Source: Clostridia bacterium
Lineage (GTDB): Bacteria; Bacillota; Clostridia; Oscillospirales; Acutalibacteraceae
NCBI GenBank assembly: GCA_017410325.1
Contig: JAFQRA010000023.1
Location: 1-64,000, forward strand
DNA length: 64,000 nt
Direction: 5' to 3'
The position numbers and the translations under genes were made by a program. Below, piece after piece: positions 1-64,000 of the stretch. The number at the start of each line of letters is the position of its first letter. Position 1 is the stretch's first letter. The notes beneath the pieces were generated by a model. It was not told where the DNA came from. It did no database searches and saw nothing but the letters and a program-made list of their open reading frames with translations.

Positions 1-77
1 AAATAATAATTTCTTCCGTAGGGAGCGACGCCCCGTCGCGCCATTTTGAAATATTATATCAATTTTACGGCGAGCGG

Positions 78-207
78 TAGTACCTTGTTTCACCTAAAAC
101 TTCACAGTAGGGGCGGCGATCAGCCGCCAGCAAACTGAGCGTTATCAACACGGGCGGATAATATCCGCCCCTACAAAAAGTCAACTTTAAGATGAAACAA
201 GGTAGTA
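78..207. repeat. Nested palindromic intergenic element
   Basis: Outer arms at 78-92 and 193-207 are inverted repeats matching at 14 of 15 positions. Inside them lie a second pair (TAGGGGCGG near 108-116 against CCGCCCCTA near 165-173) and two local palindromes: GGCGG/CCGCC at 112-128 and GGGCGGAT/ATCCGCCC at 152-170. Further short GC palindromes flank it, one near 209-226 and one at 268-287 (GGAACGCTC with a 2-nt loop). I see no coding signal here; the 87-codon minus-strand frame across it has no ribosome site and consists of palindrome sequence. It resembles the dispersed palindromic or MITE-like repeats of Clostridia. Copy number cannot be judged from one window. Confidence 0.6.
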
Positions 208-330
208 TGGGACGGCGTCGACGTCCCGTGATTACCGATATATCAATGTGAAATGATAACGAAGGGAACGCTCTTGAGCGTTCCGTCAGGTTTAAGTTTT
301 TAAGGATTGAATAAAGACGTAAGACCATAT

Positions 331-363
331 AAAAAGGAACTGCCCAAACGGACAGTTCCTTTT
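331..363 (-). terminator. Intrinsic terminator
   Basis: A 12-bp stem with one mismatch (AAGGAACTGCCC / GGACAGTTCCTT) and a short loop is followed on the minus strand by a T run. It sits 14 nt past the stop of the membrane protein gene and closes the UPF0237-UPF0210 operon. Confidence 0.85.
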
Positions 364-376
364 GTTGTTAATCACA

Positions 377-1156
377 TTATTTTACGCTCGTTGCAGGCGC
401 TTTTTCTGTTTTGCCTTTGGTTACTCTCTTGTTATGTATAGCAATCAATCCCGTTGATACGCCGAAGAACACACCGGAAAGAATAATTACAACGGCAACA
501 AGCATAAGCGTACCTATAAGAGAATCGTACGGCTTATCCTTGAACAGCATTTCCCACATCTGCTGACCGTTGAGGAAGGGGTAGGGGTAAAAGCCGTCAA
601 TTGCACCGAGGATGATGCACATTATAAAATAGAGTATCGGGAAAATAAGATTTATGAGGGAGTTCTTAACCTTGGGAAGAATCTTGTTTTCAACCGGGAA
701 AAACCACAGCGCAGTAAATACAACGGGTACTATAAGATGGTTCCAGACGTTGATTATATTTGAAAACCATATTCCCTTTTCCATCGGGAAGGACTGGCTG
801 AAGGGAAGAAGCACGGTGAAATAAATAATACCCGTAACGCAGATGTAAAGGGTAATTGCGCCTCTTAAAAGCTCGTTGTGTGTGAATTTGTAAAGCGGCT
901 TTACACCGAGGTTGCCGAGCGCAAAAAGAATCAGGAAAATGTCAACGAATATGTTCGATTCGTTCGTAAACATTCTCAGGAATGCTGCTCCGCTGACACC
1001 GTTTGTAATAATTTTGTTTTCAAGCAGGTAATCCATACGGGGGCGTAAAATTGCCTCGTAGCTGAAAATGTGGTGCGCCATAAGCAGTAAGCCCAGAACA
1101 CCGAAGATAAGTAAAAATACGGAAACGGGCTTGCTTTCAAGTTTGCTGTTTTTCAT
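377..1156 (-). CDS. Pr6Pr-like six-helix membrane protein
   Basis: This is a 259-aa integral membrane protein with about six hydrophobic segments (roughly residues 11-30, 68-85, 98-120, 136-156, 165-187, 213-236) and a Lys-rich C-terminal tail. The FTNESNIF stretch near residue 63, a conserved WNH before helix four, and YPYPFLNG near residue 190 fit the Pr6Pr / FAR-17a-AIG1-like membrane family, whose activity in bacteria is not established. It follows the UPF0210 gene by 11 nt and ends just before a terminator, so it is the last gene of a three-gene operon. The family call rests on recalled motifs. Membrane location is certain; function is unknown. Confidence 0.7.
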   Translation of the reverse strand: MKNSKLESKPVSVFLLIFGVLGLLLMAHHIFSYEAILRPRMDYLLENKIITNGVSGAAFLRMFTNESNIFVDIFLILFALGNLGVKPLYKFTHNELLRGAITLYICVTGIIYFTVLLPFSQSFPMEKGIWFSNIINVWNHLIVPVVFTALWFFPVENKILPKVKNSLINLIFPILYFIMCIILGAIDGFYPYPFLNGQQMWEMLFKDKPYDSLIGTLMLVAVVIILSGVFFGVSTGLIAIHNKRVTKGKTEKAPATSVK

Positions 1157-1167
1157 TGTGACCTCCG

Positions 1168-2523
1168 TTAATTTTTCAGACTTTGTACCGGTGCGGGAAT
1201 TCTGCCGCCACGGGAAATGAACTTTGCAGGTGAAATTTTGCTGATATCCATAACAGGGCCGCCGCCGAGAAGGCCGCCGAAATCGAGCTCATCGCCGACG
1301 GTTTTGCCGATGGCGGGAATAACTCGTACGGCAGTAGTCTTGCTGTTAATCATACCGATTGCGGCTTCGTCTGCAATTATTGCGGCGATAACCTCAGCCG
1401 GGGTATCACCCGGAATGTTAATCATATCAAGGCCGACGGAGCAGACAGCAGTCATTGCTTCAAGGCGCTCTATGCTCAGCGCACCGCTTCTTGCGGCGTC
1501 AATCATACCTGCGTCTTCGGTAACGGGAATGAATGCGCCGGAAAGACCGCCGACGTGGGACGATGCCATTATGCCGCCCTTTTTGACCGCGTCGTTAAGC
1601 AGTGCAAGCGCGGCGGTTGTGCCGTGACAGCCGCATTGCTCCAGACCCATTTCTTCAAGAATATGCGCAACCGAATCGCCTATAGCGGGTGTCGGTGCAA
1701 GGGAAAGGTCAACGATGCCGAAGGGCACACCGAGCCTGCGTGAGGCCTCCTTGGCAACGAGCTGACCTACACGGGTAATTTTAAAAGCGGTTTTCTTAAC
1801 AACGTCGGCAACGTCGGTCAGGTTGCCGTCGGGAATTTTTTTGAGCGCGTTGCTTACAACACCGGGGCCCGAAACGCCGACGTTGATTACACAGTCGGGC
1901 TCGCCTGCGCCGTGGAATGCGCCTGCCATAAAGGGGTTATCCTCGGGTGCGTTGCAGAAAACAACGAGCTTTGCGGGGCCGATACAGCCCTTGTCTGCCG
2001 TAGCCTTTGCTGCCTCAACAACCGTTTCGCCCATAAGTGCAACGGCATCCATATTGATGCCGGCCTTTGTTGAGCCTATGTTTACGCTTGAGCAGATGTG
2101 CTCTGTAATTGCAAGTGCTTCGGGAATACTGCGTATGAGTGCCTCATCGCCTGCGGCAAAGCCCTTCTGTACGAGTGCGGAATAGCCGCCGATAAAGTTT
2201 ACGCCTACAGTCTGTGCCGCTTTTTCAAGCGTTTTTGCATACTCAACGGGGTTGCCGCCCGAGCAGGCGGAAACCATAGCAATCGGCGTAACGGAAATAC
2301 GCTTGTTTATAATCGGAATACCGTATTCCTTTTCTATCTTCTCACCCGTGCTGACAAGGTGCTCAGCCTTGCGGGCGATTTTGTCATAAACCTTGTCGCA
2401 GCTTCTTTTAATGTCGCTGTCACAGCAGTCGAGCAGGGAAATTCCCATAGTAATCGTGCGTATGTCGAGGTGCTCCTCCTCAATCATCGCAATGGTTTCG
2501 AGTATATCGCCTGTGTTCATCAT
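1168..2523 (-). CDS. UPF0210 (PFL/DUF711) family protein
   Basis: The 451-aa length and whole sequence fit the UPF0210/PFL family, a conserved Firmicutes and archaeal protein structurally related to pyruvate-formate-lyase-like barrels but with no proven reaction. Family-typical stretches include the N-terminal [26 protein letters not shown] near residue 72, the Gly-rich GVSGPGVV near 217, and the C-terminal GGRIPAPV end. It lacks the glycyl-radical motif of true PFL. It directly follows the UPF0237 ACT-domain gene (17 nt gap), and these two families are paired in many Firmicutes, which suggests the ACT protein regulates or binds this one. The family call is strong; the function is unknown. 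Confidence 0.9.
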
Positions 2524-2540
2524 AGTCGGATTCCGCCTTT

Positions 2541-2810
2541 TCAGATTCTGTGCATGGAGTTGAAAATATCCTCGTGCATAACGTGGATTTTCAGGTTTCT
2601 CTCTTCGCCGTATGCCTTGAGCTTGTCGGAAAACTCCGTATATTCAAGCTTCATTGCGGCCGTGTCCACAAGCATAATCATACAGAACATATCCTGCAGA
2701 ATTGTCTGCGAAACGTCAACAACGTTAACGTCGTGCTCAGCGCAGAATGTTGAAACCTTTGCAAGAATACCAACCGTGTCCTTGCCAACAACAGTAATAA
2801 CCGCTCTCAT
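2541..2810 (-). CDS. UPF0237 ACT-domain protein
   Basis: This 89-aa protein is a single ACT domain: beta strand [10 protein letters not shown], the Gly at the first turn (DTVGILAKV), helix, then [10 protein letters not shown]. That pattern is typical of small-molecule-binding regulatory domains. Its length matches UPF0237. It is first in the operon with the UPF0210 gene, behind a recognisable promoter (2850-2878). ACT domains usually bind amino acids; the ligand here is unknown. The start is the ATG preceded by an AGGCAGA-like ribosome site. Confidence 0.9.
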
Positions 2811-2849
2811 AATATCTGCCTTTCGTAATAGAGATAATTTAACTTAATA

Positions 2850-2878
2850 AGTTTATCACAAAATTATAATTAAAACAA
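2850..2878 (-). promoter_or_regulatory. Promoter of UPF0237 operon
   Basis: On the minus strand TTGTTT (2873-2878) and TAAACT (2850-2855) are separated by 17 nt. A TG one base before the -10 gives an extended -10. It lies about 40 nt upstream of the ACT gene start. Confidence 0.6.
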
Positions 2879-2902
2879 GACTTTAAAGGTGATTGGATAT
2901 AA

Positions 2903-2936
2903 AAAGAACGCATAGCACCTATACCGCTATGTGCGT
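2903..2936 (-). terminator. Intrinsic terminator
   Basis: A hairpin with arms CATAGC/GCTATG plus outer ACG/CGT, with a small bulge, is followed on the minus strand by TTCTTTTT. It lies about 10 nt past the stop of the 97-aa gene. Confidence 0.7.
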
Positions 2937-2946
2937 ATTAGTCTAT

Positions 2947-3240
2947 CTAAAACTGAATTGTTTTCAGTTCGGGATTGTAATTTGTGTTCTGGGCTATGAT
3001 ACGGGTTTTCTCGGAGCCTTTACAATGATAAGCGTTTAACCATTTAATAAATCCGTCAGTTTCAGCAACAACATAATGCTGACCTTTGATGATTGTGCTG
3101 TAATCGCTTTCTTTTGTAGCAGAAAGCCACTCCAGAAATTCCTGCCCGATTTCTTCGATTTTAGGTGCAATTTCAGCAGGGACAGCAATAATATCAGCAT
3201 CATCAAAAACATCATCAAAAACAATGTTTACATTTACCAT
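2947..3240 (-). CDS. Small hypothetical protein, 97 aa
   Basis: I do not recognise this protein. It is soluble, acidic in its N-terminal half (FDDVFDDADII), with no signal or membrane segment. The reading frame is supported by an excellent ribosome site (AGGAGG, 9 nt before the ATG) and a terminator right after the stop, so it is a monocistronic gene and not a chance ORF. A short motif (KGQHYVVAETDGFIKWLNAY) occupies the centre. It could be an orphan toxin/antitoxin-size or immunity-size protein, but nothing in the neighbourhood supports that. Confidence 0.7.
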   Translation of the reverse strand: MVNVNIVFDDVFDDADIIAVPAEIAPKIEEIGQEFLEWLSATKESDYSTIIKGQHYVVAETDGFIKWLNAYHCKGSEKTRIIAQNTNYNPELKTIQF

Positions 3241-3398
3241 TTATCGTACCTCCTATGAAATAATCCTGTCACATATATTGAAGAATTACAATCGGTTGAG
3301 GATATACCACCCATAATTATTCATCAGCAAAGCGGATTAAATATTCATTATTTATTTAAAAAGCCGATCTGAAGAAATTGATAATGAATAATACAAAC

Positions 3399-3432
3399 AA
3401 AAATCCGCCCACTTATGTGAACGGATTTTTGT
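3399..3432 (-). terminator. Terminator of tRNA-Arg
   Basis: AAAAATCCG and CGGATTTTT arms enclose a short CAC/GTG inner stem; the minus-strand transcript ends in a T run. It starts 2 nt past the tRNA 3' CCA. Confidence 0.7.
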
Positions 3433-3433
3433 T

Positions 3434-3510
3434 TGGCCCGCCCGAAGGGATTCGAACCCCCGTCCTTCAGAATCGGAATCTGCTGCGATATCCAGCTTCG
3501 CTACGGGCGG
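3434..3510 (-). tRNA. tRNA-Arg (anticodon CCG)
   Basis: The 77-nt minus-strand gene folds as a full cloverleaf. The acceptor arms are CCGCCCG / CGGGCGG, the anticodon arm is CAGA-TTCCGAT-TCTG with anticodon CCG (reads CGG, Arg), and the T arm is CGGGG-GTTCGAAT-CCC. The discriminator is G and CCA is encoded in the DNA. It is a single gene with its own terminator. Confidence 0.95.
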
Positions 3511-3620
3511 AAAACATTACTATTATAAACGCTGTGCAAAGAAAATTCAAGGGATTTTTGTAATAACTTCACAGTATTATGGGTACGTGTTCATTTTATA
3601 ATTTTTTATAGCCGAAAATA

Positions 3621-3629
3621 TGTTATAAT
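3621..3629 (+). promoter_or_regulatory. Extended -10 promoter for sigma factor gene
   Basis: TG-T-TATAAT forms an extended -10 about 55 nt before the sigma gene. The -35 region is AT-rich without a clear hexamer. Confidence 0.45.
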
Positions 3630-3685
3630 GTTTGTAACAAAATCGCAAATCGGCAGTCTTACTTATAAAGGCGAAGGTGGTGATG

Positions 3686-4186
3686 ATGAGTATGGATTAT
3701 GAAAAGCTGTATAATTCTTACTACTTAAGAGTTTATTCGTATGTTGTTACACTTGTGAAAAATCATGAAACAGCGGAAGAAATAACGCAAAACACTTTTT
3801 ACAAAGCAATGTCAACAAAAGCTGAATTCCGCGGCAGATCAAATGAATTCACGTGGCTTTGCAGTATTGCAAAAAATTTGTGCAGTGATGAATTCAAAAA
3901 GCATAAGCATACTGCGGACATAAGTGAGCTTGACGAAGCTGTTTCACCGCAGAACGTAGAAAGCAGTGTTGAGAATTCCGATACGGCTTATTACATACAT
4001 CTGATATTGCACGGCTTGGAGGAACCGTATAAAGAGGTGTTTCAGCTTCGTGTGTTCGGTGAATTGTCCTTTGCGCAGATTGCAGCCATATTTGGGAAAA
4101 CCGAATCGTGGGCAAGAGTTACTTATCATCGGGCAAAGCTAAAAATTCAAGAAAGGATGACGGAGAATAATGGACAAAAAATGTGA
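3686..4186 (+). CDS. ECF-type RNA polymerase sigma factor
   Basis: The protein is about 166 aa with sigma-70 region 2 (YYLRVYSYVVTLVKNHETAEEITQNTF) and region 4 (YKEVFQLRVFGELSFAQIAAIFGKTESWARVTYHRAKLKI) and no region 1 or 3, the layout of an extracytoplasmic-function sigma factor. It directs core polymerase to a small stress regulon. Several in-frame starts are possible (GTG 3677, ATG 3683, 3686, 3692); the AAGGTGG site best serves 3686. Its 3' end overlaps the downstream anti-sigma gene by 17 nt, so the two are translationally coupled and probably autoregulated. The regulon cannot be told from this sequence. Confidence 0.9.
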   Translation: MSMDYEKLYNSYYLRVYSYVVTLVKNHETAEEITQNTFYKAMSTKAEFRGRSNEFTWLCSIAKNLCSDEFKKHKHTADISELDEAVSPQNVESSVENSDTAYYIHLILHGLEEPYKEVFQLRVFGELSFAQIAAIFGKTESWARVTYHRAKLKIQERMTENNGQKM

Positions 4187-4793
4187 TATTATTCAGGATT
4201 TGTTACCGCTGTATGTGGATGAGGTTTGCAGCCAAGCCAGTAAGGAAATGGTAAACGAACATTTGCAGATGTGTTCACAGTGCAATAATATCTGTCAACA
4301 GCTTCGTTTGGATACAAATGAAGAAATCTTGAATGAAGAAAAAACGGGAATAGTAGAAAGGTACAGACGCAAACTGAAAGGCAAGAGAATACGGGCGGTT
4401 CTGTTGGCTGTAATTATTACTCTTGCAGCGGTTTTTCTTTGCTCTAACATCAGGCCCGTGGTTATCGATTTGGGGATTTCGGAAATTTATTCCGAACAGG
4501 AAATGAACGATGCAATAGATTTGATAAAAGAAGAATTCAATTCCTGGCACGGCTGCAAGCTGTATTCCATAAGCTATGCCGGTGATGATTACAGCCGAAA
4601 AGAACTGGAGTATTGCAACACATTGGCACCGGACGGAATAACTTATGCAGAAGCAATCGTGTTCAGAATGAGCTTTCGGTCTCCCATATTCGGCGGAGGT
4701 GGTTTTAACTCCAATTTCAGATATGATTGGAGCTGGTATCTCGCCCGAACCGAAAACGGAGAATGGGTCGTTTTGACTTGGGGAGTACCGTGA
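4170..4793 (+). CDS. Anti-sigma factor with zf-HC2 domain
   Basis: This 207-aa protein begins with a cytoplasmic zinc-finger anti-sigma domain carrying H31-x3-C35-x2-C38, the HC2 signature of RsiW/RsrA-type factors. One membrane helix follows (about 75-93), then an extracytoplasmic C-terminal domain of about 110 residues that I do not recognise and which is the likely sensing part. It overlaps the sigma gene and binds that sigma at the inner face of the membrane. The ribosome site is CGGAG, 4 nt before the ATG. A strong terminator follows, so this is a two-gene operon. Confidence 0.85.
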   Translation: MDKKCDIIQDLLPLYVDEVCSQASKEMVNEHLQMCSQCNNICQQLRLDTNEEILNEEKTGIVERYRRKLKGKRIRAVLLAVIITLAAVFLCSNIRPVVIDLGISEIYSEQEMNDAIDLIKEEFNSWHGCKLYSISYAGDDYSRKELEYCNTLAPDGITYAEAIVFRMSFRSPIFGGGGFNSNFRYDWSWYLARTENGEWVVLTWGVP

Positions 4794-4803
4794 TTTGAAA
4801 CAG

Positions 4804-4834
4804 AAAGAGTACTTGCTTGAAGCAGGTACTCTTT
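4804..4834 (+). terminator. Intrinsic terminator
   Basis: A 15-bp stem with one G-T pair (AAAGAGTAC-TTGCTT / AAGCAGGTACTCTTT) lies 10 nt past the anti-sigma stop. Confidence 0.8.
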
Positions 4835-4954
4835 AATGTTGCCTTTCAATATCAACCGTTGCTGTCAATAAAACTACGCTTGATATCTTTAAACTGTCTG
4901 TTTTGTTTTGTATAATGAAAACAACAAAACATTGATAAAAGGAGTGTGCCGAAA

Positions 4955-5359
4955 ATGAAAACTAATATCGGAGAACGGATTGCGTATTACAGACGGCTCA
5001 GCGCAATGACACAGGAGGAGCTTGCCGAGCGGTTAAGAGTTTCTGCGCAGGCGGTTTCAAAGTGGGAGCAGAAAATAAACCTGCCCGATATTATGCTTCT
5101 GCCCGAAATTGCGGATGTATTCAACGTGAATATAGATGAGCTGTTCGGGAGAAAAGTGAATACCGAGCCCGTGTTTGAGCTTGTTGAAGCAGCTCCGTGG
5201 GAGGATGACAGAAAAATCCGATTCGCAGTTTACCACGGAAAAAAGCTTGTGCGGCAGTCGGGCTATGAGCTTCATAGCGGATTGAACACGGTAAACATTC
5301 ATTTCGACTACGGAAACGAGTATAAAATACACGGCATTTGCAAGCTGCATTTACAATGA
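4955..5359 (+). CDS. XRE-family helix-turn-helix regulator
   Basis: This is a 134-aa cytoplasmic protein. Residues about 4-58 form a Cro/CI helix-turn-helix (IGERIAYYRRLSAMTQEELAERL, then VSAQAVSKWEQ as recognition helix). A roughly 70-aa C-terminal part of unknown type is probably a beta-rich ligand or dimer domain (VYHGKKLVRQSGYELHSG). I chose ATG 4955, 10 nt after AAAGGAG; the GTG at 4946 lies too close to the site. It is monocistronic, followed by a terminator. Targets are unknown, and no adjacent gene is an obvious partner. Confidence 0.85.
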   Translation: MKTNIGERIAYYRRLSAMTQEELAERLRVSAQAVSKWEQKINLPDIMLLPEIADVFNVNIDELFGRKVNTEPVFELVEAAPWEDDRKIRFAVYHGKKLVRQSGYELHSGLNTVNIHFDYGNEYKIHGICKLHLQ

Positions 5360-5370
5360 AATATCTGCGC

Positions 5371-5404
5371 GAGGTGTAAAGGCGTTTGCATTTACACCTC
5401 TTTT
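5371..5404. terminator. Terminator between convergent genes
   Basis: A 12-bp stem (GAGGTGTAAA / TTTACACCTC core) followed by TTTT on the plus strand ends the XRE gene. Its 3' arm overlaps the last codons of the convergent hydrolase gene. Confidence 0.75.
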
Positions 5405-6702
5405 ATCAGCACTGCAGTAAATACTTCCATATCAAATTCCAACCGGTCGGCAGTTTCTTGTTTTTCGCCGAGGCGGTTTTTGTCGAGCAGGTATATTTCG
5501 TATGTGCTTTCTTTACCGAAATCGACGGATATTCTTTTGCTTTCGGTGCTGTCGTTTTCGCTGTAGTGGACAATGATTGCTGTGACTTTTCCCGATTTAT
5601 CAACGCCGCACAGGGAATATATATTGTTGATTGTGTTTTCCGCTTTGATTTCTTTTTCACAGTCGTAAAGCATACCGTACCAATAAAACGGATAGTAGCC
5701 GGGCAGCTTTTCATAGGTGTAGTAATCAAACACGCCGTTGAAGCAGGAGGGTCGGGTGTCGTAGTACATAAGCATATCTATCGGTGCCTGTTGAGATTCG
5801 CAGATGCACGCCATGGTAAAGGTTGCTCCCTTTACACCGTGGATTGCCTTTAGCGAATATACATAGTCGTCTTCCCAGCCTCTGACGTAGTTCCACTCGT
5901 TGAGTATGCTCTCCGCTTTGCCGTAGCCGTACCTGTCAAGCAGGGCTTTCATACGCTCTGCCTTGGCTGTCATGTGACACGGCTCGGTGCAGTAAATGTG
6001 CCAGGAGAAGAAATCAATCGGCACGTTCCTTTTCTGCATTTCGCAGAGAAAGGCTTCTGCCCACTCTTCGTTATAGGCTATTGCAGGGCCGCCGATTTTA
6101 AGGCGGGGGAAGCATTTCTTCAGGTGCTTTGCGGTGATTTCATACAAATCGAAAAACTGTGCCCTCGTACCGCCCCAGGTGCGTTTGTTGGGTGAATCGT
6201 CGGGGTCGAGGTCGGGCTCGTTCCAGATTTCCCAGTACGGCATATTGAGTTCATATCCGTTTGCCCAGCCCTCGTTGTAGTGGCGGATTATGTGCTCGCA
6301 GATTACTGCCCATTTTTTGAAATCCTTGGGAGGAAGCGTGCCGTGCTTTTTAATCTGGTGCTCTATCGTCTGACCCAGGCGGAAAAAGGTCTGAGTGCCT
6401 GCATTGAGGCAGACCAGAATGCTTTCGTCCGTGCAGGGGAAATCGTAGGAATTCGGGTCGTACGGGTCAGCGTCAAAATTCGGGAAAATATAAGTGATGT
6501 CGTGGCTGTACGGCCCGCCGTAAATGCCGCACACGGCAGAATCGTGGTTTCGGCTGTAGGGAATTCCGGCCGCCTTGTAGTCGGCGAAATTACTGCGGTA
6601 TTGGTCGTTTGCGTGCCGCTTGTGCCACGGGCCGCCGTTTGTGGCGTTGAGAAGCTTGAATTTTTTGCCTTCTTTGTTGAGGTCGAATTTTAAGGTTTCC
6701 AT
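5392..6702 (-). CDS. GH39-like clan GH-A glycoside hydrolase
   Basis: This is a 436-aa intracellular enzyme without a signal peptide. It shows the two clan GH-A catalytic glutamates: E162 in WEIWNEPD (acid/base, end of strand 4) and E269 in ILNEWN (nucleophile, strand 7). A histidine-rich stretch WHIYC lies between them, and a C-terminal beta-sandwich follows from about residue 345. This is the arrangement of GH39 beta-xylosidases and alpha-iduronidases. The substrate cannot be told; intracellular location suggests action on imported oligosaccharides. It stands alone, divergent from the CapA-like gene. Related unclassified GH-A families are possible alternatives. Confidence 0.75.
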   Translation of the reverse strand: METLKFDLNKEGKKFKLLNATNGGPWHKRHANDQYRSNFADYKAAGIPYSRNHDSAVCGIYGGPYSHDITYIFPNFDADPYDPNSYDFPCTDESILVCLNAGTQTFFRLGQTIEHQIKKHGTLPPKDFKKWAVICEHIIRHYNEGWANGYELNMPYWEIWNEPDLDPDDSPNKRTWGGTRAQFFDLYEITAKHLKKCFPRLKIGGPAIAYNEEWAEAFLCEMQKRNVPIDFFSWHIYCTEPCHMTAKAERMKALLDRYGYGKAESILNEWNYVRGWEDDYVYSLKAIHGVKGATFTMACICESQQAPIDMLMYYDTRPSCFNGVFDYYTYEKLPGYYPFYWYGMLYDCEKEIKAENTINNIYSLCGVDKSGKVTAIIVHYSENDSTESKRISVDFGKESTYEIYLLDKNRLGEKQETADRLEFDMEVFTAVLIKEV

Positions 6703-6842
6703 TTTTAAACCTCTTTTCTGCTTTATTTGACTCTATTTTATTGTTTTTTAAAATTAAAATCAAGCATAAATTTCCGCCGTGCTTGCTCTTTTTTGCCGCT
6801 TGTGTTATTATAATTTTAATATCCTGCTGAAAGGAAAACGCT

Positions 6843-8006
6843 ATGAAAAACGAAACGAGCCTTGTGTTTACGGGCGATATAGGCTTTGACAGATTTATGT
6901 ACGGCAAATGGAACGACGAGGAGCTTATTTCAGGCGAAGTTCTGGAATTTATGCGCGGCGCAGATCACGTCGTTGCCAATGTTGAGGGGCCGGTTGCGCC
7001 GGGTGAACAAAACTCAACGACCGCCGGTGCAAAGCAGCTGCTTCACACGATTGACCCTGAGGCGGTAAGGGTACTCAACAACTGTCACGCCGATATATGG
7101 AATATCTGCAATAACCACATTATGGACGAAGGCGAGTACGGTATTAAAAGCACTCTTGAAATTGCAAGGGAAAACGGTGTGCAGACTATCGGCGCAGGTA
7201 TGAATATTTTTGAGGCGCGTAAGCCCGTGATTTTAGACGAGGCAGGCGGAATAGGTCTGTTCGGCGTCGGGTATCAGCGCGCGTGCCGTAAGGCGGACGA
7301 AAACAAGGCGGGCTGTTACAGCTGGAGCGACCTTGACGAAATCCGCAACACGATAAATGAGATTAAAAAGACCTGCCGCTGGTGCGTTGTCGTTGCACAC
7401 GCAGGCGAGGAATTTACGCCTCTGCCCTCGCCGTATACGAGGGAGAGATATCACCTGTACCTTGAAATGGGTGCGGATATAGTTGTGGCGCATCATCCGC
7501 ACGTGCCGATGAACTATGAGACGGTAGGGGATAAGGTGATTTTCTATTCGCTGGGCAATTTTATTTTTGATACGCCGTATCAGCGTTCACAGTTCAATAC
7601 CGAGTTCGGCCTGCTTGTTAAAATCAATTTTACCGAAAACGCTTTTTCGTGGGAGCCTATGGGGCTGGAAATTGTACGCGGAGAAGAAAAAATCGTAAAA
7701 GCGCCTTTGCCCAGGATTTTTACCGATGTGCAGGAGGAGGAATATAAGCTTCTTTCACCGCTTTCGGCTAAAATGCACATTGCGGCAACGAAAAGGCAGA
7801 TGGCCTTTCTAAACCCCGAACGCTTTAAGAATGCCACCGAGGAGGAGTGGGCAGAGCACTTTGCCGAGCCGCTCAGAACGGGCAGAGTGCCCGGCGAAAC
7901 GCTGGATTTCTTTATTCTCGTTCCCCTTGCCGAAAAGGAAAAGCAAAAGGCGTGGGAAAAGAGCAAGCTGGAGGACGTTAAGCAGTATATTCTGGAGCAG
8001 ATGTAA
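6843..8006 (+). CDS. CapA-family (PGA_cap) protein
   Basis: This 387-aa protein is a calcineurin-like metallophosphoesterase fold of the CapA/PgsA type. Visible family blocks are LVFTGDIGFDR, VANVEGPVA, NICNNHIMDEGEYG, VVVAHAGEEF, ADIVVAHHPHVP and IFYSLGNFIFD. These carry the metal-binding Asp, Asn and His residues. CapA proteins are linked to poly-gamma-glutamate synthesis, but this one lacks a signal peptide or membrane anchor and no capBC genes are nearby, so capsule synthesis is unlikely; many Clostridia carry such orphan copies. The ribosome site AAAGGA is 8 nt before the ATG. Confidence 0.85.
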   Translation: MKNETSLVFTGDIGFDRFMYGKWNDEELISGEVLEFMRGADHVVANVEGPVAPGEQNSTTAGAKQLLHTIDPEAVRVLNNCHADIWNICNNHIMDEGEYGIKSTLEIARENGVQTIGAGMNIFEARKPVILDEAGGIGLFGVGYQRACRKADENKAGCYSWSDLDEIRNTINEIKKTCRWCVVVAHAGEEFTPLPSPYTRERYHLYLEMGADIVVAHHPHVPMNYETVGDKVIFYSLGNFIFDTPYQRSQFNTEFGLLVKINFTENAFSWEPMGLEIVRGEEKIVKAPLPRIFTDVQEEEYKLLSPLSAKMHIAATKRQMAFLNPERFKNATEEEWAEHFAEPLRTGRVPGETLDFFILVPLAEKEKQKAWEKSKLEDVKQYILEQM

Positions 8007-8100
8007 AATTTTAACTTTTTTGTAGTTTATTTGTTACTTATTTTTAATAAATTCATTAGCATAATAATATTAACTCAACATGTGCTGAGGAGATTATTAT

Positions 8101-9372
8101 ATGAAAATAAGAACAAAGGCTTTGAGCTACGAAAAGGTTATGGCTTTGCCCCGAGGCGAACGCTTCAAGCCGCAAAAGCCGAATATATTTCTTTCAAGCG
8201 TTATCCGCCTTGCGGCAATACCCGATTTGCTTGCAACGAAGTTCACGTATACTACGGAGCGTATGGAGGAAACACAGGGTAAGCCCTGCCTTATCCTGAT
8301 GAATCATTCGAGCTTTATTGATTTGAAAATTGCGTCGAAAATATTTTACCCCAAGCCTTACGGTATAGTCTGTACTTCGGACGGCTTTGTGGGAAAGAAA
8401 TGGCTTATGAGTATGATAGGTTGTATTCCCACGCGCAAATTCGTCAGCGATTTTATGCTTATAGAGGATATAAAATATATGCTCGAAGAAAAAAAGACAA
8501 GCGTGCTGATGTACCCCGAAGCCAGCTATTCCTTTGACGGTACGGCTACCGCCCTGCCGAGGAAAATGGGCGTGCTTTTAAAAAAGCTCGGTGTACCCGT
8601 TGTTACGGTAATCACCAAGGGCGCTTTTGCCCGCGACCCTCTTTACAATATGCTTCAAAAGCGCAAGGTAAGGGTTAGTGCTCACGTCAAATGCCTGCTG
8701 ACACCGCAGGAGATAAAGGAAAAATCCACCAAGGAGCTTGACGAGCTTCTGGACAGGGAGTTCAGCTTTGATAATTTTGCGTGGCAGAAATCAAGCGGCG
8801 TTGAGGTTGATGAGCCCTTCCGTGCCGACGGACTTCACAGAATACTGTACAAGTGCTGTGAGTGCGGCAGTGAGGGTAATACGGAAGGTAAAGGTGTACA
8901 CCTTTACTGCGGTAACTGCGGCAAAAAGTGGGAGCTTACACCGCTCGGCGAGCTTGAAGCGGTTGACGGAAAAACACGGTTTTCACATATTCCCGATTGG
9001 TATGCGTGGGAAAGGGACTGTGTGCGTGAGGAGCTCGAAAACGGCACCTACAGGCTTGAAGCCGACGTTATAATAAGAATGATGGTGGATTACAAAGCGG
9101 TTTACAGCGTCGGTACGGGCAAGCTGATTCATACCGTTGAGGGCTTTAGGCTGACGGGCTGTGACGGAAAGCTCGACTACACGCAGTCTCCCCTTGCCGG
9201 CTACGGACTGTATGCCGACTATTTCTGGTACGAGCTGGGCGATGTAATATGCATAGGCGACAACGATGTGCTTTATTACTGCTTTCCGCAGGACAATACG
9301 CCCGTTGCCAAAACAAGAATGGCGGCAGAGGAGCTTTACAAGCTTACAAAGCAAAAACGGAAAAAGAAATAA
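8101..9372 (+). CDS. PlsC-type acyltransferase with zinc ribbon
   Basis: This is a 423-aa protein. Residues about 60-220 form an LPLAT/PlsC domain with the NHx4D catalytic motif (N68-H69, D74) and a second conserved block around P139-E140 (YPEASYSFDG). That domain transfers acyl groups to a lysophosphatidate-like acceptor at the membrane. A zinc ribbon follows (C252-x2-C255, C270-x2-C273) and then about 140 residues of unrecognised C-terminal domain. Ordinary PlsC is about 200-250 aa, so the second half is an addition. It has a good GAGGAG ribosome site and a strong terminator, and is monocistronic. The acceptor substrate is uncertain. Confidence 0.8.
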   Translation: MKIRTKALSYEKVMALPRGERFKPQKPNIFLSSVIRLAAIPDLLATKFTYTTERMEETQGKPCLILMNHSSFIDLKIASKIFYPKPYGIVCTSDGFVGKKWLMSMIGCIPTRKFVSDFMLIEDIKYMLEEKKTSVLMYPEASYSFDGTATALPRKMGVLLKKLGVPVVTVITKGAFARDPLYNMLQKRKVRVSAHVKCLLTPQEIKEKSTKELDELLDREFSFDNFAWQKSSGVEVDEPFRADGLHRILYKCCECGSEGNTEGKGVHLYCGNCGKKWELTPLGELEAVDGKTRFSHIPDWYAWERDCVREELENGTYRLEADVIIRMMVDYKAVYSVGTGKLIHTVEGFRLTGCDGKLDYTQSPLAGYGLYADYFWYELGDVICIGDNDVLYYCFPQDNTPVAKTRMAAEELYKLTKQKRKKK

Positions 9373-9378
9373 AGATAA

Positions 9379-9414
9379 AAAAGACGAAGCAAGAACGACT
9401 CCTGCTTCGTCTTT
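9379..9414. terminator. Bidirectional terminator
   Basis: AAAGACGAAGCA / TGCTTCGTCTTT, a 12-bp perfect stem, lies between the convergent plsC-like and PHP genes, with A and T runs on both sides. Confidence 0.85.
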
Positions 9415-9418
9415 ATGT

Positions 9419-10210
9419 TTATCTGCAAAGCTCAAATTTGTCCGTTTCCTTCAAATCAAGCAGAGTTATTACATCCTCAAAATTTTGCTTGACATCTGCC
9501 AGGACAGCCTGCTTGTGCGAGTCACTGCCGAGGTAGAATTTGCAGCCGCAGTCCTTGGCAACGTGATAGGGGTGAAGTAAAATTTCTTTTTCTTCGTTGC
9601 TCATATTAAGCGTTTTCATATTCAGCTCAATTCCGACACCCTTTGCCGCACAGTCGGAGAAAAAGGCGTACATCCTTTTTTCGTCAAGCAACTTTATAAC
9701 CCGGGGTGTGCGCTCCTTGAGAATGTGTCCGCAGGTCAGGTGCGCTATGCCCGTTTTGTGCCACGGCAGGTCTTTTTTCAGCAGTGCTTCGTTGCGTTCA
9801 AACCACAGGTCTGCCGCTTCCTCAGGCGTTTGAATTTTCGTCCTCACCGTGTTGCCGTCAAGGTGCATATGTGTTGTTGCAACGGTTATGAAGTCAAATT
9901 TCGGGAGCCTTTCGGGGCTGATGCCGAAAACAAAATTGTAGTCCATATCCGCTTCCGCGCCGAAAAGAAACTGCGTGTTTTCACCTTGCGGCAAGGGCAG
10001 AACGGAGCACACGGGCTCAAAATAGTGCTTGTCAAGCCATTTGGCCTCGCTTTTTACCGTTTCGTCCCAGAAATGGTTGGTAAGGCAGATTTTTTTGTAT
10101 CCGTTTTCTTCGGCATAGCGAAGCAGTGCTTCGGGCGTCTGCTTTTCGTCCTTGCAGCAGCTTGAAACCGTGGAATGGATATGAAAATCGTGGTCGGCAG
10201 CAAATCGCAT
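9419..10210 (-). CDS. PHP-domain phosphoesterase
   Basis: The 263-aa protein starts with the PHP metal motif DFHIHST (residues 8-14), has CLTNHFWD near residue 42, and ends with YLGSDSHK near residue 230. These are the His/Asp ligands of a trinuclear metal site as in histidinol-phosphate phosphatase HisK. There are no his genes nearby, so the natural substrate is open. It is the last gene of the ribU-rsmE-rsmF run (17-nt gap). Confidence 0.8.
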   Translation of the reverse strand: MRFAADHDFHIHSTVSSCCKDEKQTPEALLRYAEENGYKKICLTNHFWDETVKSEAKWLDKHYFEPVCSVLPLPQGENTQFLFGAEADMDYNFVFGISPERLPKFDFITVATTHMHLDGNTVRTKIQTPEEAADLWFERNEALLKKDLPWHKTGIAHLTCGHILKERTPRVIKLLDEKRMYAFFSDCAAKGVGIELNMKTLNMSNEEKEILLHPYHVAKDCGCKFYLGSDSHKQAVLADVKQNFEDVITLLDLKETDKFELCR

Positions 10211-10227
10211 AATATCAGCTCACTTTT

Positions 10228-11580
10228 TTATTTCGTTCTCAGTCCCTTGGGATAGTGGTTTTTTGCCGTACCGTTTGACACCTTCGCACCGCCTACGGCA
10301 CAGCCGTCAACCGTAACGACAGCCCAGCCGTTTTCACAGTCAACGCTTATTTCTTCGCCGTGGAGATATTTCTTTATTTCCTCGCTGTCAGCGGTCAGTT
10401 CAATCTTACGCTTGAATTTATCGCCCATAGCCATAAAAAACTGGTGATGGGGGAGAATATAGTTTTTCTTGATTTCGCCTATCGTCACGCCGCAGCAAAA
10501 CGCCGTACCCTTGGGCACGTCAAAATCGGGCGTAAAGTAAACGGGGGTGCCGTTGTACATTCTGACGTGGCTTTTGTTGAAGTGCGTGAGCACACTGTCC
10601 AGAAAATCGAAAACAGCTTTGTCTTGCTTTTCGGGCTTTGTCGGTGCGGATTTGGCGTTTCCCTCGGGTGCGGTGTTGCGCAGAACAGCCATAAACTGTC
10701 CCTCGCCCTTGGATTTATGGGGGTAAAAACGCCTTGCAAAATGTATATTGTCACATCTGCAGCCGTCAAATTTTATGCCTTGTGCCGTAGCACTTCTGAC
10801 CTCCTGCTTAACGGGTACTATTTCAAAATCGGGGTGGCCGGCTAAAAACGCATCCACCGTCATTTCGTTTTCTTCGAGTGAATAGGTACAGGTGGCGTAT
10901 ACTATATACCCGCCGTTTTTGACACAGACTGCCGCATTTTCAAGTATTTCCGCCTGCCTTTGGGCGCACATTTTTACGTTGTCTTCGCTCCACTCGTCAA
11001 TTGCAATATCGTCCTTGCGGAACATACCCTCGCCCGAGCACGGTGCGTCAACCATAACAAGGTCAAATGCTTTAGGGAAAGTCTTTGCAAGCTTTTTCGT
11101 GTCCATACAGGTTGTGACCGTGTTTTTAAGGCCCAGCCTCTCAACGTTGCCCGTGAGAATTTTACAGCGCGAGGCTATGATTTCGTTTGAAACAAGCACA
11201 CCGTTTTCGCCCAGCTTGTTCTTTAGCTGCGTGCTTTTGCCTCCGGGTGCGGAGCAGGTGTCGAGAATATACCAATCGGGCTGAATTTCAACACATTCCG
11301 CCGTTGCCATTGCACCGGGGTCCTGCACGTAAATCATACCTGCGTGGTGGTAGGGGTGGTTGCCCGCTTTGTCGTATTCAAGGTAGCAGCCGGTTTCAGC
11401 GTAAGGAATTCTTTCCTTGCCGAAGGGGTTGATTTTTTCAAAATCCTGCAGGCTTATTTTATCAGTATTGACTCGGTATGCCTTTACACACGGCTCGTGC
11501 ATGGCTTTTTCAAAAGCTTCGTACTCGTCGCCGAGTATTCTTTTCATTCGCTCGGTAAATTCAAGCGGTAATTCTTTCAT
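10228..11580 (-). CDS. rsmF: 16S rRNA m5C methyltransferase, RsmF type
   Basis: This 450-aa protein contains the NOL1/NOP2/Sun methyltransferase core: SAM-binding DTCSAPGGKSTQ (near residue 107), VMVDAPCSGEGMFR (motif IV with its Cys), and YATCTYSLEENE carrying the catalytic Cys. A C-terminal PUA-like region begins near residue 330. It makes m5C in 16S rRNA. The long C-terminus fits RsmF (YebU-type) better than RsmB, because the N-terminal NusB domain is missing. It overlaps rsmE by 4 nt (ATGA), so the two rRNA methyltransferases are translationally coupled. Confidence 0.9.
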   Translation of the reverse strand: MKELPLEFTERMKRILGDEYEAFEKAMHEPCVKAYRVNTDKISLQDFEKINPFGKERIPYAETGCYLEYDKAGNHPYHHAGMIYVQDPGAMATAECVEIQPDWYILDTCSAPGGKSTQLKNKLGENGVLVSNEIIASRCKILTGNVERLGLKNTVTTCMDTKKLAKTFPKAFDLVMVDAPCSGEGMFRKDDIAIDEWSEDNVKMCAQRQAEILENAAVCVKNGGYIVYATCTYSLEENEMTVDAFLAGHPDFEIVPVKQEVRSATAQGIKFDGCRCDNIHFARRFYPHKSKGEGQFMAVLRNTAPEGNAKSAPTKPEKQDKAVFDFLDSVLTHFNKSHVRMYNGTPVYFTPDFDVPKGTAFCCGVTIGEIKKNYILPHHQFFMAMGDKFKRKIELTADSEEIKKYLHGEEISVDCENGWAVVTVDGCAVGGAKVSNGTAKNHYPKGLRTK

Positions 11581-12323
11581 TTTTGTTCACTCATTTCAAT
11601 ATGAAGCATACACATTGCCGCCGCGGTAATTGCGGCGGTTTCCGTGCGCAGTATTCTGCAGCCCAGCGAAATCGTTTCACCGCCTGCGCTTGCCGCCGCT
11701 TCAACCTCGCTCTCCTCAAAGCCGCCCTCGGGGCCGATGAGTATGCCGATTTTCATACCGCTTTTAATTTTGCCAAGCACAGCCTTCGTTGCCGCCATAC
11801 CGTCCTTATTTTCGTACGGCACGAGGAAAAGGTCAAGCCCCTTTGCTTCTTCGAGCATCTGCTTAAAGGTGAGCACGCTGCCGATTTCGGGAATGAGGGT
11901 GCGCTTGCTCTGCTTTGCGGCGCTTTCGGCAATTGACTGCCAGCGGCTGACCTTGGCGTTTTTCTTCTTTTCGTCTAATCTTACAACACAGCGGCTCATT
12001 TCAACGGGCACGATTTTGGTTACACCCAGCTCAACCGTTTTCTGTATGATAAGTTCGAGCTTGTCCGCCTTGGGCAGGCCCTGGTACAGTGTTATCTGCA
12101 CGGGCAGTTCCGTATTCTGATAGTTTTCTTCTGCGATTCTTACGGCTGCCGTATCGCCGTCAAGGCTTTCTATTATGCAAAGGTGGCTGACACCGCCGAT
12201 GCTGACGAGTATTTCATCGCCTGCCTTCATACGAAGCACGTTTTTTATGTGGTTAAAATCCGTACCTTCAATATAAAACACGTCGCCCTGACGCTTTGAT
12301 TCATCAACAAAAAAATTGAACAT
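11577..12323 (-). CDS. rsmE: 16S rRNA m3U1498 methyltransferase RsmE
   Basis: The 248-aa length and motifs match RsmE: an N-terminal PUA-like domain (HIKNVLRMKAGDEI) and a SPOUT knot with ILIGPEGGFEESEVE (near residue 188) and the C-terminal SLGCRILRTETAAI that binds SAM. It methylates N3 of U1498 in the decoding site of 16S rRNA. It lies 12 nt after ribU and overlaps rsmF by 4 nt. Its position behind an FMN riboswitch is discussed in the findings. Confidence 0.93.
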   Translation of the reverse strand: MFNFFVDESKRQGDVFYIEGTDFNHIKNVLRMKAGDEILVSIGGVSHLCIIESLDGDTAAVRIAEENYQNTELPVQITLYQGLPKADKLELIIQKTVELGVTKIVPVEMSRCVVRLDEKKKNAKVSRWQSIAESAAKQSKRTLIPEIGSVLTFKQMLEEAKGLDLFLVPYENKDGMAATKAVLGKIKSGMKIGILIGPEGGFEESEVEAAASAGGETISLGCRILRTETAAITAAAMCMLHIEMSEQK

Positions 12324-12335
12324 TGTAAGCTACCC

Positions 12336-12905
12336 TTAAATTCTGTATTTCTTCACAAAGTAGGCAAGCCTCTTTAGCATAACGCCCGTAATAAGGCTGA
12401 TTGAAGAGGTCTTGATAAGGTTGAACGCAACCGCAAACCAGAAGGCGCTTTCGAATACCGCCGCGGCGCCCTCGCCCATATACATCGGGAAAATAATGAA
12501 GCGGTTTGTTACAAGCGCAACAGCCGTACCGATAAGGCAGGCGGGAATAAACGAAATAATTGCCGCCTTTGTCTTTTTCTTCTTGCGGTAAACGATTGAG
12601 GGCAGAAGAATGAACGAGGTCGTCATAATAGCGTTGGCAAGCTCGCCGACACCGCCGCTGGAGCTGTTTGTAACGCCTATAATTTCTTTGAGTATGCAAA
12701 CGATAACACCCTCAACAGGGCCGAAAAGCAGACCTGTCAGCAGAATGAAAACGTTGCTGAAATCGAGCTTAAAATACGGGGTTGCAGGGAAAATCGGGAA
12801 CGAGAAAAAGCTCAAAGCGTAGCTGAGTGCCACGAAAAGCGCAATAAAGACGATTCGCTTGGTTGTCAATTTTTTGGTCTTGCCTTCGTTTTTGATTTCT
12901 GACAT
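12336..12905 (-). CDS. ribU: Riboflavin ECF transporter S component RibU
   Basis: The 189-aa protein has about five to six membrane helices and an N-terminal TTKRIVFIALFVALSYAL segment with the small-residue pattern S components use to dock EcfT. The block FPATPYFKLDFSNVFILLTGLLFGPVEG is typical of RibU. It binds riboflavin at the outer face and works with the shared EcfAA'T module encoded elsewhere. An FMN riboswitch directly upstream (13027-13165) supports the substrate independently. The start ATG has AAGGTGG 8 nt before it. Confidence 0.93.
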   Translation of the reverse strand: MSEIKNEGKTKKLTTKRIVFIALFVALSYALSFFSFPIFPATPYFKLDFSNVFILLTGLLFGPVEGVIVCILKEIIGVTNSSSGGVGELANAIMTTSFILLPSIVYRKKKKTKAAIISFIPACLIGTAVALVTNRFIIFPMYMGEGAAAVFESAFWFAVAFNLIKTSSISLITGVMLKRLAYFVKKYRI

Positions 12906-12951
12906 AAAAATACCACCTTAACTTTAAATTAAGCAATATTCTTTAAGCAAG

Positions 12952-12979
12952 AAGAACCGCCCTTTTGCGGGCGGTTCTT
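12952..12979 (-). terminator. FMN riboswitch expression-platform terminator
   Basis: A 10-bp GC-rich stem (AGAACCGCCC / GGGCGGTTCT) with a short loop lies between the FMN aptamer and ribU. The following TCTTGCTT is only a moderate T tract. It should form when FMN is bound. Confidence 0.7.
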
Positions 12980-13026
12980 AAAAACCTGAAAAAAATGTTC
13001 GTATAAGCGGAACTTATGTGCTGCAC

Positions 13027-13165
13027 ATTCTTTTCCCTTCCGGACTGTTACCGTCGGTATCGGAATTTCACCGATTCGGGGAAAGCGCGGGTGCGCTGTC
13101 CTTCGCAGACTAAGAATACGTGATTCATCACTGCCGGTGAGGATTTTCACCTCGCCCCAAAGAAT
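13027..13165 (-). ncRNA. FMN riboswitch (RFN element)
   Basis: On the minus strand the closing stem ATTCTTT / AAAGAAT (13159-13165 with 13027-13033) encloses the RFN conserved blocks: GGGGCGAGGTGAAAATCC, ACCGGCAGTGA, AGTCTGCGA, AATCGGTGAAATTCCGAT, ACGGTAACAGTCCGGA. These are the FMN-binding core segments of the Rfam FMN family. It precedes a terminator and ribU, so FMN should switch off riboflavin uptake. Confidence 0.95.
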
Positions 13166-13390
13166 ATTCACTTTAGCCTTATTATAAGCCCGTCGGGGTG
13201 GACTGTCAACTGTTTTTTTATTTAGTTTATTTAATGTGTTTTTCTTTACAATTTTCAATTAAAATGTTATATTAATTTTTAATAAGGTATATAAGATAAA
13301 AAGTTATGGATTGGCTCGTGGGATTCTTTACTGTTTGTAATTGTTTTGAACATAATCAGATTTATTCAAAAGAAAGGCAGAGAATAATTT

Positions 13391-14590
13391 ATGGATAAGG
13401 CAAAACTTCTTGAAGTTCAGAAATCCGTCAGGGAACAGCTTGACGGCTGTGTGAATTTTTGGCTGAACAACGGCATAGACAAGGAAAACGGCGGCGTTTA
13501 CACCTGCCTTGACCGTGAGGGTAAGGTTTACTCAACCGACAAAAGCGTGTGGATGCAGGGCCGCTGTGCGTGGACGTTTGCCTGGCTTTGCAAAAATTAC
13601 GGCGTAAAGCCAGAGTGGCTTGAGGCGAGCAAGTCCTGCCTTGACTTTATGGAAAAATGCTGCATCAACCGTGAGGCAGGTGACAGAATGTATTTCACCG
13701 TCACCGGTGACGGTAAGCCGCTTCGTCAGCGCAGGTATTTTTATTCCGAGGCTTTTTATGCCATTGCCAACGCCGAATACTACGGCGTAACGGGTGAAGA
13801 AGTCTGCCTTGAAAGAGCACGCAGGGCATATGATATGTACTGGAACCTCTGGCACGGTATGCCCGACCCGACGGGTCTTGGTGCAAAGACAATTCCCGAA
13901 ACCCGTACGGGCAGGGGCTTCGGCTACCCGATGATTTATCTTAATATGACCGCCGTTATGCTCGGCGTTGACCCCGAAAGAAAGGCTCTTTATGAGGAAA
14001 GAGCAGAAAGCTGTGTCAGCGATATTTTAAAATATCACCTTCACCCCGAGCTTGGCTGTCTGCTTGAAAACGTTGGCCCCAACGGCGAAGCAAGGCTTGA
14101 ATTCACCGAGGGCAGAGTAATTAACCCCGGCCACGATATAGAGGGCGTTTGGTTCTTGCTTGAACACGCAAAGCGTACAGGCGACAAGGCGCTTGTCGAA
14201 AAAGCCGAGCTGATTTTCAATCAGGCCTTCAACGCAGGCTGGGACAAGGAATACGGCGGACTGCTCTATTTTATTGATGCGTGCGGTCTTCCCCCCGAAA
14301 GCTACGAGCACGATATGAAGCTCTGGTGGCCGCACAACGAAATTCTCATTTCTGCGCTTATGCTCTACCGCGACACGGGCAAGGAAGAATATCTGGACAA
14401 ATTTTATATGACCTTTGATTACTGTATGAAAGTTTTCTACGATAAAGAGTTCGGCGAGTGGTACGGCTATCTGCGCCGTGACGGTAAGCCGACTATGCCT
14501 CCCTGCAAGGGCTCAACCTTTAAGGGCCCCTTCCACCTGCCGAGAATGCTCGTAATGGTAGACAAAATGATTGATGAATTGGTAAAATAA
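13391..14590 (+). CDS. AGE-family N-acylglucosamine 2-epimerase
   Basis: This 399-aa protein is an (alpha/alpha)6-barrel epimerase. Family features are QGRCAWTFAWL near residue 56, NPGHDIEGVW near 237 and KLWWPHNE with H315, one of the two catalytic histidines. It interconverts GlcNAc and ManNAc or epimerises related free sugars. The adjacent NanA-type lyase (28 nt downstream) points to the N-acylmannosamine step of sialic acid breakdown; cellobiose 2-epimerase-type activity is the alternative. It is the first gene of the cluster. Confidence 0.85.
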   Translation: MDKAKLLEVQKSVREQLDGCVNFWLNNGIDKENGGVYTCLDREGKVYSTDKSVWMQGRCAWTFAWLCKNYGVKPEWLEASKSCLDFMEKCCINREAGDRMYFTVTGDGKPLRQRRYFYSEAFYAIANAEYYGVTGEEVCLERARRAYDMYWNLWHGMPDPTGLGAKTIPETRTGRGFGYPMIYLNMTAVMLGVDPERKALYEERAESCVSDILKYHLHPELGCLLENVGPNGEARLEFTEGRVINPGHDIEGVWFLLEHAKRTGDKALVEKAELIFNQAFNAGWDKEYGGLLYFIDACGLPPESYEHDMKLWWPHNEILISALMLYRDTGKEEYLDKFYMTFDYCMKVFYDKEFGEWYGYLRRDGKPTMPPCKGSTFKGPFHLPRMLVMVDKMIDELVK

Positions 14591-14618
14591 TTTTAAAAAT
14601 AAGAAAGAGGAATTAAAA

Positions 14619-15545
14619 ATGGATGTTACAAAGTATCAGGGTGTTATCCCTGCGTTTTATGCCTGCTATGACGACAACGGAGATATCTCTCCCGAAAGAG
14701 TGGAAGCCTTTACACGCTGGCTTATCGAAAAGGGCGTAAAGGGCGTTTACGTTGGCGGCAGCTCGGGCGAATGTATTTACCACGGCGTTGAAGAACGCAA
14801 AACCGTACTTGAGCATGTTGTTAAGGCGGCTGAAGGAAAGCTTACGATTATTGCTCACGTTGCCTGCAACAACACACGGGACAGTATGGCTCTTGCCGCT
14901 CACGCAGAGAGCCTGGGCGTTGATGCAATTGCCGCAATTCCCCCCATTTACTTCAAACTCCCCGAGCACGCAATTGCAAAGTATTGGAACGATATTTCCT
15001 CCGCCGCACCCAACACGGATTTTATTATTTACAACATACCTCAGCTTGCAGGTGTTGCACTTACTCTGCCTTTGCTTCGTGAAATGCTTAAAAACCCGAA
15101 AATGATAGGCGTTAAGAACAGCTCAATGCCCACAATGGATATTCAGGTTTTCAAGCACGAGGGCACGCTCGGCGGCAGAGATTTCGTTGTGTTCAACGGT
15201 CCGGACGAGCAGTTTATCAGCGGCCTGCTCATCGGTGCGGACGGCGGTATCGGCGGCACATATTCCGCAATGCCCGAGCTTTTCCTCAAACTGGTTGAGC
15301 TTCTGAAAAACGGCGAACTTGAAACCGCAAGGAAATTACAGAATGATGTTAATAATATTATTTATAAGCTCTGCTCCGCAAAGGGCAATATGTACGCCGT
15401 AATTAAGGCAACGCTCAAAAAGCGTGAGGGTCTCGAACTCGGCGGTGTACGTGCACCCCTTGCAAACCTTGTTGAAGCAGACGGTGTTATTGTCGACGAA
15501 GCCGTTGAAATGATTAATGCGGCAATAGAAAAATACATTAAATAA
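14619..15545 (+). CDS. N-acetylneuraminate lyase-type aldolase
   Basis: The 308-aa TIM barrel of the DapA/NanA family has the phosphate/carboxylate loop GGSSGE (near residue 47), catalytic Tyr138 in IIYNIPQ and Schiff-base Lys166 in IGVKNSS. Positions match N-acetylneuraminate lyase, and the YNIP context is typical of NanA over DapA. It cleaves sialic acid to ManNAc and pyruvate. It is tightly followed by a symporter gene. Another 2-keto-3-deoxy sugar acid is possible as substrate; true DapA is unlikely given the neighbours. Confidence 0.8.
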   Translation: MDVTKYQGVIPAFYACYDDNGDISPERVEAFTRWLIEKGVKGVYVGGSSGECIYHGVEERKTVLEHVVKAAEGKLTIIAHVACNNTRDSMALAAHAESLGVDAIAAIPPIYFKLPEHAIAKYWNDISSAAPNTDFIIYNIPQLAGVALTLPLLREMLKNPKMIGVKNSSMPTMDIQVFKHEGTLGGRDFVVFNGPDEQFISGLLIGADGGIGGTYSAMPELFLKLVELLKNGELETARKLQNDVNNIIYKLCSAKGNMYAVIKATLKKREGLELGGVRAPLANLVEADGVIVDEAVEMINAAIEKYIK

Positions 15546-15570
15546 TTACACAAAACAGGGGTAGCTCCTC

Positions 15571-16971
15571 ATGCTTGACAGCATTATTTCGGCGGTAAGT
15601 GATGCGCTGTACACTTACGTGCTTATTATTCTTCTTGTAGCGGGCGGTCTTTATTTTACCGTGCGCTCAGGATTTGCTCAGTTCAGACTTTTTAAAGAAC
15701 AAATCAGAGCGGTCACGGAAAAGCCTGCCGACGGCAAGGGTGTTTCGTCCTTCCAGGCGCTTATGGTGTCAACCGCCTCACGTGTCGGCACGGGTAACAT
15801 TGTCGGTGTTTCCACCGCACTCTGCCTCGGCGGCTTCGGCTCGGTTTTCTGGATGTGGCTTATTGCACTTATAGGCAGTGCATCGGCGCTTGCGGAAAGC
15901 ACGCTGGCACAGATTTACAAAAAGAAAACGCCCGACGGCTGCAGCGGCGGCCCTGCTTACTATATTGAAGCGGCACTCAGAAGCCGTCCGCTTGCGCTCG
16001 TTTTTACGGGCTTTCTGATTGCCACATTCGGCTTCGGCTTCAATATGCTCGCTTCCTACAACCTGCAGTCCACCTTTTCGGGCTACGGCTTCTACGATAA
16101 AAAAACCTCGCCGTGGGTTATCGGCTTTATACTTGCCGCAATCGTTTGCTACTGCCTTATGGGCGGCGGCAAGCGTGTTATCAAGGTAACGAGCTTTATG
16201 GTACCGTTTATGGGCGTTGCGTATATTCTCGTTGCGCTCATAATGGTGGTTGTGAATTTCAAGGCTTTGCCCGGTGTCTTCGAGCGGATTTTCGCCGAAG
16301 CCTTTGACGTTAAGGCCATATTCGGAGGCTTCACGGGCTCGTGTATAATGTTCGGCATCAAGCGCGGCCTTTTCAGCAACGAGGCAGGTGTGGGCTCTGC
16401 GCCCAACGCCTCCGCTTCTGCCGAGGTCAGACACCCCGTAAAGCAGGGGCTTGTTCAGGTGCTTTCCGTTTTTCTCGATACTGTTCTGATTTGCTCTGCA
16501 ACGGCATTTATGTGCATGTGCTCAGGCGTTGAGCCGACGAAGGAGCTTTCGGGTGCGCCCTACGTACAGGCGGCTCTTTCCTCCGCTTTCGGCGAAATCG
16601 GCCCGGTTTTCATAACTGTAGCAATGATACTTTTTGCTTTTACAACACTTCTGGGCAATCTATATTACGTTGACCAGGCGCTGATATATATTCTGAAAAA
16701 ACAGCCGGGCAAGAAAATTATGGCTGTTTATCATATAACGGCTTCTTTGGTGATTTTTGTCGGTGCAGGCCTGAGCGCCGATTTGCTTTGGAATATCGCA
16801 GATATAACTATGGGCGGAATGGCGCTTATCAATATGCCCGTAATTCTGTACCTTGGCAAGTATGTTTTCCGTGCGCTTAAAAATTACGATGAACAGCGCA
16901 GGGCAGGTGTCGAACCTGTTTTCAAAGCGAAGGATATCGGCCTTCCTCACGAGGTCGATTATTGGCAATAA
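15571..16971 (+). CDS. AGCS-family sodium:amino-acid-type symporter
   Basis: This is a 466-aa membrane protein with about 10-11 helices. The hallmark of alanine/glycine:cation symporters is visible at the N-terminus (LYFTVRSGFAQFRLFKE). SFQALMVSTASRVGTGNIVGV and FGIKRGLFSNEAGVGSAPNASA form the substrate and Na+ sites of the LeuT fold. Known members import alanine or glycine. Its place inside an apparent sialic-acid cluster is unusual, since sialate normally uses SSS, TRAP, ABC or MFS carriers. It starts 25 nt after the lyase gene. Confidence 0.85.
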   Translation: MLDSIISAVSDALYTYVLIILLVAGGLYFTVRSGFAQFRLFKEQIRAVTEKPADGKGVSSFQALMVSTASRVGTGNIVGVSTALCLGGFGSVFWMWLIALIGSASALAESTLAQIYKKKTPDGCSGGPAYYIEAALRSRPLALVFTGFLIATFGFGFNMLASYNLQSTFSGYGFYDKKTSPWVIGFILAAIVCYCLMGGGKRVIKVTSFMVPFMGVAYILVALIMVVVNFKALPGVFERIFAEAFDVKAIFGGFTGSCIMFGIKRGLFSNEAGVGSAPNASASAEVRHPVKQGLVQVLSVFLDTVLICSATAFMCMCSGVEPTKELSGAPYVQAALSSAFGEIGPVFITVAMILFAFTTLLGNLYYVDQALIYILKKQPGKKIMAVYHITASLVIFVGAGLSADLLWNIADITMGGMALINMPVILYLGKYVFRALKNYDEQRRAGVEPVFKAKDIGLPHEVDYWQ

Positions 16972-16989
16972 TAGGAATGTGGTGAGTTC

Positions 16990-18234
16990 GTGAATAAAAA
17001 AGCAATTAAAAAGCTGTTATCATTTGTAAAGCTCCTCAAGGCACCTGCAAAGATGATGCCTTATATAATTGCGCTTGTCATAGGCATTGTCCGCCGTATT
17101 ACGGATGAGGATGCTGCTGCGCTTATTGATTTAAAGGAGCAGGGCTTTGTCTGCCGCAAAAGCGAGCAGATTGTCGGCGGCTGCGGGTCGCCTGCTGTTG
17201 CGGTGTGTTCAAACGGCAGTATAGCCGTTGCCTTTGCCTGCACGAGGGTAAAGGAAAAAGCTCTTGTTTCTTCAATCTGTCTGATGAGATCTGCTGACCC
17301 CAAACAGATTGCAACGGCAGGCAAACGTTTTGTAATAACCTCACCGCTTCAAATCGGCAACGTCACCCTTACGCAGACTCCCCAAGGTCTTCTGCTCGGC
17401 TGGCGTACGAGGAGCAACGCTTATCTTCACTATCCTTCACGCCTTGAAAAGCCCGTTTTCAATACTCTCAAATCAAACAATACGGCTCTTACAATGCTGC
17501 TTTCCGAAAAGGAAAAGCAGGGCGGTATGCACTATGCCCTTATCCCTGATAACGGTGAAGAAATAAAGGAAGCGTACGAAGCGCCTGCCCTGTTTTCGCA
17601 GAGTGCAGCAGTGCTTTCGGGCGGTGAAGTGCTTTGGCTCGGTGTTAAAGACGGCAAAGCACTTGCATACAGAACGCAGGATGTTTGTAAAGGCTTTTCG
17701 CTTGTCGGAAATGTGCCCGAGATAGAGACGGGAAGAACATATTCTCACGCCGGCTGTGCTAAACTCAAAAACGGCAGAGTGCTTGCCGTGCTATGCTCAT
17801 CGGGTGAGCTTTTTGCTTCGTATTCAGACGATATGGGCACTCGCTGGACTGTGCCTAAACCGCTTGATATCAATGGAACAGCGCCTTCGCTTGCTGTGCG
17901 CGAGGACGGCGTGGTGTCGCTCAGCTTTGTTGAGCCCGATAAGAAGTTTGCAATACGCTCAAGCATAAATAAGGACGGCGAAAGCGAATGGTGTAAAGTT
18001 CGTTTGCTTGTCAGCTCGGTCGGCGATAACAGCCGCCGTCCGTATACCGTTGCGGTAGGTGACAGCTTCTGTACCGTCAGCCGGATACGCTTCTGCGGCG
18101 AAAAGGAAAGCTCCGTATTGTACACCGGGTGGAAACCCCTGAAAGAAGATTATGACCCCGTGCTTGAAGCACAGCTTGCCAAGGAGAGCAAGAAGAAAAA
18201 ACGAGGAAGGAAGAACAAGGATGCAGTACAGTAA
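16990..18234 (+). CDS. Asp-box (BNR) sialidase-like protein
   Basis: This 414-aa protein starts at GTG. One clear Asp box, S-x-D-x-G-x-x-W (SDDMGTRW near residue 281), sits in a predicted all-beta region with repeating short strands (GSIAVAFACTR, GGEVLWLGVKDG, GRVLAVLCSSG), consistent with a six-bladed sialidase fold. The N-terminus has only a weak hydrophobic stretch (about residues 23-34) and no clear signal peptide; the C-terminus is Lys/Arg-rich. Catalytic Arg triad and Tyr could not be assigned, so it may be a binding protein or acyl-sugar hydrolase. Its location after a NanA-type lyase fits sialic-acid use. Confidence 0.6.
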   Translation: MNKKAIKKLLSFVKLLKAPAKMMPYIIALVIGIVRRITDEDAAALIDLKEQGFVCRKSEQIVGGCGSPAVAVCSNGSIAVAFACTRVKEKALVSSICLMRSADPKQIATAGKRFVITSPLQIGNVTLTQTPQGLLLGWRTRSNAYLHYPSRLEKPVFNTLKSNNTALTMLLSEKEKQGGMHYALIPDNGEEIKEAYEAPALFSQSAAVLSGGEVLWLGVKDGKALAYRTQDVCKGFSLVGNVPEIETGRTYSHAGCAKLKNGRVLAVLCSSGELFASYSDDMGTRWTVPKPLDINGTAPSLAVREDGVVSLSFVEPDKKFAIRSSINKDGESEWCKVRLLVSSVGDNSRRPYTVAVGDSFCTVSRIRFCGEKESSVLYTGWKPLKEDYDPVLEAQLAKESKKKKRGRKNKDAVQ

Positions 18235-19198
18235 GGTAATTCTCACAGGAGCGGCAGGCTTTATCGGCAGTCACCTTGCAAAGCGTCTGCTTGAAACGGG
18301 AGCCGAAGTTGTCGGCTTGGACAATATTAACGATTATTACGATGTCAACCTGAAATACCACAGGCTTTCCGAGCTTGAAAAGTATGAAGGCTTCACCTTT
18401 ATCCGCTGCGATATATCCCAAAAGGATGAGCTGAACAGAATTTTTGAAGAGCACAGGGCAGACGTTGTCGTAAACCTCGCCGCACAGGCAGGTGTGCGCT
18501 ACAGCATTGAAAATCCGCAGGTGTATATCGACAGCAATGTAATCGGCTTTTTCAATATTCTTGAGGCGTGCCGTAATTATCCTGTCAAGCACCTTGTTTA
18601 TGCTTCGTCAAGCTCTGTTTACGGTAACAGCGATAAAATTCCCTTCTCCGTTGATGACAGGGTGGACAACCCCATCAGCCTTTACGCGGCTACGAAGAAG
18701 TCAAATGAGCTTATGGCGTACACCTACAGCCACCTTTTCGGTATTCCTGCAACGGGTCTTCGTTTCTTCACTGTTTACGGCCCTGCGGGCAGACCCGATA
18801 TGGCCTACTTCAGCTTTACAAAAAAAATTCTCGCCGGTGAGCCGATAAAGCTCTTCAACTACGGCGAGCTTGAGCGTGATTTCACCTACGTTGATGATAT
18901 AATCGAGGGCATAATGAGAATTATTCCCACCGTGCCCGAGGAGCAAAACGGTGCAAGGGCAAAGGTATATAATATAGGAAACAACAAGCCCGTTGCGCTT
19001 AAGGAGTTTGTTGCCGCACTTGAATATGCGATAGGTGTGAAGGCAAAAATCGAGTATCTCCCGATGCAGCCGGGTGACGTTTACCGCACCTACGCCGATA
19101 TATCCGAGCTTGAAAAGGACTTCGGCTTCAAGCCCCAAACCGATATCCGTACAGGCCTCAGAAGGTTTGCGGAGTGGTATAAGGGGTACTATAAATAA
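18221..19198 (+). CDS. NAD-dependent epimerase, UDP-glucuronate 4-epimerase-like
   Basis: This is a 325-aa extended SDR. Its Rossmann motif GAAGFIGSHLAKRLL is near residue 9, then DNINDYYDVNLKYHRL, a TxxY-K-like active site (YASSSSVYG and YAATKKSNE), and LRFFTVYGPAGRPDMA. The DNINDYYDVxLKxxRL segment is characteristic of UDP-glucuronate 4-epimerases (CapI/WbnF type), which supply UDP-GalA for surface polysaccharides. I chose ATG 18221 (the frame is open further up but inside the upstream gene). It overlaps the Asp-box gene by 14 nt, so it is translationally coupled. Last gene of the cluster. Confidence 0.88.
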   Translation: MQYSKVILTGAAGFIGSHLAKRLLETGAEVVGLDNINDYYDVNLKYHRLSELEKYEGFTFIRCDISQKDELNRIFEEHRADVVVNLAAQAGVRYSIENPQVYIDSNVIGFFNILEACRNYPVKHLVYASSSSVYGNSDKIPFSVDDRVDNPISLYAATKKSNELMAYTYSHLFGIPATGLRFFTVYGPAGRPDMAYFSFTKKILAGEPIKLFNYGELERDFTYVDDIIEGIMRIIPTVPEEQNGARAKVYNIGNNKPVALKEFVAALEYAIGVKAKIEYLPMQPGDVYRTYADISELEKDFGFKPQTDIRTGLRRFAEWYKGYYK

Positions 19199-19207
19199 GG
19201 AATATAT

Positions 19208-19252
19208 AAAATCACCGCTGAATCAGATTTTCTGATACAACGGTGATTTTTT
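19208..19252. terminator. Terminator between convergent genes
   Basis: The outer stem AAAATCACCG / CGGTGATTTT and inner stem ATCAGA / TCTGAT are followed by TTTTTT. It ends the sugar cluster and lies at the stop of the convergent SGNH gene. Confidence 0.85.
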
Positions 19253-20297
19253 AGTTGTTAAGTAAAGCATTATAATCGTAGCTTGCGGCAAGCCGTTTCA
19301 TATCATCCAGAACAGCAACATAGTTTTCTTCGGTTATTTCATTTTCTCCGTTCACAAAGCATTCAAGCATATATTCATTGTAAGTTGAACGGTAGTGAGT
19401 AGGGTCTTTGTAATTATCCAGATTTGTTATTAATTCCGGAATGTTCTGGAAATAGAAAATTTTTACGTTTTTATATTTCAGTAAATCTGCGTAGGCGGTT
19501 TTTAGTGCGTGAATCTGAGCGTTAAGCTTGCCTGCGTAGATTGCCGCATGCCAGTGAATAATACTGTAAGGCGGTGCAAAAAACACAAAATTGATATCGG
19601 GATTGTTCTCTATCCGTTCACATAATATTTGAGAGACGTTGGAGGCTGATTCCTCATACAAATAAATACTTTGTTCACTACCTTTATCGGGCATAATATA
19701 GTTATTTATTGCAGCTTCTTTCGAAAAGTTGATTCCGGAGTTTTCCCAAACCTGCATTTCATAAAAATCGTAATCACTTCTGAACTTGTTTCCGAAGTAT
19801 GTTCGCATATAAGTGAAAATAACATCTTTATTCAGCAGATATTTTACATCGGTAAGCGGGTTGTCATCTGCGAGATATTCGGGTATGCGGTTGGTTTCAT
19901 CATTTAGTTCACTGTCAGTTGTGATTATATAGTTATCAAGGCCGAAATAAATATATTTTAAATCGGGATTGTTGGCAATGGCAATGTCTATTAATGTAGT
20001 GTAATCTGATAATATTCCGCCCTCAAACGGAAGGCGTACGGCTTGACAACCCATTTTCTCATCGAACCAATTGGCCCTGAAATTCTGAGTCATTGATGAA
20101 CCGATTATTAAGGTATCGTATTTGGCATTTTTGGCAATGCCGATATTCTGATAGTAAGTTTGATGGTGAATAATCTTGGTCAAATCCTCTTCTGCCCTGT
20201 AGTGATTAAAAGGGTCGATGGCAAAAACAAAGCCGCCCAGAATTAATATTACGGTTAAAAACAAAGAGAGAAATTTTATGAAAAATCTTTTATGCAT
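19251..20297 (-). CDS. SGNH-fold protein partner of MBOAT
   Basis: The 348-aa protein has an N-terminal signal anchor (about residues 7-27) and an extracytoplasmic SGNH-like domain. Block I is LIIGSSMT (Ser near residue 67-68) and the C-terminal Asp-His block is KDPTHYRS near residue 309. This matches the AlgJ/AlgX/DltD class that receives an acyl group from a membrane MBOAT and passes it to a polymer. It lies 15 nt after the MBOAT gene. The polymer and acyl group are unknown; base composition is more AT-rich than the sugar cluster beside it. Confidence 0.75.
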   Translation of the reverse strand: MHKRFFIKFLSLFLTVILILGGFVFAIDPFNHYRAEEDLTKIIHHQTYYQNIGIAKNAKYDTLIIGSSMTQNFRANWFDEKMGCQAVRLPFEGGILSDYTTLIDIAIANNPDLKYIYFGLDNYIITTDSELNDETNRIPEYLADDNPLTDVKYLLNKDVIFTYMRTYFGNKFRSDYDFYEMQVWENSGINFSKEAAINNYIMPDKGSEQSIYLYEESASNVSQILCERIENNPDINFVFFAPPYSIIHWHAAIYAGKLNAQIHALKTAYADLLKYKNVKIFYFQNIPELITNLDNYKDPTHYRSTYNEYMLECFVNGENEITEENYVAVLDDMKRLAASYDYNALLNN

Positions 20298-20312
20298 TGA
20301 TTTAATTTCTCC

Positions 20313-21791
20313 TTAAAAATTAAAATAAAGGAAGGTGCTTACGCCGGACAAGGAAATAACTGACCAAATAAGAAGCAATGCGGAAACAATCAAACGCCTT
20401 GTGTCAGGCTTGAAGGCAAGCAAACGCTCGTTTGTGTTTTTCAGCTTCACGCTTGCGAAAGCGGCAAAGATAAAGAACGCGGCAAAAAGGATATAGCCGT
20501 ACAATTCGGAAATGCTTTGAGAGAATTTACCCAGCAGCCACGATACGGCCTGGAATTCGGCTGTCATTACCGCTGAAAGGTATTCAGGATTCACAGCACC
20601 GAAATCAAACGAAAATACGGTTTTTATCATTTGATTGGCCAAAGAAATTGAGTCCGCGCGGAAATAAATCCACATTACGTTTATAAAAATGAAAGTGAAA
20701 AGCCAAGGGACAAATTTATATTTTTGCTTTAGTGTATTTAACGGTTTTTTGAAAAGCTTTGCAAGCACTACCGATATGCCGTTAAGCACACCCCACAGTA
20801 TGAACGTCCAGTTTGCGCCGTGCCAAATACCGCTGACGGTGAAAACAATCATCTGATTCAGATAAGTTCTGAATTTTCCCTTGCGGTTGCCGCCGAGTGG
20901 AATATAAACGTTTTGTGTAAGAAAACGCGTAAGCGTAATATGCCAGCGCTTCCAGAAATCCTCCATATCGAGTGCACGGTAGGGTGAATTGAAATTTATC
21001 GGAAGCTTTATATTGAACATAAGTGCAATACCGGTCGCCATATCACAGTAACCGCTGAAGTCAAAATAAATCTGTAATGTGTAGGCGAGCATTGCAAGAA
21101 CGGCGTTGGTTGAATCAAGGTCGGGAATGGCGCCGAAGCCGATATTGGCTATGTTACCGAAGGTATCTGCAACAAGTACCTTTTTTGCCATGCCGAAAGA
21201 AAAGGCATACAAACCCTTGGAAAGATTTTCGTAGTTTACGCTTTTGTTCGCTTTGTCGGCAAACTGCGGAATAACCTCATCGTGCAGCACAATCGGACCT
21301 GCGATAAGCTGCGGAAAAAAGCTGACAAACAAGGCGTAATCAATAAACGAATAGTCGGGAACGGTCTTTTTGTAGCTGTCAATAATAAAGGATACCTGCT
21401 GGAATGTAAAAAAGCTGATGCCCAAGGGCAGAAGCAGTTTGGTAACAACGAAATCCGTACCGAAAATGGAATTTATGTTTTCGGTAAAAAAGCCCAGATA
21501 TTTATAGTAAAATAACAGTCCGATATTCAGAACCATACCTGCAGCAAAGGCTGATTTTCGCAGAACCGTATGAGCGTTACTCTTCAACAGCTTGAAAAGC
21601 AGATAATTTGCAATTATGCTGATGATGATTATGTACAGATATTTGTAATTAAAGTAACCGTAAAACCATAATGACATTCCGAACAGAAATGCTTTTGGCA
21701 GGCACTCTGATTTTGTTCTGTTAAGTAAATACCAACCGATTACGCACAGCGGTAAAAACAGAAGAATAAATATATATGAATTAAAAAGCAT
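20313..21791 (-). CDS. MBOAT-family O-acyltransferase (AlgI-like)
   Basis: The 492-aa polytopic protein carries the MBOAT signature: the conserved YFDFSGYCDMATGIA block, DFWKRWHITLTRFL, and SGIWHGANWTFILWG with the proposed catalytic His. These match AlgI/PatA/DltB-type enzymes that bring acyl groups across the membrane. I use ATG 21791, 8 nt after GGAG; an upstream frame extension lacks a site. It pairs with the SGNH gene downstream, forming a two-gene O-acetylation unit for a surface polymer. DltB itself is unlikely because dltA, dltC and dltD are missing. Confidence 0.88.
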   Translation of the reverse strand: MLFNSYIFILLFLPLCVIGWYLLNRTKSECLPKAFLFGMSLWFYGYFNYKYLYIIIISIIANYLLFKLLKSNAHTVLRKSAFAAGMVLNIGLLFYYKYLGFFTENINSIFGTDFVVTKLLLPLGISFFTFQQVSFIIDSYKKTVPDYSFIDYALFVSFFPQLIAGPIVLHDEVIPQFADKANKSVNYENLSKGLYAFSFGMAKKVLVADTFGNIANIGFGAIPDLDSTNAVLAMLAYTLQIYFDFSGYCDMATGIALMFNIKLPINFNSPYRALDMEDFWKRWHITLTRFLTQNVYIPLGGNRKGKFRTYLNQMIVFTVSGIWHGANWTFILWGVLNGISVVLAKLFKKPLNTLKQKYKFVPWLFTFIFINVMWIYFRADSISLANQMIKTVFSFDFGAVNPEYLSAVMTAEFQAVSWLLGKFSQSISELYGYILFAAFFIFAAFASVKLKNTNERLLAFKPDTRRLIVSALLLIWSVISLSGVSTFLYFNF

Positions 21792-21868
21792 AACAGACAC
21801 TCCGTTTTTCGGTTTCATTTTAATATATCACACCAAAGCACGGGTGTCAAATTTTCGGGGTTAAACAA

Positions 21869-21900
21869 GAAGAGCAAGGCGAAATGTGCCTTGCTCTTTT
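21869..21900 (-). terminator. Intrinsic terminator
   Basis: AAGAGCAAGGC / GCCTTGCTCTT stem with a T run on the minus strand, 11 nt past the aminotransferase stop. Confidence 0.8.
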
Positions 21901-21911
21901 GAAATATATGC

Positions 21912-23408
21912 TTATTTATCGAGGTTTCTTGTGCAGACCTTGACGTTCTTGAATACATCCTCGAAGCGGTTGAGTGCATCGTCGATGATGTCGTCTGTAT
22001 CTGCAAGTGAAGTGTAAAGGCGGCTGCCTGCGAGGGTAACGATACCGTGAGCCATGTAAGCTGCGCCCATTTCCTCCATAGCAACCTTGCGGCGAAGCAT
22101 TTCGGGCTTTGCCTTGAGAAGCGGAATAACGGAGCCGAGAAGGTTCATTGAGCTGAAGTCGTAGCTCATTGCGCCTGTACACTCAAGGTGAACGATTGAA
22201 CCCTGGTTGTAAACAACATAGGGAAGAGCGTACTTATCAACAAGACTCTGAAGGCCTGCTGTAAGTCTGTCACCTGCCTGACCTGCCTTGACGCAAGCGT
22301 CTGTCTTTTCAATTTCCTGAATTGCGCAGTAGCCTGCATAAGAGGAAAGCGGGTTAGCAGCGAGTGTACCGCCGACGTATGCACGCTTCATCATTGTGCC
22401 GACACCTGCAGCCATACCGCTGACAAATTCCTTCTTGCCGCCGACACCGCCTGCTGACGGATAGCCGCCTGCAACAACCTTACCGAAGATGGTGAGGTCG
22501 GGCTTGACATCAAAGTAGCCCTGAGCACCGCCGAGGCCTACGCGGAAGCCTGTAACAACCTCGTCGAAGATGAACAGACAGCCGTACTTGTCGCAAAGCT
22601 CGCGAACGCCCTTGTTGTAGTCCTTGTCAACGGGACGTGTGCCGCTTTCGGGGCCGACGGGCTCAACGATAACTGCCGCCGTGCCGCCGCGCATCTTGTT
22701 GCGCTTGAGCATCTTTTCGAGCATGTGAAGGTCGTTGGGACGAACCTCGTCCGTTGTGCCGTAAGCACTGCCGGGAATACCGTGGGATTCAAGGAACTGA
22801 CGGCTGCCCGGAATCTTAAGACCGTATACCATCTGGTCGGACCAGCCGTGGTAAGCACCGCCGACCTTGATAATTCTCTTTGCCTTTGTTGCGTTTCTTG
22901 CAACACGGATTGCTGCCATAACGGACTCCGTACCTGAACCGAGCATACGGAACATTTCAACGTTGGGCATATGCTTGTTGATTTCCTTTGCAAGAAGAAG
23001 CTCACCCTCGTGGAAAAGGCCTGTTACGGGGCCGCAGGTGTTGATAAGCTCAAGCACCTTTTCGCGAACGGGAGCGTAGTTGCTGCCGAGGATTGTGGGG
23101 CCGCCTGCCTGAAGGAAGTCTATGTACTGATTGCCGTCGAGGTCGTAGAGGTATGCACCCTCTGCCTTAGTTACGCAGATGGGGAAGGGATAGTTGAATG
23201 CGAGGTTGTGCTGTACACCGCCGGGGATGTACTTCTTTGCCTCGGTTGTGATTTCCTTTGATTTTGCGCACTTTGTGTCGAAGTGTTCGAGAACTCTCTT
23301 GAGCTCGTCATCGGAAATGCTGTAGATGGGCTGTGACGTGAGTTTGGCAAGGCGTGCATAAATGTCCTTTGCATCCTGCCAGTTGCTGATTGCGTAACCG
23401 TTGCTCAT
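21912..23408 (-). CDS. Class III PLP aminotransferase, GSAM-like
   Basis: This 498-aa fold-type I PLP enzyme has GSGTESVMAAIRVAR (cofactor phosphate region), FIFDEVVTGFR (the Asp that pairs with the pyridine N) and TIFGKVVAGGYP with the Schiff-base Lys. Sequence pattern and size are nearer to glutamate-1-semialdehyde aminomutase-type class III proteins than to ornithine or GABA aminotransferases, but no heme genes are near and an extra 60-residue N-terminal part is present, so the HemL role is unlikely. It lies 12 nt downstream of a TetR gene that probably controls it. Substrate unknown. Confidence 0.8.
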   Translation of the reverse strand: MSNGYAISNWQDAKDIYARLAKLTSQPIYSISDDELKRVLEHFDTKCAKSKEITTEAKKYIPGGVQHNLAFNYPFPICVTKAEGAYLYDLDGNQYIDFLQAGGPTILGSNYAPVREKVLELINTCGPVTGLFHEGELLLAKEINKHMPNVEMFRMLGSGTESVMAAIRVARNATKAKRIIKVGGAYHGWSDQMVYGLKIPGSRQFLESHGIPGSAYGTTDEVRPNDLHMLEKMLKRNKMRGGTAAVIVEPVGPESGTRPVDKDYNKGVRELCDKYGCLFIFDEVVTGFRVGLGGAQGYFDVKPDLTIFGKVVAGGYPSAGGVGGKKEFVSGMAAGVGTMMKRAYVGGTLAANPLSSYAGYCAIQEIEKTDACVKAGQAGDRLTAGLQSLVDKYALPYVVYNQGSIVHLECTGAMSYDFSSMNLLGSVIPLLKAKPEMLRRKVAMEEMGAAYMAHGIVTLAGSRLYTSLADTDDIIDDALNRFEDVFKNVKVCTRNLDK

Positions 23409-23420
23409 TGGGTTTCCTCC

Positions 23421-23981
23421 TTAATTCTTAAAAAACTTTATAAGTTTTTGTATTTTTTGGTTGGTTTCGTCCGGATTTTCAAAGGGCTCGTCATTCATAA
23501 ACTTCTGGAAAATCAGGCCGAAATAAGCGCCGAAAATAAATGCGGAAATGTCCTTGCTTGAAAACTGCTCACGCATTTTTGCGTAGTCTCCCTGCTCAAT
23601 TTCCTGCCGCAGCAGAGCATCTACACGGGCGGCAGGGCTTGTGCCCTGGTTGATTATGCTTCGCATAAAAAGCTCGCCCATAAGGTAGGGGTAAGGGTAG
23701 GTGTCTGCATTGAGACGTGAAAAAACGGTTTCTATCGTGGGCTTGCCGCCGCCCTCAGGAGGGGAGAGAATGTCGCTGATTTCTTCTGCCGCAATTTCTC
23801 CGAGCAGAGCGTCAAGCGACTCAAAGTGCGTAAAGAAGGTGGAGCGTGAAATGTCGGCTTCTTCTGCTATGCGGTCAATCGTCACGTTGTTTATGCCGTT
23901 TTGTTCAAAGAGCACCTTTGCGCTGTGCATTATGGCACGGTGGGTCTGTTCTTTTTTTCGTGAACGCCTTGTCTGCTCCAT
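23421..23981 (-). CDS. TetR/AcrR-family regulator
   Basis: The 186-aa protein has an N-terminal TetR helix-turn-helix (about residues 12-60: THRAIMHSAKVLFEQNGINNVTIDRIAEEADISRSTFFTHF as separate helices) and an alpha-helical ligand domain. It is first in a two-gene operon with the aminotransferase. Its promoter carries a perfect 22-bp palindrome just upstream of the -35, so it is most likely autoregulated and responds to a ligand linked to that enzyme. Confidence 0.9.
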   Translation of the reverse strand: MEQTRRSRKKEQTHRAIMHSAKVLFEQNGINNVTIDRIAEEADISRSTFFTHFESLDALLGEIAAEEISDILSPPEGGGKPTIETVFSRLNADTYPYPYLMGELFMRSIINQGTSPAARVDALLRQEIEQGDYAKMREQFSSKDISAFIFGAYFGLIFQKFMNDEPFENPDETNQKIQKLIKFFKN

Positions 23982-24008
23982 AATTCACCTTCTTTTTCTT
24001 TCTTTTTT

Positions 24009-24037
24009 ATTATATAGCATAATTTTTATTTTGTAAA
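24009..24037 (-). promoter_or_regulatory. Promoter of TetR-aminotransferase operon
   Basis: On the minus strand TTTACA (24032-24037), 17-nt spacer, TATAAT (24009-24014), about 28 nt before the TetR start. Confidence 0.75.
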
Positions 24038-24041
24038 GAGT

Positions 24042-24063
24042 TTTTTGTACTGTAGTACAAAAA
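24042..24063. promoter_or_regulatory. Palindromic operator, likely TetR site
   Basis: A perfect inverted repeat with 10-bp arms TTTTTGTACT / AGTACAAAAA and a 2-bp centre abuts the -35 of the TetR promoter. Size and symmetry fit a TetR dimer site. A role as terminator of the upstream glycosylase gene is less likely because no T run follows on the minus strand beyond the arm. Confidence 0.6.
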
Positions 24064-24077
24064 TATATTTCAGTCGA

Positions 24078-24893
24078 TTAAAAACAAGTCCTTCTCCAGT
24101 GAAACAGATACTGCTGTGCAATTCCCTGCACCTTGTCGGCACATTCGGGAAAGCCGTCGGGGTACATTTCCTCCATTATCCGTCTTACCCACACGTCAAC
24201 GGGGAAGGCTTCAACCTTATAAAAGCCGTACAGCAGCGTGCACTCGGCAACCTTTGCGCCGACGCCCTTGATTTTCTGCAGCTCTTCTCTGCCGAATTCA
24301 ATGGGTTCTTTTTTTATTTTTTCAAAATCGACCTCGTTGTTTGAAACCTTGCGTGCCGCGTCAATAATATATTTTGCACGGAAACCTGCGCGAAGCGGTG
24401 CAAGGTCCTCGGGTTCAAGCACGGCAAGCCTTTCGGCGCTCGGAAAGGTGCAGCCGAAATCGGTCTTTTCGCCGAAGGCTTCGCAAAGGCGGTCAATAAT
24501 ACCCTTGATTCTCGGTATGTTATTGTTCTGCGAAATTATGAAAGAGCACAGTGCCTCCCAAGGCTCTTGGCGGAGGATATGTATGCCGGGGCAGGCGGCT
24601 GTAGCCGCTTTGAGGTGTTGGTCGGTGCTTAATTTTTTACAGATTGCAGCATAGTCCGTGTCAAGGTCAAAGTAATCACGCCAGAAGCCTTCAAATTCGC
24701 TTTCGTCGGTGTAAAAAATCAGCTTATCGCCGTGTTGCTCGGCTTCAAGGTATCTGCTGCCGACAACGGCACACCAGCGACCATCGGCTTTTTGTGCCCA
24801 ACGGAAGGACTGTCCGCAGTCAACGCTTAAGCCTAAATCAAAGGAGCCGAAATCTTCAATTTCTATTGAGTTGTGCAGTTTTTTAATTTTCAT
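24078..24893 (-). CDS. ogg: 8-oxoguanine DNA glycosylase, OGG1 type
   Basis: The 271-aa protein has the OGG N-terminal domain (FDLGLSVDCGQSFRW) and the HhH-GPD motif LQKIKGVGAKVAECTLLYGF...AFPVDVW. The Lys of GVGAKV corresponds to catalytic K249 of human OGG1 and the Asp of PVDVW to D268. It removes 8-oxoguanine and nicks the strand as a bifunctional glycosylase. I chose ATG 24893 with GAGG 6 nt before it; the frame extends a few codons upstream without a site. Single gene. Confidence 0.88.
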   Translation of the reverse strand: MKIKKLHNSIEIEDFGSFDLGLSVDCGQSFRWAQKADGRWCAVVGSRYLEAEQHGDKLIFYTDESEFEGFWRDYFDLDTDYAAICKKLSTDQHLKAATAACPGIHILRQEPWEALCSFIISQNNNIPRIKGIIDRLCEAFGEKTDFGCTFPSAERLAVLEPEDLAPLRAGFRAKYIIDAARKVSNNEVDFEKIKKEPIEFGREELQKIKGVGAKVAECTLLYGFYKVEAFPVDVWVRRIMEEMYPDGFPECADKVQGIAQQYLFHWRRTCF

Positions 24894-24944
24894 TTGAAAC
24901 CTCAAAAAAATCACCAAAAATATTCGTGTTTTTATGCTTTTATT

Positions 24945-24990
24945 ATAGTATTTTACTATATGTTTTTAGTTCTTAAAAAGAACTAAAAAC
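24945..24990. repeat. Two adjacent perfect palindromes
   Basis: TATAGTA-TTT-TACTATA (24945-24961) is followed at once by GTTTTTAGTTCTT-AAA-AAGAACTAAAAAC (24962-24990). Both are upstream of ogg on the minus strand. The first overlaps the likely -10 of ogg (ATTATA, 24942-24947). They could be operators; neither has a terminator T tract in a useful place. Confidence 0.5.
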
Positions 24991-25113
24991 GACAAAAATT
25001 TGCCTTTTTCTTCTCGCTTTGTAAGGGCAAAATAACTTTAAGTAATTTTACGTACTGTAAACCTTTTAGCTTTCCAAGGCGAAAAGTGCGCAGAATTGGG
25101 GAAAAACGGGCAC

Positions 25114-25143
25114 TTATTCACATTTTTCACACGGTTTTCCACA
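25114..25143 (+). promoter_or_regulatory. Cluster of three DnaA-box-like 9-mers
   Basis: TTATTCACA (25114-25122) matches the consensus TTATNCACA exactly. TTTTTCACA (25123-25131) and TTTTCCACA (25135-25143) are one-to-two-base variants in the same orientation. No dnaA, dnaN or other origin genes are present, so this is not obviously oriC. The rest of the 24894-25291 gap holds the palindromes above and no ORF. Confidence 0.45.
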
Positions 25144-25291
25144 TAGAATAAATGTTTTTCACTATACAGATTGTAAAAGTTGAAAAGTTTTCCTAAAGGA
25201 CAAGCGGAATAGATATATTTTTCGGGGATAAAATATTTTTGCGCTTAAAACCGAATGAAAACGCAAACGGGCAAGAGGAAAGGATTTATAT

Positions 25292-25558
25292 ATGCTTAAA
25301 GGTACTAACAGACAGGTAATCGAAATTACGCAGACCGACTGCGAGTATTTTGAAAAGGTAATGTTTTTCGTTAAGCCTGAATGCGTAAACGTGAGTGACG
25401 GTAAGCTGAGGGAAAGAGCAAACCTGATTGCAGGTACGGATAACAGACCGCCTGCAACAAAGCTGCGAAGAAGCCGTATGGTTCTGGCTGCACAGCTTGC
25501 CGCCGCAGCAGGTGCAGGCGCAGGAGTAACGGCTGTGATAGCCGCAATACTGATGTAG
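25292..25558 (+). CDS. Small hypothetical membrane-anchored protein, 88 aa
   Basis: I do not recognise this protein. The first 60 residues are soluble with one Cys pair (C17, C31 approx.), followed by a basic patch KLRRSRM and an Ala/Gly-rich hydrophobic tail (about residues 65-88) that should act as a C-terminal membrane anchor. The ribosome site AGGAAAGG is strong. It is the first of three tightly packed small genes (25292-26045). Confidence 0.7.
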   Translation: MLKGTNRQVIEITQTDCEYFEKVMFFVKPECVNVSDGKLRERANLIAGTDNRPPATKLRRSRMVLAAQLAAAAGAGAGVTAVIAAILM

Positions 25559-25593
25559 CAGGCTGTCATACGGGCCGAAAGGGGAAAGGCACA

Positions 25594-25776
25594 ATGCTTT
25601 TTAACAAAAACGACTCACGGCAGAAATTCAGCAAAAACAAGCATATCGTTGAGCGTATGGTCAATCTCTGGGAAACGGCAGATGAGTCAAGTCCGATTGA
25701 CGTACTGGGCAGTTATACGGGTGTGCCGTATGATGCGGATGACCTTGTGCCCGAACAGGATGCGGACGATTTATAA
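25594..25776 (+). CDS. Small acidic hypothetical protein, 60 aa
   Basis: This is a 60-aa soluble protein, basic in the first third (NDSRQKFSKNKH) and strongly acidic at the end (PEQDADDL). No known domain. It has an excellent ribosome site (AAAGGGGAAAGG) and lies 35 nt after the 88-aa gene and 20 nt before the lipoprotein gene, so it belongs to the same operon. Similar short proteins with a D/E-rich tail occur in Clostridia; function unknown. Confidence 0.65.
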   Translation: MLFNKNDSRQKFSKNKHIVERMVNLWETADESSPIDVLGSYTGVPYDADDLVPEQDADDL

Positions 25777-25796
25777 GGTAAGGGAGGGATAGGACA

Positions 25797-26045
25797 ATGA
25801 GATTAAAAACAGCAGCAATAGCAGGACTTATTGCGGTTATGGCAACGGTTATGGCGGCTTGCGGCAGTGCCGAGGACGGCAAGGTGACAACCACAACTGC
25901 CGGCGGCACTTCAACAACCGCGCCGTCAACCGGCACGAGAACAACGCAGTCTGACACCTCCCGAACGGGAGAGGGCCTCAGCGAGAAGGTAAGCGAAGGC
26001 ATTACGGAGCTTGAAAGCGGAATGTCAAGAATGTTCGGCAGATAA
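25797..26045 (+). CDS. Small Thr-rich lipoprotein, 82 aa
   Basis: The N-terminal signal peptide ends in a lipobox VMAAC (Cys about residue 22), so the mature protein is a lipoprotein of about 60 residues on the outer face. It has a Thr/Ser-rich linker (residues 30-57) and a short amphipathic helix at the end (LSEKVSEGITELESGM). It is the third gene of the small operon, closed by a terminator at 26049. The Thr-rich linker style is shared with three larger exported proteins further on in this window. Confidence 0.75.
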   Translation: MRLKTAAIAGLIAVMATVMAACGSAEDGKVTTTTAGGTSTTAPSTGTRTTQSDTSRTGEGLSEKVSEGITELESGMSRMFGR

Positions 26046-26048
26046 AGA

Positions 26049-26090
26049 AATGCACTGATGCTCGTTCGGAACATCAGTGCATTAATTCTT
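26049..26090. terminator. Bidirectional terminator
   Basis: AATGCACTGATG / CATCAGTGCATT, a 12-bp perfect stem, is followed by TAATTCTTTT on the plus strand and TTCTTT on the minus strand. It separates the convergent lipoprotein and Thr-rich protein genes. Confidence 0.85.
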
Positions 26091-26096
26091 TTGATA

Positions 26097-27368
26097 TTAA
26101 CCTACTACTACGGGTTCTGTAACTACAGGCTGTGTTGTTGTGGGAGCCTGAGTTGTGGGCTCTGTTGTAGCGGGAGCCTTTGTAGTTGTAGTGGTATCGT
26201 CAGCCTTTGTTGTGGTTGTTGCAGGCTTTGTGGGGTTCTTGCGGTCATCGTCAAGGTTACGCCATACAAGGTCAACAGTTGCACCGCTGCGCTTGAAGGT
26301 TTCGGGTCTGTTCTTGGAAATGCTGCTTGCTTCTTTGAACTGGTTGCCGTCTACGTCCTTGATGTTCTTGAGTGCATTACAGAAGAGGATACATTCTTCT
26401 TCTGTCTTGAAGGTGAGCTTTGCAACCATTGTAAGCTCGCTGCGGTCGTCAAACTTGACGAGCTTACCGGGAACGAAAGCGGTAATCCACCAGTGTGACT
26501 TATAGGGGCGTGTGAAGAGCTCGCCGTAACCGTCTCTGTAGAGGGTCATCTGCATCATAATTTCCATGTCATCTTCAGCACAGTTGTAGTGTGCCGTGGA
26601 CTTGGTGGGCTCTTTGTAGTAAAGACCGATTTCGGAACCTACGAAGAGCATACCGTACTGACCCTTCCAGAGCTGTACCATCCAGTCGTAATCGCCGTAG
26701 CTGTAACGAACGTGGATTGTGTCAAGGAACATAAAGGTGAATACGGCACCGATATCGTAAAGGCGGTTGAAGCCGAAGTTTCTCTGCCAGGGATCGTCGT
26801 CCGTGTAGAAGTAGTTGCCGGTTGCATCATAGGAATAGCTGAGTGCAATGGTACCGTCGGGCTTGACGATATTTGCGTTGCCGTTCTTATCGATTTCAAC
26901 AGTGTTGCTGCTTCCGTCGCTGACCTTGTCGCCGGAGGAGATGCCGCCGCTGGAGGGTTTGGTAGCGGAGGGCTTATTTGTTGAGCCGGGCTTCTTGGTG
27001 GTGGAAGGCTTCTTGGTGGTGGAAGCGGGCTTGGTAGCCTGTGTAACCTTGTTGCCTTCGCCGTCGGTAACAGCTTCGCCGTTTACGTCTGTTTCAACAA
27101 CAGCTTCAAAAATGTTGCCGTCTTCGTCTGTAACAAGCTCGATAAGCTCGCCTTTTTCGTTGGTGAGGGGCTCATCGTCGATTGAAGAGGGCTCAACGAT
27201 TGTGTAACCGTCCTGGTTGAAATCCTCTTCGGTTTGCTGATAGTAACCGTCTGTTGTGGAGTTTGCCTGGTTGTCGTTGTGCTTCTTGAGAGCGATAACG
27301 CCTACCGTAGCAAGACCTGCAAGAACAATGGCACCTGCAACGATGTAGATGATAATATTCTTCTTCAT
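26097..27368 (-). CDS. Membrane-anchored Thr-rich secreted protein
   Basis: This 423-aa protein starts with a signal anchor (about residues 4-27). An acidic repeat-like section (TDEDGNIFEAVVETDVNGEAVTDGEGN) follows, then a Thr/Lys/Ser/Pro linker (residues about 115-145), a roughly 220-aa extracellular domain of unknown type rich in aromatic residues, and a final Thr/Pro tail. I chose ATG 27368, with AAGGAG 8 nt before it, behind a good promoter. The domain is unrecognised; neighbouring surface proteins of the same style suggest a cell-envelope role. Confidence 0.7.
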   Translation of the reverse strand: MKKNIIIYIVAGAIVLAGLATVGVIALKKHNDNQANSTTDGYYQQTEEDFNQDGYTIVEPSSIDDEPLTNEKGELIELVTDEDGNIFEAVVETDVNGEAVTDGEGNKVTQATKPASTTKKPSTTKKPGSTNKPSATKPSSGGISSGDKVSDGSSNTVEIDKNGNANIVKPDGTIALSYSYDATGNYFYTDDDPWQRNFGFNRLYDIGAVFTFMFLDTIHVRYSYGDYDWMVQLWKGQYGMLFVGSEIGLYYKEPTKSTAHYNCAEDDMEIMMQMTLYRDGYGELFTRPYKSHWWITAFVPGKLVKFDDRSELTMVAKLTFKTEEECILFCNALKNIKDVDGNQFKEASSISKNRPETFKRSGATVDLVWRNLDDDRKNPTKPATTTTKADDTTTTTKAPATTEPTTQAPTTTQPVVTEPVVVG

Positions 27369-27418
27369 TGTGCGTCTCCTTAATATATAATATTTAAAAG
27401 TCTTACAAGAATATATAC

Positions 27419-27447
27419 AGTATATCAAATGTTCATAATTTAGTCAA
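27419..27447 (-). promoter_or_regulatory. Promoter of Thr-rich protein gene
   Basis: Minus strand TTGACT (27442-27447), 17-nt spacer, TATACT (27419-27424), about 50 nt before the start codon. Confidence 0.7.
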
Positions 27448-27568
27448 ATATTTTTTAGCATTTTTTAAAAAACATCAAATAACAGTATATATACTTCGTG
27501 CTGATTGTTTAAAATAGACAAAAAAACGACCTGTTTTTTAAAAAGCTCATTAAAAATTTTTTCATAAA

Positions 27569-28063
27569 TCACGGGTGTCTGATTTCAAGCTCCGTTTTTA
27601 TTACGCCGTTAGTACCGAGTTCTTTAAGGTAAGGCGAGAAATAGAGCCCGGGTGCTCTGCCCGAGGGAAAGAGCTCAAGCAAAGGTACCATAACGAAGGC
27701 ACGCTCCTTGATTCTGGGGTGGGGCAGGGTCAGCTCAAAAGAGTCGGAAAAATAGCTTTCGTAAAGAAGCACGTCGATATCTATTATTCTCGGGCCGTTT
27801 TTCAGTCTGCGTACTCTGCCCATTGCCGCTTCTATGCCCAGGCACGCACCGAGCACGGCATTGGGAGAAAGATTTGTTTCCACAGTAATCACGGCGTTGT
27901 AAAAATCGTCCTGCTCGGCAAAGCCGACGGGCTTTGTTATGTAAACGCCGGATATTCTGTCAACGGCGGTGTCGGGCAGCAGTGAAATTGCGTGAACTGC
28001 CTCGTTTAAGTTTTTGAGCTTGTCACCCATATTCGTGCCAAGCCCCAGTACTACTGTGCTCAT
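27569..28063 (-). CDS. folK: HPPK, 6-hydroxymethyl-dihydropterin pyrophosphokinase
   Basis: The 164-aa protein is full length for FolK. It has LGLGTNMGDKLKNL at the N-terminus, the central FYNAVITVET strand, and the nucleotide/Mg2+ region RRLKNGPRIIDIDVLLY (Asp pair) followed by LPHPRIKERAFVMVPL. It transfers pyrophosphate from ATP to hydroxymethyl-dihydropterin, the substrate for FolP. It overlaps folB by 4 nt and is the last gene of the fol set. No clear terminator follows. Confidence 0.95.
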   Translation of the reverse strand: MSTVVLGLGTNMGDKLKNLNEAVHAISLLPDTAVDRISGVYITKPVGFAEQDDFYNAVITVETNLSPNAVLGACLGIEAAMGRVRRLKNGPRIIDIDVLLYESYFSDSFELTLPHPRIKERAFVMVPLLELFPSGRAPGLYFSPYLKELGTNGVIKTELEIRHP

Positions 28064-28428
28064 TTTCTTACCCTCTCTATTTCAATTGCAACATATCCGA
28101 AGTCCGCCTTCATAGGGGCTTCGGGCTTTTTCAGCGTTACCGTAAGCGTTTCAATCTGACTGAACTCTTTAAACAGAGCATCTGCAACGCGCTGTGCGGC
28201 GTGTTCAAGCAGCTTGCAGTTTTTTTGAGTCATTGTTTTTTTTACCGTCTTTATAATTGCCGCATAACTTACGGTTTCTTCGATATTATCGGTGAGGCAG
28301 GCGGCATCAATATTGACACCTGCCGTTATGTCGAGCTCAAAATTCTGCCCGAAATCGGTTTCTTCGGGGTTGACACCGTGGTAGGCGAAAACCCGAAGAC
28401 CTTTAACAATTATTTTGTCCAAGAGCAT
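28060..28428 (-). CDS. folB: Dihydroneopterin aldolase
   Basis: The 122-aa length and sequence fit FolB: KGLRVFAYHGVNPEETDFGQNFELDI with the pterin-site residues, SYAAIIKTV, LLEHAAQRVADALF and the C-terminal VTLKKPEAPMKADFGYVAIEI. It forms the aldolase octamer that yields hydroxymethyl-dihydropterin. The gene overlaps the folP end by 26 nt and folK by 4 nt. The ribosome site AAAGGAG lies inside folP. Confidence 0.95.
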   Translation of the reverse strand: MLLDKIIVKGLRVFAYHGVNPEETDFGQNFELDITAGVNIDAACLTDNIEETVSYAAIIKTVKKTMTQKNCKLLEHAAQRVADALFKEFSQIETLTVTLKKPEAPMKADFGYVAIEIERVRK

Positions 28429-29215
28429 GTTCTCCTTTTAAAGCTGAAAGCATTTTAACCTGTGCCGCCGCCTGCTCAACATCGTGCACGCGGATTATTC
28501 CTGCACCGCCGAGAATACACACGGTATTCAGCGCAATTGTGCCCGTGAGTGCGTCACCGCAAAGGCGTGTTACTCTTTTTCGCGAGAGTGCCCCCATTGT
28601 AACACAGCCGTGTTTTTGAAATTCGGCAAAGCGTGAAACGATTTCAAGGTCATCCTCCCTGCTTTTTCCGAAGCCAATGCCTGGGTCAAGACACAGGCTC
28701 TCTTTGGAAAGGCCTGCCGCCTCAGCCGTTGCGATTGCTTTTTCAAAAAACAGGTTTATGTCGTTTATAACACCGCTTTCGTATTTGCCTTCCTGTGAGG
28801 AATTGAGCTTGCCCGTGTGCATTACGACCCAGCCTGCGTTATGCTTTGCAGCAAGCCGAGCCATTTCGGGGTCAGCTCTGCCGCTGACGTCGTTGATGAT
28901 ATCGGCACCGCTTTCAAGGGCTTGTCCTGCCACCTGCGGATAAAAGGTATCAACACTTATTGGTACATTTACGGCCTTGCGTATTTCTTTAAGCGGTGTA
29001 ATCAGCCTTGCAAGCTCTTCCCGGGCAGTGATTTCCTTGCTGCCCGGTGCGGTGGACTGTGCACCGAGGTCGAGAATATCCGCGCCGTTTGCAACGGCCT
29101 TCAATGCGGCTTCAACAGCCCTGTCGGCTGTAACTCTGCTGTTTTCATAGAATGAATCGGGCGTAAGGTTGATAACCGCCATTACAAGTGCCCGTTTTTT
29201 GGCTTCAAAAATCAT
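28403..29215 (-). CDS. folP: Dihydropteroate synthase
   Basis: This 270-aa TIM barrel has the two signature blocks VINLTPDSFYENS (residues about 14-26) and NGADILDLGAQSTAPGS (about 43-59), plus DIINDVSGR, DPGIGFGKS and the C-terminal IIRVHDV. It joins p-aminobenzoate to the pterin pyrophosphate and is the sulfonamide target. The start has AGAGGA 6 nt before the ATG. It sits between folE and folB. Confidence 0.95.
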   Translation of the reverse strand: MIFEAKKRALVMAVINLTPDSFYENSRVTADRAVEAALKAVANGADILDLGAQSTAPGSKEITAREELARLITPLKEIRKAVNVPISVDTFYPQVAGQALESGADIINDVSGRADPEMARLAAKHNAGWVVMHTGKLNSSQEGKYESGVINDINLFFEKAIATAEAAGLSKESLCLDPGIGFGKSREDDLEIVSRFAEFQKHGCVTMGALSRKRVTRLCGDALTGTIALNTVCILGGAGIIRVHDVEQAAAQVKMLSALKGEHALGQNNC

Positions 29216-29224
29216 AGCATCCTC

Positions 29225-29782
29225 TTACTTGGAAAGCAGGGACATAGCCTCTGCCCTTGTCCTTGCATCGCTTCGCATAATTCCTCTCATAGCGGAGGTG
29301 CGTGTCTGACTGCCCGAAGCACGTGCGCCTCTCATTGTCATACAAAGGTGCTCAGCCTCAACAACAACGGCAACGCCCTGCGGCTTGAGGTTATCGTACA
29401 GGAAATCCGCAACCTGCGAGGTAAGCCTTTCCTGAAGCTGGGGGCGGCGGGCAAAGCAGTTGACAATTCTTGCCAGCTTTGACAGACCTATAACCCTGCC
29501 TTCACCGGGGATATAGGCAATGTGTGCCTTGCCGATAAAGGGTATCAGATGGTGCTCGCACATTGAATAAAGCGGAATGTCACGGACAACGACCATTTCA
29601 TCGTTATCCTCCTCCGTAAATATTTTAAGGTGCTTTTCGGGGTCTTCTTCAAGGCCCGAAAAAATCTCCTCATACATTCTTGCCACTCTGTCGGGCGTTT
29701 CAATAAGCCCCTCTCTGTCGGGGTCTTCACCTATGGCTATGAGAATTTCTCTGATTGCCGCTTCTATGCGTGGCTTATCCAT
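29225..29782 (-). CDS. folE: GTP cyclohydrolase I
   Basis: The 185-aa protein matches Fol[40 protein letters not shown] (zinc Cys and His), [24 protein letters not shown] and the C-terminal zinc Cys in EHLCMTMRG. It makes dihydroneopterin triphosphate from GTP. I use ATG 29782 because it has AAGGA 9 nt upstream and lies just past the stop of the previous gene (29787). First of folE-P-B-K. Confidence 0.95.
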
Positions 29783-29786
29783 AAAA

Positions 29787-30920
29787 TCAGTCCTTATATT
29801 CAAAATATACTGTGATAAGGTTTGCGTTGGCATCAAGGCTGTAGCGTACCGAGGTTGTTACAAGCCTGCCGTCTTTTTTCAGGTTTGCCGTTTCAAGCGA
29901 GCGGTAAATTTCTTCCCCCTTGAAAAGCTTTTGTGAAGCAGTTTCAAAAACCGAGGCATCGGCAAACATAAATTCTGCCTCGCCGTTTTCGCTGTTTGCA
30001 ATAAGCTCAGCTATATTTAATATAGTATCTTTATTATATACATTATAATAAGCATTGTTGTGTGCGTAGTAATAATGCTCGGTGTCCGTGCAGGGGTATG
30101 TAAAAGCGTATTCGCTGTGTGTACGGTTAAGCATCGCCGTATTCATATTGAAAAATATGTGGCGGCAAAACTGAGTGCCGTCATCGCTTACGGGGTCATC
30201 CCAGGTTATGTCGGTAAAATACCAGCTTCCGTCAAGGTTAACGGCATTCCACATATGCTTTACGGCATTGCCGTCGTAATCCGTTGCCGTGCCGTGAATG
30301 AGCACGCTTTCAATGCCTGCCTTTTCGAGCAAGAGCTTGAACGCACGGGCATAGCCTGAGCACTTGGCCTTTTTCTCAACGAAAACACCTTCAACCGTGC
30401 TTTCGCTGAGAATATCTTCATCGCTGTAAACACAGGAATTTATTATGGCATCGTGTATGAAAAGCTCTTTGTCGTAATCTGTGCCGTCGGGTAAGCCTGC
30501 AAGCATACCGTCTGCCGCTTTATCGACTTTCTCTTTTATCTGCTCATATTTTTCAATGCCCATAAGGTAGTCGGGCACAAAGTAGTTGCGCTTGCCGGCT
30601 GTCATAAGCGAGCCGCTGTCAAACATAAACAGATACGGGTCATCGCAAAGCAAAGCGTCAAGCACGTCTGAAAGTGAGCCCGATTCGGTTGCGGGAATTT
30701 CAATCTGTGCGGGGAATGTGTAAATGCCTTCGCGTATTGCCGTATAGGCCTTTTTCTGCGTTGAGTCAAGCTCAAGGTAGTAGTAATCGGTGTAAGCGCC
30801 TTCCTCAAATTCCGGCAGCTTTGTAAAATCCAACAGCCCCGTGCCGAAAAGCACACGGGAAAAAAGCACTACAGCGGCGGTTGCCGCAAGGCAGATAAGA
30901 ACCTTACTCAGCCTTTTCAT
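29787..30920 (-). CDS. Transglutaminase-like exported protein
   Basis: This 377-aa protein has an N-terminal signal anchor (about residues 6-24). The transglutaminase-like core has the full triad: C187 in [13 protein letters not shown]222 in KHMWNAV and D237 in [10 protein letters not shown]. Such proteins are extracytoplasmic and often act as peptidases or cross-linkers on the cell wall. It overlaps the LCP-like gene by 4 nt and is followed by folE, 4 nt later. The roughly 130-residue C-terminal domain is unrecognised. Confidence 0.8.
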
Positions 30921-31759
30921 TTCACGTTTACCTTTACTGCCTCTCCGCTGTAAAGCAGGGCGTCAATTCCCGTTTTGACACCGGCAAAGTCAACTACCGA
31001 TATGTCACTTTTTACAAGGTTGATAACCCTCGTGTAGTGGCTGTCGGCCTTTTTGAAGTTGGCGGGTGTGATTTCCTGCTCGATAATATCTGCAATAATC
31101 CCGGCCTGCTTGTTCGGTTCATTCTCGTAGTAACGCAGATATTTGAGCAAGGTATCTCCGGTCATTGACTGCTTGCCTGCGCCGATAATTGCGGTCAGCT
31201 TGTCGGAGCGCACGTCAATAGCCTCTTCAACCGTTGTTTCAAAGCCGCCGAAGCTGTTGATGAGCGATTTGAAGGAGCTGTCGGTGCTGCGCATAAATTT
31301 GTCGATTTTAATTGAGTCTGCCGCTTCAAGTGCCGAGACAAGCTGCTTTTCACCGCCGAAATCAAGCTGTGCCGAAAGACTCCCATTACAGCCGCCGTAG
31401 TTTAATACTTTGGAGGAGTCAAGCGGTGTGACGCTTAATTCAAGTGCTTCCATATCCGCGTGCAGTATGGCCGCAAAGCGCACCTCGTTGCTTGAATCTG
31501 CCGTGCAAAGCAGCAGACAGCGGTAGCTGCCGCTCACCTGAGGCTCGGGCTTGAGAGTGGTTTCTTCAACGGTGGTTTCCTCTGCCGGGCTGCCTATAGC
31601 GGATAAATCGAAGTTATAGTAGCGAAGCAGGAGCAAAAATGAGATACCTCCGAGCAACACGAAAAAGCAGGAAAACGCCGCAGCAAAGCGTTTAACACGC
31701 ATTGAGCGGACGTTCTTCCGAGTGTCAAAGCGGAGCGGTTTGTTGTTACCTTTTTTCAA
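30917..31759 (-). CDS. Divergent LytR-CpsA-Psr-like membrane protein
   Basis: The 280-aa protein has a basic cytoplasmic N-terminus, one membrane helix (about residues 24-46), a Thr/Glu linker and an extracellular domain with an LCP outline: a GSYRCLLLCT strand, FGGEKQLVSALEAADSIKIDKFMRSTDSSFKSLINSFGGF, and RSDKLTAIIGAGKQSMTGDTLLKYLRY. The usual catalytic IPRDT strand is replaced by VTPLDSSKV, so the phosphate-binding Arg seems to be missing, which argues against normal wall-polymer ligase activity. It overlaps the transglutaminase-like gene by 4 nt. Confidence 0.6.
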   Translation of the reverse strand: MKKGNNKPLRFDTRKNVRSMRVKRFAAAFSCFFVLLGGISFLLLLRYYNFDLSAIGSPAEETTVEETTLKPEPQVSGSYRCLLLCTADSSNEVRFAAILHADMEALELSVTPLDSSKVLNYGGCNGSLSAQLDFGGEKQLVSALEAADSIKIDKFMRSTDSSFKSLINSFGGFETTVEEAIDVRSDKLTAIIGAGKQSMTGDTLLKYLRYYENEPNKQAGIIADIIEQEITPANFKKADSHYTRVINLVKSDISVVDFAGVKTGIDALLYSGEAVKVNVK

Positions 31760-31774
31760 TGCTTTGCCCTCACA

Positions 31775-32008
31775 TTATTTTTTTGAAACCTTGGGTATGA
31801 TTGCACAAGCGGCAATGAGAAGCACTGCAACTACGCCAACGACAATAGGCACAACGGGCGGACCGTCCGTGCCTGTGTCGGGTGTGGCAGATGCGGCAAG
31901 TACAGCCGCATCCGCCGCAAAAACGCTTGTGAATGCCGTGGCAAGCACACCGCCTGCGATAATAACCGCAAGGATGATAGCCACAATTCTTACAAATTTC
32001 TGATTCAT
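31775..32008 (-). CDS. Small two-helix exported protein, 77 aa
   Basis: I do not recognise it. It has an N-terminal signal-like helix (about residues 8-32, with VFAADA as a possible signal peptidase site) and a second helix (about 52-70) followed by a basic end (IPKVSKK), with a Pro/Gly/Thr turn between. This is the outline of a small exported protein with a C-terminal anchor; no LPxTG motif precedes the helix. It has a strong GGAGGA ribosome site and lies between pgcA (31 nt) and the LCP-like gene (15 nt). Confidence 0.65.
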   Translation of the reverse strand: MNQKFVRIVAIILAVIIAGGVLATAFTSVFAADAAVLAASATPDTGTDGPPVVPIVVGVVAVLLIAACAIIPKVSKK

Positions 32009-32039
32009 TTTTCACTTTCCTCCGAGTGGATACGGGAAT

Positions 32040-33755
32040 TTAACTGAGAGCCTTCTTCATATCGCCGCCGATTTTTTCGGAAAGGGCGGTTGCCTTTTCT
32101 CTGTCAGCGGCACAGGCTGTGACATAAATCTTGATTTTCGGCTCGGTGCCTGAGGGACGGATGATAGCACTGCTGCCGCCGGGGAGCTTATACTGAAGCA
32201 CGTTTGACTTGGGCAGGGTGATTGCGCTCTCTTCGCCCGTGGCAACCTTGCGTGAAACGCTTGTAAGGTAGTCGGAAACCTCCGTTACCTCAAGACCGCC
32301 GATGTTTTCGGGCGGATTGTTGCGCAGAGAATCCATAATGTTCTTCATCTTCTCCATACCGCTTGCGCCCTCAAAGCCGATGTTGATGAGAGTGTTTATA
32401 TACATACCGTGCTCGGCGTAAAGGTCTTCCATAACCTCAACGAGATTTTTGCCAAGGCTCTTGTAATAAGCCGCCATTTCAACAATCATTGTTGAAGCAA
32501 CAACGCCGTCCTTATCTCTGGCGTGTGTGCCGCTCAGGTAGCCGTAGCTTTCTTCCATACCAACTACGTAGCGCTCTGCTTCGCCTGCCTCGTCAAGCTC
32601 GGTGACGATTTCGCCGATATACTTGAAGCCCGTGAGCGTGTTGCGTACCTGAGCGCCGTACTTATCGGCAACCGCCTGAATAAGGTCGGTTGTAACGAAG
32701 GATTTGATTACAATGGGCTTTTCGGGGAGCGTACCGAGAGCCTTTCTGCGAGAAAGGAGATACTCGGCAAGCATAACGCCGACTTCGTTACCCGTCATAA
32801 GCTTGTATTCGCCGTTGTGGCGTACTGCAATGCCTACGCGGTCACAGTCGGGGTCGGTTGCAAGAATAAGGTCGGCAGGGAATTCCTCCGTCATCTTGAT
32901 TGCAAGCTCAAATACCTGCTGAATTTCGGGGTTCGGGAAAGGACAGGTCGGGAAATTGCCGTTGGGAAGCTCCTGCTCCTTTACAATTCTGACATCCTTA
33001 AGGCCGAGCCTTGCAAGCATTGTTCTTACGGGGATGTTGCCCGTGCCGTTAAGGGGAGTGTAAATAATTTTAAGGCCGCTTTTTTCGCAGATATCCTTGT
33101 CGAGGCGCTGTAGGTCGCAGGCATCGTAGAATTCGTTGAAAACCTCTTCGCCGATGAATTCGATCATACCGCTTTCAACAGCCTCGTCAAAGCTCATTCG
33201 CTTTACGTCTGCAAAGATATCCGTGCGGTTGATGTAGCCGAGAGTTCTTTCTGCCGCCTCGTCCGTCATCTGGTAGCCGCGTGCATCGTAGCACTTGTAG
33301 CCGTTGTACTTGGAGGGGTTGTGGCTTGCCGTGAGAACGATACCCGAGCTGCAACCGAATCTGCGTACGGCAAAGGAAACCATAGGTGTAGGCACGAGTG
33401 TCGGATAGAAATAAACCTTAATTCCGTTTGCGGCAAGAACGCCTGCTGCCTCACGGGCAAAAACATCGGACTTTATTCTGGAGTCGTGTCCGATGGCAAC
33501 GCTGGGGCTTTCAAAAGCCTCGTTGAGGTAGTTGGCAAGGCCCTGCGTGGCCTGACCTACCGTGTAAATATTCATTCTGTTCGTGCCTGCGCCGATAACG
33601 CCGCGCAGACCGCCCGTGCCGAATTCAAGGCAGCGGTAAAATCTGTCGAGAATTTCCTCTTCGTTGCCTGCAATGCCGTTGAGCTCTTCGACAAGGTCAG
33701 CGTCGAGAGTGGCTTCCTTGAGCCAGAGTTCATAAAGTTTGTTGATGTCGTTCAT
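32040..33755 (-). CDS. pgcA: Phosphoglucomutase/phosphomannomutase (PgcA type)
   Basis: This 571-aa enzyme of the alpha-D-phosphohexomutase superfamily has the phosphoserine loop IVLTASHNPSKYNGYK, metal loop LATDPDCDRVG, sugar loop GMEESYGYLSGTHARDKDG and phosphate-binding RPSGTEPKIKIY. The length fits the PgcA class (long N-terminal GTGGLRG segment near residue 46). It interconverts glucose-6-P and glucose-1-P for UDP-glucose and wall-polymer synthesis. It lies in a run of envelope genes. Confidence 0.92.
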   Translation of the reverse strand: MNDINKLYELWLKEATLDADLVEELNGIAGNEEEILDRFYRCLEFGTGGLRGVIGAGTNRMNIYTVGQATQGLANYLNEAFESPSVAIGHDSRIKSDVFAREAAGVLAANGIKVYFYPTLVPTPMVSFAVRRFGCSSGIVLTASHNPSKYNGYKCYDARGYQMTDEAAERTLGYINRTDIFADVKRMSFDEAVESGMIEFIGEEVFNEFYDACDLQRLDKDICEKSGLKIIYTPLNGTGNIPVRTMLARLGLKDVRIVKEQELPNGNFPTCPFPNPEIQQVFELAIKMTEEFPADLILATDPDCDRVGIAVRHNGEYKLMTGNEVGVMLAEYLLSRRKALGTLPEKPIVIKSFVTTDLIQAVADKYGAQVRNTLTGFKYIGEIVTELDEAGEAERYVVGMEESYGYLSGTHARDKDGVVASTMIVEMAAYYKSLGKNLVEVMEDLYAEHGMYINTLINIGFEGASGMEKMKNIMDSLRNNPPENIGGLEVTEVSDYLTSVSRKVATGEESAITLPKSNVLQYKLPGGSSAIIRPSGTEPKIKIYVTACAADREKATALSEKIGGDMKKALS

Positions 33756-33782
33756 TTATATGTGACCTCCCGTGTGGAATAA

Positions 33783-34562
33783 TTAACCGTAGATTGCGCC
33801 GATTACGTCGATTATCGGACCGAAACGGCTTTCGTCAATATTAAGGTCGGCAACCTTGCAGGAGTTGTAGAAGCTTGCAAGGGGGCCGCTTTCGCCGCCG
33901 AGCGCACCTGTGAGCAGGTAGCCGACAAAGTGAACTTCAAGCTCGCCGACAAGGTGAGTGTAGTCCATAAGCACGTAGTCCTCGCCATCTGCCTTTTCCT
34001 GCTGTATTGCTTCGAGCTCCTTGCAAAGCGCACGGAGCACCTGCGGATTGGCAAGCGTTAAAGCCTGAGCTGTCTGCAAATCAACTGCGATGTAGTATGT
34101 CTTCGTGCCGTCCTGAAGGCGTACGTAGTAAACATCACTCTTCTGCGCTATGTCCGCAGCGGTTTCGTTGATTTTTTCGGGTGTCATAAAGTAACAGCCG
34201 AGTATCGTTGCCGTGCCTTCCATAACCTTTTCAAAATCACTCTGCTCCGGCAGGGTGGTTACTTCGGCTGCGGTAGTCGTTTCGGGTATTGCCGTTGTCG
34301 GTACCGTTGTCTGCGGGCGGGGCTTTGTTGCAGGCTGAGTGGTGGGTGCTGCCGTGCTTTCAGCCGTTGTTGCTTCCTGTGTCGAGGGCTCCTCGGTTGT
34401 CGTTTCCGCGGGAGCGGTCGTTGTTACGGCGGCAGTAGTGCCTTCTGTAGTTTTTTCGGTGGGTGGCTCCTTTTGTGACTGCGGTGTGCAGGCGCTTAAA
34501 ATACAGCCTGCGCACAGTACAATTCCGATTGCCCTTATAAGTTTATTCGTTAAAGGTTTCAT
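33783..34562 (-). CDS. Thr-rich lipoprotein, 259 aa
   Basis: A signal peptide ends in lipobox LSAC (Cys about residue 25). A Thr/Glu/Pro-rich stretch (residues about 32-108) forms a long extended linker, and the C-terminal 150 residues are a compact alpha/beta domain (VYYVRLQDGTKTYYIAVDLQTAQAL) of unknown family. It lies 25 nt after the propeller lipoprotein and 27 nt before pgcA. The codon use of the linker is Thr-biased and compositionally simple. Probably surface-exposed; no function can be assigned. Confidence 0.75.
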   Translation of the reverse strand: MKPLTNKLIRAIGIVLCAGCILSACTPQSQKEPPTEKTTEGTTAAVTTTAPAETTTEEPSTQEATTAESTAAPTTQPATKPRPQTTVPTTAIPETTTAAEVTTLPEQSDFEKVMEGTATILGCYFMTPEKINETAADIAQKSDVYYVRLQDGTKTYYIAVDLQTAQALTLANPQVLRALCKELEAIQQEKADGEDYVLMDYTHLVGELEVHFVGYLLTGALGGESGPLASFYNSCKVADLNIDESRFGPIIDVIGAIYG

Positions 34563-34587
34563 TATGCCGCCAACTTTCTTTTTATGA

Positions 34588-36492
34588 TTAATAAATTTTG
34601 TATCTGCCGTAGAATGCCGTGCCGTTGTTGCGCTTTGCCGCAGGTGTTACCGAGGCCAGTGCGCCGTCGGTAGCGTAGGTTTCGCCGACAATGATGAATG
34701 TTTTGCTGTCGAGTGCACAGATATCGTTGCAGGAGTCGTTGCCCGTGCCCGCAACGGACTTGACGTGCTCGACTTCACCGTCGGTATTGATTGCAAGAAT
34801 AAATCCGTCCGTACCGCCTTTGTTGCCGATATCGCCGAAATCACGGTTTGAGGAAGCGGTCATACCGACAGCCGCATAGCCGAATTCTGTTTTGGCAATG
34901 CTGTTGATAACATCGTTTTCAAGGCCGCCGTAGGTGCGAAGCCATTCAAGCTGGCCGTCTGCGCTGTAGCGTGCCATGTAAGCATCGTAGCCGCCTCGGT
35001 TGACGGTAAACGCACCGTCGGGAGAAGCGTATCTGCCTACGATAATACAGCCGCTGCCGTCTGCGTAAATGTCATTTACTTCTTCCGTGCGTGAGCCTTC
35101 GAGTGTCTTAATCCAAAGCTGACTGCCCGAGGAAGAATACTTTGCGGTGACAATATTCTGTGAAACGGGTGTGAGCTTATTGTATTCCTTGGAGTTGGAG
35201 TGGCAGGTGACGTAGAGGTTGCCGTTTGAATCACAGGCAATGCCGCGGAGCGTTTCGTTTGCCGTGCCGCCTATTCTGTATGCCCACTCTACCGTACCGT
35301 TTGCGGAGAATTTTGCAACAACGGCATCAGTACCCTGAAGACCGAGGTCGGCAAAATCGCCGTCGGTTGAAAGGAACTTACCGCCTGCGGCGAAGCCGCC
35401 GTCAGGTGTTGCGGTAACGGCAACAAAATAGTCCGTAGCAGTACCGCCGATATGCTTGTACCACTGAAGATTGCCGTCAGCGGAAATCTTTGCGATAACG
35501 GAAAGGTAGGTCTTGCCTGCGTTTTCGTAGCCGAGGTCTGCCGCATTGGACTCACCTACGGCAATGAAGCTGCCGTCGGAAAGCTGTGCAAAATCGTACA
35601 TTCTTGTGTGGCCCGAAGTACCGATGGGGCAAATCCATTTGAGGCTGCCGTCAGAATCGTACTTGGCAATGAATGAATAGAAGCCCGTCTGGCTGAAGTC
35701 TGCAAATTCGGCATCGGTGGATTCCGTGTTGCCGAGCGCAGCAAAGCTGTTCTTGCCCGTTGAGAGAACCTTGACAAACTTATCGTTTTTCTTGCCGCCG
35801 ATACCCTTGAGCCAATCAACCGTGGAAGCGATGTTGATTTCGGGAAGATCTATTGAGGGCTTTTCCTTTTCTGTTGTTGTGGGTGCGTAAAGGGGGTTGT
35901 CAATAACGTCGGTCGTGGTGACCTTGTTGTTTCTCTTGGTGGTGTAGTGCTTTGTAACCTGGTGCTCAAGTGTGATTTCAACCGTGTGAGTAACGTTTTC
36001 CGTACGCTTCTCGGTTACAACCTCGGTAACGGCTTCGCCGTTTTCCTTGGTGACTGAGTTGCCGTCCTTGTCTGTAACGGGCTGTGTTACCTTTTCGCCG
36101 TTTTTGTCAGTTACGGCTACCGTGTATTCAACGGTCTGGTTGACCATTGTGGTTTCGCCGTTTTTGTCAGTTACGAGCTCACCGTTTTCGTCACGCAGGG
36201 GATAGGTGTGGTAAACAACGCTGGTAACAACGGGGCATGTCTGCTTTACGGTAACCTTTTCGCCGTTGGCGTTTGTGTAGGTTTCGCCGTTTTCGTCCGT
36301 TGCGTAAACAACGCTTGTAATCCATTCCTCGGTGAGAGGCTCGCCGTTTTCGCCTAAAACCGTCTGTCCGTTTTCATCGGTTACGAAAACGTTGATTCCC
36401 GTGTGTCCGTCGTTCTGCTTGTTGCAGGCGGTGAAAATCAGTGCCGCGGCAACGAGCAGTATTGCAAGGGGTATGAGTGCTTTTCCTTTCAT
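34588..36492 (-). CDS. Beta-propeller lipoprotein with DENGE-type repeats
   Basis: This 634-aa protein starts with a signal peptide and lipobox IFTAC (Cys about residue 22). Residues about 30-205 hold irregular repeats built on TDENGE/TDKNGE and GEPLT/GEKVT. Residues about 220-634 carry seven or so 50-residue repeats of the form GGT..DYF.AV....DGGF..GG.F.S.DGDF.DLG..G.DA.VAKFS.NGT.EW, a WD/SBBP-like beta-propeller. I use ATG 36492, with AGGAGG 10 nt upstream. It is probably a surface binding protein. First gene of a long minus-strand run. Confidence 0.75.
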   Translation of the reverse strand: MKGKALIPLAILLVAAALIFTACNKQNDGHTGINVFVTDENGQTVLGENGEPLTEEWITSVVYATDENGETYTNANGEKVTVKQTCPVVTSVVYHTYPLRDENGELVTDKNGETTMVNQTVEYTVAVTDKNGEKVTQPVTDKDGNSVTKENGEAVTEVVTEKRTENVTHTVEITLEHQVTKHYTTKRNNKVTTTDVIDNPLYAPTTTEKEKPSIDLPEINIASTVDWLKGIGGKKNDKFVKVLSTGKNSFAALGNTESTDAEFADFSQTGFYSFIAKYDSDGSLKWICPIGTSGHTRMYDFAQLSDGSFIAVGESNAADLGYENAGKTYLSVIAKISADGNLQWYKHIGGTATDYFVAVTATPDGGFAAGGKFLSTDGDFADLGLQGTDAVVAKFSANGTVEWAYRIGGTANETLRGIACDSNGNLYVTCHSNSKEYNKLTPVSQNIVTAKYSSSGSQLWIKTLEGSRTEEVNDIYADGSGCIIVGRYASPDGAFTVNRGGYDAYMARYSADGQLEWLRTYGGLENDVINSIAKTEFGYAAVGMTASSNRDFGDIGNKGGTDGFILAINTDGEVEHVKSVAGTGNDSCNDICALDSKTFIIVGETYATDGALASVTPAAKRNNGTAFYGRYKIY

Positions 36493-36546
36493 GGTGTTAC
36501 TCCTCCTATGTATTTGTCGATTTGTCGAATCAAAACAGTTAATGTA

Positions 36547-36575
36547 ATTATAACACAACGGATATTTCAATGCAA
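36547..36575 (-). promoter_or_regulatory. Promoter of lipoprotein/pgcA/fol run
   Basis: Minus strand TTGCAT (36570-36575), 17-nt spacer, TATAAT (36547-36552) with a TG extension, about 55 nt before ATG 36492. Confidence 0.65.
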
Positions 36576-36676
36576 GATGAATATATATAGTTTTGAGTAT
36601 AATAATATAATAAATAGGTGCGGAAAAGGAAATGTTTGCAAAAATTTTGCGACAATGTAAAATTAAGGAAAAAATA

Positions 36677-36705
36677 TTTACAAACGGCTGAAACTGTAGT
36701 ATAAT
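36677..36705 (+). promoter_or_regulatory. Promoter of riboswitch-ATPase unit
   Basis: TTTACA (36677-36682), 17-nt spacer, TATAAT (36700-36705). Transcription would start just before the riboswitch GGGGAGTAG block. Confidence 0.8.
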
Positions 36706-36714
36706 ACCTAACAA

Positions 36715-36851
36715 ATAAAGGGGAGTAGCTCGCACCCTGGGTGTAATATTGGGCGTCATCCACGACTCTTACGCAGAGTCCGCCAATATTTTAAAGAGTG
36801 AGACTTTTATCGCACAGAGTTTTACATCCGTTGCGATAAAAGTTTTTTTTT
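36715..36851 (+). ncRNA. yybP-ykoY manganese riboswitch
   Basis: AAAGGGGAGTAGCTC near 36718 is the diagnostic loop sequence of the yybP-ykoY family. The second conserved arm GGGCGTCATCCACGACTC and a closing AATATT stem follow. A 12-bp terminator stem (36803-36814 with 36832-36843) and T8 run to 36851. The family senses Mn2+ and turns on export genes by blocking the terminator. The gene 47 nt further on is a P-type ATPase, which fits. Confidence 0.9.
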
Positions 36852-36897
36852 AACGGGCAAGACCTTGTTTTATTTCATTTAATAAGGAGTTGAAAAA

Positions 36898-39597
36898 ATG
36901 CAATTCTATCTTCAGGAAATCAAGGATGTTTTCTCAGCTGTAGGCAGCAACGAAACCGGTCTGTCTGCGCAGGAGGCGGCAAGCCGTCTTGAAAAGAATG
37001 GCAAAAACAAGCTCGCAGAGGCCAAGAAGGACTCTATGCTCAAACGCTTCGTCAATCAGATGAAGGACCCGATGATTATCATTCTTCTCGTTGCCGCAGT
37101 TATTTCTGCCGCTACGGAAATGATTGAGCACGGCGGCTGGACGACCCCGACTGATTCAATTATCATTCTCACGGTTGTCATTATCAACGCGGTTCTCGGC
37201 GTTCTCCAGGAAAGCAAGGCCGAAAAGGCCGTTGAAGCACTTCAGAAGATGTCAGCCGCAACCACCAAAACGCTTCGTGACGGCAGGGTTGAAACCGTCA
37301 AGAGCGAAGACCTTGTTGTCGGTGACGTTGTTCTTCTCGATGCAGGTGACGCTATTCCCGCTGACTGCCGTATTTTCGAGTGCGCCAGCATGAAGATTGA
37401 AGAAGCGGCGCTGACGGGTGAATCCGTTCCCGTAACAAAGCTCGTCAAGGCTCTTATGGGCAAGAACGACAGCAACGAAATCCCGCTTGGCGACCGCAAG
37501 AATATGGCTTATATGGGCTCTACTCTCGTTTACGGCCGCGGTAAGGCTGTTGTTACCGCAACGGGTATGGATACCGAAATGGGTAAGATTGCCAACGCAA
37601 TAACCCTTGCAGAGGAAGGCAAAACTCCGCTTGAAATCAAGCTTGAGCAGCTTTCCAAAATCCTTACAAAGCTCGTTATCGGCGTTTGCGTATTCATTTT
37701 CGCGTTCAATATTGTTACTAAATACTTTATGGGCCCCGAGGGTGCAGAGCTGTTCCCGATTGCGCTTGATTCGTTCATTACCGCTATCGCACTTGCCGTT
37801 GCCGCTATTCCCGAAGGCCTTGTAGCCGTTATGACCATCGTTCTCTCAATGGGCGTTACGAATATGTCCAAGAAGAACGCCATTATCCGTAAAATGACGG
37901 CGGTTGAAACGCTCGGCTGTACACAGATTATCTGCTCGGATAAGACGGGTACTCTCACCCAGAACGTTATGACCGTTGTTGACCACTATGCAGAGGACGA
38001 AATCCGCCTTGCAACCGCTATGGCTCTTTGCACCAACGCTCAGGTTGAGCCCGACGGAAAGTCCACGGGCGAGCCCGACGAGGTTGCGCTTATCAACTAC
38101 GCAAAGACACTCGGCCTTGCCAAGGAGGAGCTTGTTGCAAAAACTCCCAGAGTCGGCGAAGTTCCGTTTGACTCCGGCAGAAAGATGATGAGCACCGTAC
38201 ACTCAGCTGAGGGCAAATTCGTTCAGTTTACAAAGGGTGCTCCCGACGAAATTCTCAAGAAGTGCTCCCACGCCTTTGTCGGCGGTCAGGTTGTGGCTAT
38301 GACCGATGAAATCAAGGCAAAGGCGGCCGAAGAAAACACAAGAATGGGCAACAAGGCTCTGCGTGTTTTCGCCGTTGCATATAAGATGTACGATGCCGAG
38401 CCTGCAGTTTACGATTCCGCTTCGCTCGAATACGATATGATATTCATCGGCCTTACCGGTATGATTGACCCCGTACGCCCCGAGGTTAAGGCTGCTATTG
38501 CAGAATGCCGCACGGCAGGCATCAAGCCGATTATGATTACGGGCGACCATATCAACACCGCAAAGGCAATCGCCCGTGAGCTCGGAATTCTCTCCGACGA
38601 CTCACAGGCTATGATGGGTGTTGATATTGACAAGTACACCGATGAAGAGTTCGAGGCGATTGTCGAGAACATCAACGTTTATGCCCGTGTTCAGCCCGAG
38701 CACAAGACAAGAATTGTCAACGCTTGGAGAAACAAGGGTTATGTCACCGCTATGACGGGTGACGGCGTTAACGATGCACCGTCAATCAAGAGTGCCGATA
38801 TCGGTGTCGGTATGGGTATCACAGGTACAGACGTTACAAAGAACGTTGCAGATATGGTTCTTGCAGACGATAACTTTGCAACAATCGTTTCCGCAGTAGG
38901 CGAGGGCAGAAGAATTTACGACAACATCCGTAAGGCTATCCAGTTCCTTCTCGGCTCAAACCTTTCCGAGGTTATTTCGATTTTCTTCGCTTCCCTTATG
39001 AACTTCACAATTCTTCAGGCACCGCACCTTCTCTTCATCAACCTTATTACGGACTCTCTGCCCGCACTTGCACTCGGCACGGAAAGACCCGAGGCTGACA
39101 TTATGAGAAGAAAGCCCAGAAGCAAGAACGACGGCATTTTCGCAGGCGGTCTCGGTATTGACTGCGCTTACCAGGGTATCATCGTTTCAGTTCTTACAAT
39201 TGCCGCTTTCTATATCGGTGAGTTCCTTGAATGTGTCGAAAAAGGCGCTGTTGCAGACTTTGCATTCAGAAATATTGCTGACAGCAGCGAGGGTATGACA
39301 ATGGCATTCTTCACAATGGCTATGTGTGAAATCTTCCATTCGTTCAATATGCGCTCACAGCGTGGTTCAGCCGTTGCTATGGTATTCAAGGGCAGCCACA
39401 ACATCCTTCTCTACGGCGCAATGGCACTGTCCTTCGTCCTCACAACAGCCGTTGTTGAAATCGACTTCCTTTCAAATATGTTCGGCTTTGCACACCTTGA
39501 CCTCAAGGCATACCTCATCTCTCTCGGACTTTCGTTTATGATTATTCCGATTGTCGAGGTCGTAAAGCTCATTCAAAGAAAAACAGCGAAAAACTAA
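36898..39597 (+). CDS. P-type cation ATPase (Ca2+/Mn2+ type, P2)
   Basis: This 899-aa protein is a complete P2-type ATPase. It has an N-terminal cation ATPase domain, TGESVPV, M4 motif IPEGL (near residue 305), phosphorylation site SDKTGTLT with D348, KGAPDEIL nucleotide motif, MTGDGVNDAP hinge, and M5/M6 residues SNLSEV and NLITDSLPA that form the Ca/Mn site. It exports divalent cations; the Mn2+ riboswitch upstream argues for Mn2+. The ribosome site AAGGAG is 8 nt before the ATG, and the gene is monocistronic. Confidence 0.93.
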   Translation: MQFYLQEIKDVFSAVGSNETGLSAQEAASRLEKNGKNKLAEAKKDSMLKRFVNQMKDPMIIILLVAAVISAATEMIEHGGWTTPTDSIIILTVVIINAVLGVLQESKAEKAVEALQKMSAATTKTLRDGRVETVKSEDLVVGDVVLLDAGDAIPADCRIFECASMKIEEAALTGESVPVTKLVKALMGKNDSNEIPLGDRKNMAYMGSTLVYGRGKAVVTATGMDTEMGKIANAITLAEEGKTPLEIKLEQLSKILTKLVIGVCVFIFAFNIVTKYFMGPEGAELFPIALDSFITAIALAVAAIPEGLVAVMTIVLSMGVTNMSKKNAIIRKMTAVETLGCTQIICSDKTGTLTQNVMTVVDHYAEDEIRLATAMALCTNAQVEPDGKSTGEPDEVALINYAKTLGLAKEELVAKTPRVGEVPFDSGRKMMSTVHSAEGKFVQFTKGAPDEILKKCSHAFVGGQVVAMTDEIKAKAAEENTRMGNKALRVFAVAYKMYDAEPAVYDSASLEYDMIFIGLTGMIDPVRPEVKAAIAECRTAGIKPIMITGDHINTAKAIARELGILSDDSQAMMGVDIDKYTDEEFEAIVENINVYARVQPEHKTRIVNAWRNKGYVTAMTGDGVNDAPSIKSADIGVGMGITGTDVTKNVADMVLADDNFATIVSAVGEGRRIYDNIRKAIQFLLGSNLSEVISIFFASLMNFTILQAPHLLFINLITDSLPALALGTERPEADIMRRKPRSKNDGIFAGGLGIDCAYQGIIVSVLTIAAFYIGEFLECVEKGAVADFAFRNIADSSEGMTMAFFTMAMCEIFHSFNMRSQRGSAVAMVFKGSHNILLYGAMALSFVLTTAVVEIDFLSNMFGFAHLDLKAYLISLGLSFMIIPIVEVVKLIQRKTAKN

Positions 39598-39630
39598 TCA
39601 GGAATTAGGATTTCAAAATTAATTAACATC

Positions 39631-39665
39631 AAAGCCCTGCTTCATTGCGAAGCGGGGCTTTTTGT
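39631..39665. terminator. Terminator between convergent genes
   Basis: AAAGCCCTGCTTC / GAAGCGGGGCTTT, 13 bp with one wobble, with TTTTT on the plus strand. Confidence 0.85.
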
Positions 39666-39681
39666 GATGAACAATTTTTTT

Positions 39682-41013
39682 TTACGACATATTGCCTGCG
39701 GCATCTACTGCGGTGACGGTATAGACATCGTCTGCCGTGCCGTTGGGGTCGGTAACGGTGAGCGGATAATCCCATTTATAGTTTTCTACTCTCGTCAAAA
39801 ACTCGCCGTTTTTGCACACTCTGTAATAGGCAACGCCGAAGTTATCTGCGGACTGTGTCCAGCTCACCGTAACGCCGTTTTCGTCTGCCGAGGTGCTGAC
39901 CGTGGGTGCGGACGGTGCCTGAGTTTCAAGCGCGTAGCCGTTTGCAACGTAGTCGCGGTAGGTTTCTATGTACATACTCTTGACGAGTGTGGGCGAAAAA
40001 TAGTGGGAATATGAAAACGTAAGAATATTCTCGCAGTAGCGTGAGGCGATATCCATCTGCATTACGAAGCGGTCAAGCGTTGCCGTTACGGACTCGATAT
40101 TTTCCGTTTCGGGGCGGAGAACCGTACCGCCGAGGATGCTCGGGCCGATTGCAATATCAAAATTTTCACAGTTTGCCCAGAGGTGTATGTCCGCCTTGGC
40201 TTTTTTGGCGGCGGCAGAGTACATTTCCCATATTCCGACAAGGTCGTCCTCTTCTACCCAATCCGCGCCTACTGCGTCCTGCGGAGCAACGATATCGCCG
40301 TCGCGGAAGGCTGTGGTTTCAAAAAACGTGAGCCACTGCGCATAGGTTGCGGCATTGCCCAGACCGAGGTAATTTGCCGTAAACGGACTTATCAGCACGG
40401 GAAGATTTTTGTCAACCTCCGTAGCCTTGCCGAGGACTTTGTTGAGCCCTTTGGTCATCGTTCCCATTATCGGACCGCAGCTTAGCTGATTGTTGATTTC
40501 GGGTGTGAAGTACCAGCCGTAGAAATTCTGCGGGCTGACGGAATGGTAAGAAGCGTATATATCGGCAAGCATATCCGCGGTAATATCGCACACCTTTGCA
40601 TAGTCGCCCGTATAGTTGCCCAGCAGCCAGAACGAATCAAACATTGCAAGGCCCATAAAGATTTTGATATCCGTGCCCTTGCAGGCGTTGAGTGCTGCCT
40701 TTACAACGTCGCCGCCGAAAACGGCACCCTCAAAGGCAGGTACCGTACTTTCGTAGTAAACGGTCCAGTTGCCGGAAGAATCCATATTCGCCAAATCCTG
40801 CAAGACGAGGTATTCAATACCGTCCGCCTGCATAGCCTCAACCTCTGCTGCCCAGCGTGCCTCATCCCAGGTGCTGCTCAGCCAGGACTGCAGAAACGTG
40901 CCGTTGAATTCGGGCTTGCACCTGCGCTCGGCGGGCTGAGCCTCGCCAAAGGGTGCGGCCGCAGTAATAAGAGCTAACAGCGCAACGAAAAAGTTCTTGA
41001 TTAAATTAAACAT
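39682..41013 (-). CDS. Secreted DUF4434 protein with FN3 domain
   Basis: The 443-aa protein has a signal peptide (residues 1-26, cleavage near GEAQPA). A TIM-barrel-like DUF4434 domain follows (FNGTFLQSWLSSTWDEARWAAEVEAMQADGI at the start, KIFMGLAMFDSFW near residue 117, YGWYFTPEIN near 165, LPVLISPF near 205). The last 90 residues look like a fibronectin type III domain (APSAPTVSTSADENGVTVSWTQS). DUF4434 is a putative glycoside-hydrolase-like domain; the pair E168/E190 cannot be proven catalytic here. Exported and probably polysaccharide-active. Confidence 0.75.
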   Translation of the reverse strand: MFNLIKNFFVALLALITAAAPFGEAQPAERRCKPEFNGTFLQSWLSSTWDEARWAAEVEAMQADGIEYLVLQDLANMDSSGNWTVYYESTVPAFEGAVFGGDVVKAALNACKGTDIKIFMGLAMFDSFWLLGNYTGDYAKVCDITADMLADIYASYHSVSPQNFYGWYFTPEINNQLSCGPIMGTMTKGLNKVLGKATEVDKNLPVLISPFTANYLGLGNAATYAQWLTFFETTAFRDGDIVAPQDAVGADWVEEDDLVGIWEMYSAAAKKAKADIHLWANCENFDIAIGPSILGGTVLRPETENIESVTATLDRFVMQMDIASRYCENILTFSYSHYFSPTLVKSMYIETYRDYVANGYALETQAPSAPTVSTSADENGVTVSWTQSADNFGVAYYRVCKNGEFLTRVENYKWDYPLTVTDPNGTADDVYTVTAVDAAGNMS

Positions 41014-41038
41014 GGTATCTTACTCCTTATAACTGATA

Positions 41039-41707
41039 TTAACACAGCTTGCATTCCTCGTCCGTATGGCAATAGAACACGAGCAGAATGAGCATTGCGT
41101 AGGGCAGGTCGAGGAAGGTTTCGTTGATTACGCCTTTGAGGAAGATGAAGATTTCCATATGCAGGGGATAATTCATCTGCTCCTCGGCATAGAATTTGAG
41201 CACCTCGAAAACGACCGTTACGGGCACGCAAAGCGAAAGCACGGTAAGGCAGGCTATCGGGCAATATAACGGCAGGCGTTTGCCGTGAGAGAGCTTACCG
41301 ATGAACAGAAAAATCAGAAACGCTGAAAACAGCAGGCTTTCCACCGTTTTTTCAAGCACGGACAGTTCACCGAGCAGGTTGCTGTAATGCACACCGAAAA
41401 GAGTTATCAGCCCCGAAACGGCCGCATAAAGCTTTATGCAAAGCAGGAAAAAATCGGGCACAAGCAGAAATTTCTGATTTATCTTCTGCGAAATGAGCAC
41501 CGCCATTGAAATGTAAATAAGAAGCTGGACAATATCGGTGAGGGAAAAGGTGAAATCGAAAAAGGTTTTGCCTGCTTCAAGGCGCATTGTTGCACCCGAA
41601 GCAACCTTTTCTGCCGCGAGCAATATGAACATTATAAACGTTACGGTGTTCATGTGCTTATCTCTGTTGCGGCGGTGCATAAAGGCGTTTATTCTTTCAC
41701 CCGGCAA
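41039..41707 (-). CDS. Hypothetical membrane protein, 222 aa
   Basis: I do not recognise this protein. It has five to six hydrophobic helices (about 20-34, 54-74, 82-103, 115-136, 148-172, 196-214) and ends in a CHTDEECKLC tail with two Cys and a His that could bind metal. The start is most likely TTG 41707, because AAAGGAG lies 9 nt upstream; the next in-frame ATGs lack a site. It precedes the DUF4434 gene by 25 nt, so both may be cotranscribed. Confidence 0.6.
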   Translation of the reverse strand: MPGERINAFMHRRNRDKHMNTVTFIMFILLAAEKVASGATMRLEAGKTFFDFTFSLTDIVQLLIYISMAVLISQKINQKFLLVPDFFLLCIKLYAAVSGLITLFGVHYSNLLGELSVLEKTVESLLFSAFLIFLFIGKLSHGKRLPLYCPIACLTVLSLCVPVTVVFEVLKFYAEEQMNYPLHMEIFIFLKGVINETFLDLPYAMLILLVFYCHTDEECKLC

Positions 41708-41816
41708 CGGTTTCAGCTCCTTTCAAATATTATATTTTTATATTACCATATAACAATATCCGTTGTAAACAAATTTATTCTGTTAATATTATGCTAAAAA
41801 ATTTTTGGTTAGGTTA

Positions 41817-41845
41817 TTGTCATTTTCGGGAAGATATTGTATTAT
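41817..41845 (+). promoter_or_regulatory. Promoter of glnA, with flanking repeats
   Basis: TTGTCA (41817-41822), 17-nt spacer, TATTAT (41840-41845). TTGGTTAGGTTA (41805-41816) directly before the -35 is mirrored by TAACCTAA and TTAACCAA at 41854-41871 after the -10, which may be a split operator. Confidence 0.65.
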
Positions 41846-41890
41846 TGAAACGGTAACCTAAAATTAACCAAACAAAAAAGAGGTATGTTT

Positions 41891-43315
41891 ATGAGTAAGA
41901 GCGTTAAAGACATTCTTGCAATGATTGAAGAAAACGGTATTCAGATGGTTGACTTCAAGATGGTTGACATCAACGGTCAGTACCGCCACGTTACAATCCC
42001 TGCACAGAACTTTTCGGAAGACACAATGAAGAGCGGCATCGGCTTTGATGCCTCCAACTACGGCTACGCCGTTGTTGAAAAGAGCGATATGGTCTTTATT
42101 CCTGACCCCGATACGGCGGTTATTGACCCCTTCTGCTCTGTTCCCACGCTGTCAATGACAGGTAACGCAATGATTATCGACAGCCCCGAAAACCGTCCCC
42201 TTGCACAGTATCCCCGTAACATCATCAAGGCTGCTGTTGAATATATGAAGAACAGCGGTGTTGCCGACGAAATGAAAATTCTTCCCGAATTTGAATTCTA
42301 TCTGTTCGACAATGTTACATGGAACGTTGAGGGCAGACAGATTGCCGTTGACGTTGATGCACAGCAGTCCTACTGGAATTCCGACACAGAGGGTCTGGGC
42401 GTTGTTGTTCCCAAGCAGAAGAACTATCACATTGCAAAGCCCTTTGATATTTCTTACGAGTGCCGCAGCGAAATGTGTATGCTTATGCAGGATGCCGGCA
42501 TTGAAATCAACTACCACCATCCCGAGGTTGCCGCATCGGGTCAGTTTGAAATTGAACCTCAGCTCGGCGAAGTAGTACATATGGCTGATGCTACAATGAT
42601 GATAAAGTACATCATTCACAACACGGCGCTCAAGTACGGCAAGGCCGCAACCTTTATGCCCAAGCCCGTATGGGGTGAGGCTGGCAGCGGCATGCACGTG
42701 CACATGATTCTCTTCAAGGACGGTCAGCCCGTATTCTCTGATGATGAGGGTTATGCACACCTGAGCAAGGAAGCACACTGGTTTATGGGCGGCCTGCTTA
42801 AGCACATCCACTCACTTTGTGCCATTACCAACCCCAGCACAAACTCCTTCAAGCGCCTTATCCCCGGCTTTGAAGCACCCGTTACAGTCGGCTACGCAAC
42901 CTCCAACCGCAGCGCCGTTATCCGTATTCCCGCTTATGCAAAGGCTCCCGACAAGCGCCGCTTTGAGCTTCGTAACCCTGATGCAACCTGTAACCCCTAC
43001 TTCTGCTATGCCGCAATTCTTATGGCAGGTCTTGACGGTATCAAGAATAAGATTGACCCGTCTGCAAACGGCTGGGGTCCCTACGACTTCAACCTTTACC
43101 ACCTTTCCGATGAGGAAAAGGCAAAGCTTCAGGGTCTGCCCACATCTCTTGAGGAAGCACTTGACGCACTTGAGGCTGACCACGACTACCTCACAGAGGG
43201 CGGCGTATTCCCCGAAGAGCTTATCAAGAACTTCATCAAGTCTAAGCGCGAAGACTGCCGTCAGCTTTCCGCTATTCCCCATCCGGCAGAATTTGACAAG
43301 TACTTCAATCTTTAA
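41891..43315 (+). CDS. glnA: Glutamine synthetase, type I
   Basis: This 474-aa enzyme has the GSI signature pieces: an N-terminal beta-grasp (IQMVDFKMVDINGQYRHVTIP), Glu metal ligands in ILPEFEFYLF, NYHHPEVAASGQFEIEP, GSGMHVHM, the AINPSTNSYKR-like NPSTNSFKRLIPG and RSAVIRIP. It joins ammonia to glutamate using ATP as a dodecamer. The adenylylation loop Tyr of GSI-beta is not evident. I use ATG 41891 over the near ATG 41885, which is too close to AGAGG. Monocistronic. Confidence 0.96.
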   Translation: MSKSVKDILAMIEENGIQMVDFKMVDINGQYRHVTIPAQNFSEDTMKSGIGFDASNYGYAVVEKSDMVFIPDPDTAVIDPFCSVPTLSMTGNAMIIDSPENRPLAQYPRNIIKAAVEYMKNSGVADEMKILPEFEFYLFDNVTWNVEGRQIAVDVDAQQSYWNSDTEGLGVVVPKQKNYHIAKPFDISYECRSEMCMLMQDAGIEINYHHPEVAASGQFEIEPQLGEVVHMADATMMIKYIIHNTALKYGKAATFMPKPVWGEAGSGMHVHMILFKDGQPVFSDDEGYAHLSKEAHWFMGGLLKHIHSLCAITNPSTNSFKRLIPGFEAPVTVGYATSNRSAVIRIPAYAKAPDKRRFELRNPDATCNPYFCYAAILMAGLDGIKNKIDPSANGWGPYDFNLYHLSDEEKAKLQGLPTSLEEALDALEADHDYLTEGGVFPEELIKNFIKSKREDCRQLSAIPHPAEFDKYFNL

Positions 43316-43333
43316 TACTCCTTATATAACAGT

Positions 43334-43366
43334 AAAACCTCTCCGTCAGACGCGGAGAGGTTTCGT
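43334..43366. terminator. Terminator between convergent glnA and typA
   Basis: AAACCTCTCCG / CGGAGAGGTTT, an 11-bp perfect stem with T-rich sequence following on the plus strand. Confidence 0.8.
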
Positions 43367-43377
43367 TATTTGTACGC

Positions 43378-45192
43378 TTATTTTTTGAACTGCTTTTTAA
43401 GACGGAGTTCCTTTGAAAGTATCGTTTTGCGAAGGCGGAGAGACTTCGGCGTTACCTCAAGAAGCTCGTCATCCTTGATAAACTCCATACACTGCTCGAG
43501 TGAAAGGTTTGAGGGCGGAACAAGGCGCAGGGCGTCATCGCTGCCTGCGGCACGGGTGTTTGTGAGCTGCTTTTTCTTGCAGACGTTACATACGATATCT
43601 TCGTTCTTTGCGCACTCGCCGACTATCATACCCTCATAAACCGGAACACCGGGGCCGATGAAGAGCCTGCCTCTATCCTGCGTGTTGAACAGGCCGTAGC
43701 CTGTTGACTCGCCGGCCTCGTGAACAACGATTGAGCCTCTTTCCCTTGTCTGGATGTCGCCTGCATAGGGCTCATAGCCGTGGAAAAGCTGGTTCATAAT
43801 ACCGTTGCCGTTTGTATCGGTGAGAAATTCGGAGCGGTAGCCGATAAGGCCGCGGGAGGGAATTTTAAATTCAAGGTGGGTTGAGCCGCCGTCACGCACG
43901 CCCATATTTTCAAGCTCTGCCTTGCGTGAGCCGAGCTTTTCGATAACCGCACCGACGTACTGCTCGGGCACCTCTACGATAAGGAGCTCAACGGGCTCGT
44001 AAATTTCTCCGTTGATTTCCTTGAGAATAACCTTCGGACGGGAAACCTGGAATTCGTAGCCCTGACGGCGCATTGTTTCGATAAGAATTGAAAGGTGGAG
44101 TTCACCTCTGCCCGAAACCTTGAAGGTGTCGGTCGTTTCGGTCTCCTCAACACGCATACTGACGTTTGTTTCAACCTCTTTGAAAAGGCGGTCACGGATA
44201 TTGCGTGAGGTGACGAACTTGCCCTCCTGACCTGCAAACGGGCTGTCGTTGACGATGAAATTCATTGAAATTGTGGGCTCATCAATCTTGACGAAGGGCA
44301 GGGGCTCAATACAGTCCGGCGCACAGGCAGTTTCACCGATATTGATTTCGGGAATGCCCGAAACGCAGATAAGGTCGCCCGCCTTTGCTTCCTCAACCTC
44401 AACTCTCTTAAGGCCTTCAAACTGGTAAAGCCTTGTGATGCGTTCGTTTTTCTGTGTGCCGTCAGTTTTGCACAGCGTTACAAGCTGATTTTTCTTAACC
44501 GTGCCTCTTTCCACTCTGCCGACACCGATTCTGCCTACGTAATCGTCATATTCAAGCGAGGAGAAAAGAATCTGAAGCGGTGCATCAACGTCACCCTTGG
44601 GTGCTTCGATGTTTTTAAGAATAGCATCGAGAAGCGGTCTCATATCACCCTGACGCACATCGGGATCAAGCGAGGAATAGCCGTCCCTTGCGCTGGCGTA
44701 GACAACGGGGAATTCAAGCTGGTCATCATCCGCACCAAGCTCGATAAACAGGTCAAGCACCTCGTCAAGCACCTCGGCCGGTCTTGCGCCGGGACGGTCA
44801 ATCTTATTGACAACAACGAGCACCTTTTTGCCAAGGCCGAGAGCTTTTTTGAGCACGAAGCGAGTCTGCGGCATACAGCCCTCAAACGCATCTACGAGCA
44901 GCAAAACGCCGTCAACCATCATCAGTATGCGTTCAACCTCGCCGCCGAAATCGGCATGGCCGGGGGTATCGACAACGTTGATTTTAGTGTCCATATAGCG
45001 GATGGACGTATTCTTTGAAAGTATTGTAATGCCTCTTTCACGCTCAAGGTCGTTTGAGTCCATAACCCTGTCCTCAACCTGCTCGTTTTCACGGAAGGTA
45101 CCGCTCTGCTTGAGAAGCTCGTCAACAAGGGTTGTCTTGCCGTGGTCAACGTGAGCGATAATGGCAATATTTCTTATATCTCTGCGCTCCAT
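43378..45192 (-). CDS. typA: Ribosome-associated GTPase TypA/BipA
   Basis: This 604-aa translational GTPase has the G1 [16 protein letters not shown]2 [11 protein letters not shown]3 [15 protein letters not shown] and G4 [12 protein letters not shown] motifs, followed by domain II, domains III and V like EF-G, and the TypA-specific C-terminal domain ([20 protein letters not shown] and [15 protein letters not shown]). It assists ribosome assembly and stress translation. I use ATG 45192 (GGAG 8 nt upstream), since the longer frame has no site. Confidence 0.96.
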
Positions 45193-45314
45193 ATTTATAA
45201 CTCCAATATATATAAAAATCACGGTTATTTATTATATACCTTATTTCGCAAATTTCCAATGGCAGAATTGTCAAAAATTCAGCTGTCAGCGCAATGTAAA
45301 ACTGTAATTTAAAT

Positions 45315-45375
45315 GCAAAGTGCAAAATGCAAAACGCAAAGTTAAGGGTCGCTACGCTCCAAATTTATAAATGGG
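45315..45375. repeat. Short low-complexity and GGGTCGCTNCGCTCC repeat
   Basis: TGCAAAGTGCAAAATGCAAAACGCAAAG (given here as a run of GCAAA units at 45315-45343) is followed by AGGGTCGCTACGCTCC. The last block recurs with one base change at 56282-56297. Both copies lie in intergenic DNA. Dispersed repeat of unknown role. Confidence 0.45.
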
Positions 45376-47170
45376 TATCCTTGTACTTTTCCGCCTGTAA
45401 ACGGAACATATAGGCGTATTTGCCGTTTTTTTCCATCAGCTCGTCGTGACTGCCGCACTCGATAATTCTGCCGTTTTCAAGCATAAGTATTCTGTCGGCG
45501 TGGCGTGTGGTGGAAAGGCGGTGGGAAATGAACACAACCGTTGAATCGGTACAGCTTTCGCTTATCGCCTTGTTCAGCTCGTATTCCGAAACGGGGTCAA
45601 GGTTAGCGCTCGGCTCGTCAAGAATAATATACGGGCTTTGCTTGTAGAACACTCTTGCAATTGCAAGCTTCTGCTGCTCACCGCCCGAAAGCATAACGCC
45701 TTCGTCGCTGAATTCACGCAGCAGCATTGTGTCTGCACCGTGGGGCAGCTCCTTTGTAAAGCCTGCAAGCTCAAGCGCCTTCATCACACGGGCGCTGTCA
45801 TAAACGGGCGAGAGTGCCACGTTTTCGCCGACGGTTGCGGCAAAAATACGGAAATCCTGAAAAACTGCGGAAAAGCGGTTGCGGTGGGAGGCAACGGTTA
45901 CGTCACGAATGTCCCGTCCGCCGATTTCGATTAAGCCGCAATCAACATCATACAGCCTGAGTAAAAGATTCGTCAGCGTGGTTTTACCCGCACCGTTGTA
46001 GCCGACAAGAGCAATCTTTTCGCAGGGCTTTATTTCAAAGGAAACGCCGTTTACGCTCTCCTTTTCGCCGCCTTCATAAGTAAAGCTGATATCCTTTACA
46101 GCTATTGTTTCGGGCTTGTTGCAGGTTACCGTGTGAGCACCGTCCTTTATCTTGCTTTCGGTTGACATAAAGCTGCGGCATTTTTCAATCATCTTCGACC
46201 GCTCGGTAAAGGTTCTCAGGCTGTAAACTGTAAGGTACAGCACACTCGCACCAATCTGCGTGGCACCGTTGAAGGTGGCAACGAAATCGCCTGCACTCAT
46301 CTTACCCGTGACAATGGTCTGGTAGCCGATATAAAGGCTGAGTATGAGCATAAAGCCGACAACCTGAACGGAAAATTCCTGCACGAAGAAAAGCCCGTCA
46401 AGCTTTCTGATAAAGCCCTTCTGTGTTTTAATCATATCGTCTGCGCTCTCGTTGAAACGCTTGTGAAGCAGGGGGTAAATACCGCTCGTGCGGATTTCGC
46501 CCGCATAGTCTGGCAGGTAAAACACCCTTGCAAAATAGTCGCTTCTGCGGTGCTTTTCGGTTACCGCTTCACGGCGCTTTGTCTGCAGATTACCCGTATA
46601 TTTGCCAAGCGGAATAAAAAGAATTACCGTACCGAGCACTATCAGAAGGCACATCGGGTCAATGGTGAGTATGATTGCCGCTATCGCAACAAAGGACAGA
46701 ATCTGCTCAACATAGCCCTTGATAATGCTGAGAATGTTTGTGAGGTTATCTGACACATTTTCTATAGACAGAATAAAATCGCTGTAATAGCCCGGGTCGT
46801 CGTACTTGGCAAGGTCAAGCTCTGCCGCTTTACGGTAGAACATCGACTGAATTATCAGATCCATTTTCTCACGCTCACGGTGAACAAAAAGCTCATAGAA
46901 AACATTTGAGAAAATTTCGCACACAACGATTACGGCAAGCATAATTATAATGCCCGTGATTATCTTTTTCGGCTCACCGCCGCTTTGCACCTCGTCAATT
47001 ATGTATTTAAGGCCTATAACGGATATGAGCCTGCCCGGCATTGCGCTGACAATCTGCTCAAAAATGCTGCCGATTACAAGCCACGGCGAAGCCTTGAACA
47101 TAAGCGAGAGCATATAGATTATATTGGAAAGTGTGCTGTGCTTCTTCCTTATTTTTGCTTTCATTTTCAT
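45365..47170 (-). CDS. ABC exporter half-transporter (second of pair)
   Basis: This 601-aa protein has a six-helix type IV transmembrane domain (about residues 1-320) and a nucleotide-binding domain: Walker A GYNGAGKTTL (near 390), signature LSGGEQQKL, Walker B YIILDEPSANLDP with catalytic Glu, and H-loop FISHRLSTT. All catalytic parts are intact. It overlaps the upstream ABC gene by 4 nt (ATGA), so the two should form a heterodimer. The substrate is unknown: drug efflux and peptide export are the options. Confidence 0.9.
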   Translation of the reverse strand: MKMKAKIRKKHSTLSNIIYMLSLMFKASPWLVIGSIFEQIVSAMPGRLISVIGLKYIIDEVQSGGEPKKIITGIIIMLAVIVVCEIFSNVFYELFVHREREKMDLIIQSMFYRKAAELDLAKYDDPGYYSDFILSIENVSDNLTNILSIIKGYVEQILSFVAIAAIILTIDPMCLLIVLGTVILFIPLGKYTGNLQTKRREAVTEKHRRSDYFARVFYLPDYAGEIRTSGIYPLLHKRFNESADDMIKTQKGFIRKLDGLFFVQEFSVQVVGFMLILSLYIGYQTIVTGKMSAGDFVATFNGATQIGASVLYLTVYSLRTFTERSKMIEKCRSFMSTESKIKDGAHTVTCNKPETIAVKDISFTYEGGEKESVNGVSFEIKPCEKIALVGYNGAGKTTLTNLLLRLYDVDCGLIEIGGRDIRDVTVASHRNRFSAVFQDFRIFAATVGENVALSPVYDSARVMKALELAGFTKELPHGADTMLLREFSDEGVMLSGGEQQKLAIARVFYKQSPYIILDEPSANLDPVSEYELNKAISESCTDSTVVFISHRLSTTRHADRILMLENGRIIECGSHDELMEKNGKYAYMFRLQAEKYKDTHL

Positions 47171-48993
47171 TCCACGCTCCCCTCCTCATCTCTGTAGCTT
47201 GAAGCCTGGAGCGTGAACATTTCGCAGTAGCCGCCCTTTGCCGCCATAAGCTGCTCGTGCGTGCCGCACTCGGTAATCGTACCGCCGTCAAAGACATAAA
47301 TTCTGTCCGAAAGCACGGCGGAAGACAGCCTGTGCGAAATATAGATAACCGTTTTTTCCTCGGTTGCTTCAATAAGGCTTTCGTACATTTTGTATTCGGC
47401 TATGGGGTCAAGCGCTGACGAGGGCTCGTCAAGAATTGCAAAATCAAAGCTCTTGGCAAACATTCTGGCGGCACAGAGCTTCTGCTGTTCACCGCCCGAA
47501 AGTCCTGTGCCCTTTTCGTCAAACTCACGGGTAAACACGGTCTGCCTGCCCTCGGGCATGGACATAATCCGCTCGTAAACGCCTGCCGCTTTCAGCGCTT
47601 TATCTACGGCGGCGTTGTCCTCCTTACCCTCGCACTCACGGCACAGCACGTTTTCGCCGACGGTAAGCGCAAAGACCTTGTAATCCTGAAAAACGGTTGC
47701 AAGCCTTGCGTGAAGGGAGGCAATATCGTACTCCCTTATATCCTTGCCGTTGTACAGGATTTCACCGCTGTCGGGGTCATAAAAGCGAAGCAGGAGCTTT
47801 ACAAAGGTTGTTTTGCCTGCACCGTTGTGGCCGACCACCGCTACGGTTTCGCCCCTGCTGATTTTAAAGCTGAGGTTTGTGAGCGAGGGAGCCTTTGCAC
47901 CGGGATAGGTGAAGCAGACGTTTCTGAATTCGAGGCTTTCAAATTCTTCCGCCTTTTTATTGCCGCCGACAACTCTTTCCTCGTACTCAAAGAACTCTTT
48001 AAGGTTGCCGAAATAAGCGGCTTCCTTTCTGACGTTGGATATGGAGTCGCTCAAATCCTTGAGCACATCCTTGAGGTTGCTGACAGCCGTAACGATAACG
48101 GAAAAATCCGACAAGGCGAGGTTTCTTTTTACAACGAAGCGGTATGCCGCATAGCCGTAGGCCGCCGCAGTGGGTACAGCCTTGCCGAAAAGACCTGAAA
48201 CCAGTTCAAGCAGCATTACCTTAACGCCGTATTTTTTGATTATTGCCCTGTTGGTTTCAACCGCCGTTTGAAACCGCTCAAGCATAACGGAAAATATGTC
48301 CGAGGTACGCATATCCTTGGAAAAATCCTTGAGGAAAACCGTACGCTTGACGTATTCCTTTGAACGCTTGTGCGGTGTCATTTCCTTGTCTTTTTTTACG
48401 TCAATTTTGCCGATTGCGATACCTGCCAGCACCACGAATATGCCGACTGAAAGTATCAGCAGCAGCCTCGGGTCGATCGAAACAATATAAATCACAAGGA
48501 AAACACCCGTAAGCGAGCTTGCAAAAACGTTTGAAAGCCGCCAGGTAAATTCCGAAAAATGCTCGCTCGTAATTATTTCGGTTGCACGCTTGTACTTATC
48601 GTAAAAATCGGGGTTTTCATAACAGGCAATATCAACTGTAACCGCCTTTTTAAATATGCGGTCGTTGAGATTTTTGTAAAAATACTTCATTCTGGTACAG
48701 ACAAAATAGTCCGTAATGCAGTCCGTTGCCTTTGCAAGCAGACCTGCACCGGCAAACATCAGCACGAGAATAACGTACTGCTTGTAGCTGCCGCCCGTTT
48801 CAATAAGCTCAAGCAAGAGTTTAAGAAAGAGTATTTCCTGAATAAAGCCCGTAAAAAACCAGTAGGCTGTCTGGGTCATAATGAATGCGGTGAGCAGTAA
48901 CGGTGCACACTGCACGCAGATTTTAACGGCATAGAGCGTATCCTTCAGAGCTCTGAAACGCTCTCCGCCTTGTTTTTTGCAATTTTGTTTCAC
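47167..48993 (-). CDS. ABC exporter half-transporter (first of pair)
   Basis: This is a 608-aa half-transporter. Its transmembrane domain covers about residues 1-345 and its nucleotide-binding domain follows (Walker A GHNGAGKTTF, signature LSGGEQQKL, Walker B FAILDEPSSALDP, H-loop ISHRLSSA). It starts at GTG 48993, with AAGGAG 7 nt before it; the longer open frame is leader sequence. Directly upstream is a terminator (49041-49073) and a 20-codon ORF, so expression probably depends on read-through. Unlike BmrC, both ATP sites of this pair look canonical. Confidence 0.9.
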   Translation of the reverse strand: MKQNCKKQGGERFRALKDTLYAVKICVQCAPLLLTAFIMTQTAYWFFTGFIQEILFLKLLLELIETGGSYKQYVILVLMFAGAGLLAKATDCITDYFVCTRMKYFYKNLNDRIFKKAVTVDIACYENPDFYDKYKRATEIITSEHFSEFTWRLSNVFASSLTGVFLVIYIVSIDPRLLLILSVGIFVVLAGIAIGKIDVKKDKEMTPHKRSKEYVKRTVFLKDFSKDMRTSDIFSVMLERFQTAVETNRAIIKKYGVKVMLLELVSGLFGKAVPTAAAYGYAAYRFVVKRNLALSDFSVIVTAVSNLKDVLKDLSDSISNVRKEAAYFGNLKEFFEYEERVVGGNKKAEEFESLEFRNVCFTYPGAKAPSLTNLSFKISRGETVAVVGHNGAGKTTFVKLLLRFYDPDSGEILYNGKDIREYDIASLHARLATVFQDYKVFALTVGENVLCRECEGKEDNAAVDKALKAAGVYERIMSMPEGRQTVFTREFDEKGTGLSGGEQQKLCAARMFAKSFDFAILDEPSSALDPIAEYKMYESLIEATEEKTVIYISHRLSSAVLSDRIYVFDGGTITECGTHEQLMAAKGGYCEMFTLQASSYRDEEGSVE

Positions 48994-49040
48994 GTTACAT
49001 CTCCTTGAATTAAGTCGGCCGTATCCGCCTGCTAAAAAAC

Positions 49041-49073
49041 AAAAAATCCCGAAAACATAAAGCCTTCGGGATT
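49041..49073 (-). terminator. Leader terminator (attenuator) before ABC pair
   Basis: AATCCCGAA (49045-49053) pairs with TTCGGGATT (49065-49073) over an 11-nt loop; minus-strand transcript then runs TTTTGTTTTTT. It lies 24 nt after the leader ORF stop and about 50 nt before the ABC start codon. CCCGAA in it can also pair with TTCGGG inside the leader ORF. Confidence 0.85.
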
Positions 49074-49097
49074 GACGCATTTACCGTGTTTTGCTTT

Positions 49098-49160
49098 TCA
49101 GCAAGCAGAAACGGACACAGCTACCCGAATTTCAGTTTTGTTGAATAAAGTTGTCATCAT
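49098..49160 (-). CDS. 20-aa leader peptide or secreted-peptide precursor
   Basis: The ORF encodes MMTTLFNKTEIRVAVSVSAC. It is too short for ordinary gene calling but has a strong ribosome site (AAAGAGGAG, 9-10 nt before the ATG) and its own consensus promoter. Its stop codon lies in a small hairpin (TTGCT/AGCAA, 49091-49104). The codons ATT-CGG-GTA (residues 11-13) are complementary to the terminator arm downstream, and TGTCCGT at 49111-49117 can pair with the ribosome-site-proximal segment at 49163-49169. This suggests ribosome-controlled attenuation of the ABC genes. A ribosomally made exported peptide ending in Cys is the alternative. Confidence 0.6.
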   Translation of the reverse strand: MMTTLFNKTEIRVAVSVSAC

Positions 49161-49191
49161 TATGTCCGTCTCCTCTTTCTTTAAAGTTTTT

Positions 49192-49216
49192 CTGCACCTT
49201 AACACGGTCGGTGCAG
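49192..49216 (-). promoter_or_regulatory. 5' hairpin of leader RNA
   Basis: CTGCACC / GGTGCAG, 7 bp with an 11-nt loop, begins within a few bases of the predicted transcript start, ahead of the leader ORF ribosome site. It may stabilise the RNA or belong to the attenuator fold. Confidence 0.55.
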
Positions 49217-49221
49217 AAATA

Positions 49222-49250
49222 AAAATAACATATTTTGCCTTAGTTGTCAA
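49222..49250 (-). promoter_or_regulatory. Promoter of leader-ABC unit
   Basis: Minus strand TTGACA (49245-49250), 17-nt spacer, TATTTT (49222-49227) with TG extension. The start point would be near 49215. Confidence 0.75.
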
Positions 49251-49477
49251 TTGCGGTTTAGCGTGATTCAATAACAATATTAATAGGGGACAACGGGCTG
49301 TCGGGGTTACGGCTCTGCCGCCGCTCTTTTGTCATAAAGACGAAAATTCAAGCGGAAATTTGTGAGTGTGCACAAACTTTTTTGAAAATTAAAAGTGAGC
49401 AAATCGTATGAAAACGCGAGAAAAAACGAGAAAAACGGAGCTTGCGTTTGCTAAATTAAATTTTTTGAAAATAAGTG

Positions 49478-49506
49478 TTGACATCACTCGGGTCTTGTGG
49501 TAGTAT
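49478..49506 (+). promoter_or_regulatory. Promoter of rplM-rpsI
   Basis: TTGACA (49478-49483), 17-nt spacer, TAGTAT (49501-49506) with TG extension, about 45 nt before rplM. The 5' leader is short, leaving no room for a large r-protein leader RNA. Confidence 0.7.
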
Positions 49507-49550
49507 ATTCGAGCAATGAAATTAAAAATCTTAATTCGGAGGAAAAGCTA

Positions 49551-49979
49551 ATGTCAACTTATATGCCCAAAGCAGGCGAAATCACACGCAGCTGGTATGT
49601 TCTTGACGCTGCAGGCAAGCCTCTGGGTAAGGTAGCTGCTCAGGCCGCTGTTCTTCTTCGCGGTAAGCACAAGGCTATCTTCACACCCAATGTTGATTGC
49701 GGCGATCATGTAATCATCATTAACGCTGAGAAGGCAGTTCTCACAGGCAACAAAATCAACCAGAAAATGTACTACCACCACACAGGTTACATCGGTAACA
49801 TGAAGGAAGTTAAGTACAGCACCCTTATGAAGACAAAGCCCGAGTTTGCTATGCAGCTCGCTGTCAAGGGTATGATTCCGGAAAACACTCTCGGCCGCAA
49901 CGCACTTGGCCGCCTTCGTATCTACAAGGGCGCAGAGCACAAGCACGCAGCACAGAAGCCCGAAGAGTGGGCTCTTTAA
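49551..49979 (+). CDS. rplM: 50S ribosomal protein L13
   Basis: The 142-aa protein matches bL13/uL13: SWYVLDAAGKPLGKVAAQAAVLLRGKHK at the start, then NVDCGDHVIIINAEK, YYHHTGYIGNMKEV and LGRNALGRLRIYKGAEHKHAAQKPE. It is an early-assembly protein of the large subunit. I chose ATG 49551 (GGAGG 8 nt before). rpsI follows 21 nt later, as in most bacteria. Confidence 0.97.
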   Translation: MSTYMPKAGEITRSWYVLDAAGKPLGKVAAQAAVLLRGKHKAIFTPNVDCGDHVIIINAEKAVLTGNKINQKMYYHHTGYIGNMKEVKYSTLMKTKPEFAMQLAVKGMIPENTLGRNALGRLRIYKGAEHKHAAQKPEEWAL

Positions 49980-50000
49980 TCGAAGGGAGGCAAATGAATA

Positions 50001-50399
50001 ATGTACGAAACTAATCCTTATTTCTATGGTACAGGCCGCAGAAAGCAGTCTGTAGCCCGTGTACGTGTTTATGCAGGTACAGGTAAAATCATCATCAACG
50101 ACCGTTCAATCGACGATTACTTCGGTCTTGATACACTCAAGCTCATTGTTCGCCAGCCCCTCGAGCTCACCGGCACAACCGAGAAGTTCGACATCATCTG
50201 CCGCGTAAGCGGTGGCGGTGTTACAGGCCAGGCAGGCGCAATCCGTCACGGCCTTTCCCGTGCTCTCCTTCAGTACGACGAAGCTGTTCGTCCCGTACTC
50301 AAGAAGGCAGGCTTCCTCACTCGTGACCCGAGAATGAAGGAAAGAAAGAAGTACGGTCTCAAGGGCGCACGCCGTGCACCCCAGTTCTCAAAGAGATAA
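50001..50399 (+). CDS. rpsI: 30S ribosomal protein S9
   Basis: The 132-aa uS9 protein has [26 protein letters not shown] near the N-terminus, [23 protein letters not shown], and the conserved C-terminal [17 protein letters not shown] tail that reaches the P-site tRNA. Ribosome site GGGAGG. It is cotranscribed with rplM and ends in a terminator. Confidence 0.97.
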
Positions 50400-50421
50400 T
50401 CAGAGCCTATCGGCGAAAATC

Positions 50422-50465
50422 AACAACCCTTGGAATCTCAACGATTCCAAGGGTTTATTTCTTTT
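50422..50465 (+). terminator. Terminator after rpsI (copy 1 of duplicated terminator)
   Basis: ACCCTTGGAATC / GATTCCAAGGGT, 12-bp stem with T-rich tail. The 15 nt of its left arm and 21 nt of its right side are repeated exactly at 52087-52134. Confidence 0.9.
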
Positions 50466-50588
50466 AGTAATAATTCAAGAATGCAAAGTGTCAATAATTA
50501 AGAAAAAACACAAGTTTGGTTTGAAAATAAATAGCGTTGATATATTTACAAAAGTGTGCTATACTGAATTAAAAAACAACACACAGTA

Positions 50589-52076
50589 GTGATAGAGGTG
50601 AAAGATTTGCTTGATTTCTCAAGTCTTGAAAAATACAAAGAAAACAATCGCATTGAAGCAAAAAAAGCTTTAGGCGGATTGCCTCACAGCATTTGGGAAA
50701 CATATTCAGCTTTTGCCAACACAATAGGCGGAGTGATATTGCTTGGCGTTGAAGAATATGCGGACAAAACCCTTCACCCTATCAATATTCCTGATCCCGA
50801 TAAGCTTATCAAAGATTTCTGGGATATAATTAATAATTCACAGAAAGTCAGTGCAAACATCCTTTCAAATAAAGATGTCTATGTAAAAGAAGTTGGCGGT
50901 AATCATATAATTGTCATAAATGTTCCCAGAGCGCAACGTTCTGACCGTCCTGTTTATCTTGACGGCAATTATAGCAACAGCTATCGCCGAAACGGTGAGG
51001 GTGACTATAAGTGCACAAAAGAAGAAATTAATGCAATGATACGGGATGCATCAATCAAATCTCAAGATATGCTGGTTTTAAATGAGATGGATTTGGATGT
51101 TTTTGATTTTGAAAGCATTCATAGCTACCGTATGCGTATGAAACATTCCAAGCCCGGACATGTTTGGGAAGCCTTAGAGGATGAGGATTTTCTTTTGAGG
51201 TTAGGAGCGGTCGGCAGAGGTGATGACGGTAGGCGTCATCCCACTGTTGCGGGTCTTCTGATGTTTGGCCACGAATATGAAATTGTTCGTGAATTCCCGT
51301 CATATTTTCTGGATTATCAAGAACAATACGACGACACAACCCGTTGGACAGATCGTATAGTTTCATCTTCAGGAGAATGGAGCGGCAATATCTACGATTT
51401 TTACTTTAGGGTATATAACAAAATCTCGCAAAATATAAAGGTGCCTTTTAAAATTGAAAACGGAATACGTGTTGAAGATACTTCTGTTCATATTGCGCTC
51501 CGTGAAGCTTTGGCAAACTGCCTTATAAACTCCGATTATCACGGAACCAGAGGAATTGTTATCATAAATAAACCCGACGAAATCACAATTTCAAATCCGG
51601 GCGGTTTCAGAATAGAGCTTGAAGCTGCCAAATCCGGCGGAATATCCGACCCGAGAAATACCGTGCTTATGAAAATGTTTACCCTTATAGATATCGGCGA
51701 ACGTGCCGGAAGCGGTATTCCGAATATCTATAGTGTTTGGAACAAGCAACGTTGGTCTGTACCTGTAATCAATGAAGAGTTTGATCCTGAACGCATAACA
51801 TTATTGCTTCCACTGAAAAAAGCGGCGATAAAAAGCGGCGATAAAAAAACGGCGATAAAAAGCGGCGATAAAAAAGCGGCGATAAAGACCCTTGCACATA
51901 AGCAAGCTATTGTAGAATATCTGACGACAAACACTTCTGCAAAAAGTTCAGAGCTTGCTGAATTTGTCGGGCTGAAAATTTCAAGGCTTAAGGAAATTTT
52001 GAGCGAAATGATTTCAGATGAAATTATCGTGGCGGAAGGAAACAATAAAAACCGCATATATAAACTAAAATCATAA
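50589..52076 (+). CDS. AlbA_2/Schlafen-like ATP-binding regulator
   Basis: This is a 495-aa protein. Residues about 10-130 form an AlbA_2 (Schlafen-type divergent AAA) domain with NRIEAKKALGGLPHSIWETYSAFANTIGGVILLGVEE. A roughly 100-residue centre follows, then an HATPase_c_4-like part (HIALREALANCLINSDYH, GGISDPRNTVLMKMF, GERAGSGIPNIY), a KKAAIKSGD tandem repeat (residues 410-433) and a winged-helix end. The start is uncertain: GTG 50589 or 50598, or TTG 50607. It is AT-richer than the ribosomal genes beside it, and its class is often linked to mobile islands and phage defence, but its function is not proven. Confidence 0.8.
   Translation: MIEVKDLLDFSSLEKYKENNRIEAKKALGGLPHSIWETYSAFANTIGGVILLGVEEYADKTLHPINIPDPDKLIKDFWDIINNSQKVSANILSNKDVYVKEVGGNHIIVINVPRAQRSDRPVYLDGNYSNSYRRNGEGDYKCTKEEINAMIRDASIKSQDMLVLNEMDLDVFDFESIHSYRMRMKHSKPGHVWEALEDEDFLLRLGAVGRGDDGRRHPTVAGLLMFGHEYEIVREFPSYFLDYQEQYDDTTRWTDRIVSSSGEWSGNIYDFYFRVYNKISQNIKVPFKIENGIRVEDTSVHIALREALANCLINSDYHGTRGIVIINKPDEITISNPGGFRIELEAAKSGGISDPRNTVLMKMFTLIDIGERAGSGIPNIYSVWNKQRWSVPVINEEFDPERITLLLPLKKAAIKSGDKKTAIKSGDKKAAIKTLAHKQAIVEYLTTNTSAKSSELAEFVGLKISRLKEILSEMISDEIIVAEGNNKNRIYKLKS
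51816..51887 (+). repeat. In-frame 27-nt tandem repeat
   Basis: Two 27-nt units and a partial third code for KKAAIKSGD, KKTAIKSGD and KKAAIKT. Each unit holds near-copies of AAAAGCGGCGAT. The array lies in the linker between the ATPase-like and winged-helix parts of the AlbA_2 gene and can expand or contract in frame. Confidence 0.85.
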
Positions 52077-52086
52077 TAATAAAATT

Positions 52087-52134
52087 AACAACCCTTGGAA
52101 TTTCACATTGCAGTTCCAAGGGTTTATTTCTTTT
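52087..52134 (+). terminator. Terminator after AlbA_2 gene (copy 2)
   Basis: ACCCTTGGAAT-type arms flank a 12-nt loop that differs from copy 1 at 50422; arms and T-rich tail are identical. It lies 11 nt past the stop. Confidence 0.85.
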
Positions 52135-52202
52135 TTACCGTTCTTTTACCTATCTAAAAAACAAACAAAAAGCCAACCGTAAGGCAAATAATATTAAATA
52201 TT

Positions 52203-52243
52203 CAGGGAGCAGACCGTACCTTTTACAGTCAGTCTACTCCCTG
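52203..52243. repeat. Hairpin between convergent genes
   Basis: CAGGGAGCAGAC / GTCTACTCCCTG, a 12-bp stem with one mismatch and a 17-nt loop. The tail is CTTTTCG on the plus strand; the minus strand has no T run. It may be a weak bidirectional terminator. Confidence 0.5.
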
Positions 52244-52257
52244 CTTTTCGCTGTATT

Positions 52258-53895
52258 TTATTTAGATGTTACTTCACAATGCTTGCCGATGCTGAACATT
52301 GTTTTCGGAAATTGCTGCTGCTTTCCGCAAACGGTGATACCGTCAAGCTCAACCTGAACTGTGTTTGTGTCGCTGTCTGTGCCTGCGATTTTCGGCTTCA
52401 TATACGAGGTATACGAAATATTGCGGAAAACAACATTTTTAATCTCAAAATTTTCCGTCTCTTCGTCGTAAATCTTCACGAGAATGGGTCTGCCTTCGTC
52501 ACGGAATATTTCAATGTTTTCAAAAAGTACGCCGTCAATACTGCCTTCGGTTTGCTCTGCTACGACGACAAGGGAGCCTATTCTGTCATTATCCCATATT
52601 CCGTCACGGTAAATAACCGCACAGTCACGGAAGGTGACATCGGAAATCTGCTTGTTCACTTCGCCTGTGATACCGAAGCACCTTGCATAGCCGCCCCAGG
52701 CGATGCAGTTTGTGAAAGTGATGTTTCTGCTGTCCATTGTGCCGCCGAGTGCCTTTACTTCGAAGGTGTCGTCTGCCACTCTTGCAAAGCAGTTGTCGAC
52801 GGTTACATTGTGGCTGTTGCAGATTGCAAAGCCATCGCAGTTGCCACGGTTGCCGATGATATCAACATTATCAATTTGCACACCGTCACAGCAGTAGGAA
52901 ATAAATGACCACTCGGGTGAATTGATAATTTTTACATCTCTGACTTTTACATTGTTGCAGCTGGTGAAAACAACGCCTCTTCTTTCCCGCCTGTCAAGAC
53001 GTGTCATATCAATTACGCCTCTGCCTGTAAGAGTTATGTTGTTGCAGTTATAAAAATTGATAAAAGGATATCTTGTAAGCCCTATGCTATTGTCTCCGGG
53101 TGCAGACGGCTCAAAATATTTGTTTTCATCCTCTGCGCAGTCAATATCGTAGAGGTGGTTTGCTATAACATAAGCACCTTCACGCAAGTAAATAACAAGA
53201 TTTTCATTTCCGACGAGATTAACATAATCATACTGATAAACACCTTTATCAAGTACCCATACGCTATCCTCGCCGTATTCCTCTATGTATGCCGCAATTT
53301 CTTTGTCCTCGTCAACCTTTTCACGCACCATAAGCGTGTAGCCGTAGTACTGATTTGCATCGTTGAAAAGGAAGGTGTAGATGCCCGTTTTATTGATTGA
53401 TGCTGTTACCGTGTTATCCTCGCCAAGCGCCTTTACGCCGTGTGATTCGGGAAGCACAACAGCGTTTTTAAGTGTCACATCGGCACCCGTTATTTCAATG
53501 TTGAATGAAAAGTCTTCGTCTGCATCAACATAAATTTCGGAAAAAGAATGAAGCGTGCCCGTATCATCGGCACGGATGAAAACTACCGAAGCGTAAACGG
53601 GAATTTCGGTGCCGCTGACCTTGGCGGTATAATACGGCGATACCGTTATGCCGTTTATGTCATCATATCCGCCCGATTGCACATATTCGGGAAGCTGCGC
53701 CGAAGCTCGGCCTACAAGCTCTTGCTCGGTGAGCCCCGCTTCCTCAAGGGTGATTATCGCTTCTTCGGGGTATTCAAGAAACGAAAAATCAAAGCCTTCG
53801 CTTTCGGGATAAACGGTAGCCGGGAAGAGCAGATTTGAGAAAAATACGCAGACGGTTGTAAAAACAGTGAACAGGAATTTTATGAATGCTTGCAT
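52258..53895 (-). CDS. Secreted GH28-like right-handed beta-helix protein
   Basis: This 545-aa exported protein has a signal peptide (residues 1-27), an N-terminal beta-sandwich of about 180 residues, and a right-handed beta-helix with regular 22-25-residue coils (NNITLTGRGVIDM, NNVKVRDVKIINSPEWS, HNVTVDNCFARVADDTFEVK, RNITFTNCIAWGG). It resembles GH28 polygalacturonases and GH49 relatives. Of the GH28 catalytic blocks, NCDGF and ADDTF are visible in place of NTDG and DD, while the GHG histidine block appears as GITGE. So activity is uncertain. Likely acts on plant or host polysaccharide outside the cell. Confidence 0.7.
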   Translation of the reverse strand: MQAFIKFLFTVFTTVCVFFSNLLFPATVYPESEGFDFSFLEYPEEAIITLEEAGLTEQELVGRASAQLPEYVQSGGYDDINGITVSPYYTAKVSGTEIPVYASVVFIRADDTGTLHSFSEIYVDADEDFSFNIEITGADVTLKNAVVLPESHGVKALGEDNTVTASINKTGIYTFLFNDANQYYGYTLMVREKVDEDKEIAAYIEEYGEDSVWVLDKGVYQYDYVNLVGNENLVIYLREGAYVIANHLYDIDCAEDENKYFEPSAPGDNSIGLTRYPFINFYNCNNITLTGRGVIDMTRLDRRERRGVVFTSCNNVKVRDVKIINSPEWSFISYCCDGVQIDNVDIIGNRGNCDGFAICNSHNVTVDNCFARVADDTFEVKALGGTMDSRNITFTNCIAWGGYARCFGITGEVNKQISDVTFRDCAVIYRDGIWDNDRIGSLVVVAEQTEGSIDGVLFENIEIFRDEGRPILVKIYDEETENFEIKNVVFRNISYTSYMKPKIAGTDSDTNTVQVELDGITVCGKQQQFPKTMFSIGKHCEVTSK

Positions 53896-54071
53896 TTGTT
53901 AAATCTCCTTGTTGAATTTTATTGTTTTATGTAGTCGGGGAAATTCACTTCTGTGTGGTCATATTCATACCTCACATCGGGTTTGATTTTTATCTGTATT
54001 TAAAAGTAACACAAATCAGCTTCAAAGTCAAAACTGTAACGGATAATTTTCGGAAAATTTCAGAAAAAGTG

Positions 54072-54100
54072 TTGACAAATGAATTTCATAGTGCTATATT
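54072..54100 (+). promoter_or_regulatory. Promoter of T-box operon
   Basis: TTGACA (54072-54077), 17-nt spacer, TATATT (54095-54100) with TG extension. The stretch 53896-54071 upstream holds nothing else I can recognise. Confidence 0.85.
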
Positions 54101-54107
54101 CAATCCA

Positions 54108-54388
54108 ATAAATGCGATGAGCAGAAACCAGTAGGTCGGAAAGAATCTGGAGAGAGTTGCCGGTTGGTGCGAGGCAAAGAGGGCGTCCTTCACGAATTCA
54201 TTCTGTTAGCAGTGCACTGAATAAGAGTAATCTTTAGTAGGATGCAACGGGAGTTCCCGTTACAGAACTAAGGTATGTCAGTACCTGATAAGGCCGCTAC
54301 CGTGAGATGGCGGTAAACTGAGGTGGTACCACGGGATTTAAAATTCTCGTCCTCTGTATTCTTAATCGGAATGCGGAGGACGTTTTTT
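54108..54388 (+). ncRNA. T-box leader, specifier UUC (Phe)
   Basis: All T-box parts are present: stem I (GCAGAA 54121-54126 with TTCTGT 54201-54206), the AG bulge and UGCCGGUUGGUG apical region, the T-box AGGTGGTACCACGG at 54321-54334 with UGGU for a tRNA with discriminator A, and a terminator (54349-54355 / 54376-54382, T6). The codon at the specifier site, just before the closing stem arm, is TTC at 54197-54199, so uncharged tRNA-Phe should activate the operon. Confidence 0.88.
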
Positions 54389-54437
54389 GTTTCCTTTCAC
54401 ATTCCCGAAGCTTCAAAATTCAGAAAGGGTGGTCAGA

Positions 54438-55745
54438 ATGGCACAGAATTACTATCAGAAAGAAATTGAAACAATGTCTGCTGAAGAAATGAGAAAGCTT
54501 CAGTCGGAAAAACTCGTCAAGCAGGTAAAGCACGTTTATGAGAACGTAGAGTATTACCGCAACCTTATGGACGAAAAGGGCTTAAAGCCCGAGGATATCA
54601 AGGGAATTGAAGATTTACACAAGCTTCCCTTCCTCACAAAGGCAGACCTGCGTGATGCTTATCCCTACGGCCTTCTTGCAAAGCCGCTTGAGGACTGCGT
54701 ACGTATTCAGTCAACATCAGGTACGACGGGCAGACGTGTTGTCGCTTTTTATACACAGAAGGACGTTGATTTGTGGGAAGACTGCTGTGCACGTGCAATT
54801 GTAGCTGCAGGCGGCTCAAATAAGGATGTCTGTCAGGTTGCATACGGCTACGGCCTTTTCACGGGCGGCCCCGGCCTCAACGGCGGCTCACACAAGGTCG
54901 GCTGTCTTACACTTCCGATGTCCTCCGGTAACACGGAGCGTCAGATTCAGTTTATGACGGATCTGAGCGCAACTATTCTCTGCTGTACTCCGTCCTATGC
55001 GGCATACATAGGCGAAACGCTCAAGGAGCAGGGCTACAAGCCCGAGGATATTCCGCTTAAGGCGGGTATATTCGGCGCAGAGCCCTGGACAGAGGAAATG
55101 CGCAGAGGTATTGAAAACACCCTCGGCATCAAGGCCTACGATATTTACGGCCTTACCGAAACAACGGGCCCCGGCGTTGCGTTTGAGTGCAGTGAGCAGA
55201 CGGGTATGCACATTAATGAGGACCATTTCTATGCGGAAATCATAGACCCCGATACGGGTGAGGTTCTTCCCGAGGGCAGCAAGGGCGAGCTTGTTTTCAC
55301 CTCTCTTGACAAGGAAGCCTTCCCGCTTCTTCGTTACCGCACACGCGATATCTGTGTTCTTTCACGCAAGAAGTGTTCCTGCGGCAGAACGCTTGTCAAA
55401 ATGGCAAAGCCCATGGGAAGAACGGACGATATGCTCATTATCCGCGGTGTCAACGTATTCCCGAGCCAGATTGAAACAGTTCTTCTTAACGAAGGCTATG
55501 AGCCCAACTACCAGATTATTGTTGACCGTGTGAACAATAACGATACTTTTGAAGTCAACGTTGAAATGACTGCCGAAAAGTTCACCGATAAGCTCAGCGA
55601 CATTATCGCTATGGAAAAATCGCTTGCAAACGCAATGAAGACGATGCTCGGCATCAATCCCAGTGTTCACCTTGTTGCTCCCAAGAGCATCGCAAGAAGC
55701 GAAGGCAAGGCAGTGCGTGTTATCGACAAGCGTAAATTAATCTGA
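54438..55745 (+). CDS. paaK: Phenylacetate-CoA ligase
   Basis: This 435-aa AMP-forming acyl-CoA synthetase of the PaaK class has RIQSTSGTTGRR (P-loop, near residue 90), IFGAEPWTEEMR, DIYGLTETTGPGVAFEC and RTRDI, with C-terminal MGRTDDMLIIRGVNVFPSQIE. It activates phenylacetate or another aryl acid to its CoA ester. I use ATG 54438 (AAAGGGTGG before it) rather than the earlier start inside the leader terminator. It is controlled by the Phe T-box and cotranscribed with an ACT protein. Confidence 0.9.
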   Translation: MAQNYYQKEIETMSAEEMRKLQSEKLVKQVKHVYENVEYYRNLMDEKGLKPEDIKGIEDLHKLPFLTKADLRDAYPYGLLAKPLEDCVRIQSTSGTTGRRVVAFYTQKDVDLWEDCCARAIVAAGGSNKDVCQVAYGYGLFTGGPGLNGGSHKVGCLTLPMSSGNTERQIQFMTDLSATILCCTPSYAAYIGETLKEQGYKPEDIPLKAGIFGAEPWTEEMRRGIENTLGIKAYDIYGLTETTGPGVAFECSEQTGMHINEDHFYAEIIDPDTGEVLPEGSKGELVFTSLDKEAFPLLRYRTRDICVLSRKKCSCGRTLVKMAKPMGRTDDMLIIRGVNVFPSQIETVLLNEGYEPNYQIIVDRVNNNDTFEVNVEMTAEKFTDKLSDIIAMEKSLANAMKTMLGINPSVHLVAPKSIARSEGKAVRVIDKRKLI

Positions 55746-55759
55746 GAGGAGAAATAACA

Positions 55760-56191
55760 ATGGCAATCAAGCAGTTAACGGTTTACGTACAGAACAAAAA
55801 AGGTGCTATGGCATCTCTTACGGATGTTCTTGCAAAGAACGACGTGAATATCCGTGCCCTTTCCATTGCAGAAACTGAGGATTTCGGACTGCTTCGTATT
55901 ATTGTAGATAATGAAACAGCCGCAACAAAAATCCTTGAAGAAAACAGCTACCTTATCAAGGCGATAGACGTTGTCGGCGTTAAAATCGGCGATAAGCCCG
56001 GCGCACTCACAGGCGCACTTGACGTGCTCGACAAGGCAGGTATAGACGTTGAATACCTCTATGCGTTTATGGCAAGAACGGAAAAGCACGCCTACGTTGT
56101 TCTTCGTGTTGAGGATAACGGCGCCGCTGAAGCCGCCCTTGAAGGCGCAGGCTACCACCTTATCACAAACGCAGATATCTGCAAGCTGTAA
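55760..56191 (+). CDS. Tandem ACT-domain protein
   Basis: The 143-aa protein consists of two ACT domains (residues about 4-68 and 70-140: QLTVYVQNKKGAMASLTDVLAKNDVNI and VVGVKIGDKPGALTGALDVLDKAGIDV). Such stand-alone double ACT proteins follow paaK in many anaerobes and are believed to bind aromatic amino acids and modulate the ligase. Located 14 nt after paaK with an AGAGGAG ribosome site. Terminator follows. Confidence 0.9.
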   Translation: MAIKQLTVYVQNKKGAMASLTDVLAKNDVNIRALSIAETEDFGLLRIIVDNETAATKILEENSYLIKAIDVVGVKIGDKPGALTGALDVLDKAGIDVEYLYAFMARTEKHAYVVLRVEDNGAAEAALEGAGYHLITNADICKL

Positions 56192-56205
56192 GCCGGTAAA
56201 CCCCA

Positions 56206-56238
56206 ACGCACATCGTTTAAATGCGGTGTGCGTTTTTT
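56206..56238 (+). terminator. Intrinsic terminator
   Basis: ACGCACATCG / CGGTGTGCGT, a 10-bp stem with one wobble, followed by TTTTTT. Ends the paaK operon. Confidence 0.85.
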
Positions 56239-56281
56239 GTATTGGCGATTGCGTTAATATTGAATAGCTTGCTGTTAAATT

Positions 56282-56297
56282 GAGGGTCGCTTCGCTC
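56282..56297. repeat. GGGTCGCTTCGCTCC repeat, second copy
   Basis: The block GAGGGTCGCTTCGCTCC is followed by a TATAAAT-rich tail and matches the block at about 45346-45361 (one base different). Non-coding. A further hairpin (GGGTG / CACCC) lies at 56418-56443. Confidence 0.4.
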
Positions 56298-56321
56298 CTA
56301 TTATAAATATACAACCTTAAA

Positions 56322-56391
56322 GAGTGTCATTCTGAACGAAGTGAAGAATCTTATAACACTTTAAGATTCTTCGGCTACGCCTCAGAATGAC
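56322..56391. repeat. Imperfect palindromic intergenic repeat
   Basis: AGTGTCATTCTGAACGAAG at 56321-56339 mirrors CTACGCCTCAGAATGACA at 56374-56391, and GAAGAATCTT mirrors AAGATTCTTC in the centre. It is a 70-bp MITE-like palindrome of a kind common in gut Firmicutes. No ORF. Confidence 0.6.
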
Positions 56392-56462
56392 ATAACTTTT
56401 TTTGTTCGTTATTTACAATCGGGTGTGGGCGAAGCTCACCCACCTTTATTATTTATTCTTTC

Positions 56463-56491
56463 TTGAAAACACGCTGTCGGAATGGTATAAT
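56463..56491 (+). promoter_or_regulatory. Promoter of rhodanese gene
   Basis: TTGAAA (56463-56468), 17-nt spacer, TATAAT (56486-56491) with TGG extension, about 35 nt before the start codon. Confidence 0.75.
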
Positions 56492-56526
56492 AAAATTATA
56501 CTGAAAATAATTACGGGGATTATACA

Positions 56527-56922
56527 ATGAAAAAATTTATTCCTTTTTTATTGGTTTTAATTTTGCTGTCGGGCTGTGCTGCAGGCGGTGAAAAGGCTGA
56601 CGGTTACCGTCAGGTTGATATGGCTGAAGCGGTATCCGTTATGCAGGAAGAAGACGGATATATTATTCTTGACGTGCGCACGCCCGAGGAATTTGCCCAA
56701 AAGCACATACCGGGGGCTGTGAATATACCGAATGAAGCAATCGGTACGGATGAAATTTCCGCTTTACCCGACAAGGGTCAGCTTATTCTTGTTTATTGCC
56801 GAAGCGGAAACAGAAGCAAGCAAGCTTCCGAAAAGCTTGTTGAGCTTGGCTACACAAACGTTGTGGAATTCGGCGGTATAATTGACTGGACGGGCGAAAC
56901 CGCCACGGTTACGGAGGGGTAA
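56527..56922 (+). CDS. Rhodanese-like lipoprotein
   Basis: The 131-aa protein has a signal peptide with lipobox LLSGC (Cys about residue 17) and a single rhodanese domain: ILDVRTPEEFAQKHIPGAVNIP and the active-site loop VYCRSGNRSK with C91. It likely moves sulfane sulfur or acts as a thiol redox protein on the outer face. The next gene starts 2 nt after the stop. Confidence 0.88.
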   Translation: MKKFIPFLLVLILLSGCAAGGEKADGYRQVDMAEAVSVMQEEDGYIILDVRTPEEFAQKHIPGAVNIPNEAIGTDEISALPDKGQLILVYCRSGNRSKQASEKLVELGYTNVVEFGGIIDWTGETATVTEG

Positions 56923-56924
56923 GT

Positions 56925-57677
56925 ATGAGCGGTATTCCGACTAACAGAGTGCTTGAAAAGCTTGATGAATATTTAGGCAAAAACGATTACGCGGGCGCAA
57001 AAAGGCACCTGCTTTACTGGCTTGCCGAGGCTGAGGCTGTCGGCGATGGCAAGGGAATATTGCTGTTGAGCAACGAGCTTATGGGTCTTTGCCGCAAGCT
57101 TGGTGAGGGTGAGCAGGCTGTAGGCTATGCCGAAAGCGCACTGCGGCAGATTGAGAAAATGGGTATCGAAAACAACGTCGGCGCCGCTACGACTTACCTT
57201 AACAGCGCAACCGTTTACAAGGCGTTCGGCCGTGCTTCGGATGCCGTGCCGCTGTTTGAAATGGCGAGAGCGGTTTATGAAAATAATCTTGCGCCCGATG
57301 ATGAACGCCTTGGCGGACTTTACAATAATACGGCGCTTGCGTTTGCCGATTTGGGTCGGTTTGAAGAAGCGCAGCTGCTTTATGAAAAAGCAATTGCGGT
57401 TATGAGGCTGAACGAAAACGCCGAGCCCGAGCAGGCGATAACCTACCTCAATATGGCTTCTGCCGCAGAGGCTCGGTACGGGCTTGAAGGCGCACAGGAA
57501 ATTATTTCGGGCTGTGCCGAAAAGGCTATGGAGCTTCTGGACAGCTGCAGGCACCGAACGGACGGTGACTACGCGTTTGCCTGCGAAAAGTGCGCAACCG
57601 TGTTTGAATACTACGGATATTTTCTTTATAAAAAAGAGCTGAACGAACGAAGCAGGAGGATATATGAAGGGTCTTGA
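56925..57677 (+). CDS. Tetratricopeptide repeat protein
   Basis: This 250-aa soluble alpha-helical protein has four to five TPR-like pairs (for example NNVGAATTYLNSATVYKAFG, LGGLYNNTALAFADLGRFEEAQ, PEQAITYLNMASAAEARYG). TPR proteins mediate protein contacts. It overlaps the DUF4037 gene by 14 nt and follows the rhodanese gene, so these are one operon; the two soluble genes probably act together. The ribosome site GGAGGGG is 5 nt before the ATG. Confidence 0.8.
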   Translation: MSGIPTNRVLEKLDEYLGKNDYAGAKRHLLYWLAEAEAVGDGKGILLLSNELMGLCRKLGEGEQAVGYAESALRQIEKMGIENNVGAATTYLNSATVYKAFGRASDAVPLFEMARAVYENNLAPDDERLGGLYNNTALAFADLGRFEEAQLLYEKAIAVMRLNENAEPEQAITYLNMASAAEARYGLEGAQEIISGCAEKAMELLDSCRHRTDGDYAFACEKCATVFEYYGYFLYKKELNERSRRIYEGS

Positions 57678-58608
57678 GCTGGCAAGAAAATTTTACGAGC
57701 AGCACGGCGAGCCTATGCTTGGCGGGCAGTTCAGCCATATTCTGCCCTTTATTTCGGTGGGGCTTGTCGGAAGCGGCTCGGAATGCTGCGGCTACGACGA
57801 CGAGGTGTCGCAGGACCACGACTTTGAGCCGGGCTTCTGCGTTTTTCTGCCCGATGAAACGAAGGTTGACCGCAAAACCGCCTTTGAGCTTGAGAGAGCA
57901 TATTCAAAGCTTCCCAAAGAATTTATGGGCTTTAAAAGGAGCGTTATCAGCCCCGTAGGCGGCAGCAGACACGGCGTAATCCGAACAGCGGATTTCTTTG
58001 AAGCGAAAATCGGCAGGGCTGACGGTGAGCTTTCCGCCGAAGAGTGGCTCTCGCTTCCCGATTATGCGCTTGCGGAGGCAACGAACGGCGAAATTTTCTT
58101 TGACAACTGCGGCGAAATTACCCGAATCAGAGAAAGTATAGCTCATTATCCCGAGGATATACGGCTCAAAAAGCTTGCGGGAAATCTGCTGCTGATGGGA
58201 CAGTCCGGGCAGTATAACTACAAACGCTGTGTTTCAAGGGGCGAAACTGCGGCGGCACAGCTGAGCATTTTCGAGTTTGCCAAAGCCACGCTGAATACCG
58301 CTTTCCTGCTCAGCAAAAAATATATGCCCTATTATAAGTGGAGCTTCCGTGCGCTGCGGGAGCTTTCGCCCGATTACAAAGCACTCGCTTCGGAACTTGA
58401 GTATCTGCTTTCAAGCGGCAACGATGAAGCACAGTCAAAGGAAAAATGTGAAATAATTGAAAACATCTGCACCGCGATTTCGCAAAAGCTGAAAGAGCAG
58501 GGCATAGTTGATGCCGTCGGTGCCGATACGGAATGGCTGGCTTATGCTGTTAACGATTTGATAAAAGATAACGCAATCCGCAATATGCATATTCTGTGTG
58601 CGGTTTGA
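57664..58608 (+). CDS. DUF4037 nucleotidyltransferase-like protein
   Basis: This 314-aa protein contains a nucleotidyltransferase-type N-terminal motif, GSGSE (36-40) followed by D51-x-D53 in SQDHDFEPGF, and a C-terminal DUF4037 helical domain (AAAQLSIFEFAKATLNTAFLLSKKYMPYYKW). The set suggests an NTase that modifies a small molecule, RNA or protein. It shares a 14-nt overlap with the TPR gene. Its partners and substrate are unknown. Confidence 0.78.
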   Translation: MKGLELARKFYEQHGEPMLGGQFSHILPFISVGLVGSGSECCGYDDEVSQDHDFEPGFCVFLPDETKVDRKTAFELERAYSKLPKEFMGFKRSVISPVGGSRHGVIRTADFFEAKIGRADGELSAEEWLSLPDYALAEATNGEIFFDNCGEITRIRESIAHYPEDIRLKKLAGNLLLMGQSGQYNYKRCVSRGETAAAQLSIFEFAKATLNTAFLLSKKYMPYYKWSFRALRELSPDYKALASELEYLLSSGNDEAQSKEKCEIIENICTAISQKLKEQGIVDAVGADTEWLAYAVNDLIKDNAIRNMHILCAV

Positions 58609-58633
58609 TAGAAATTTTAACAGGAGTTAATTT

Positions 58634-58984
58634 ATGATTACTTTTATCTGCTACCCCAAATGTACAACCTGTCAGAAGGCGAAAAAATGGCTTGACGACA
58701 ATAAAATTGATTACGTACAGCGTGATATTAAAACGGACAAGCCTTCCCTTCAGGAGCTGTCCGCTTGGCACGCAAAAAGCGGTCTGCCGCTCAAAAGGTT
58801 TTTCAATACGAGCGGTCTGCTTTACAAATCAATGGAGCTGAAAGCCAAGCTGCCCGATATGACTCAGGAGGAAATGCTGGAGCTGCTTGCCACGGACGGT
58901 ATGCTTGTCAAAAGACCCCTGCTCATATCCGAGGACACCGTGCTTGTCGGCTTTAAAGAAAAAGAGTGGGAAAGTCTGCTGTAA
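58634..58984 (+). CDS. ArsC/Spx-family thioredoxin-fold protein
   Basis: The 116-aa protein has the ArsC/Spx fold with C10-x-x-C13 (CYPKCTTCQKAKKWLD) and the later RFFNTSGLLYKSMELKAKLPDMTQEEMLELLATDGMLVKRPLL stretch seen in two pieces. The Arg triad of true arsenate reductase is only partly present, so a redox regulator or YffB-like role is equally likely. It follows the DUF4037 gene by 25 nt; terminator downstream. Confidence 0.85.
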   Translation: MITFICYPKCTTCQKAKKWLDDNKIDYVQRDIKTDKPSLQELSAWHAKSGLPLKRFFNTSGLLYKSMELKAKLPDMTQEEMLELLATDGMLVKRPLLISEDTVLVGFKEKEWESLL

Positions 58985-58996
58985 GTAGATATGAAA

Positions 58997-59030
58997 AAGA
59001 CCCGACGTCGTCTGATGTCGGGTCTTTCGT
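58997..59030. terminator. Terminator between convergent genes
   Basis: AAAGACCCGAC / GTCGGGTCTTT, an 11-bp stem, with T-rich sequence on both sides. Confidence 0.8.
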
Positions 59031-59035
59031 GCTTT

Positions 59036-59593
59036 TTACTGTAGCTTCTTGCCGTCCGAAAAGGCTTTTCCTGTTCTTTCGCCAAGCCTTGAATATGCAA
59101 GGTGTACGGGGTCAAAGGCTATCGGGTCGAGCTTTACGGGGTCTATTTTACCGTCTTCGCCTAAAATCTTTTCGTCTGCCGAAACATTTACAATTTCGCC
59201 TATGCAGATACCGTCTTCATTGAATTTTATCAGCTTACACTCAACGGTCATCGGTAGCTGCTCGATTATGGGGGCGTTGACAAATTCCGATTTAACCGTT
59301 GAGAAGCCGGCCTTTTCCATTTTGTCGGGTGTTTTGTTGCCCGAAACAATGCCCACGTAATCGGCTTCAAGCATATACTCTGCTGTGGCAATGCTTACGG
59401 TGAAAGCTTTGCTTTCCTTGATGTTTTTTGTGGTTTTGTGGCTTTCGGCAAGACAGAGCATAATCCGGTTTTCTTCATAAATTCCGCCCCATGCGGCATT
59501 CATACAGCAGGGCGTTCCGTTGCCGTCGTAAGCGGCAACAATAAACACGGGCATAGGGTATACCCACGGCTGTACACCGAAATTCTTTCGCAT
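59036..59593 (-). CDS. Flavin reductase-like FMN-binding protein
   Basis: The 185-aa protein has the split-barrel flavin reductase pattern: PVFIVAAYDGNGTPCCMNAAWGGIYEENRIMLCL (in two pieces), TTKNIKESKAFTVSIAT, ADYVGIVSGNKTPDKMEKAGF and IIEQLPMTVECKLI. It binds FMN and probably passes electrons from NAD(P)H or serves as a stress redox protein. It is last in the four-gene minus-strand operon. Confidence 0.88.
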   Translation of the reverse strand: MRKNFGVQPWVYPMPVFIVAAYDGNGTPCCMNAAWGGIYEENRIMLCLAESHKTTKNIKESKAFTVSIATAEYMLEADYVGIVSGNKTPDKMEKAGFSTVKSEFVNAPIIEQLPMTVECKLIKFNEDGICIGEIVNVSADEKILGEDGKIDPVKLDPIAFDPVHLAYSRLGERTGKAFSDGKKLQ

Positions 59594-59602
59594 AACGTCA
59601 CC

Positions 59603-60997
59603 TCATTCTATCGTGTCAAGGTTTACGCCCTTGGTTTCTTTTACCTTAAGCGCAAACATAATTGCGGCTATGCTCACCGTCGGCACCGAAACGGCAAGGC
59701 AGGCCCACCATATCGGCATAACGGTCATACCGACAATTGTGACACCGTAGCCCAGCGCAAGACCTATCATAACAAGCAGACCCTCTGCACCGACAACCGA
59801 GGCGCGGATATCCGTGGGTACCTTTTCGGTCATCATAACGTTCATATAGTCTCTGCCAATCCAGTACGAGCCCTGATAGAGTCCCGCAAACGAGCCGACA
59901 AGATACGGATTCCAGCCCAGCAGAATACCTGCCACAAACAGTATGTAGCCTGCCACACAAGTAAAGGAAAAGAGCGTAACAGTTGCCTTTCTGCCTGCCT
60001 TGTCTGCAATGAAGCCTGAAAGGAAGGTTATTGAGGCGTAGATTACGGGTATCATAAACAGTGCCTTTGTAATGCTGCTTGTGCTCATTCCCGCACGGTG
60101 CATTGCGGATTCAAAGTAAAGCGCAATTGCAGGCATGGCAGAATCAAAAACAATGTGTGCGATTATAAGCGACTTTGTATCCTTGTTTGAAAAGATGTAT
60201 TTTACGCCGTTGAAAACGCCGGCCTGGTTTCGCTGTGCCTGCTTGTGTTGCTTTTTGAGCGCTTTTTCCCTCTGTCTTTCTTCGTACGGACGCGAGAGGT
60301 ATTCCGTTTTTTCGCTGATAAAAACCTTTGTGTCCTTTGCAAGAACGATTACAAGCGCAGTTGCGGCAAAGCCTATCAGCGCAGGTACGAGGAAAATGTC
60401 ACGCCACTTCGTTGCATCGTCACCCATAAGGATGTCACGCAGTGTCGGAATCAGCACAACGCCGAGTATGCCGAAGCTTTTGAGAAGGCTGTAAATCTTT
60501 GCACGGTGCTTGTCGGGTGCCTCTTCGAGAATATAGATAATCTGTATGTCGTGGCCCATAAAAAAGCTGATTACCGCAAAGCCCGCAAGGAACATTATGT
60601 AGCTTGAGGAAAGGTGAATTATCATCAGGCCTGCTGCCATACCGACCGTTGAAATTACAAACAGCGGCTTTCGTCCCCATTTGTCGGCAAGCGCCTTATA
60701 GAAAGGGGTGAAAATGCCGAGTACGTAGGTGAAAACACCTATGCCCGAATGAAGGGCAAGTCCGTCCTCGTAGGTGTAGTATTTGCCCATAAACGGGTTG
60801 TTGACGAAAAACTCCGTTACAAAAGAGGATTGCACCGTAACGGTGAGGTTGCTTGTAACCTCATCCAGGATATTTACAATTGCAATAAGCACAAGCAGCA
60901 CAAAGAAGTATTTGCCGCCGGAATTGCGGCTTTGCATCTTCTTGAGCTTTGCAAGCTTACTCTGTTCGCTTGAGATGATTTTTTCAGCTGTTTTCAT
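59603..60997 (-). CDS. MFS transporter
   Basis: The 464-aa protein has about 12 membrane helices. The MFS loop motif KALADKWGRKPLF (after helix 2) and its counterpart SGFIADKAGRKATV in the second half are both seen. A roughly 40-residue basic loop separates the halves (RQREKALKKQHKQAQRNQ). It lies between a phosphodiesterase gene (11 nt upstream) and the flavin reductase gene (9 nt downstream). Substrate unknown; sugar or phosphate-ester uptake fits the neighbour. Confidence 0.85.
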   Translation of the reverse strand: MKTAEKIISSEQSKLAKLKKMQSRNSGGKYFFVLLVLIAIVNILDEVTSNLTVTVQSSFVTEFFVNNPFMGKYYTYEDGLALHSGIGVFTYVLGIFTPFYKALADKWGRKPLFVISTVGMAAGLMIIHLSSSYIMFLAGFAVISFFMGHDIQIIYILEEAPDKHRAKIYSLLKSFGILGVVLIPTLRDILMGDDATKWRDIFLVPALIGFAATALVIVLAKDTKVFISEKTEYLSRPYEERQREKALKKQHKQAQRNQAGVFNGVKYIFSNKDTKSLIIAHIVFDSAMPAIALYFESAMHRAGMSTSSITKALFMIPVIYASITFLSGFIADKAGRKATVTLFSFTCVAGYILFVAGILLGWNPYLVGSFAGLYQGSYWIGRDYMNVMMTEKVPTDIRASVVGAEGLLVMIGLALGYGVTIVGMTVMPIWWACLAVSVPTVSIAAIMFALKVKETKGVNLDTIE

Positions 60998-61008
60998 ATA
61001 CTACCTCT

Positions 61009-61773
61009 TCAGATTAAGGATGTGCCTTCCCACTCGCTGTCCGGTTTTACTCCCGCAAGCACTGCTACCGTGGGGGCTATGTCAAGAATGCTGATTTCGC
61101 CGAGATTTTTGCCTGCCTCGAAATCCTTGCCTCTGATGATAACGGGGATGAGCATATCCTCGGGCATATCGCTGCCGTGCGTGCGGTCGTGTCCGCCGTG
61201 GTCAGCAGTGATTATGTAGGTGTATTCGTCACCTAATTCGGCAATGATTTTTTCAATGTTGTCCCAACAATCACGGATTGCCTGCATATATTCTTTGCCC
61301 ATCCAGCCGTAGCGGTGGCCTTCCATATCCGTGTGACCGAAGTACAGAAACGAAAAATCCGTATCGTATTCTTTGAGATAACGGATAAGCTCATCCGTCA
61401 ATATTTCGCCCGCCTCCTTGTAGCCGAGGCGTCTGCCGGCATAGAAGCAGGCGTGTGTGAGCGAATTGGGGCGTGAAACATCGCGGATTTCTTCCCAGTT
61501 GTAGAAAATCGCGCTGTGCTTGTCGTAGAGGCGCAGTACCTCGCAAAGGCCGTTTATCGGGCGCACCTGCGGCATATACGTGTTGGTCGTCGTGCCGTGC
61601 CTTTCGGGAGTGACGCTGTGGAAAAGCGAAATATGGCAGGGGAGAGTGACCGACGGATAAACGGTGCGGGCAGTCATTGTGCAAGCGGATTCACTTATAA
61701 TTTTCTGCGCAATTTCAATATCACTGATGGAATCGGGGCGCATACCGTCAACAAGTATAAGTATAGTTTTCAT
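61009..61773 (-). CDS. Alkaline phosphatase-superfamily phosphodiesterase
   Basis: The 254-aa cytoplasmic enzyme of the nucleotide pyrophosphatase/phosphodiesterase type has metal ligand D9 in LILVDGMRPDS, the nucleophile Thr in YPSVTLPCHISLF, HTDMEGHRYG and ADHGGHDRTHG. It is shorter than most NPPs and has no signal peptide, so it may act on a nucleotide or phosphonate inside the cell. ATG 61773 has AGAGGA 8 nt before it. It lies 15 nt after the HD gene. Confidence 0.85.
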   Translation of the reverse strand: MKTILILVDGMRPDSISDIEIAQKIISESACTMTARTVYPSVTLPCHISLFHSVTPERHGTTTNTYMPQVRPINGLCEVLRLYDKHSAIFYNWEEIRDVSRPNSLTHACFYAGRRLGYKEAGEILTDELIRYLKEYDTDFSFLYFGHTDMEGHRYGWMGKEYMQAIRDCWDNIEKIIAELGDEYTYIITADHGGHDRTHGSDMPEDMLIPVIIRGKDFEAGKNLGEISILDIAPTVAVLAGVKPDSEWEGTSLI

Positions 61774-61788
61774 ACACAAATCCTCTTT

Positions 61789-62349
61789 TTATTTTGCGCC
61801 TATCTGAAGCTCGTCGGCGTATTCCTTCATTGTCTCAATGCAGATTGCGGCAACCTCCTTGACCTCCATGCCGAGCATTTCGCAGCCCTGCTTGATAAGC
61901 TCACGGTTGCACTTTGCGGCAAACTTCTTGTCCTTGAACTTCTTCATAAAGCTGGAAATTTCCATATCGGTTATTCCTGCAGGTCTCATTCTTGCTGCAG
62001 CCTGAATAATACCCGTCAGCTCATCAACGGTGAAGAGTGATTTTTCCATATTTGTAACGGGCTCAACATCGTTTCTTAGCGTATATCCGTGGGAAAGTAT
62101 TGCACGGATTTCCTCTTCGGAAACGCCTGCTTCTCTCAAAGGTTCTGCCGTGTAGTCAAGATGGTCGTCGGGGTGCTGCTCATAATCGTAATCGTGAAGG
62201 TAGCCCACAGCCATCCAGTGCTCCTTGTCTTCGCCGAAATGTGCAGCAAGACCGCCCATAGCGACGGAAACGTTCATTGCGTGAAGAAAAAGGTGCGGCT
62301 CTGTTGTGGTCGTTGTAAGCAGCTCCTTGGCTCTTTCTATAGTAAGCAT
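61789..62349 (-). CDS. HD-domain phosphohydrolase
   Basis: This 186-aa HD-superfamily protein has H23, the H52-D53 pair in YLHDYDYEQHP and a second-shell HDDH pattern, giving a metal-dependent phosphohydrolase. It belongs with the HDIG-type class of small soluble enzymes that remove phosphate from nucleotides. It is the first of the HD-phosphodiesterase-MFS-flavin reductase operon and has a near-perfect promoter. Confidence 0.85.
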   Translation of the reverse strand: MLTIERAKELLTTTTTEPHLFLHAMNVSVAMGGLAAHFGEDKEHWMAVGYLHDYDYEQHPDDHLDYTAEPLREAGVSEEEIRAILSHGYTLRNDVEPVTNMEKSLFTVDELTGIIQAAARMRPAGITDMEISSFMKKFKDKKFAAKCNRELIKQGCEMLGMEVKEVAAICIETMKEYADELQIGAK

Positions 62350-62379
62350 AATTATCTCTCCTTGGAATATTATGTTTTA

Positions 62380-62408
62380 ATTATAATTGCGTGAAGGTTA
62401 TCTGTCAA
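62380..62408 (-). promoter_or_regulatory. Promoter of HD operon
   Basis: Minus strand TTGACA (62403-62408), 17-nt spacer, TATAAT (62380-62385), all consensus. Confidence 0.85.
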
Positions 62409-62428
62409 CACGGACAAAGGTGTTTTTG

Positions 62429-62457
62429 TTGACATTAAATTATGATGGTATTATAAT
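62429..62457 (+). promoter_or_regulatory. Promoter of PLP aminotransferase gene
   Basis: TTGACA (62429-62434), 17-nt spacer, TATAAT (62452-62457), all consensus. It is divergent from the HD promoter; TGTCAACA and TGTTGACA mirror each other across the gap (62403-62434). Confidence 0.85.
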
Positions 62458-62495
62458 AATTACATTATTATTTACCCTTTTAAGGAGAAAGAAAA

Positions 62496-63686
62496 ATGAC
62501 TGTTAACGAAAGAATGTATGCGCTTGGCAGCAAGCGCTCCGAAATAAGAGAGCTTTTTGAGTACGGAAAGAAGAGGATAGCCGAGGTTGGTGCGGAAAAT
62601 GTTTTTGATTTCAGCATAGGTAATCCCAGTGTGCCTGCACCCGACTGCGTAAAGGAGGCTCTTGCAAAGCTCGTGCTCGAAGGCGACCCCGTTGCGCTTC
62701 ACGGCTACACCTCTGCTCAGGGCGATGCCGCCGTGCGCAAGGCTTGTGCCGACTACATAAACGAAACCCACGGTATGAGCTGTACAGCGGACGATTTTTA
62801 TATGACCTGCGGTGCCGCCGCTTCTCTTACCGTTTCTCTCAATGCTCTCTCGGCCGAAAACGGCGAGGTTATAGTGCTCGCACCCTATTTCCCCGAATAT
62901 AAGGTTTTCATTACTCAGGCCGGTATGAAGTGCGTTGAAGTAAAGTGCAGTGAGGAGGATTTCCAGGTTGATTTTTCTGCCTTTGAAGCCGCACTCAACG
63001 AAAACACCAAGGCGGTAATCATCAATTCTCCCAACAATCCATCGGGTGCCGTTTTCTCTCAGGAAACAATTGAGAAGCTCAGCGGTATTCTCAATAACGC
63101 GCAGGAGAAATTCGGCAAGGACATCTTTATTATTGCCGATGAGCCCTATCGTGAGCTTGTTTACGATAACGAAACCGTCGTGCCCTTTATCCCGAAATTC
63201 TACGACAATACGCTCGTTTGCTATTCGTTCAGCAAGTCTCTTTCTCTTCCCGGTGAGCGTATAGGCTATATCCTTGTTCCGCCTGCAGTAAAGGCGCATG
63301 ACGAGGTTTATTTTGCCGTGTGCGGTGCCGGCCGTGCACTCGGCTTTGTCTGTGCACCCGCACTTTTCCAGAAAATCGTTCCTATGTGCATAGGCAAAAC
63401 GGCGGACCTTTCCGTTTACAAGAAGAACAGGGATATCCTGTGCAGTGCTCTTACCAAGTACGGCTACAGGGTCGTTAAGCCCGACGGCGCCTTCTACCTC
63501 TTTGTAAAGGCGCTTGAAAGCGATGCCCGTGCCTTCTGCGAAAAGGCAAAGGCACACGATTTGCTGATTGTGGCAAGCGACAGCTTCGGCTTCCCCGGCT
63601 ATGTCCGCATTTCATACTGCGTTTCTACAGAAATGATTGAACGCTCACTTCCTGCTTTTGAAGCTCTTGCAAAAGAATATAAATAA
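62496..63686 (+). CDS. PLP-dependent aminotransferase, class I/II
   Basis: The 396-aa fold-type I enzyme has FSIGNPSVPAP near the N-terminus, INSPNNPSGAVFSQE, IADEPYRELVYD and CYSFSKSLSLPGERIGY with the Schiff-base Lys. The layout is that of aspartate/aromatic-type aminotransferases. The product amino acid is unknown. The ribosome site AAGGAG is 8 nt before the ATG, and a second gene begins 14 nt past the stop. Confidence 0.88.
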   Translation: MTVNERMYALGSKRSEIRELFEYGKKRIAEVGAENVFDFSIGNPSVPAPDCVKEALAKLVLEGDPVALHGYTSAQGDAAVRKACADYINETHGMSCTADDFYMTCGAAASLTVSLNALSAENGEVIVLAPYFPEYKVFITQAGMKCVEVKCSEEDFQVDFSAFEAALNENTKAVIINSPNNPSGAVFSQETIEKLSGILNNAQEKFGKDIFIIADEPYRELVYDNETVVPFIPKFYDNTLVCYSFSKSLSLPGERIGYILVPPAVKAHDEVYFAVCGAGRALGFVCAPALFQKIVPMCIGKTADLSVYKKNRDILCSALTKYGYRVVKPDGAFYLFVKALESDARAFCEKAKAHDLLIVASDSFGFPGYVRISYCVSTEMIERSLPAFEALAKEYK

Positions 63687-63700
63687 AAGGAATGATATGT

Positions 63701-64000
63701 ATGAGCGGTTTTGAACTGTTTTTTGTTAAACAGTTTACGGCGATTATTCTTGCGTTTATTTCACTTTTAAATCTTATTACGGGCGGCGGAGAAGTTAAAG
63801 AAACCGTTGCTGAAATTAACGGTTCACTTGTGTGTACCGATGCGTTGGGCAGAAGTGTTGTTTCTGCAGGTGAGAGCGAAAAGCTGGTTGGTGTTTTCTA
63901 TTTTCTCTGGCACTCTCAGCACGGCAGCAACAGAATTATTGATAACACAAAGCTTGTCAAAGAAAATCCCTATGCAATTAATTCCGAAGAGGAATGGCTT
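63701..64000 (+). CDS. Secreted protein, truncated by window edge
   Basis: Only the first 100 codons are seen, starting at ATG 63701, with AAAGG 10 nt upstream. It opens with a signal-like helix (ELFFVKQFTAIILAFISLLNLIT), then VCTDALGRSVVSAGES and a distinctive GVFYFLWHSQHG segment. I do not recognise the family with confidence. The 14-nt gap after the aminotransferase suggests cotranscription. Confidence 0.65.
   Translation, partial: MSGFELFFVKQFTAIILAFISLLNLITGGGEVKETVAEINGSLVCTDALGRSVVSAGESEKLVGVFYFLWHSQHGSNRIIDNTKLVKENPYAINSEEEWL

Follow-up and report, generated by a model that had tools for sequence, protein, structure and literature searches.

In the leader of vmlR, stalling of a ribosome on an upstream ORF (uORF) prevents the formation of an anti-antiterminator, so that an antiterminator can form (PMC9226507), and in the leader of cplR a 5′ hairpin sequesters the uORF (PMC10201436). 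Arrest at the start codon has been discussed as the signal for vmlR, cplR and toiL (PMC12121999). The bmrB–bmrCD system of Bacillus subtilis is inducible by some of the drugs that target the ribosome (PMC4191407), and a genome survey of 2010 proposed 205 candidates for attenuation of ABC-transporter genes, the predicted 'ABC-leaders', one of which precedes a multidrug export operon of lactobacilli (PMC2965389). These statements and the comparisons below follow excerpts of the papers cited.

The leader described here was found in a window of 64,000 nucleotides, the whole stretch of DNA that we analysed. Like B. subtilis vmlR and Clostridioides cplR, it combines a short ORF, a 5′ helix that a stalled ribosome would break, an alternative structure and an intrinsic terminator before the gene (PMC9226507, PMC10201436). 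However, the uORFs of vmlR and cplR are tripeptides (MIN and MRI) and the genes encode ABC-F ribosome protectors, whereas the ORFs considered here have 16–40 codons and precede membrane ABC exporters or acetyltransferases; with 20 codons and ABC exporters, the leader of the window lies outside the vmlR/cplR type. Furthermore, the Shine-Dalgarno sequence of the vmlR uORF is predicted to be single-stranded, whereas here the 3′ half of the ORF would supply both strands of the switch and hide its own Shine-Dalgarno sequence and start codon.

By its layout, bmrBCD follows the same scheme, but bmrB is a 53-aa ORF that contains the terminator, which here follows the 20-codon ORF (PMC4191407). The uORF of Escherichia coli toiL–topAI is similarly stalled by several drug classes, some at the start codon, with the opening of an RNA helix; it controls toxin–antitoxin translation and Rho-dependent termination, however, rather than an intrinsic terminator (PMC12121999). 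A leader ORF does not appear in the excerpted description of the Streptococcus pneumoniae patAB attenuator (PMC4319486), nor is a self-closing leader ORF mentioned in the corresponding part of the 'ABC-leaders' survey (PMC2965389). We found no description of such a self-closing sensing ORF in the literature searched, which mostly excluded subscription journals. Judging from the sequences, the present leaders differ from these systems in three respects: the ribosome site of the sensing ORF would be hidden by the ORF's own 3′ end, the ORF is longer, and the genes under its control would be those of membrane exporters or acetyltransferases.

Organization of the Leader

The leader lies on the minus strand, flanked on one side by two overlapping ABC genes and on the other by a divergent gene for a ribosomal protein, which we take to be rplM. 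Its features, and the genes that follow, are these:

49222..49250, minus strand: promoter of the sigma-A type, TTGACA-17-TATTTT, with 10/12 matches and TG before the −10 element
49189..49219, minus strand: 5′ hairpin, roughly 10 bp, close to where the transcript is predicted to begin
49161..49173, minus strand: segment 1, running from the Shine-Dalgarno sequence to the last base ahead of the start codon; putative 5′ strand of the anti-antiterminator helix
49098..49160, minus strand: leader ORF of 20 codons, MMTTLFNKTEIRVAVSVSAC, with its own ribosome site
49124..49129, minus strand: segment 2b, TTCGGG; ORF strand of the predicted antiterminator, with compensating changes in relatives
49107..49119, minus strand: segment 2a, ORF codons 14–18; putative 3′ strand of the anti-antiterminator helix
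49045..49073, minus strand: intrinsic terminator of 12 bp, −16.2 kcal/mol, whose 5′ arm CCCGAA (49070–49065) is the predicted antiterminator partner
47167..48993, minus strand: ABC exporter half 1, 608 aa, GTG start; Pfam ABC_tran, 3.3e-31
45365..47170, minus strand: ABC exporter half 2, 601 aa, overlapping half 1 by 4 nt; ABC_tran, 1.8e-28, and ABC_membrane, 3.7e-8

Much of this layout had been proposed in a first-pass annotation of the DNA. The promoter, assigned to 49222–49250, is present, with TTGACA at the same place in all four relatives of the DNA alignment; the 20-codon ORF was found at 49160–49098; and the strong terminator placed about 50 nt before the ABC start lies at 49073–49045, its stem being 51 nt from the GTG at 48993, which is accompanied by AAGGAG. 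The gene is accordingly preceded by a promoter, a leader ORF with a ribosome site and an intrinsic terminator. The latter begins 24 nt past the stop codon of the ORF and hence is not inside it, unlike in bmrB; in all 26 leaders of the first set the distance from stop codon to terminator is 14–47 nt. A further named leader element, AAAGAGGAG, was found at, or very near, the place given to it before.

The 5′ hairpin, assigned to 49192–49216, is also there, but it extends slightly further (49219–49189). By eye, it recurs with differing sequences in the close ABC leaders and was not seen in those of the acetyltransferase type; it is probably an accessory 5′ stabiliser. The hairpin over the stop codon (49091–49104) proved weaker than claimed: only L096 and L097, the two nearest relatives, keep it, and as a conserved element it was rejected, being absent from the other aligned leaders. 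A match by eye in the window between CCGTGTT, in the loop of the 5′ hairpin, and AACACGG, after the ORF, was likewise not seen in the four aligned relatives.

Elsewhere in the window, there are a T-box leader at 54108–54357 on the plus strand (Rfam, 106 bits), shortly before an ORF at 54387, an FMN riboswitch at 13024–13168 on the minus strand (Rfam, 102.9 bits), and a 13-bp hairpin at 50425–50455, terminator-like on both strands in our scan, just after a gene that is presumably rpsI.

Pairing of the ORF with Its Own Start Region

Complementarity between ACGGACA, next to the ribosome site, and TGTCCGT in the ORF had been noted in the first-pass annotation. The pairing is real and was understated: the full helix comprises 13 bp, formed by GGAGACGGACATA (49173–49161) and TGTGTCCGTTTCT (49119–49107), and just 1 of 200 dinucleotide shuffles equals it. 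When the near-copies L096 and L102 were excluded, at most 5 of 200 shuffles paired as well in 23 of 24 leaders, and at most 2 of 200 in each of 11 more; overall, self-pairing of the start region was better than in the shuffles in 34 of the 35 leaders tested, the exception being L055 (32/200 as good).

The helix is kept with quite different sequences, such as GGACAUAAU/AUUGUGUCC, GCGAACAUA/UGUGUUCGC, GGCAGAAAA/UUUUCUGCC and GGACAAAAUG/CGUUUUGUCC. In alignment A3 (17 rows), its two parts are paired in 91.8% and 82.4% of the cells, while pairs 8–87 and 22–76 are unpaired in 11 and 8 rows, respectively. As a background, we took 105 ORFs with a ribosome site from 641 kb of DNA, which is enriched for leaders and includes some overlapping loci: the start helix reached −18 or better in 33 of the 40 ORFs followed by a terminator (38 of these being leaders counted here, one L047 and one unrelated) vs 8 of the 65 without.

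The ribosome site, start codon and reading frame of the ORF are kept among relatives; in the alignments of 17 leaders, all ORF indels are multiples of three, so the ORF is maintained as such. Its length is 19–25 codons among close relatives and 16–40 overall, and the N-terminal residues vary in both sequence and length. The C-terminal motif (R/P)V(I/V/A)VS(A/V)xC, on the other hand, is written in the very codons whose strand pairs with GGAG-NN-GGACATAATGAT, i.e., with the ORF's own ribosome site and start. Changes in this strand are accompanied by changes in the peptide, with I-F (L099), K-F (L098) or N-F (L107) in place of A-S. As far as the sequences go, the apparent conservation of the C-terminal peptide is dictated by pairing with the ribosome site. 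At this level, the comparison of relatives establishes the anatomy of the leader and its conservation, the keeping of frame, and the preservation of helices through compensating changes.

The two helices could by position form an H-type pseudoknot, and the paired RNA segments are well conserved, as might be expected if self-helix and antiterminator folded around a ligand in a translation-independent riboswitch to which the ORF is incidental. We consider such a riboswitch very unlikely, since the indels are in frame, the ribosome site and start codon are kept, the loop is freely variable and a search of Rfam 15 at gathering score gave nothing within the leader (three window matches lie elsewhere and three others are sub-gathering).

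Pairing of the ORF with the Terminator

The complementarity proposed between TTCGGG and CCCGAA is present in the window, but there it does not exceed chance: 104 of 200 shuffled ORFs were as good by duplex energy and 19 of 60 by partition function. At only 6 bp, the antiterminators of the window and its closest kin do no better than those of shuffled ORFs; the support for this pairing comes from relatives. Elsewhere, in relatives with a proline codon, segment 2b reads TCCGG, often extended, and its partner is again the 5′ arm of the terminator. At pair 72–139 of alignment A3, C–G occurs in 12 rows, G–C in 3 and a mismatch in 2 (of 17), a change between arginine and proline codons being matched in the terminator arm; pair 71–140 is C–G in 16 rows and U–A in one. 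The outermost pair fails in 11 of the 17 rows. None of 500 shuffles reached the covariation score of the antiterminator, a comparison in which related rows can beat shuffles without structure.

Tests on single leaders took in those other than L129, L163 and L170. At most 10 of 200 shuffles were as good in 12 of 24 leaders and in 9 of the 11 further ones. In L059 and L169, an AAAGC-type pairing to the arm and loop of the terminator plays the antiterminator role. The acetyltransferase leaders have antiterminators of up to 10 bp, and between two of them, L165 and L123, a G–C to A–U change preserves the 10-bp helix. With a ribosome on the start, the mean antiterminator probability over 24 leaders was 0.62, vs 0.37 with shuffled ORFs. 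Folding and comparison together indicate mutually exclusive anti-antiterminator, antiterminator and terminator structures for the family, the antiterminator of the window by itself being at chance level. In 21 of 24 leaders (the exceptions being L052, L059 and L111) and in 11 of 11 more, the hairpin of the terminator exceeded the antiterminator duplex in stability, implying that the switch must mostly be kinetic.

Predicted Effect of Ribosome Position

We folded the nascent RNA, ending at the loop of the terminator, while shifting a mask for the ribosome along the ORF; the extent of the mask, 14 nt on either side, is an assumption. Thirty-three leaders were folded (18 close ABC, 8 divergent ABC and 7 of the acetyltransferase type; L096, L102, L111 and L126 were left out). 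In the absence of a ribosome, mean antiterminator pairing was 0.12 in the close ABC and 0.28 in the acetyltransferase leaders, and was raised, at 0.35, in the eight divergent ABC leaders. Placing the P site on any of codons 1–4 gave means of 0.56–0.62, 0.75–0.81 and 0.55–0.68 in the same order. By codon 7, they had returned to or below the level without a ribosome (0.10, 0.03 and 0.33). A ribosome on codon 1 raised antiterminator pairing over that with none in 32 of the 33 leaders, from 0.00 to 0.49 in the window, though modelled switching was little or none in L052, L110 and L123. The switch, and its response to ribosomes within codons 1–4, are predictions of this model.

With the ribosome at the stop codon, the means were 0.44 in the close ABC, 0.32 in the divergent ABC and 0.61 in the acetyltransferase leaders. 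Segment 2b is thus partly freed from there as well, so arrest at the stop codon has to be kept in view. TnaC and SpeFL are leader peptides that arrest the ribosome at their C-terminal end or stop codon. MsrDL is named as another arresting leader peptide in an excerpt of the toiL paper (PMC12121999). If the present peptide behaved likewise, perhaps by binding a small molecule, the arrested ribosome would open the antiterminator, and some C-terminal residues do appear conserved (VxVSxSxC, LSVCD/K). We nonetheless judge this unlikely. It is the codons paired with the Shine-Dalgarno sequence and start that are conserved; the stop codon, its distance from the helix and the last residues all vary (AC, AR, VC, CS, QC, SA, EI, CL, CD, CK, CE, CN); and the helix stops 32 nt short of the ORF end in L052 and L111.

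The ORF has several codons for Val, Ser and Cys towards its end, which might also suggest attenuation of the trp or his type, in response to starvation for one of these amino acids. Such control seems highly improbable here: there is no run of codons for a single amino acid, the codons follow from RNA pairing, L036 lacks the Cys codon, and the modelled inducing position is at codons 1–4, where the residues after the start differ among leaders.

Exporter Genes

Both ABC proteins look like ordinary type-IV exporter halves in their sequences. Half 1 matches generic exporters of the MsbA/P-glycoprotein type, while its membrane part gave no match in the Pfam search. The Walker B glutamate, read from the sequence, is intact in both (LDEPS). 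Among the 25 NCBIfam models shown for each protein, none was at its cut-off, and PADLOC returned only weak or generic ATPase matches. We infer that the pair exports a toxic compound.

Where an exporter pair adjoins a short ORF that has a ribosome site of its own, and whose peptide ends in Cys in many relatives, one may also think of a signal or bacteriocin-like peptide exported by that pair, the terminator merely setting the ratio of peptide to exporter. Secretion of the peptide, also raised in the first-pass annotation, is disfavoured, and we give it hardly any credence: the N-terminal residues and length vary freely, the C-terminus is set by pairing, the terminal Cys is not kept (L036 ends in AR), the Pfam search found no C39 peptidase in the exporters, and acetyltransferases are preceded by the same type of leader.

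Distribution of the Leader

Related leaders precede homologous ABC genes at 29 loci besides the window. The resulting 30 ABC-linked loci comprise the earlier finds, three loci of the order-level search, L167–L169 from a covariance model, and L170; those with G handles belong to the window's family. L047 and L051 were excluded from the counts as degenerate. Since many rows are close relatives, the counts overstate the independent evidence.

At the DNA level, 59 genomes were searched and four relatives of the same genus proved to have the leader; in their alignment, promoter, ribosome site, ORF and terminator are all kept. The protein search, over 250 genomes of the family, found ABC1 homologues in 23. 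Upstream of ABC1, a leader was found in another genus-mate (L037) and in two genomes of another genus (L038 and L041, ABC1 about 60% identical), and more divergent ones in L048, L050, L052, L055 and L059; other ABC1 homologues showed no leader in their upstream regions. At the level of the order, an ABC1 search of 394 genomes added only three new leader loci.

When the exact leader pattern was searched for in 84,980 species genomes, 15 stretches were retrieved (10 new and 5 already found), every one just upstream of an ABC1 homologue. All are from metagenome-assembled genomes titled Oscillospiraceae or Clostridia; a source is stated in eight of the titles, and in each it is ruminant hindgut (sheep, goat, yak, roe deer). 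Scanned with a covariance model, 398 genomes of the family gave 10 matches of at least 48.9 bits, all upstream of ABC1 homologues; seven were already in the model and three were new. Together, the family and class scans gave 49 loci, 38 of which were checked for ABC1 downstream; it was present at 11, of which 10 were the strong matches and the other, L140, proved to be the L059 leader once more. The weaker matches accepted were L123, L124 (the same locus as L165), L126, L129 and the place of L170. L143 (42 bits), the best match of the class scan (391 genomes) outside the genome of origin, was inspected and not accepted.

A loose pattern scan allowing two mismatches had matches in 111 of 398 genomes, of which only the leader-like ones were examined, and a pattern scan of 98 genomes gave 4 matches vs 1 for the reversed control pattern. 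Plasmid records contained no match to the leader or to one acetyltransferase locus. The only pattern match in viral contigs, L178, was not taken as a leader because its ORF continues as a longer protein.

On a tree of 43 ABC1 proteins, 23 with and 20 without the leader, the leader label changes 7 times (starred branches force at least 6), as compared with 14.5 times for shuffled labels. A paralogous ABC1 clade (about 45% identical; G000 contig 32 (L061), L054, L060 and L062–L064) showed no leader; its sister L059 has one, as do the similar L169 and L170, which are not on the tree. In the leader of the ABC1 homologue at L047:1270-1500, the helix that joins the ribosome site to the end of the ORF has a U run after it, and this start helix may double as terminator. 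Upstream of the ABC gene of L051 there are a promoter and a terminator but no ORF, whereas its tree neighbour L050 has one, a possible case of loss of the ORF.

Leaders before Other Genes

The same design occurs at ten non-ABC loci (L123, L126, L129, L162, L163, L164, L165, L166, L176 and L177), with peptides such as MMKRIYLVKSATVLSVCK. A GNAT acetyltransferase, a protein class that includes drug-modifying enzymes, directly follows the leader in L126, L129, L162, L165 and L176. The last of these (L176:2331-2550; G000 contig 1, 15831 on) is a second such leader in the window's own genome, with a two-domain enzyme downstream. In L164, what comes next matches an acetyltransferase only in part and is open in two pieces; in L177, a 60-codon ORF separates the leader from a gene whose protein has a GNAT domain; in L166, a histidine phosphatase gene comes first and a GNAT gene second, a HAD-like gene also being there; and in L163:1-2960 (minus strand), the leader precedes GrpB (Pfam) and, by eye, methyltransferase-, HAD- and histidine-phosphatase-like genes. 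From their sequences, the gene sets of L163 and L166 look like a shuffled set of small-molecule-modifying genes. The sequence of L123 stops 300 nt past the leader. Two of the acetyltransferases, compared with aminoglycoside AAC(6′) models, matched weakly (E 1.1e-4 and 2.3e-5), with bit scores far below the cut-off.

Proposed Mechanism and Implications

The leader is probably a ribosome-controlled transcription attenuator that answers arrest at, or just after, initiation. A stall-controlled attenuator had already been suggested in the first-pass annotation, and that suggestion is strengthened by the conservation of the leader with the ABC gene, by the frame-keeping indels and by compensating changes that relatives show in the two alternative pairings.

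In our proposal, RNA polymerase would begin near 49215. With no stalled ribosome, segment 2a would pair back on segment 1, the Shine-Dalgarno sequence and start of the same ORF, and the resulting helix would keep 2b in a closed loop; the terminator would then form, leaving the ABC genes switched off. A ribosome in transit would also cover segment 2. A ribosome arrested at the start or on the next few codons would instead cover segment 1 and leave segment 2 free, whereupon 2b could pair with the emerging 5′ arm of the terminator, allowing read-through into the exporter genes. Stalling as the signal, and the nature of that signal, are what we infer from this scheme: since arrest at the start would open the switch, the predicted inducers are drugs or stresses that halt initiation or very early elongation. 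The sequence of the peptide itself is predicted to hardly matter.

More broadly, and with slightly less than even confidence, we propose a portable family of start-arrest sensors, in which the 3′ end of an ORF locks its own ribosome site and arrest within the first four codons, but nothing at mid-ORF, opens the gene. In gut Clostridia (Oscillospiraceae), such sensors may stand before candidate resistance genes of unrelated kinds (ABC exporter pairs, GNAT acetyltransferases, GrpB, histidine phosphatase) as a peptide-independent alarm for initiation inhibitors.

On this reading, uncultured gut Clostridia would possess an inducible switch for an exporter. The scheme yields a sharp prediction, namely, that drugs halting initiation induce, while those halting ribosomes mid-ORF do not. 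Because the leader also marks acetyltransferase genes, it would, if this reading is right, serve as a tag for finding unknown drug-response genes.
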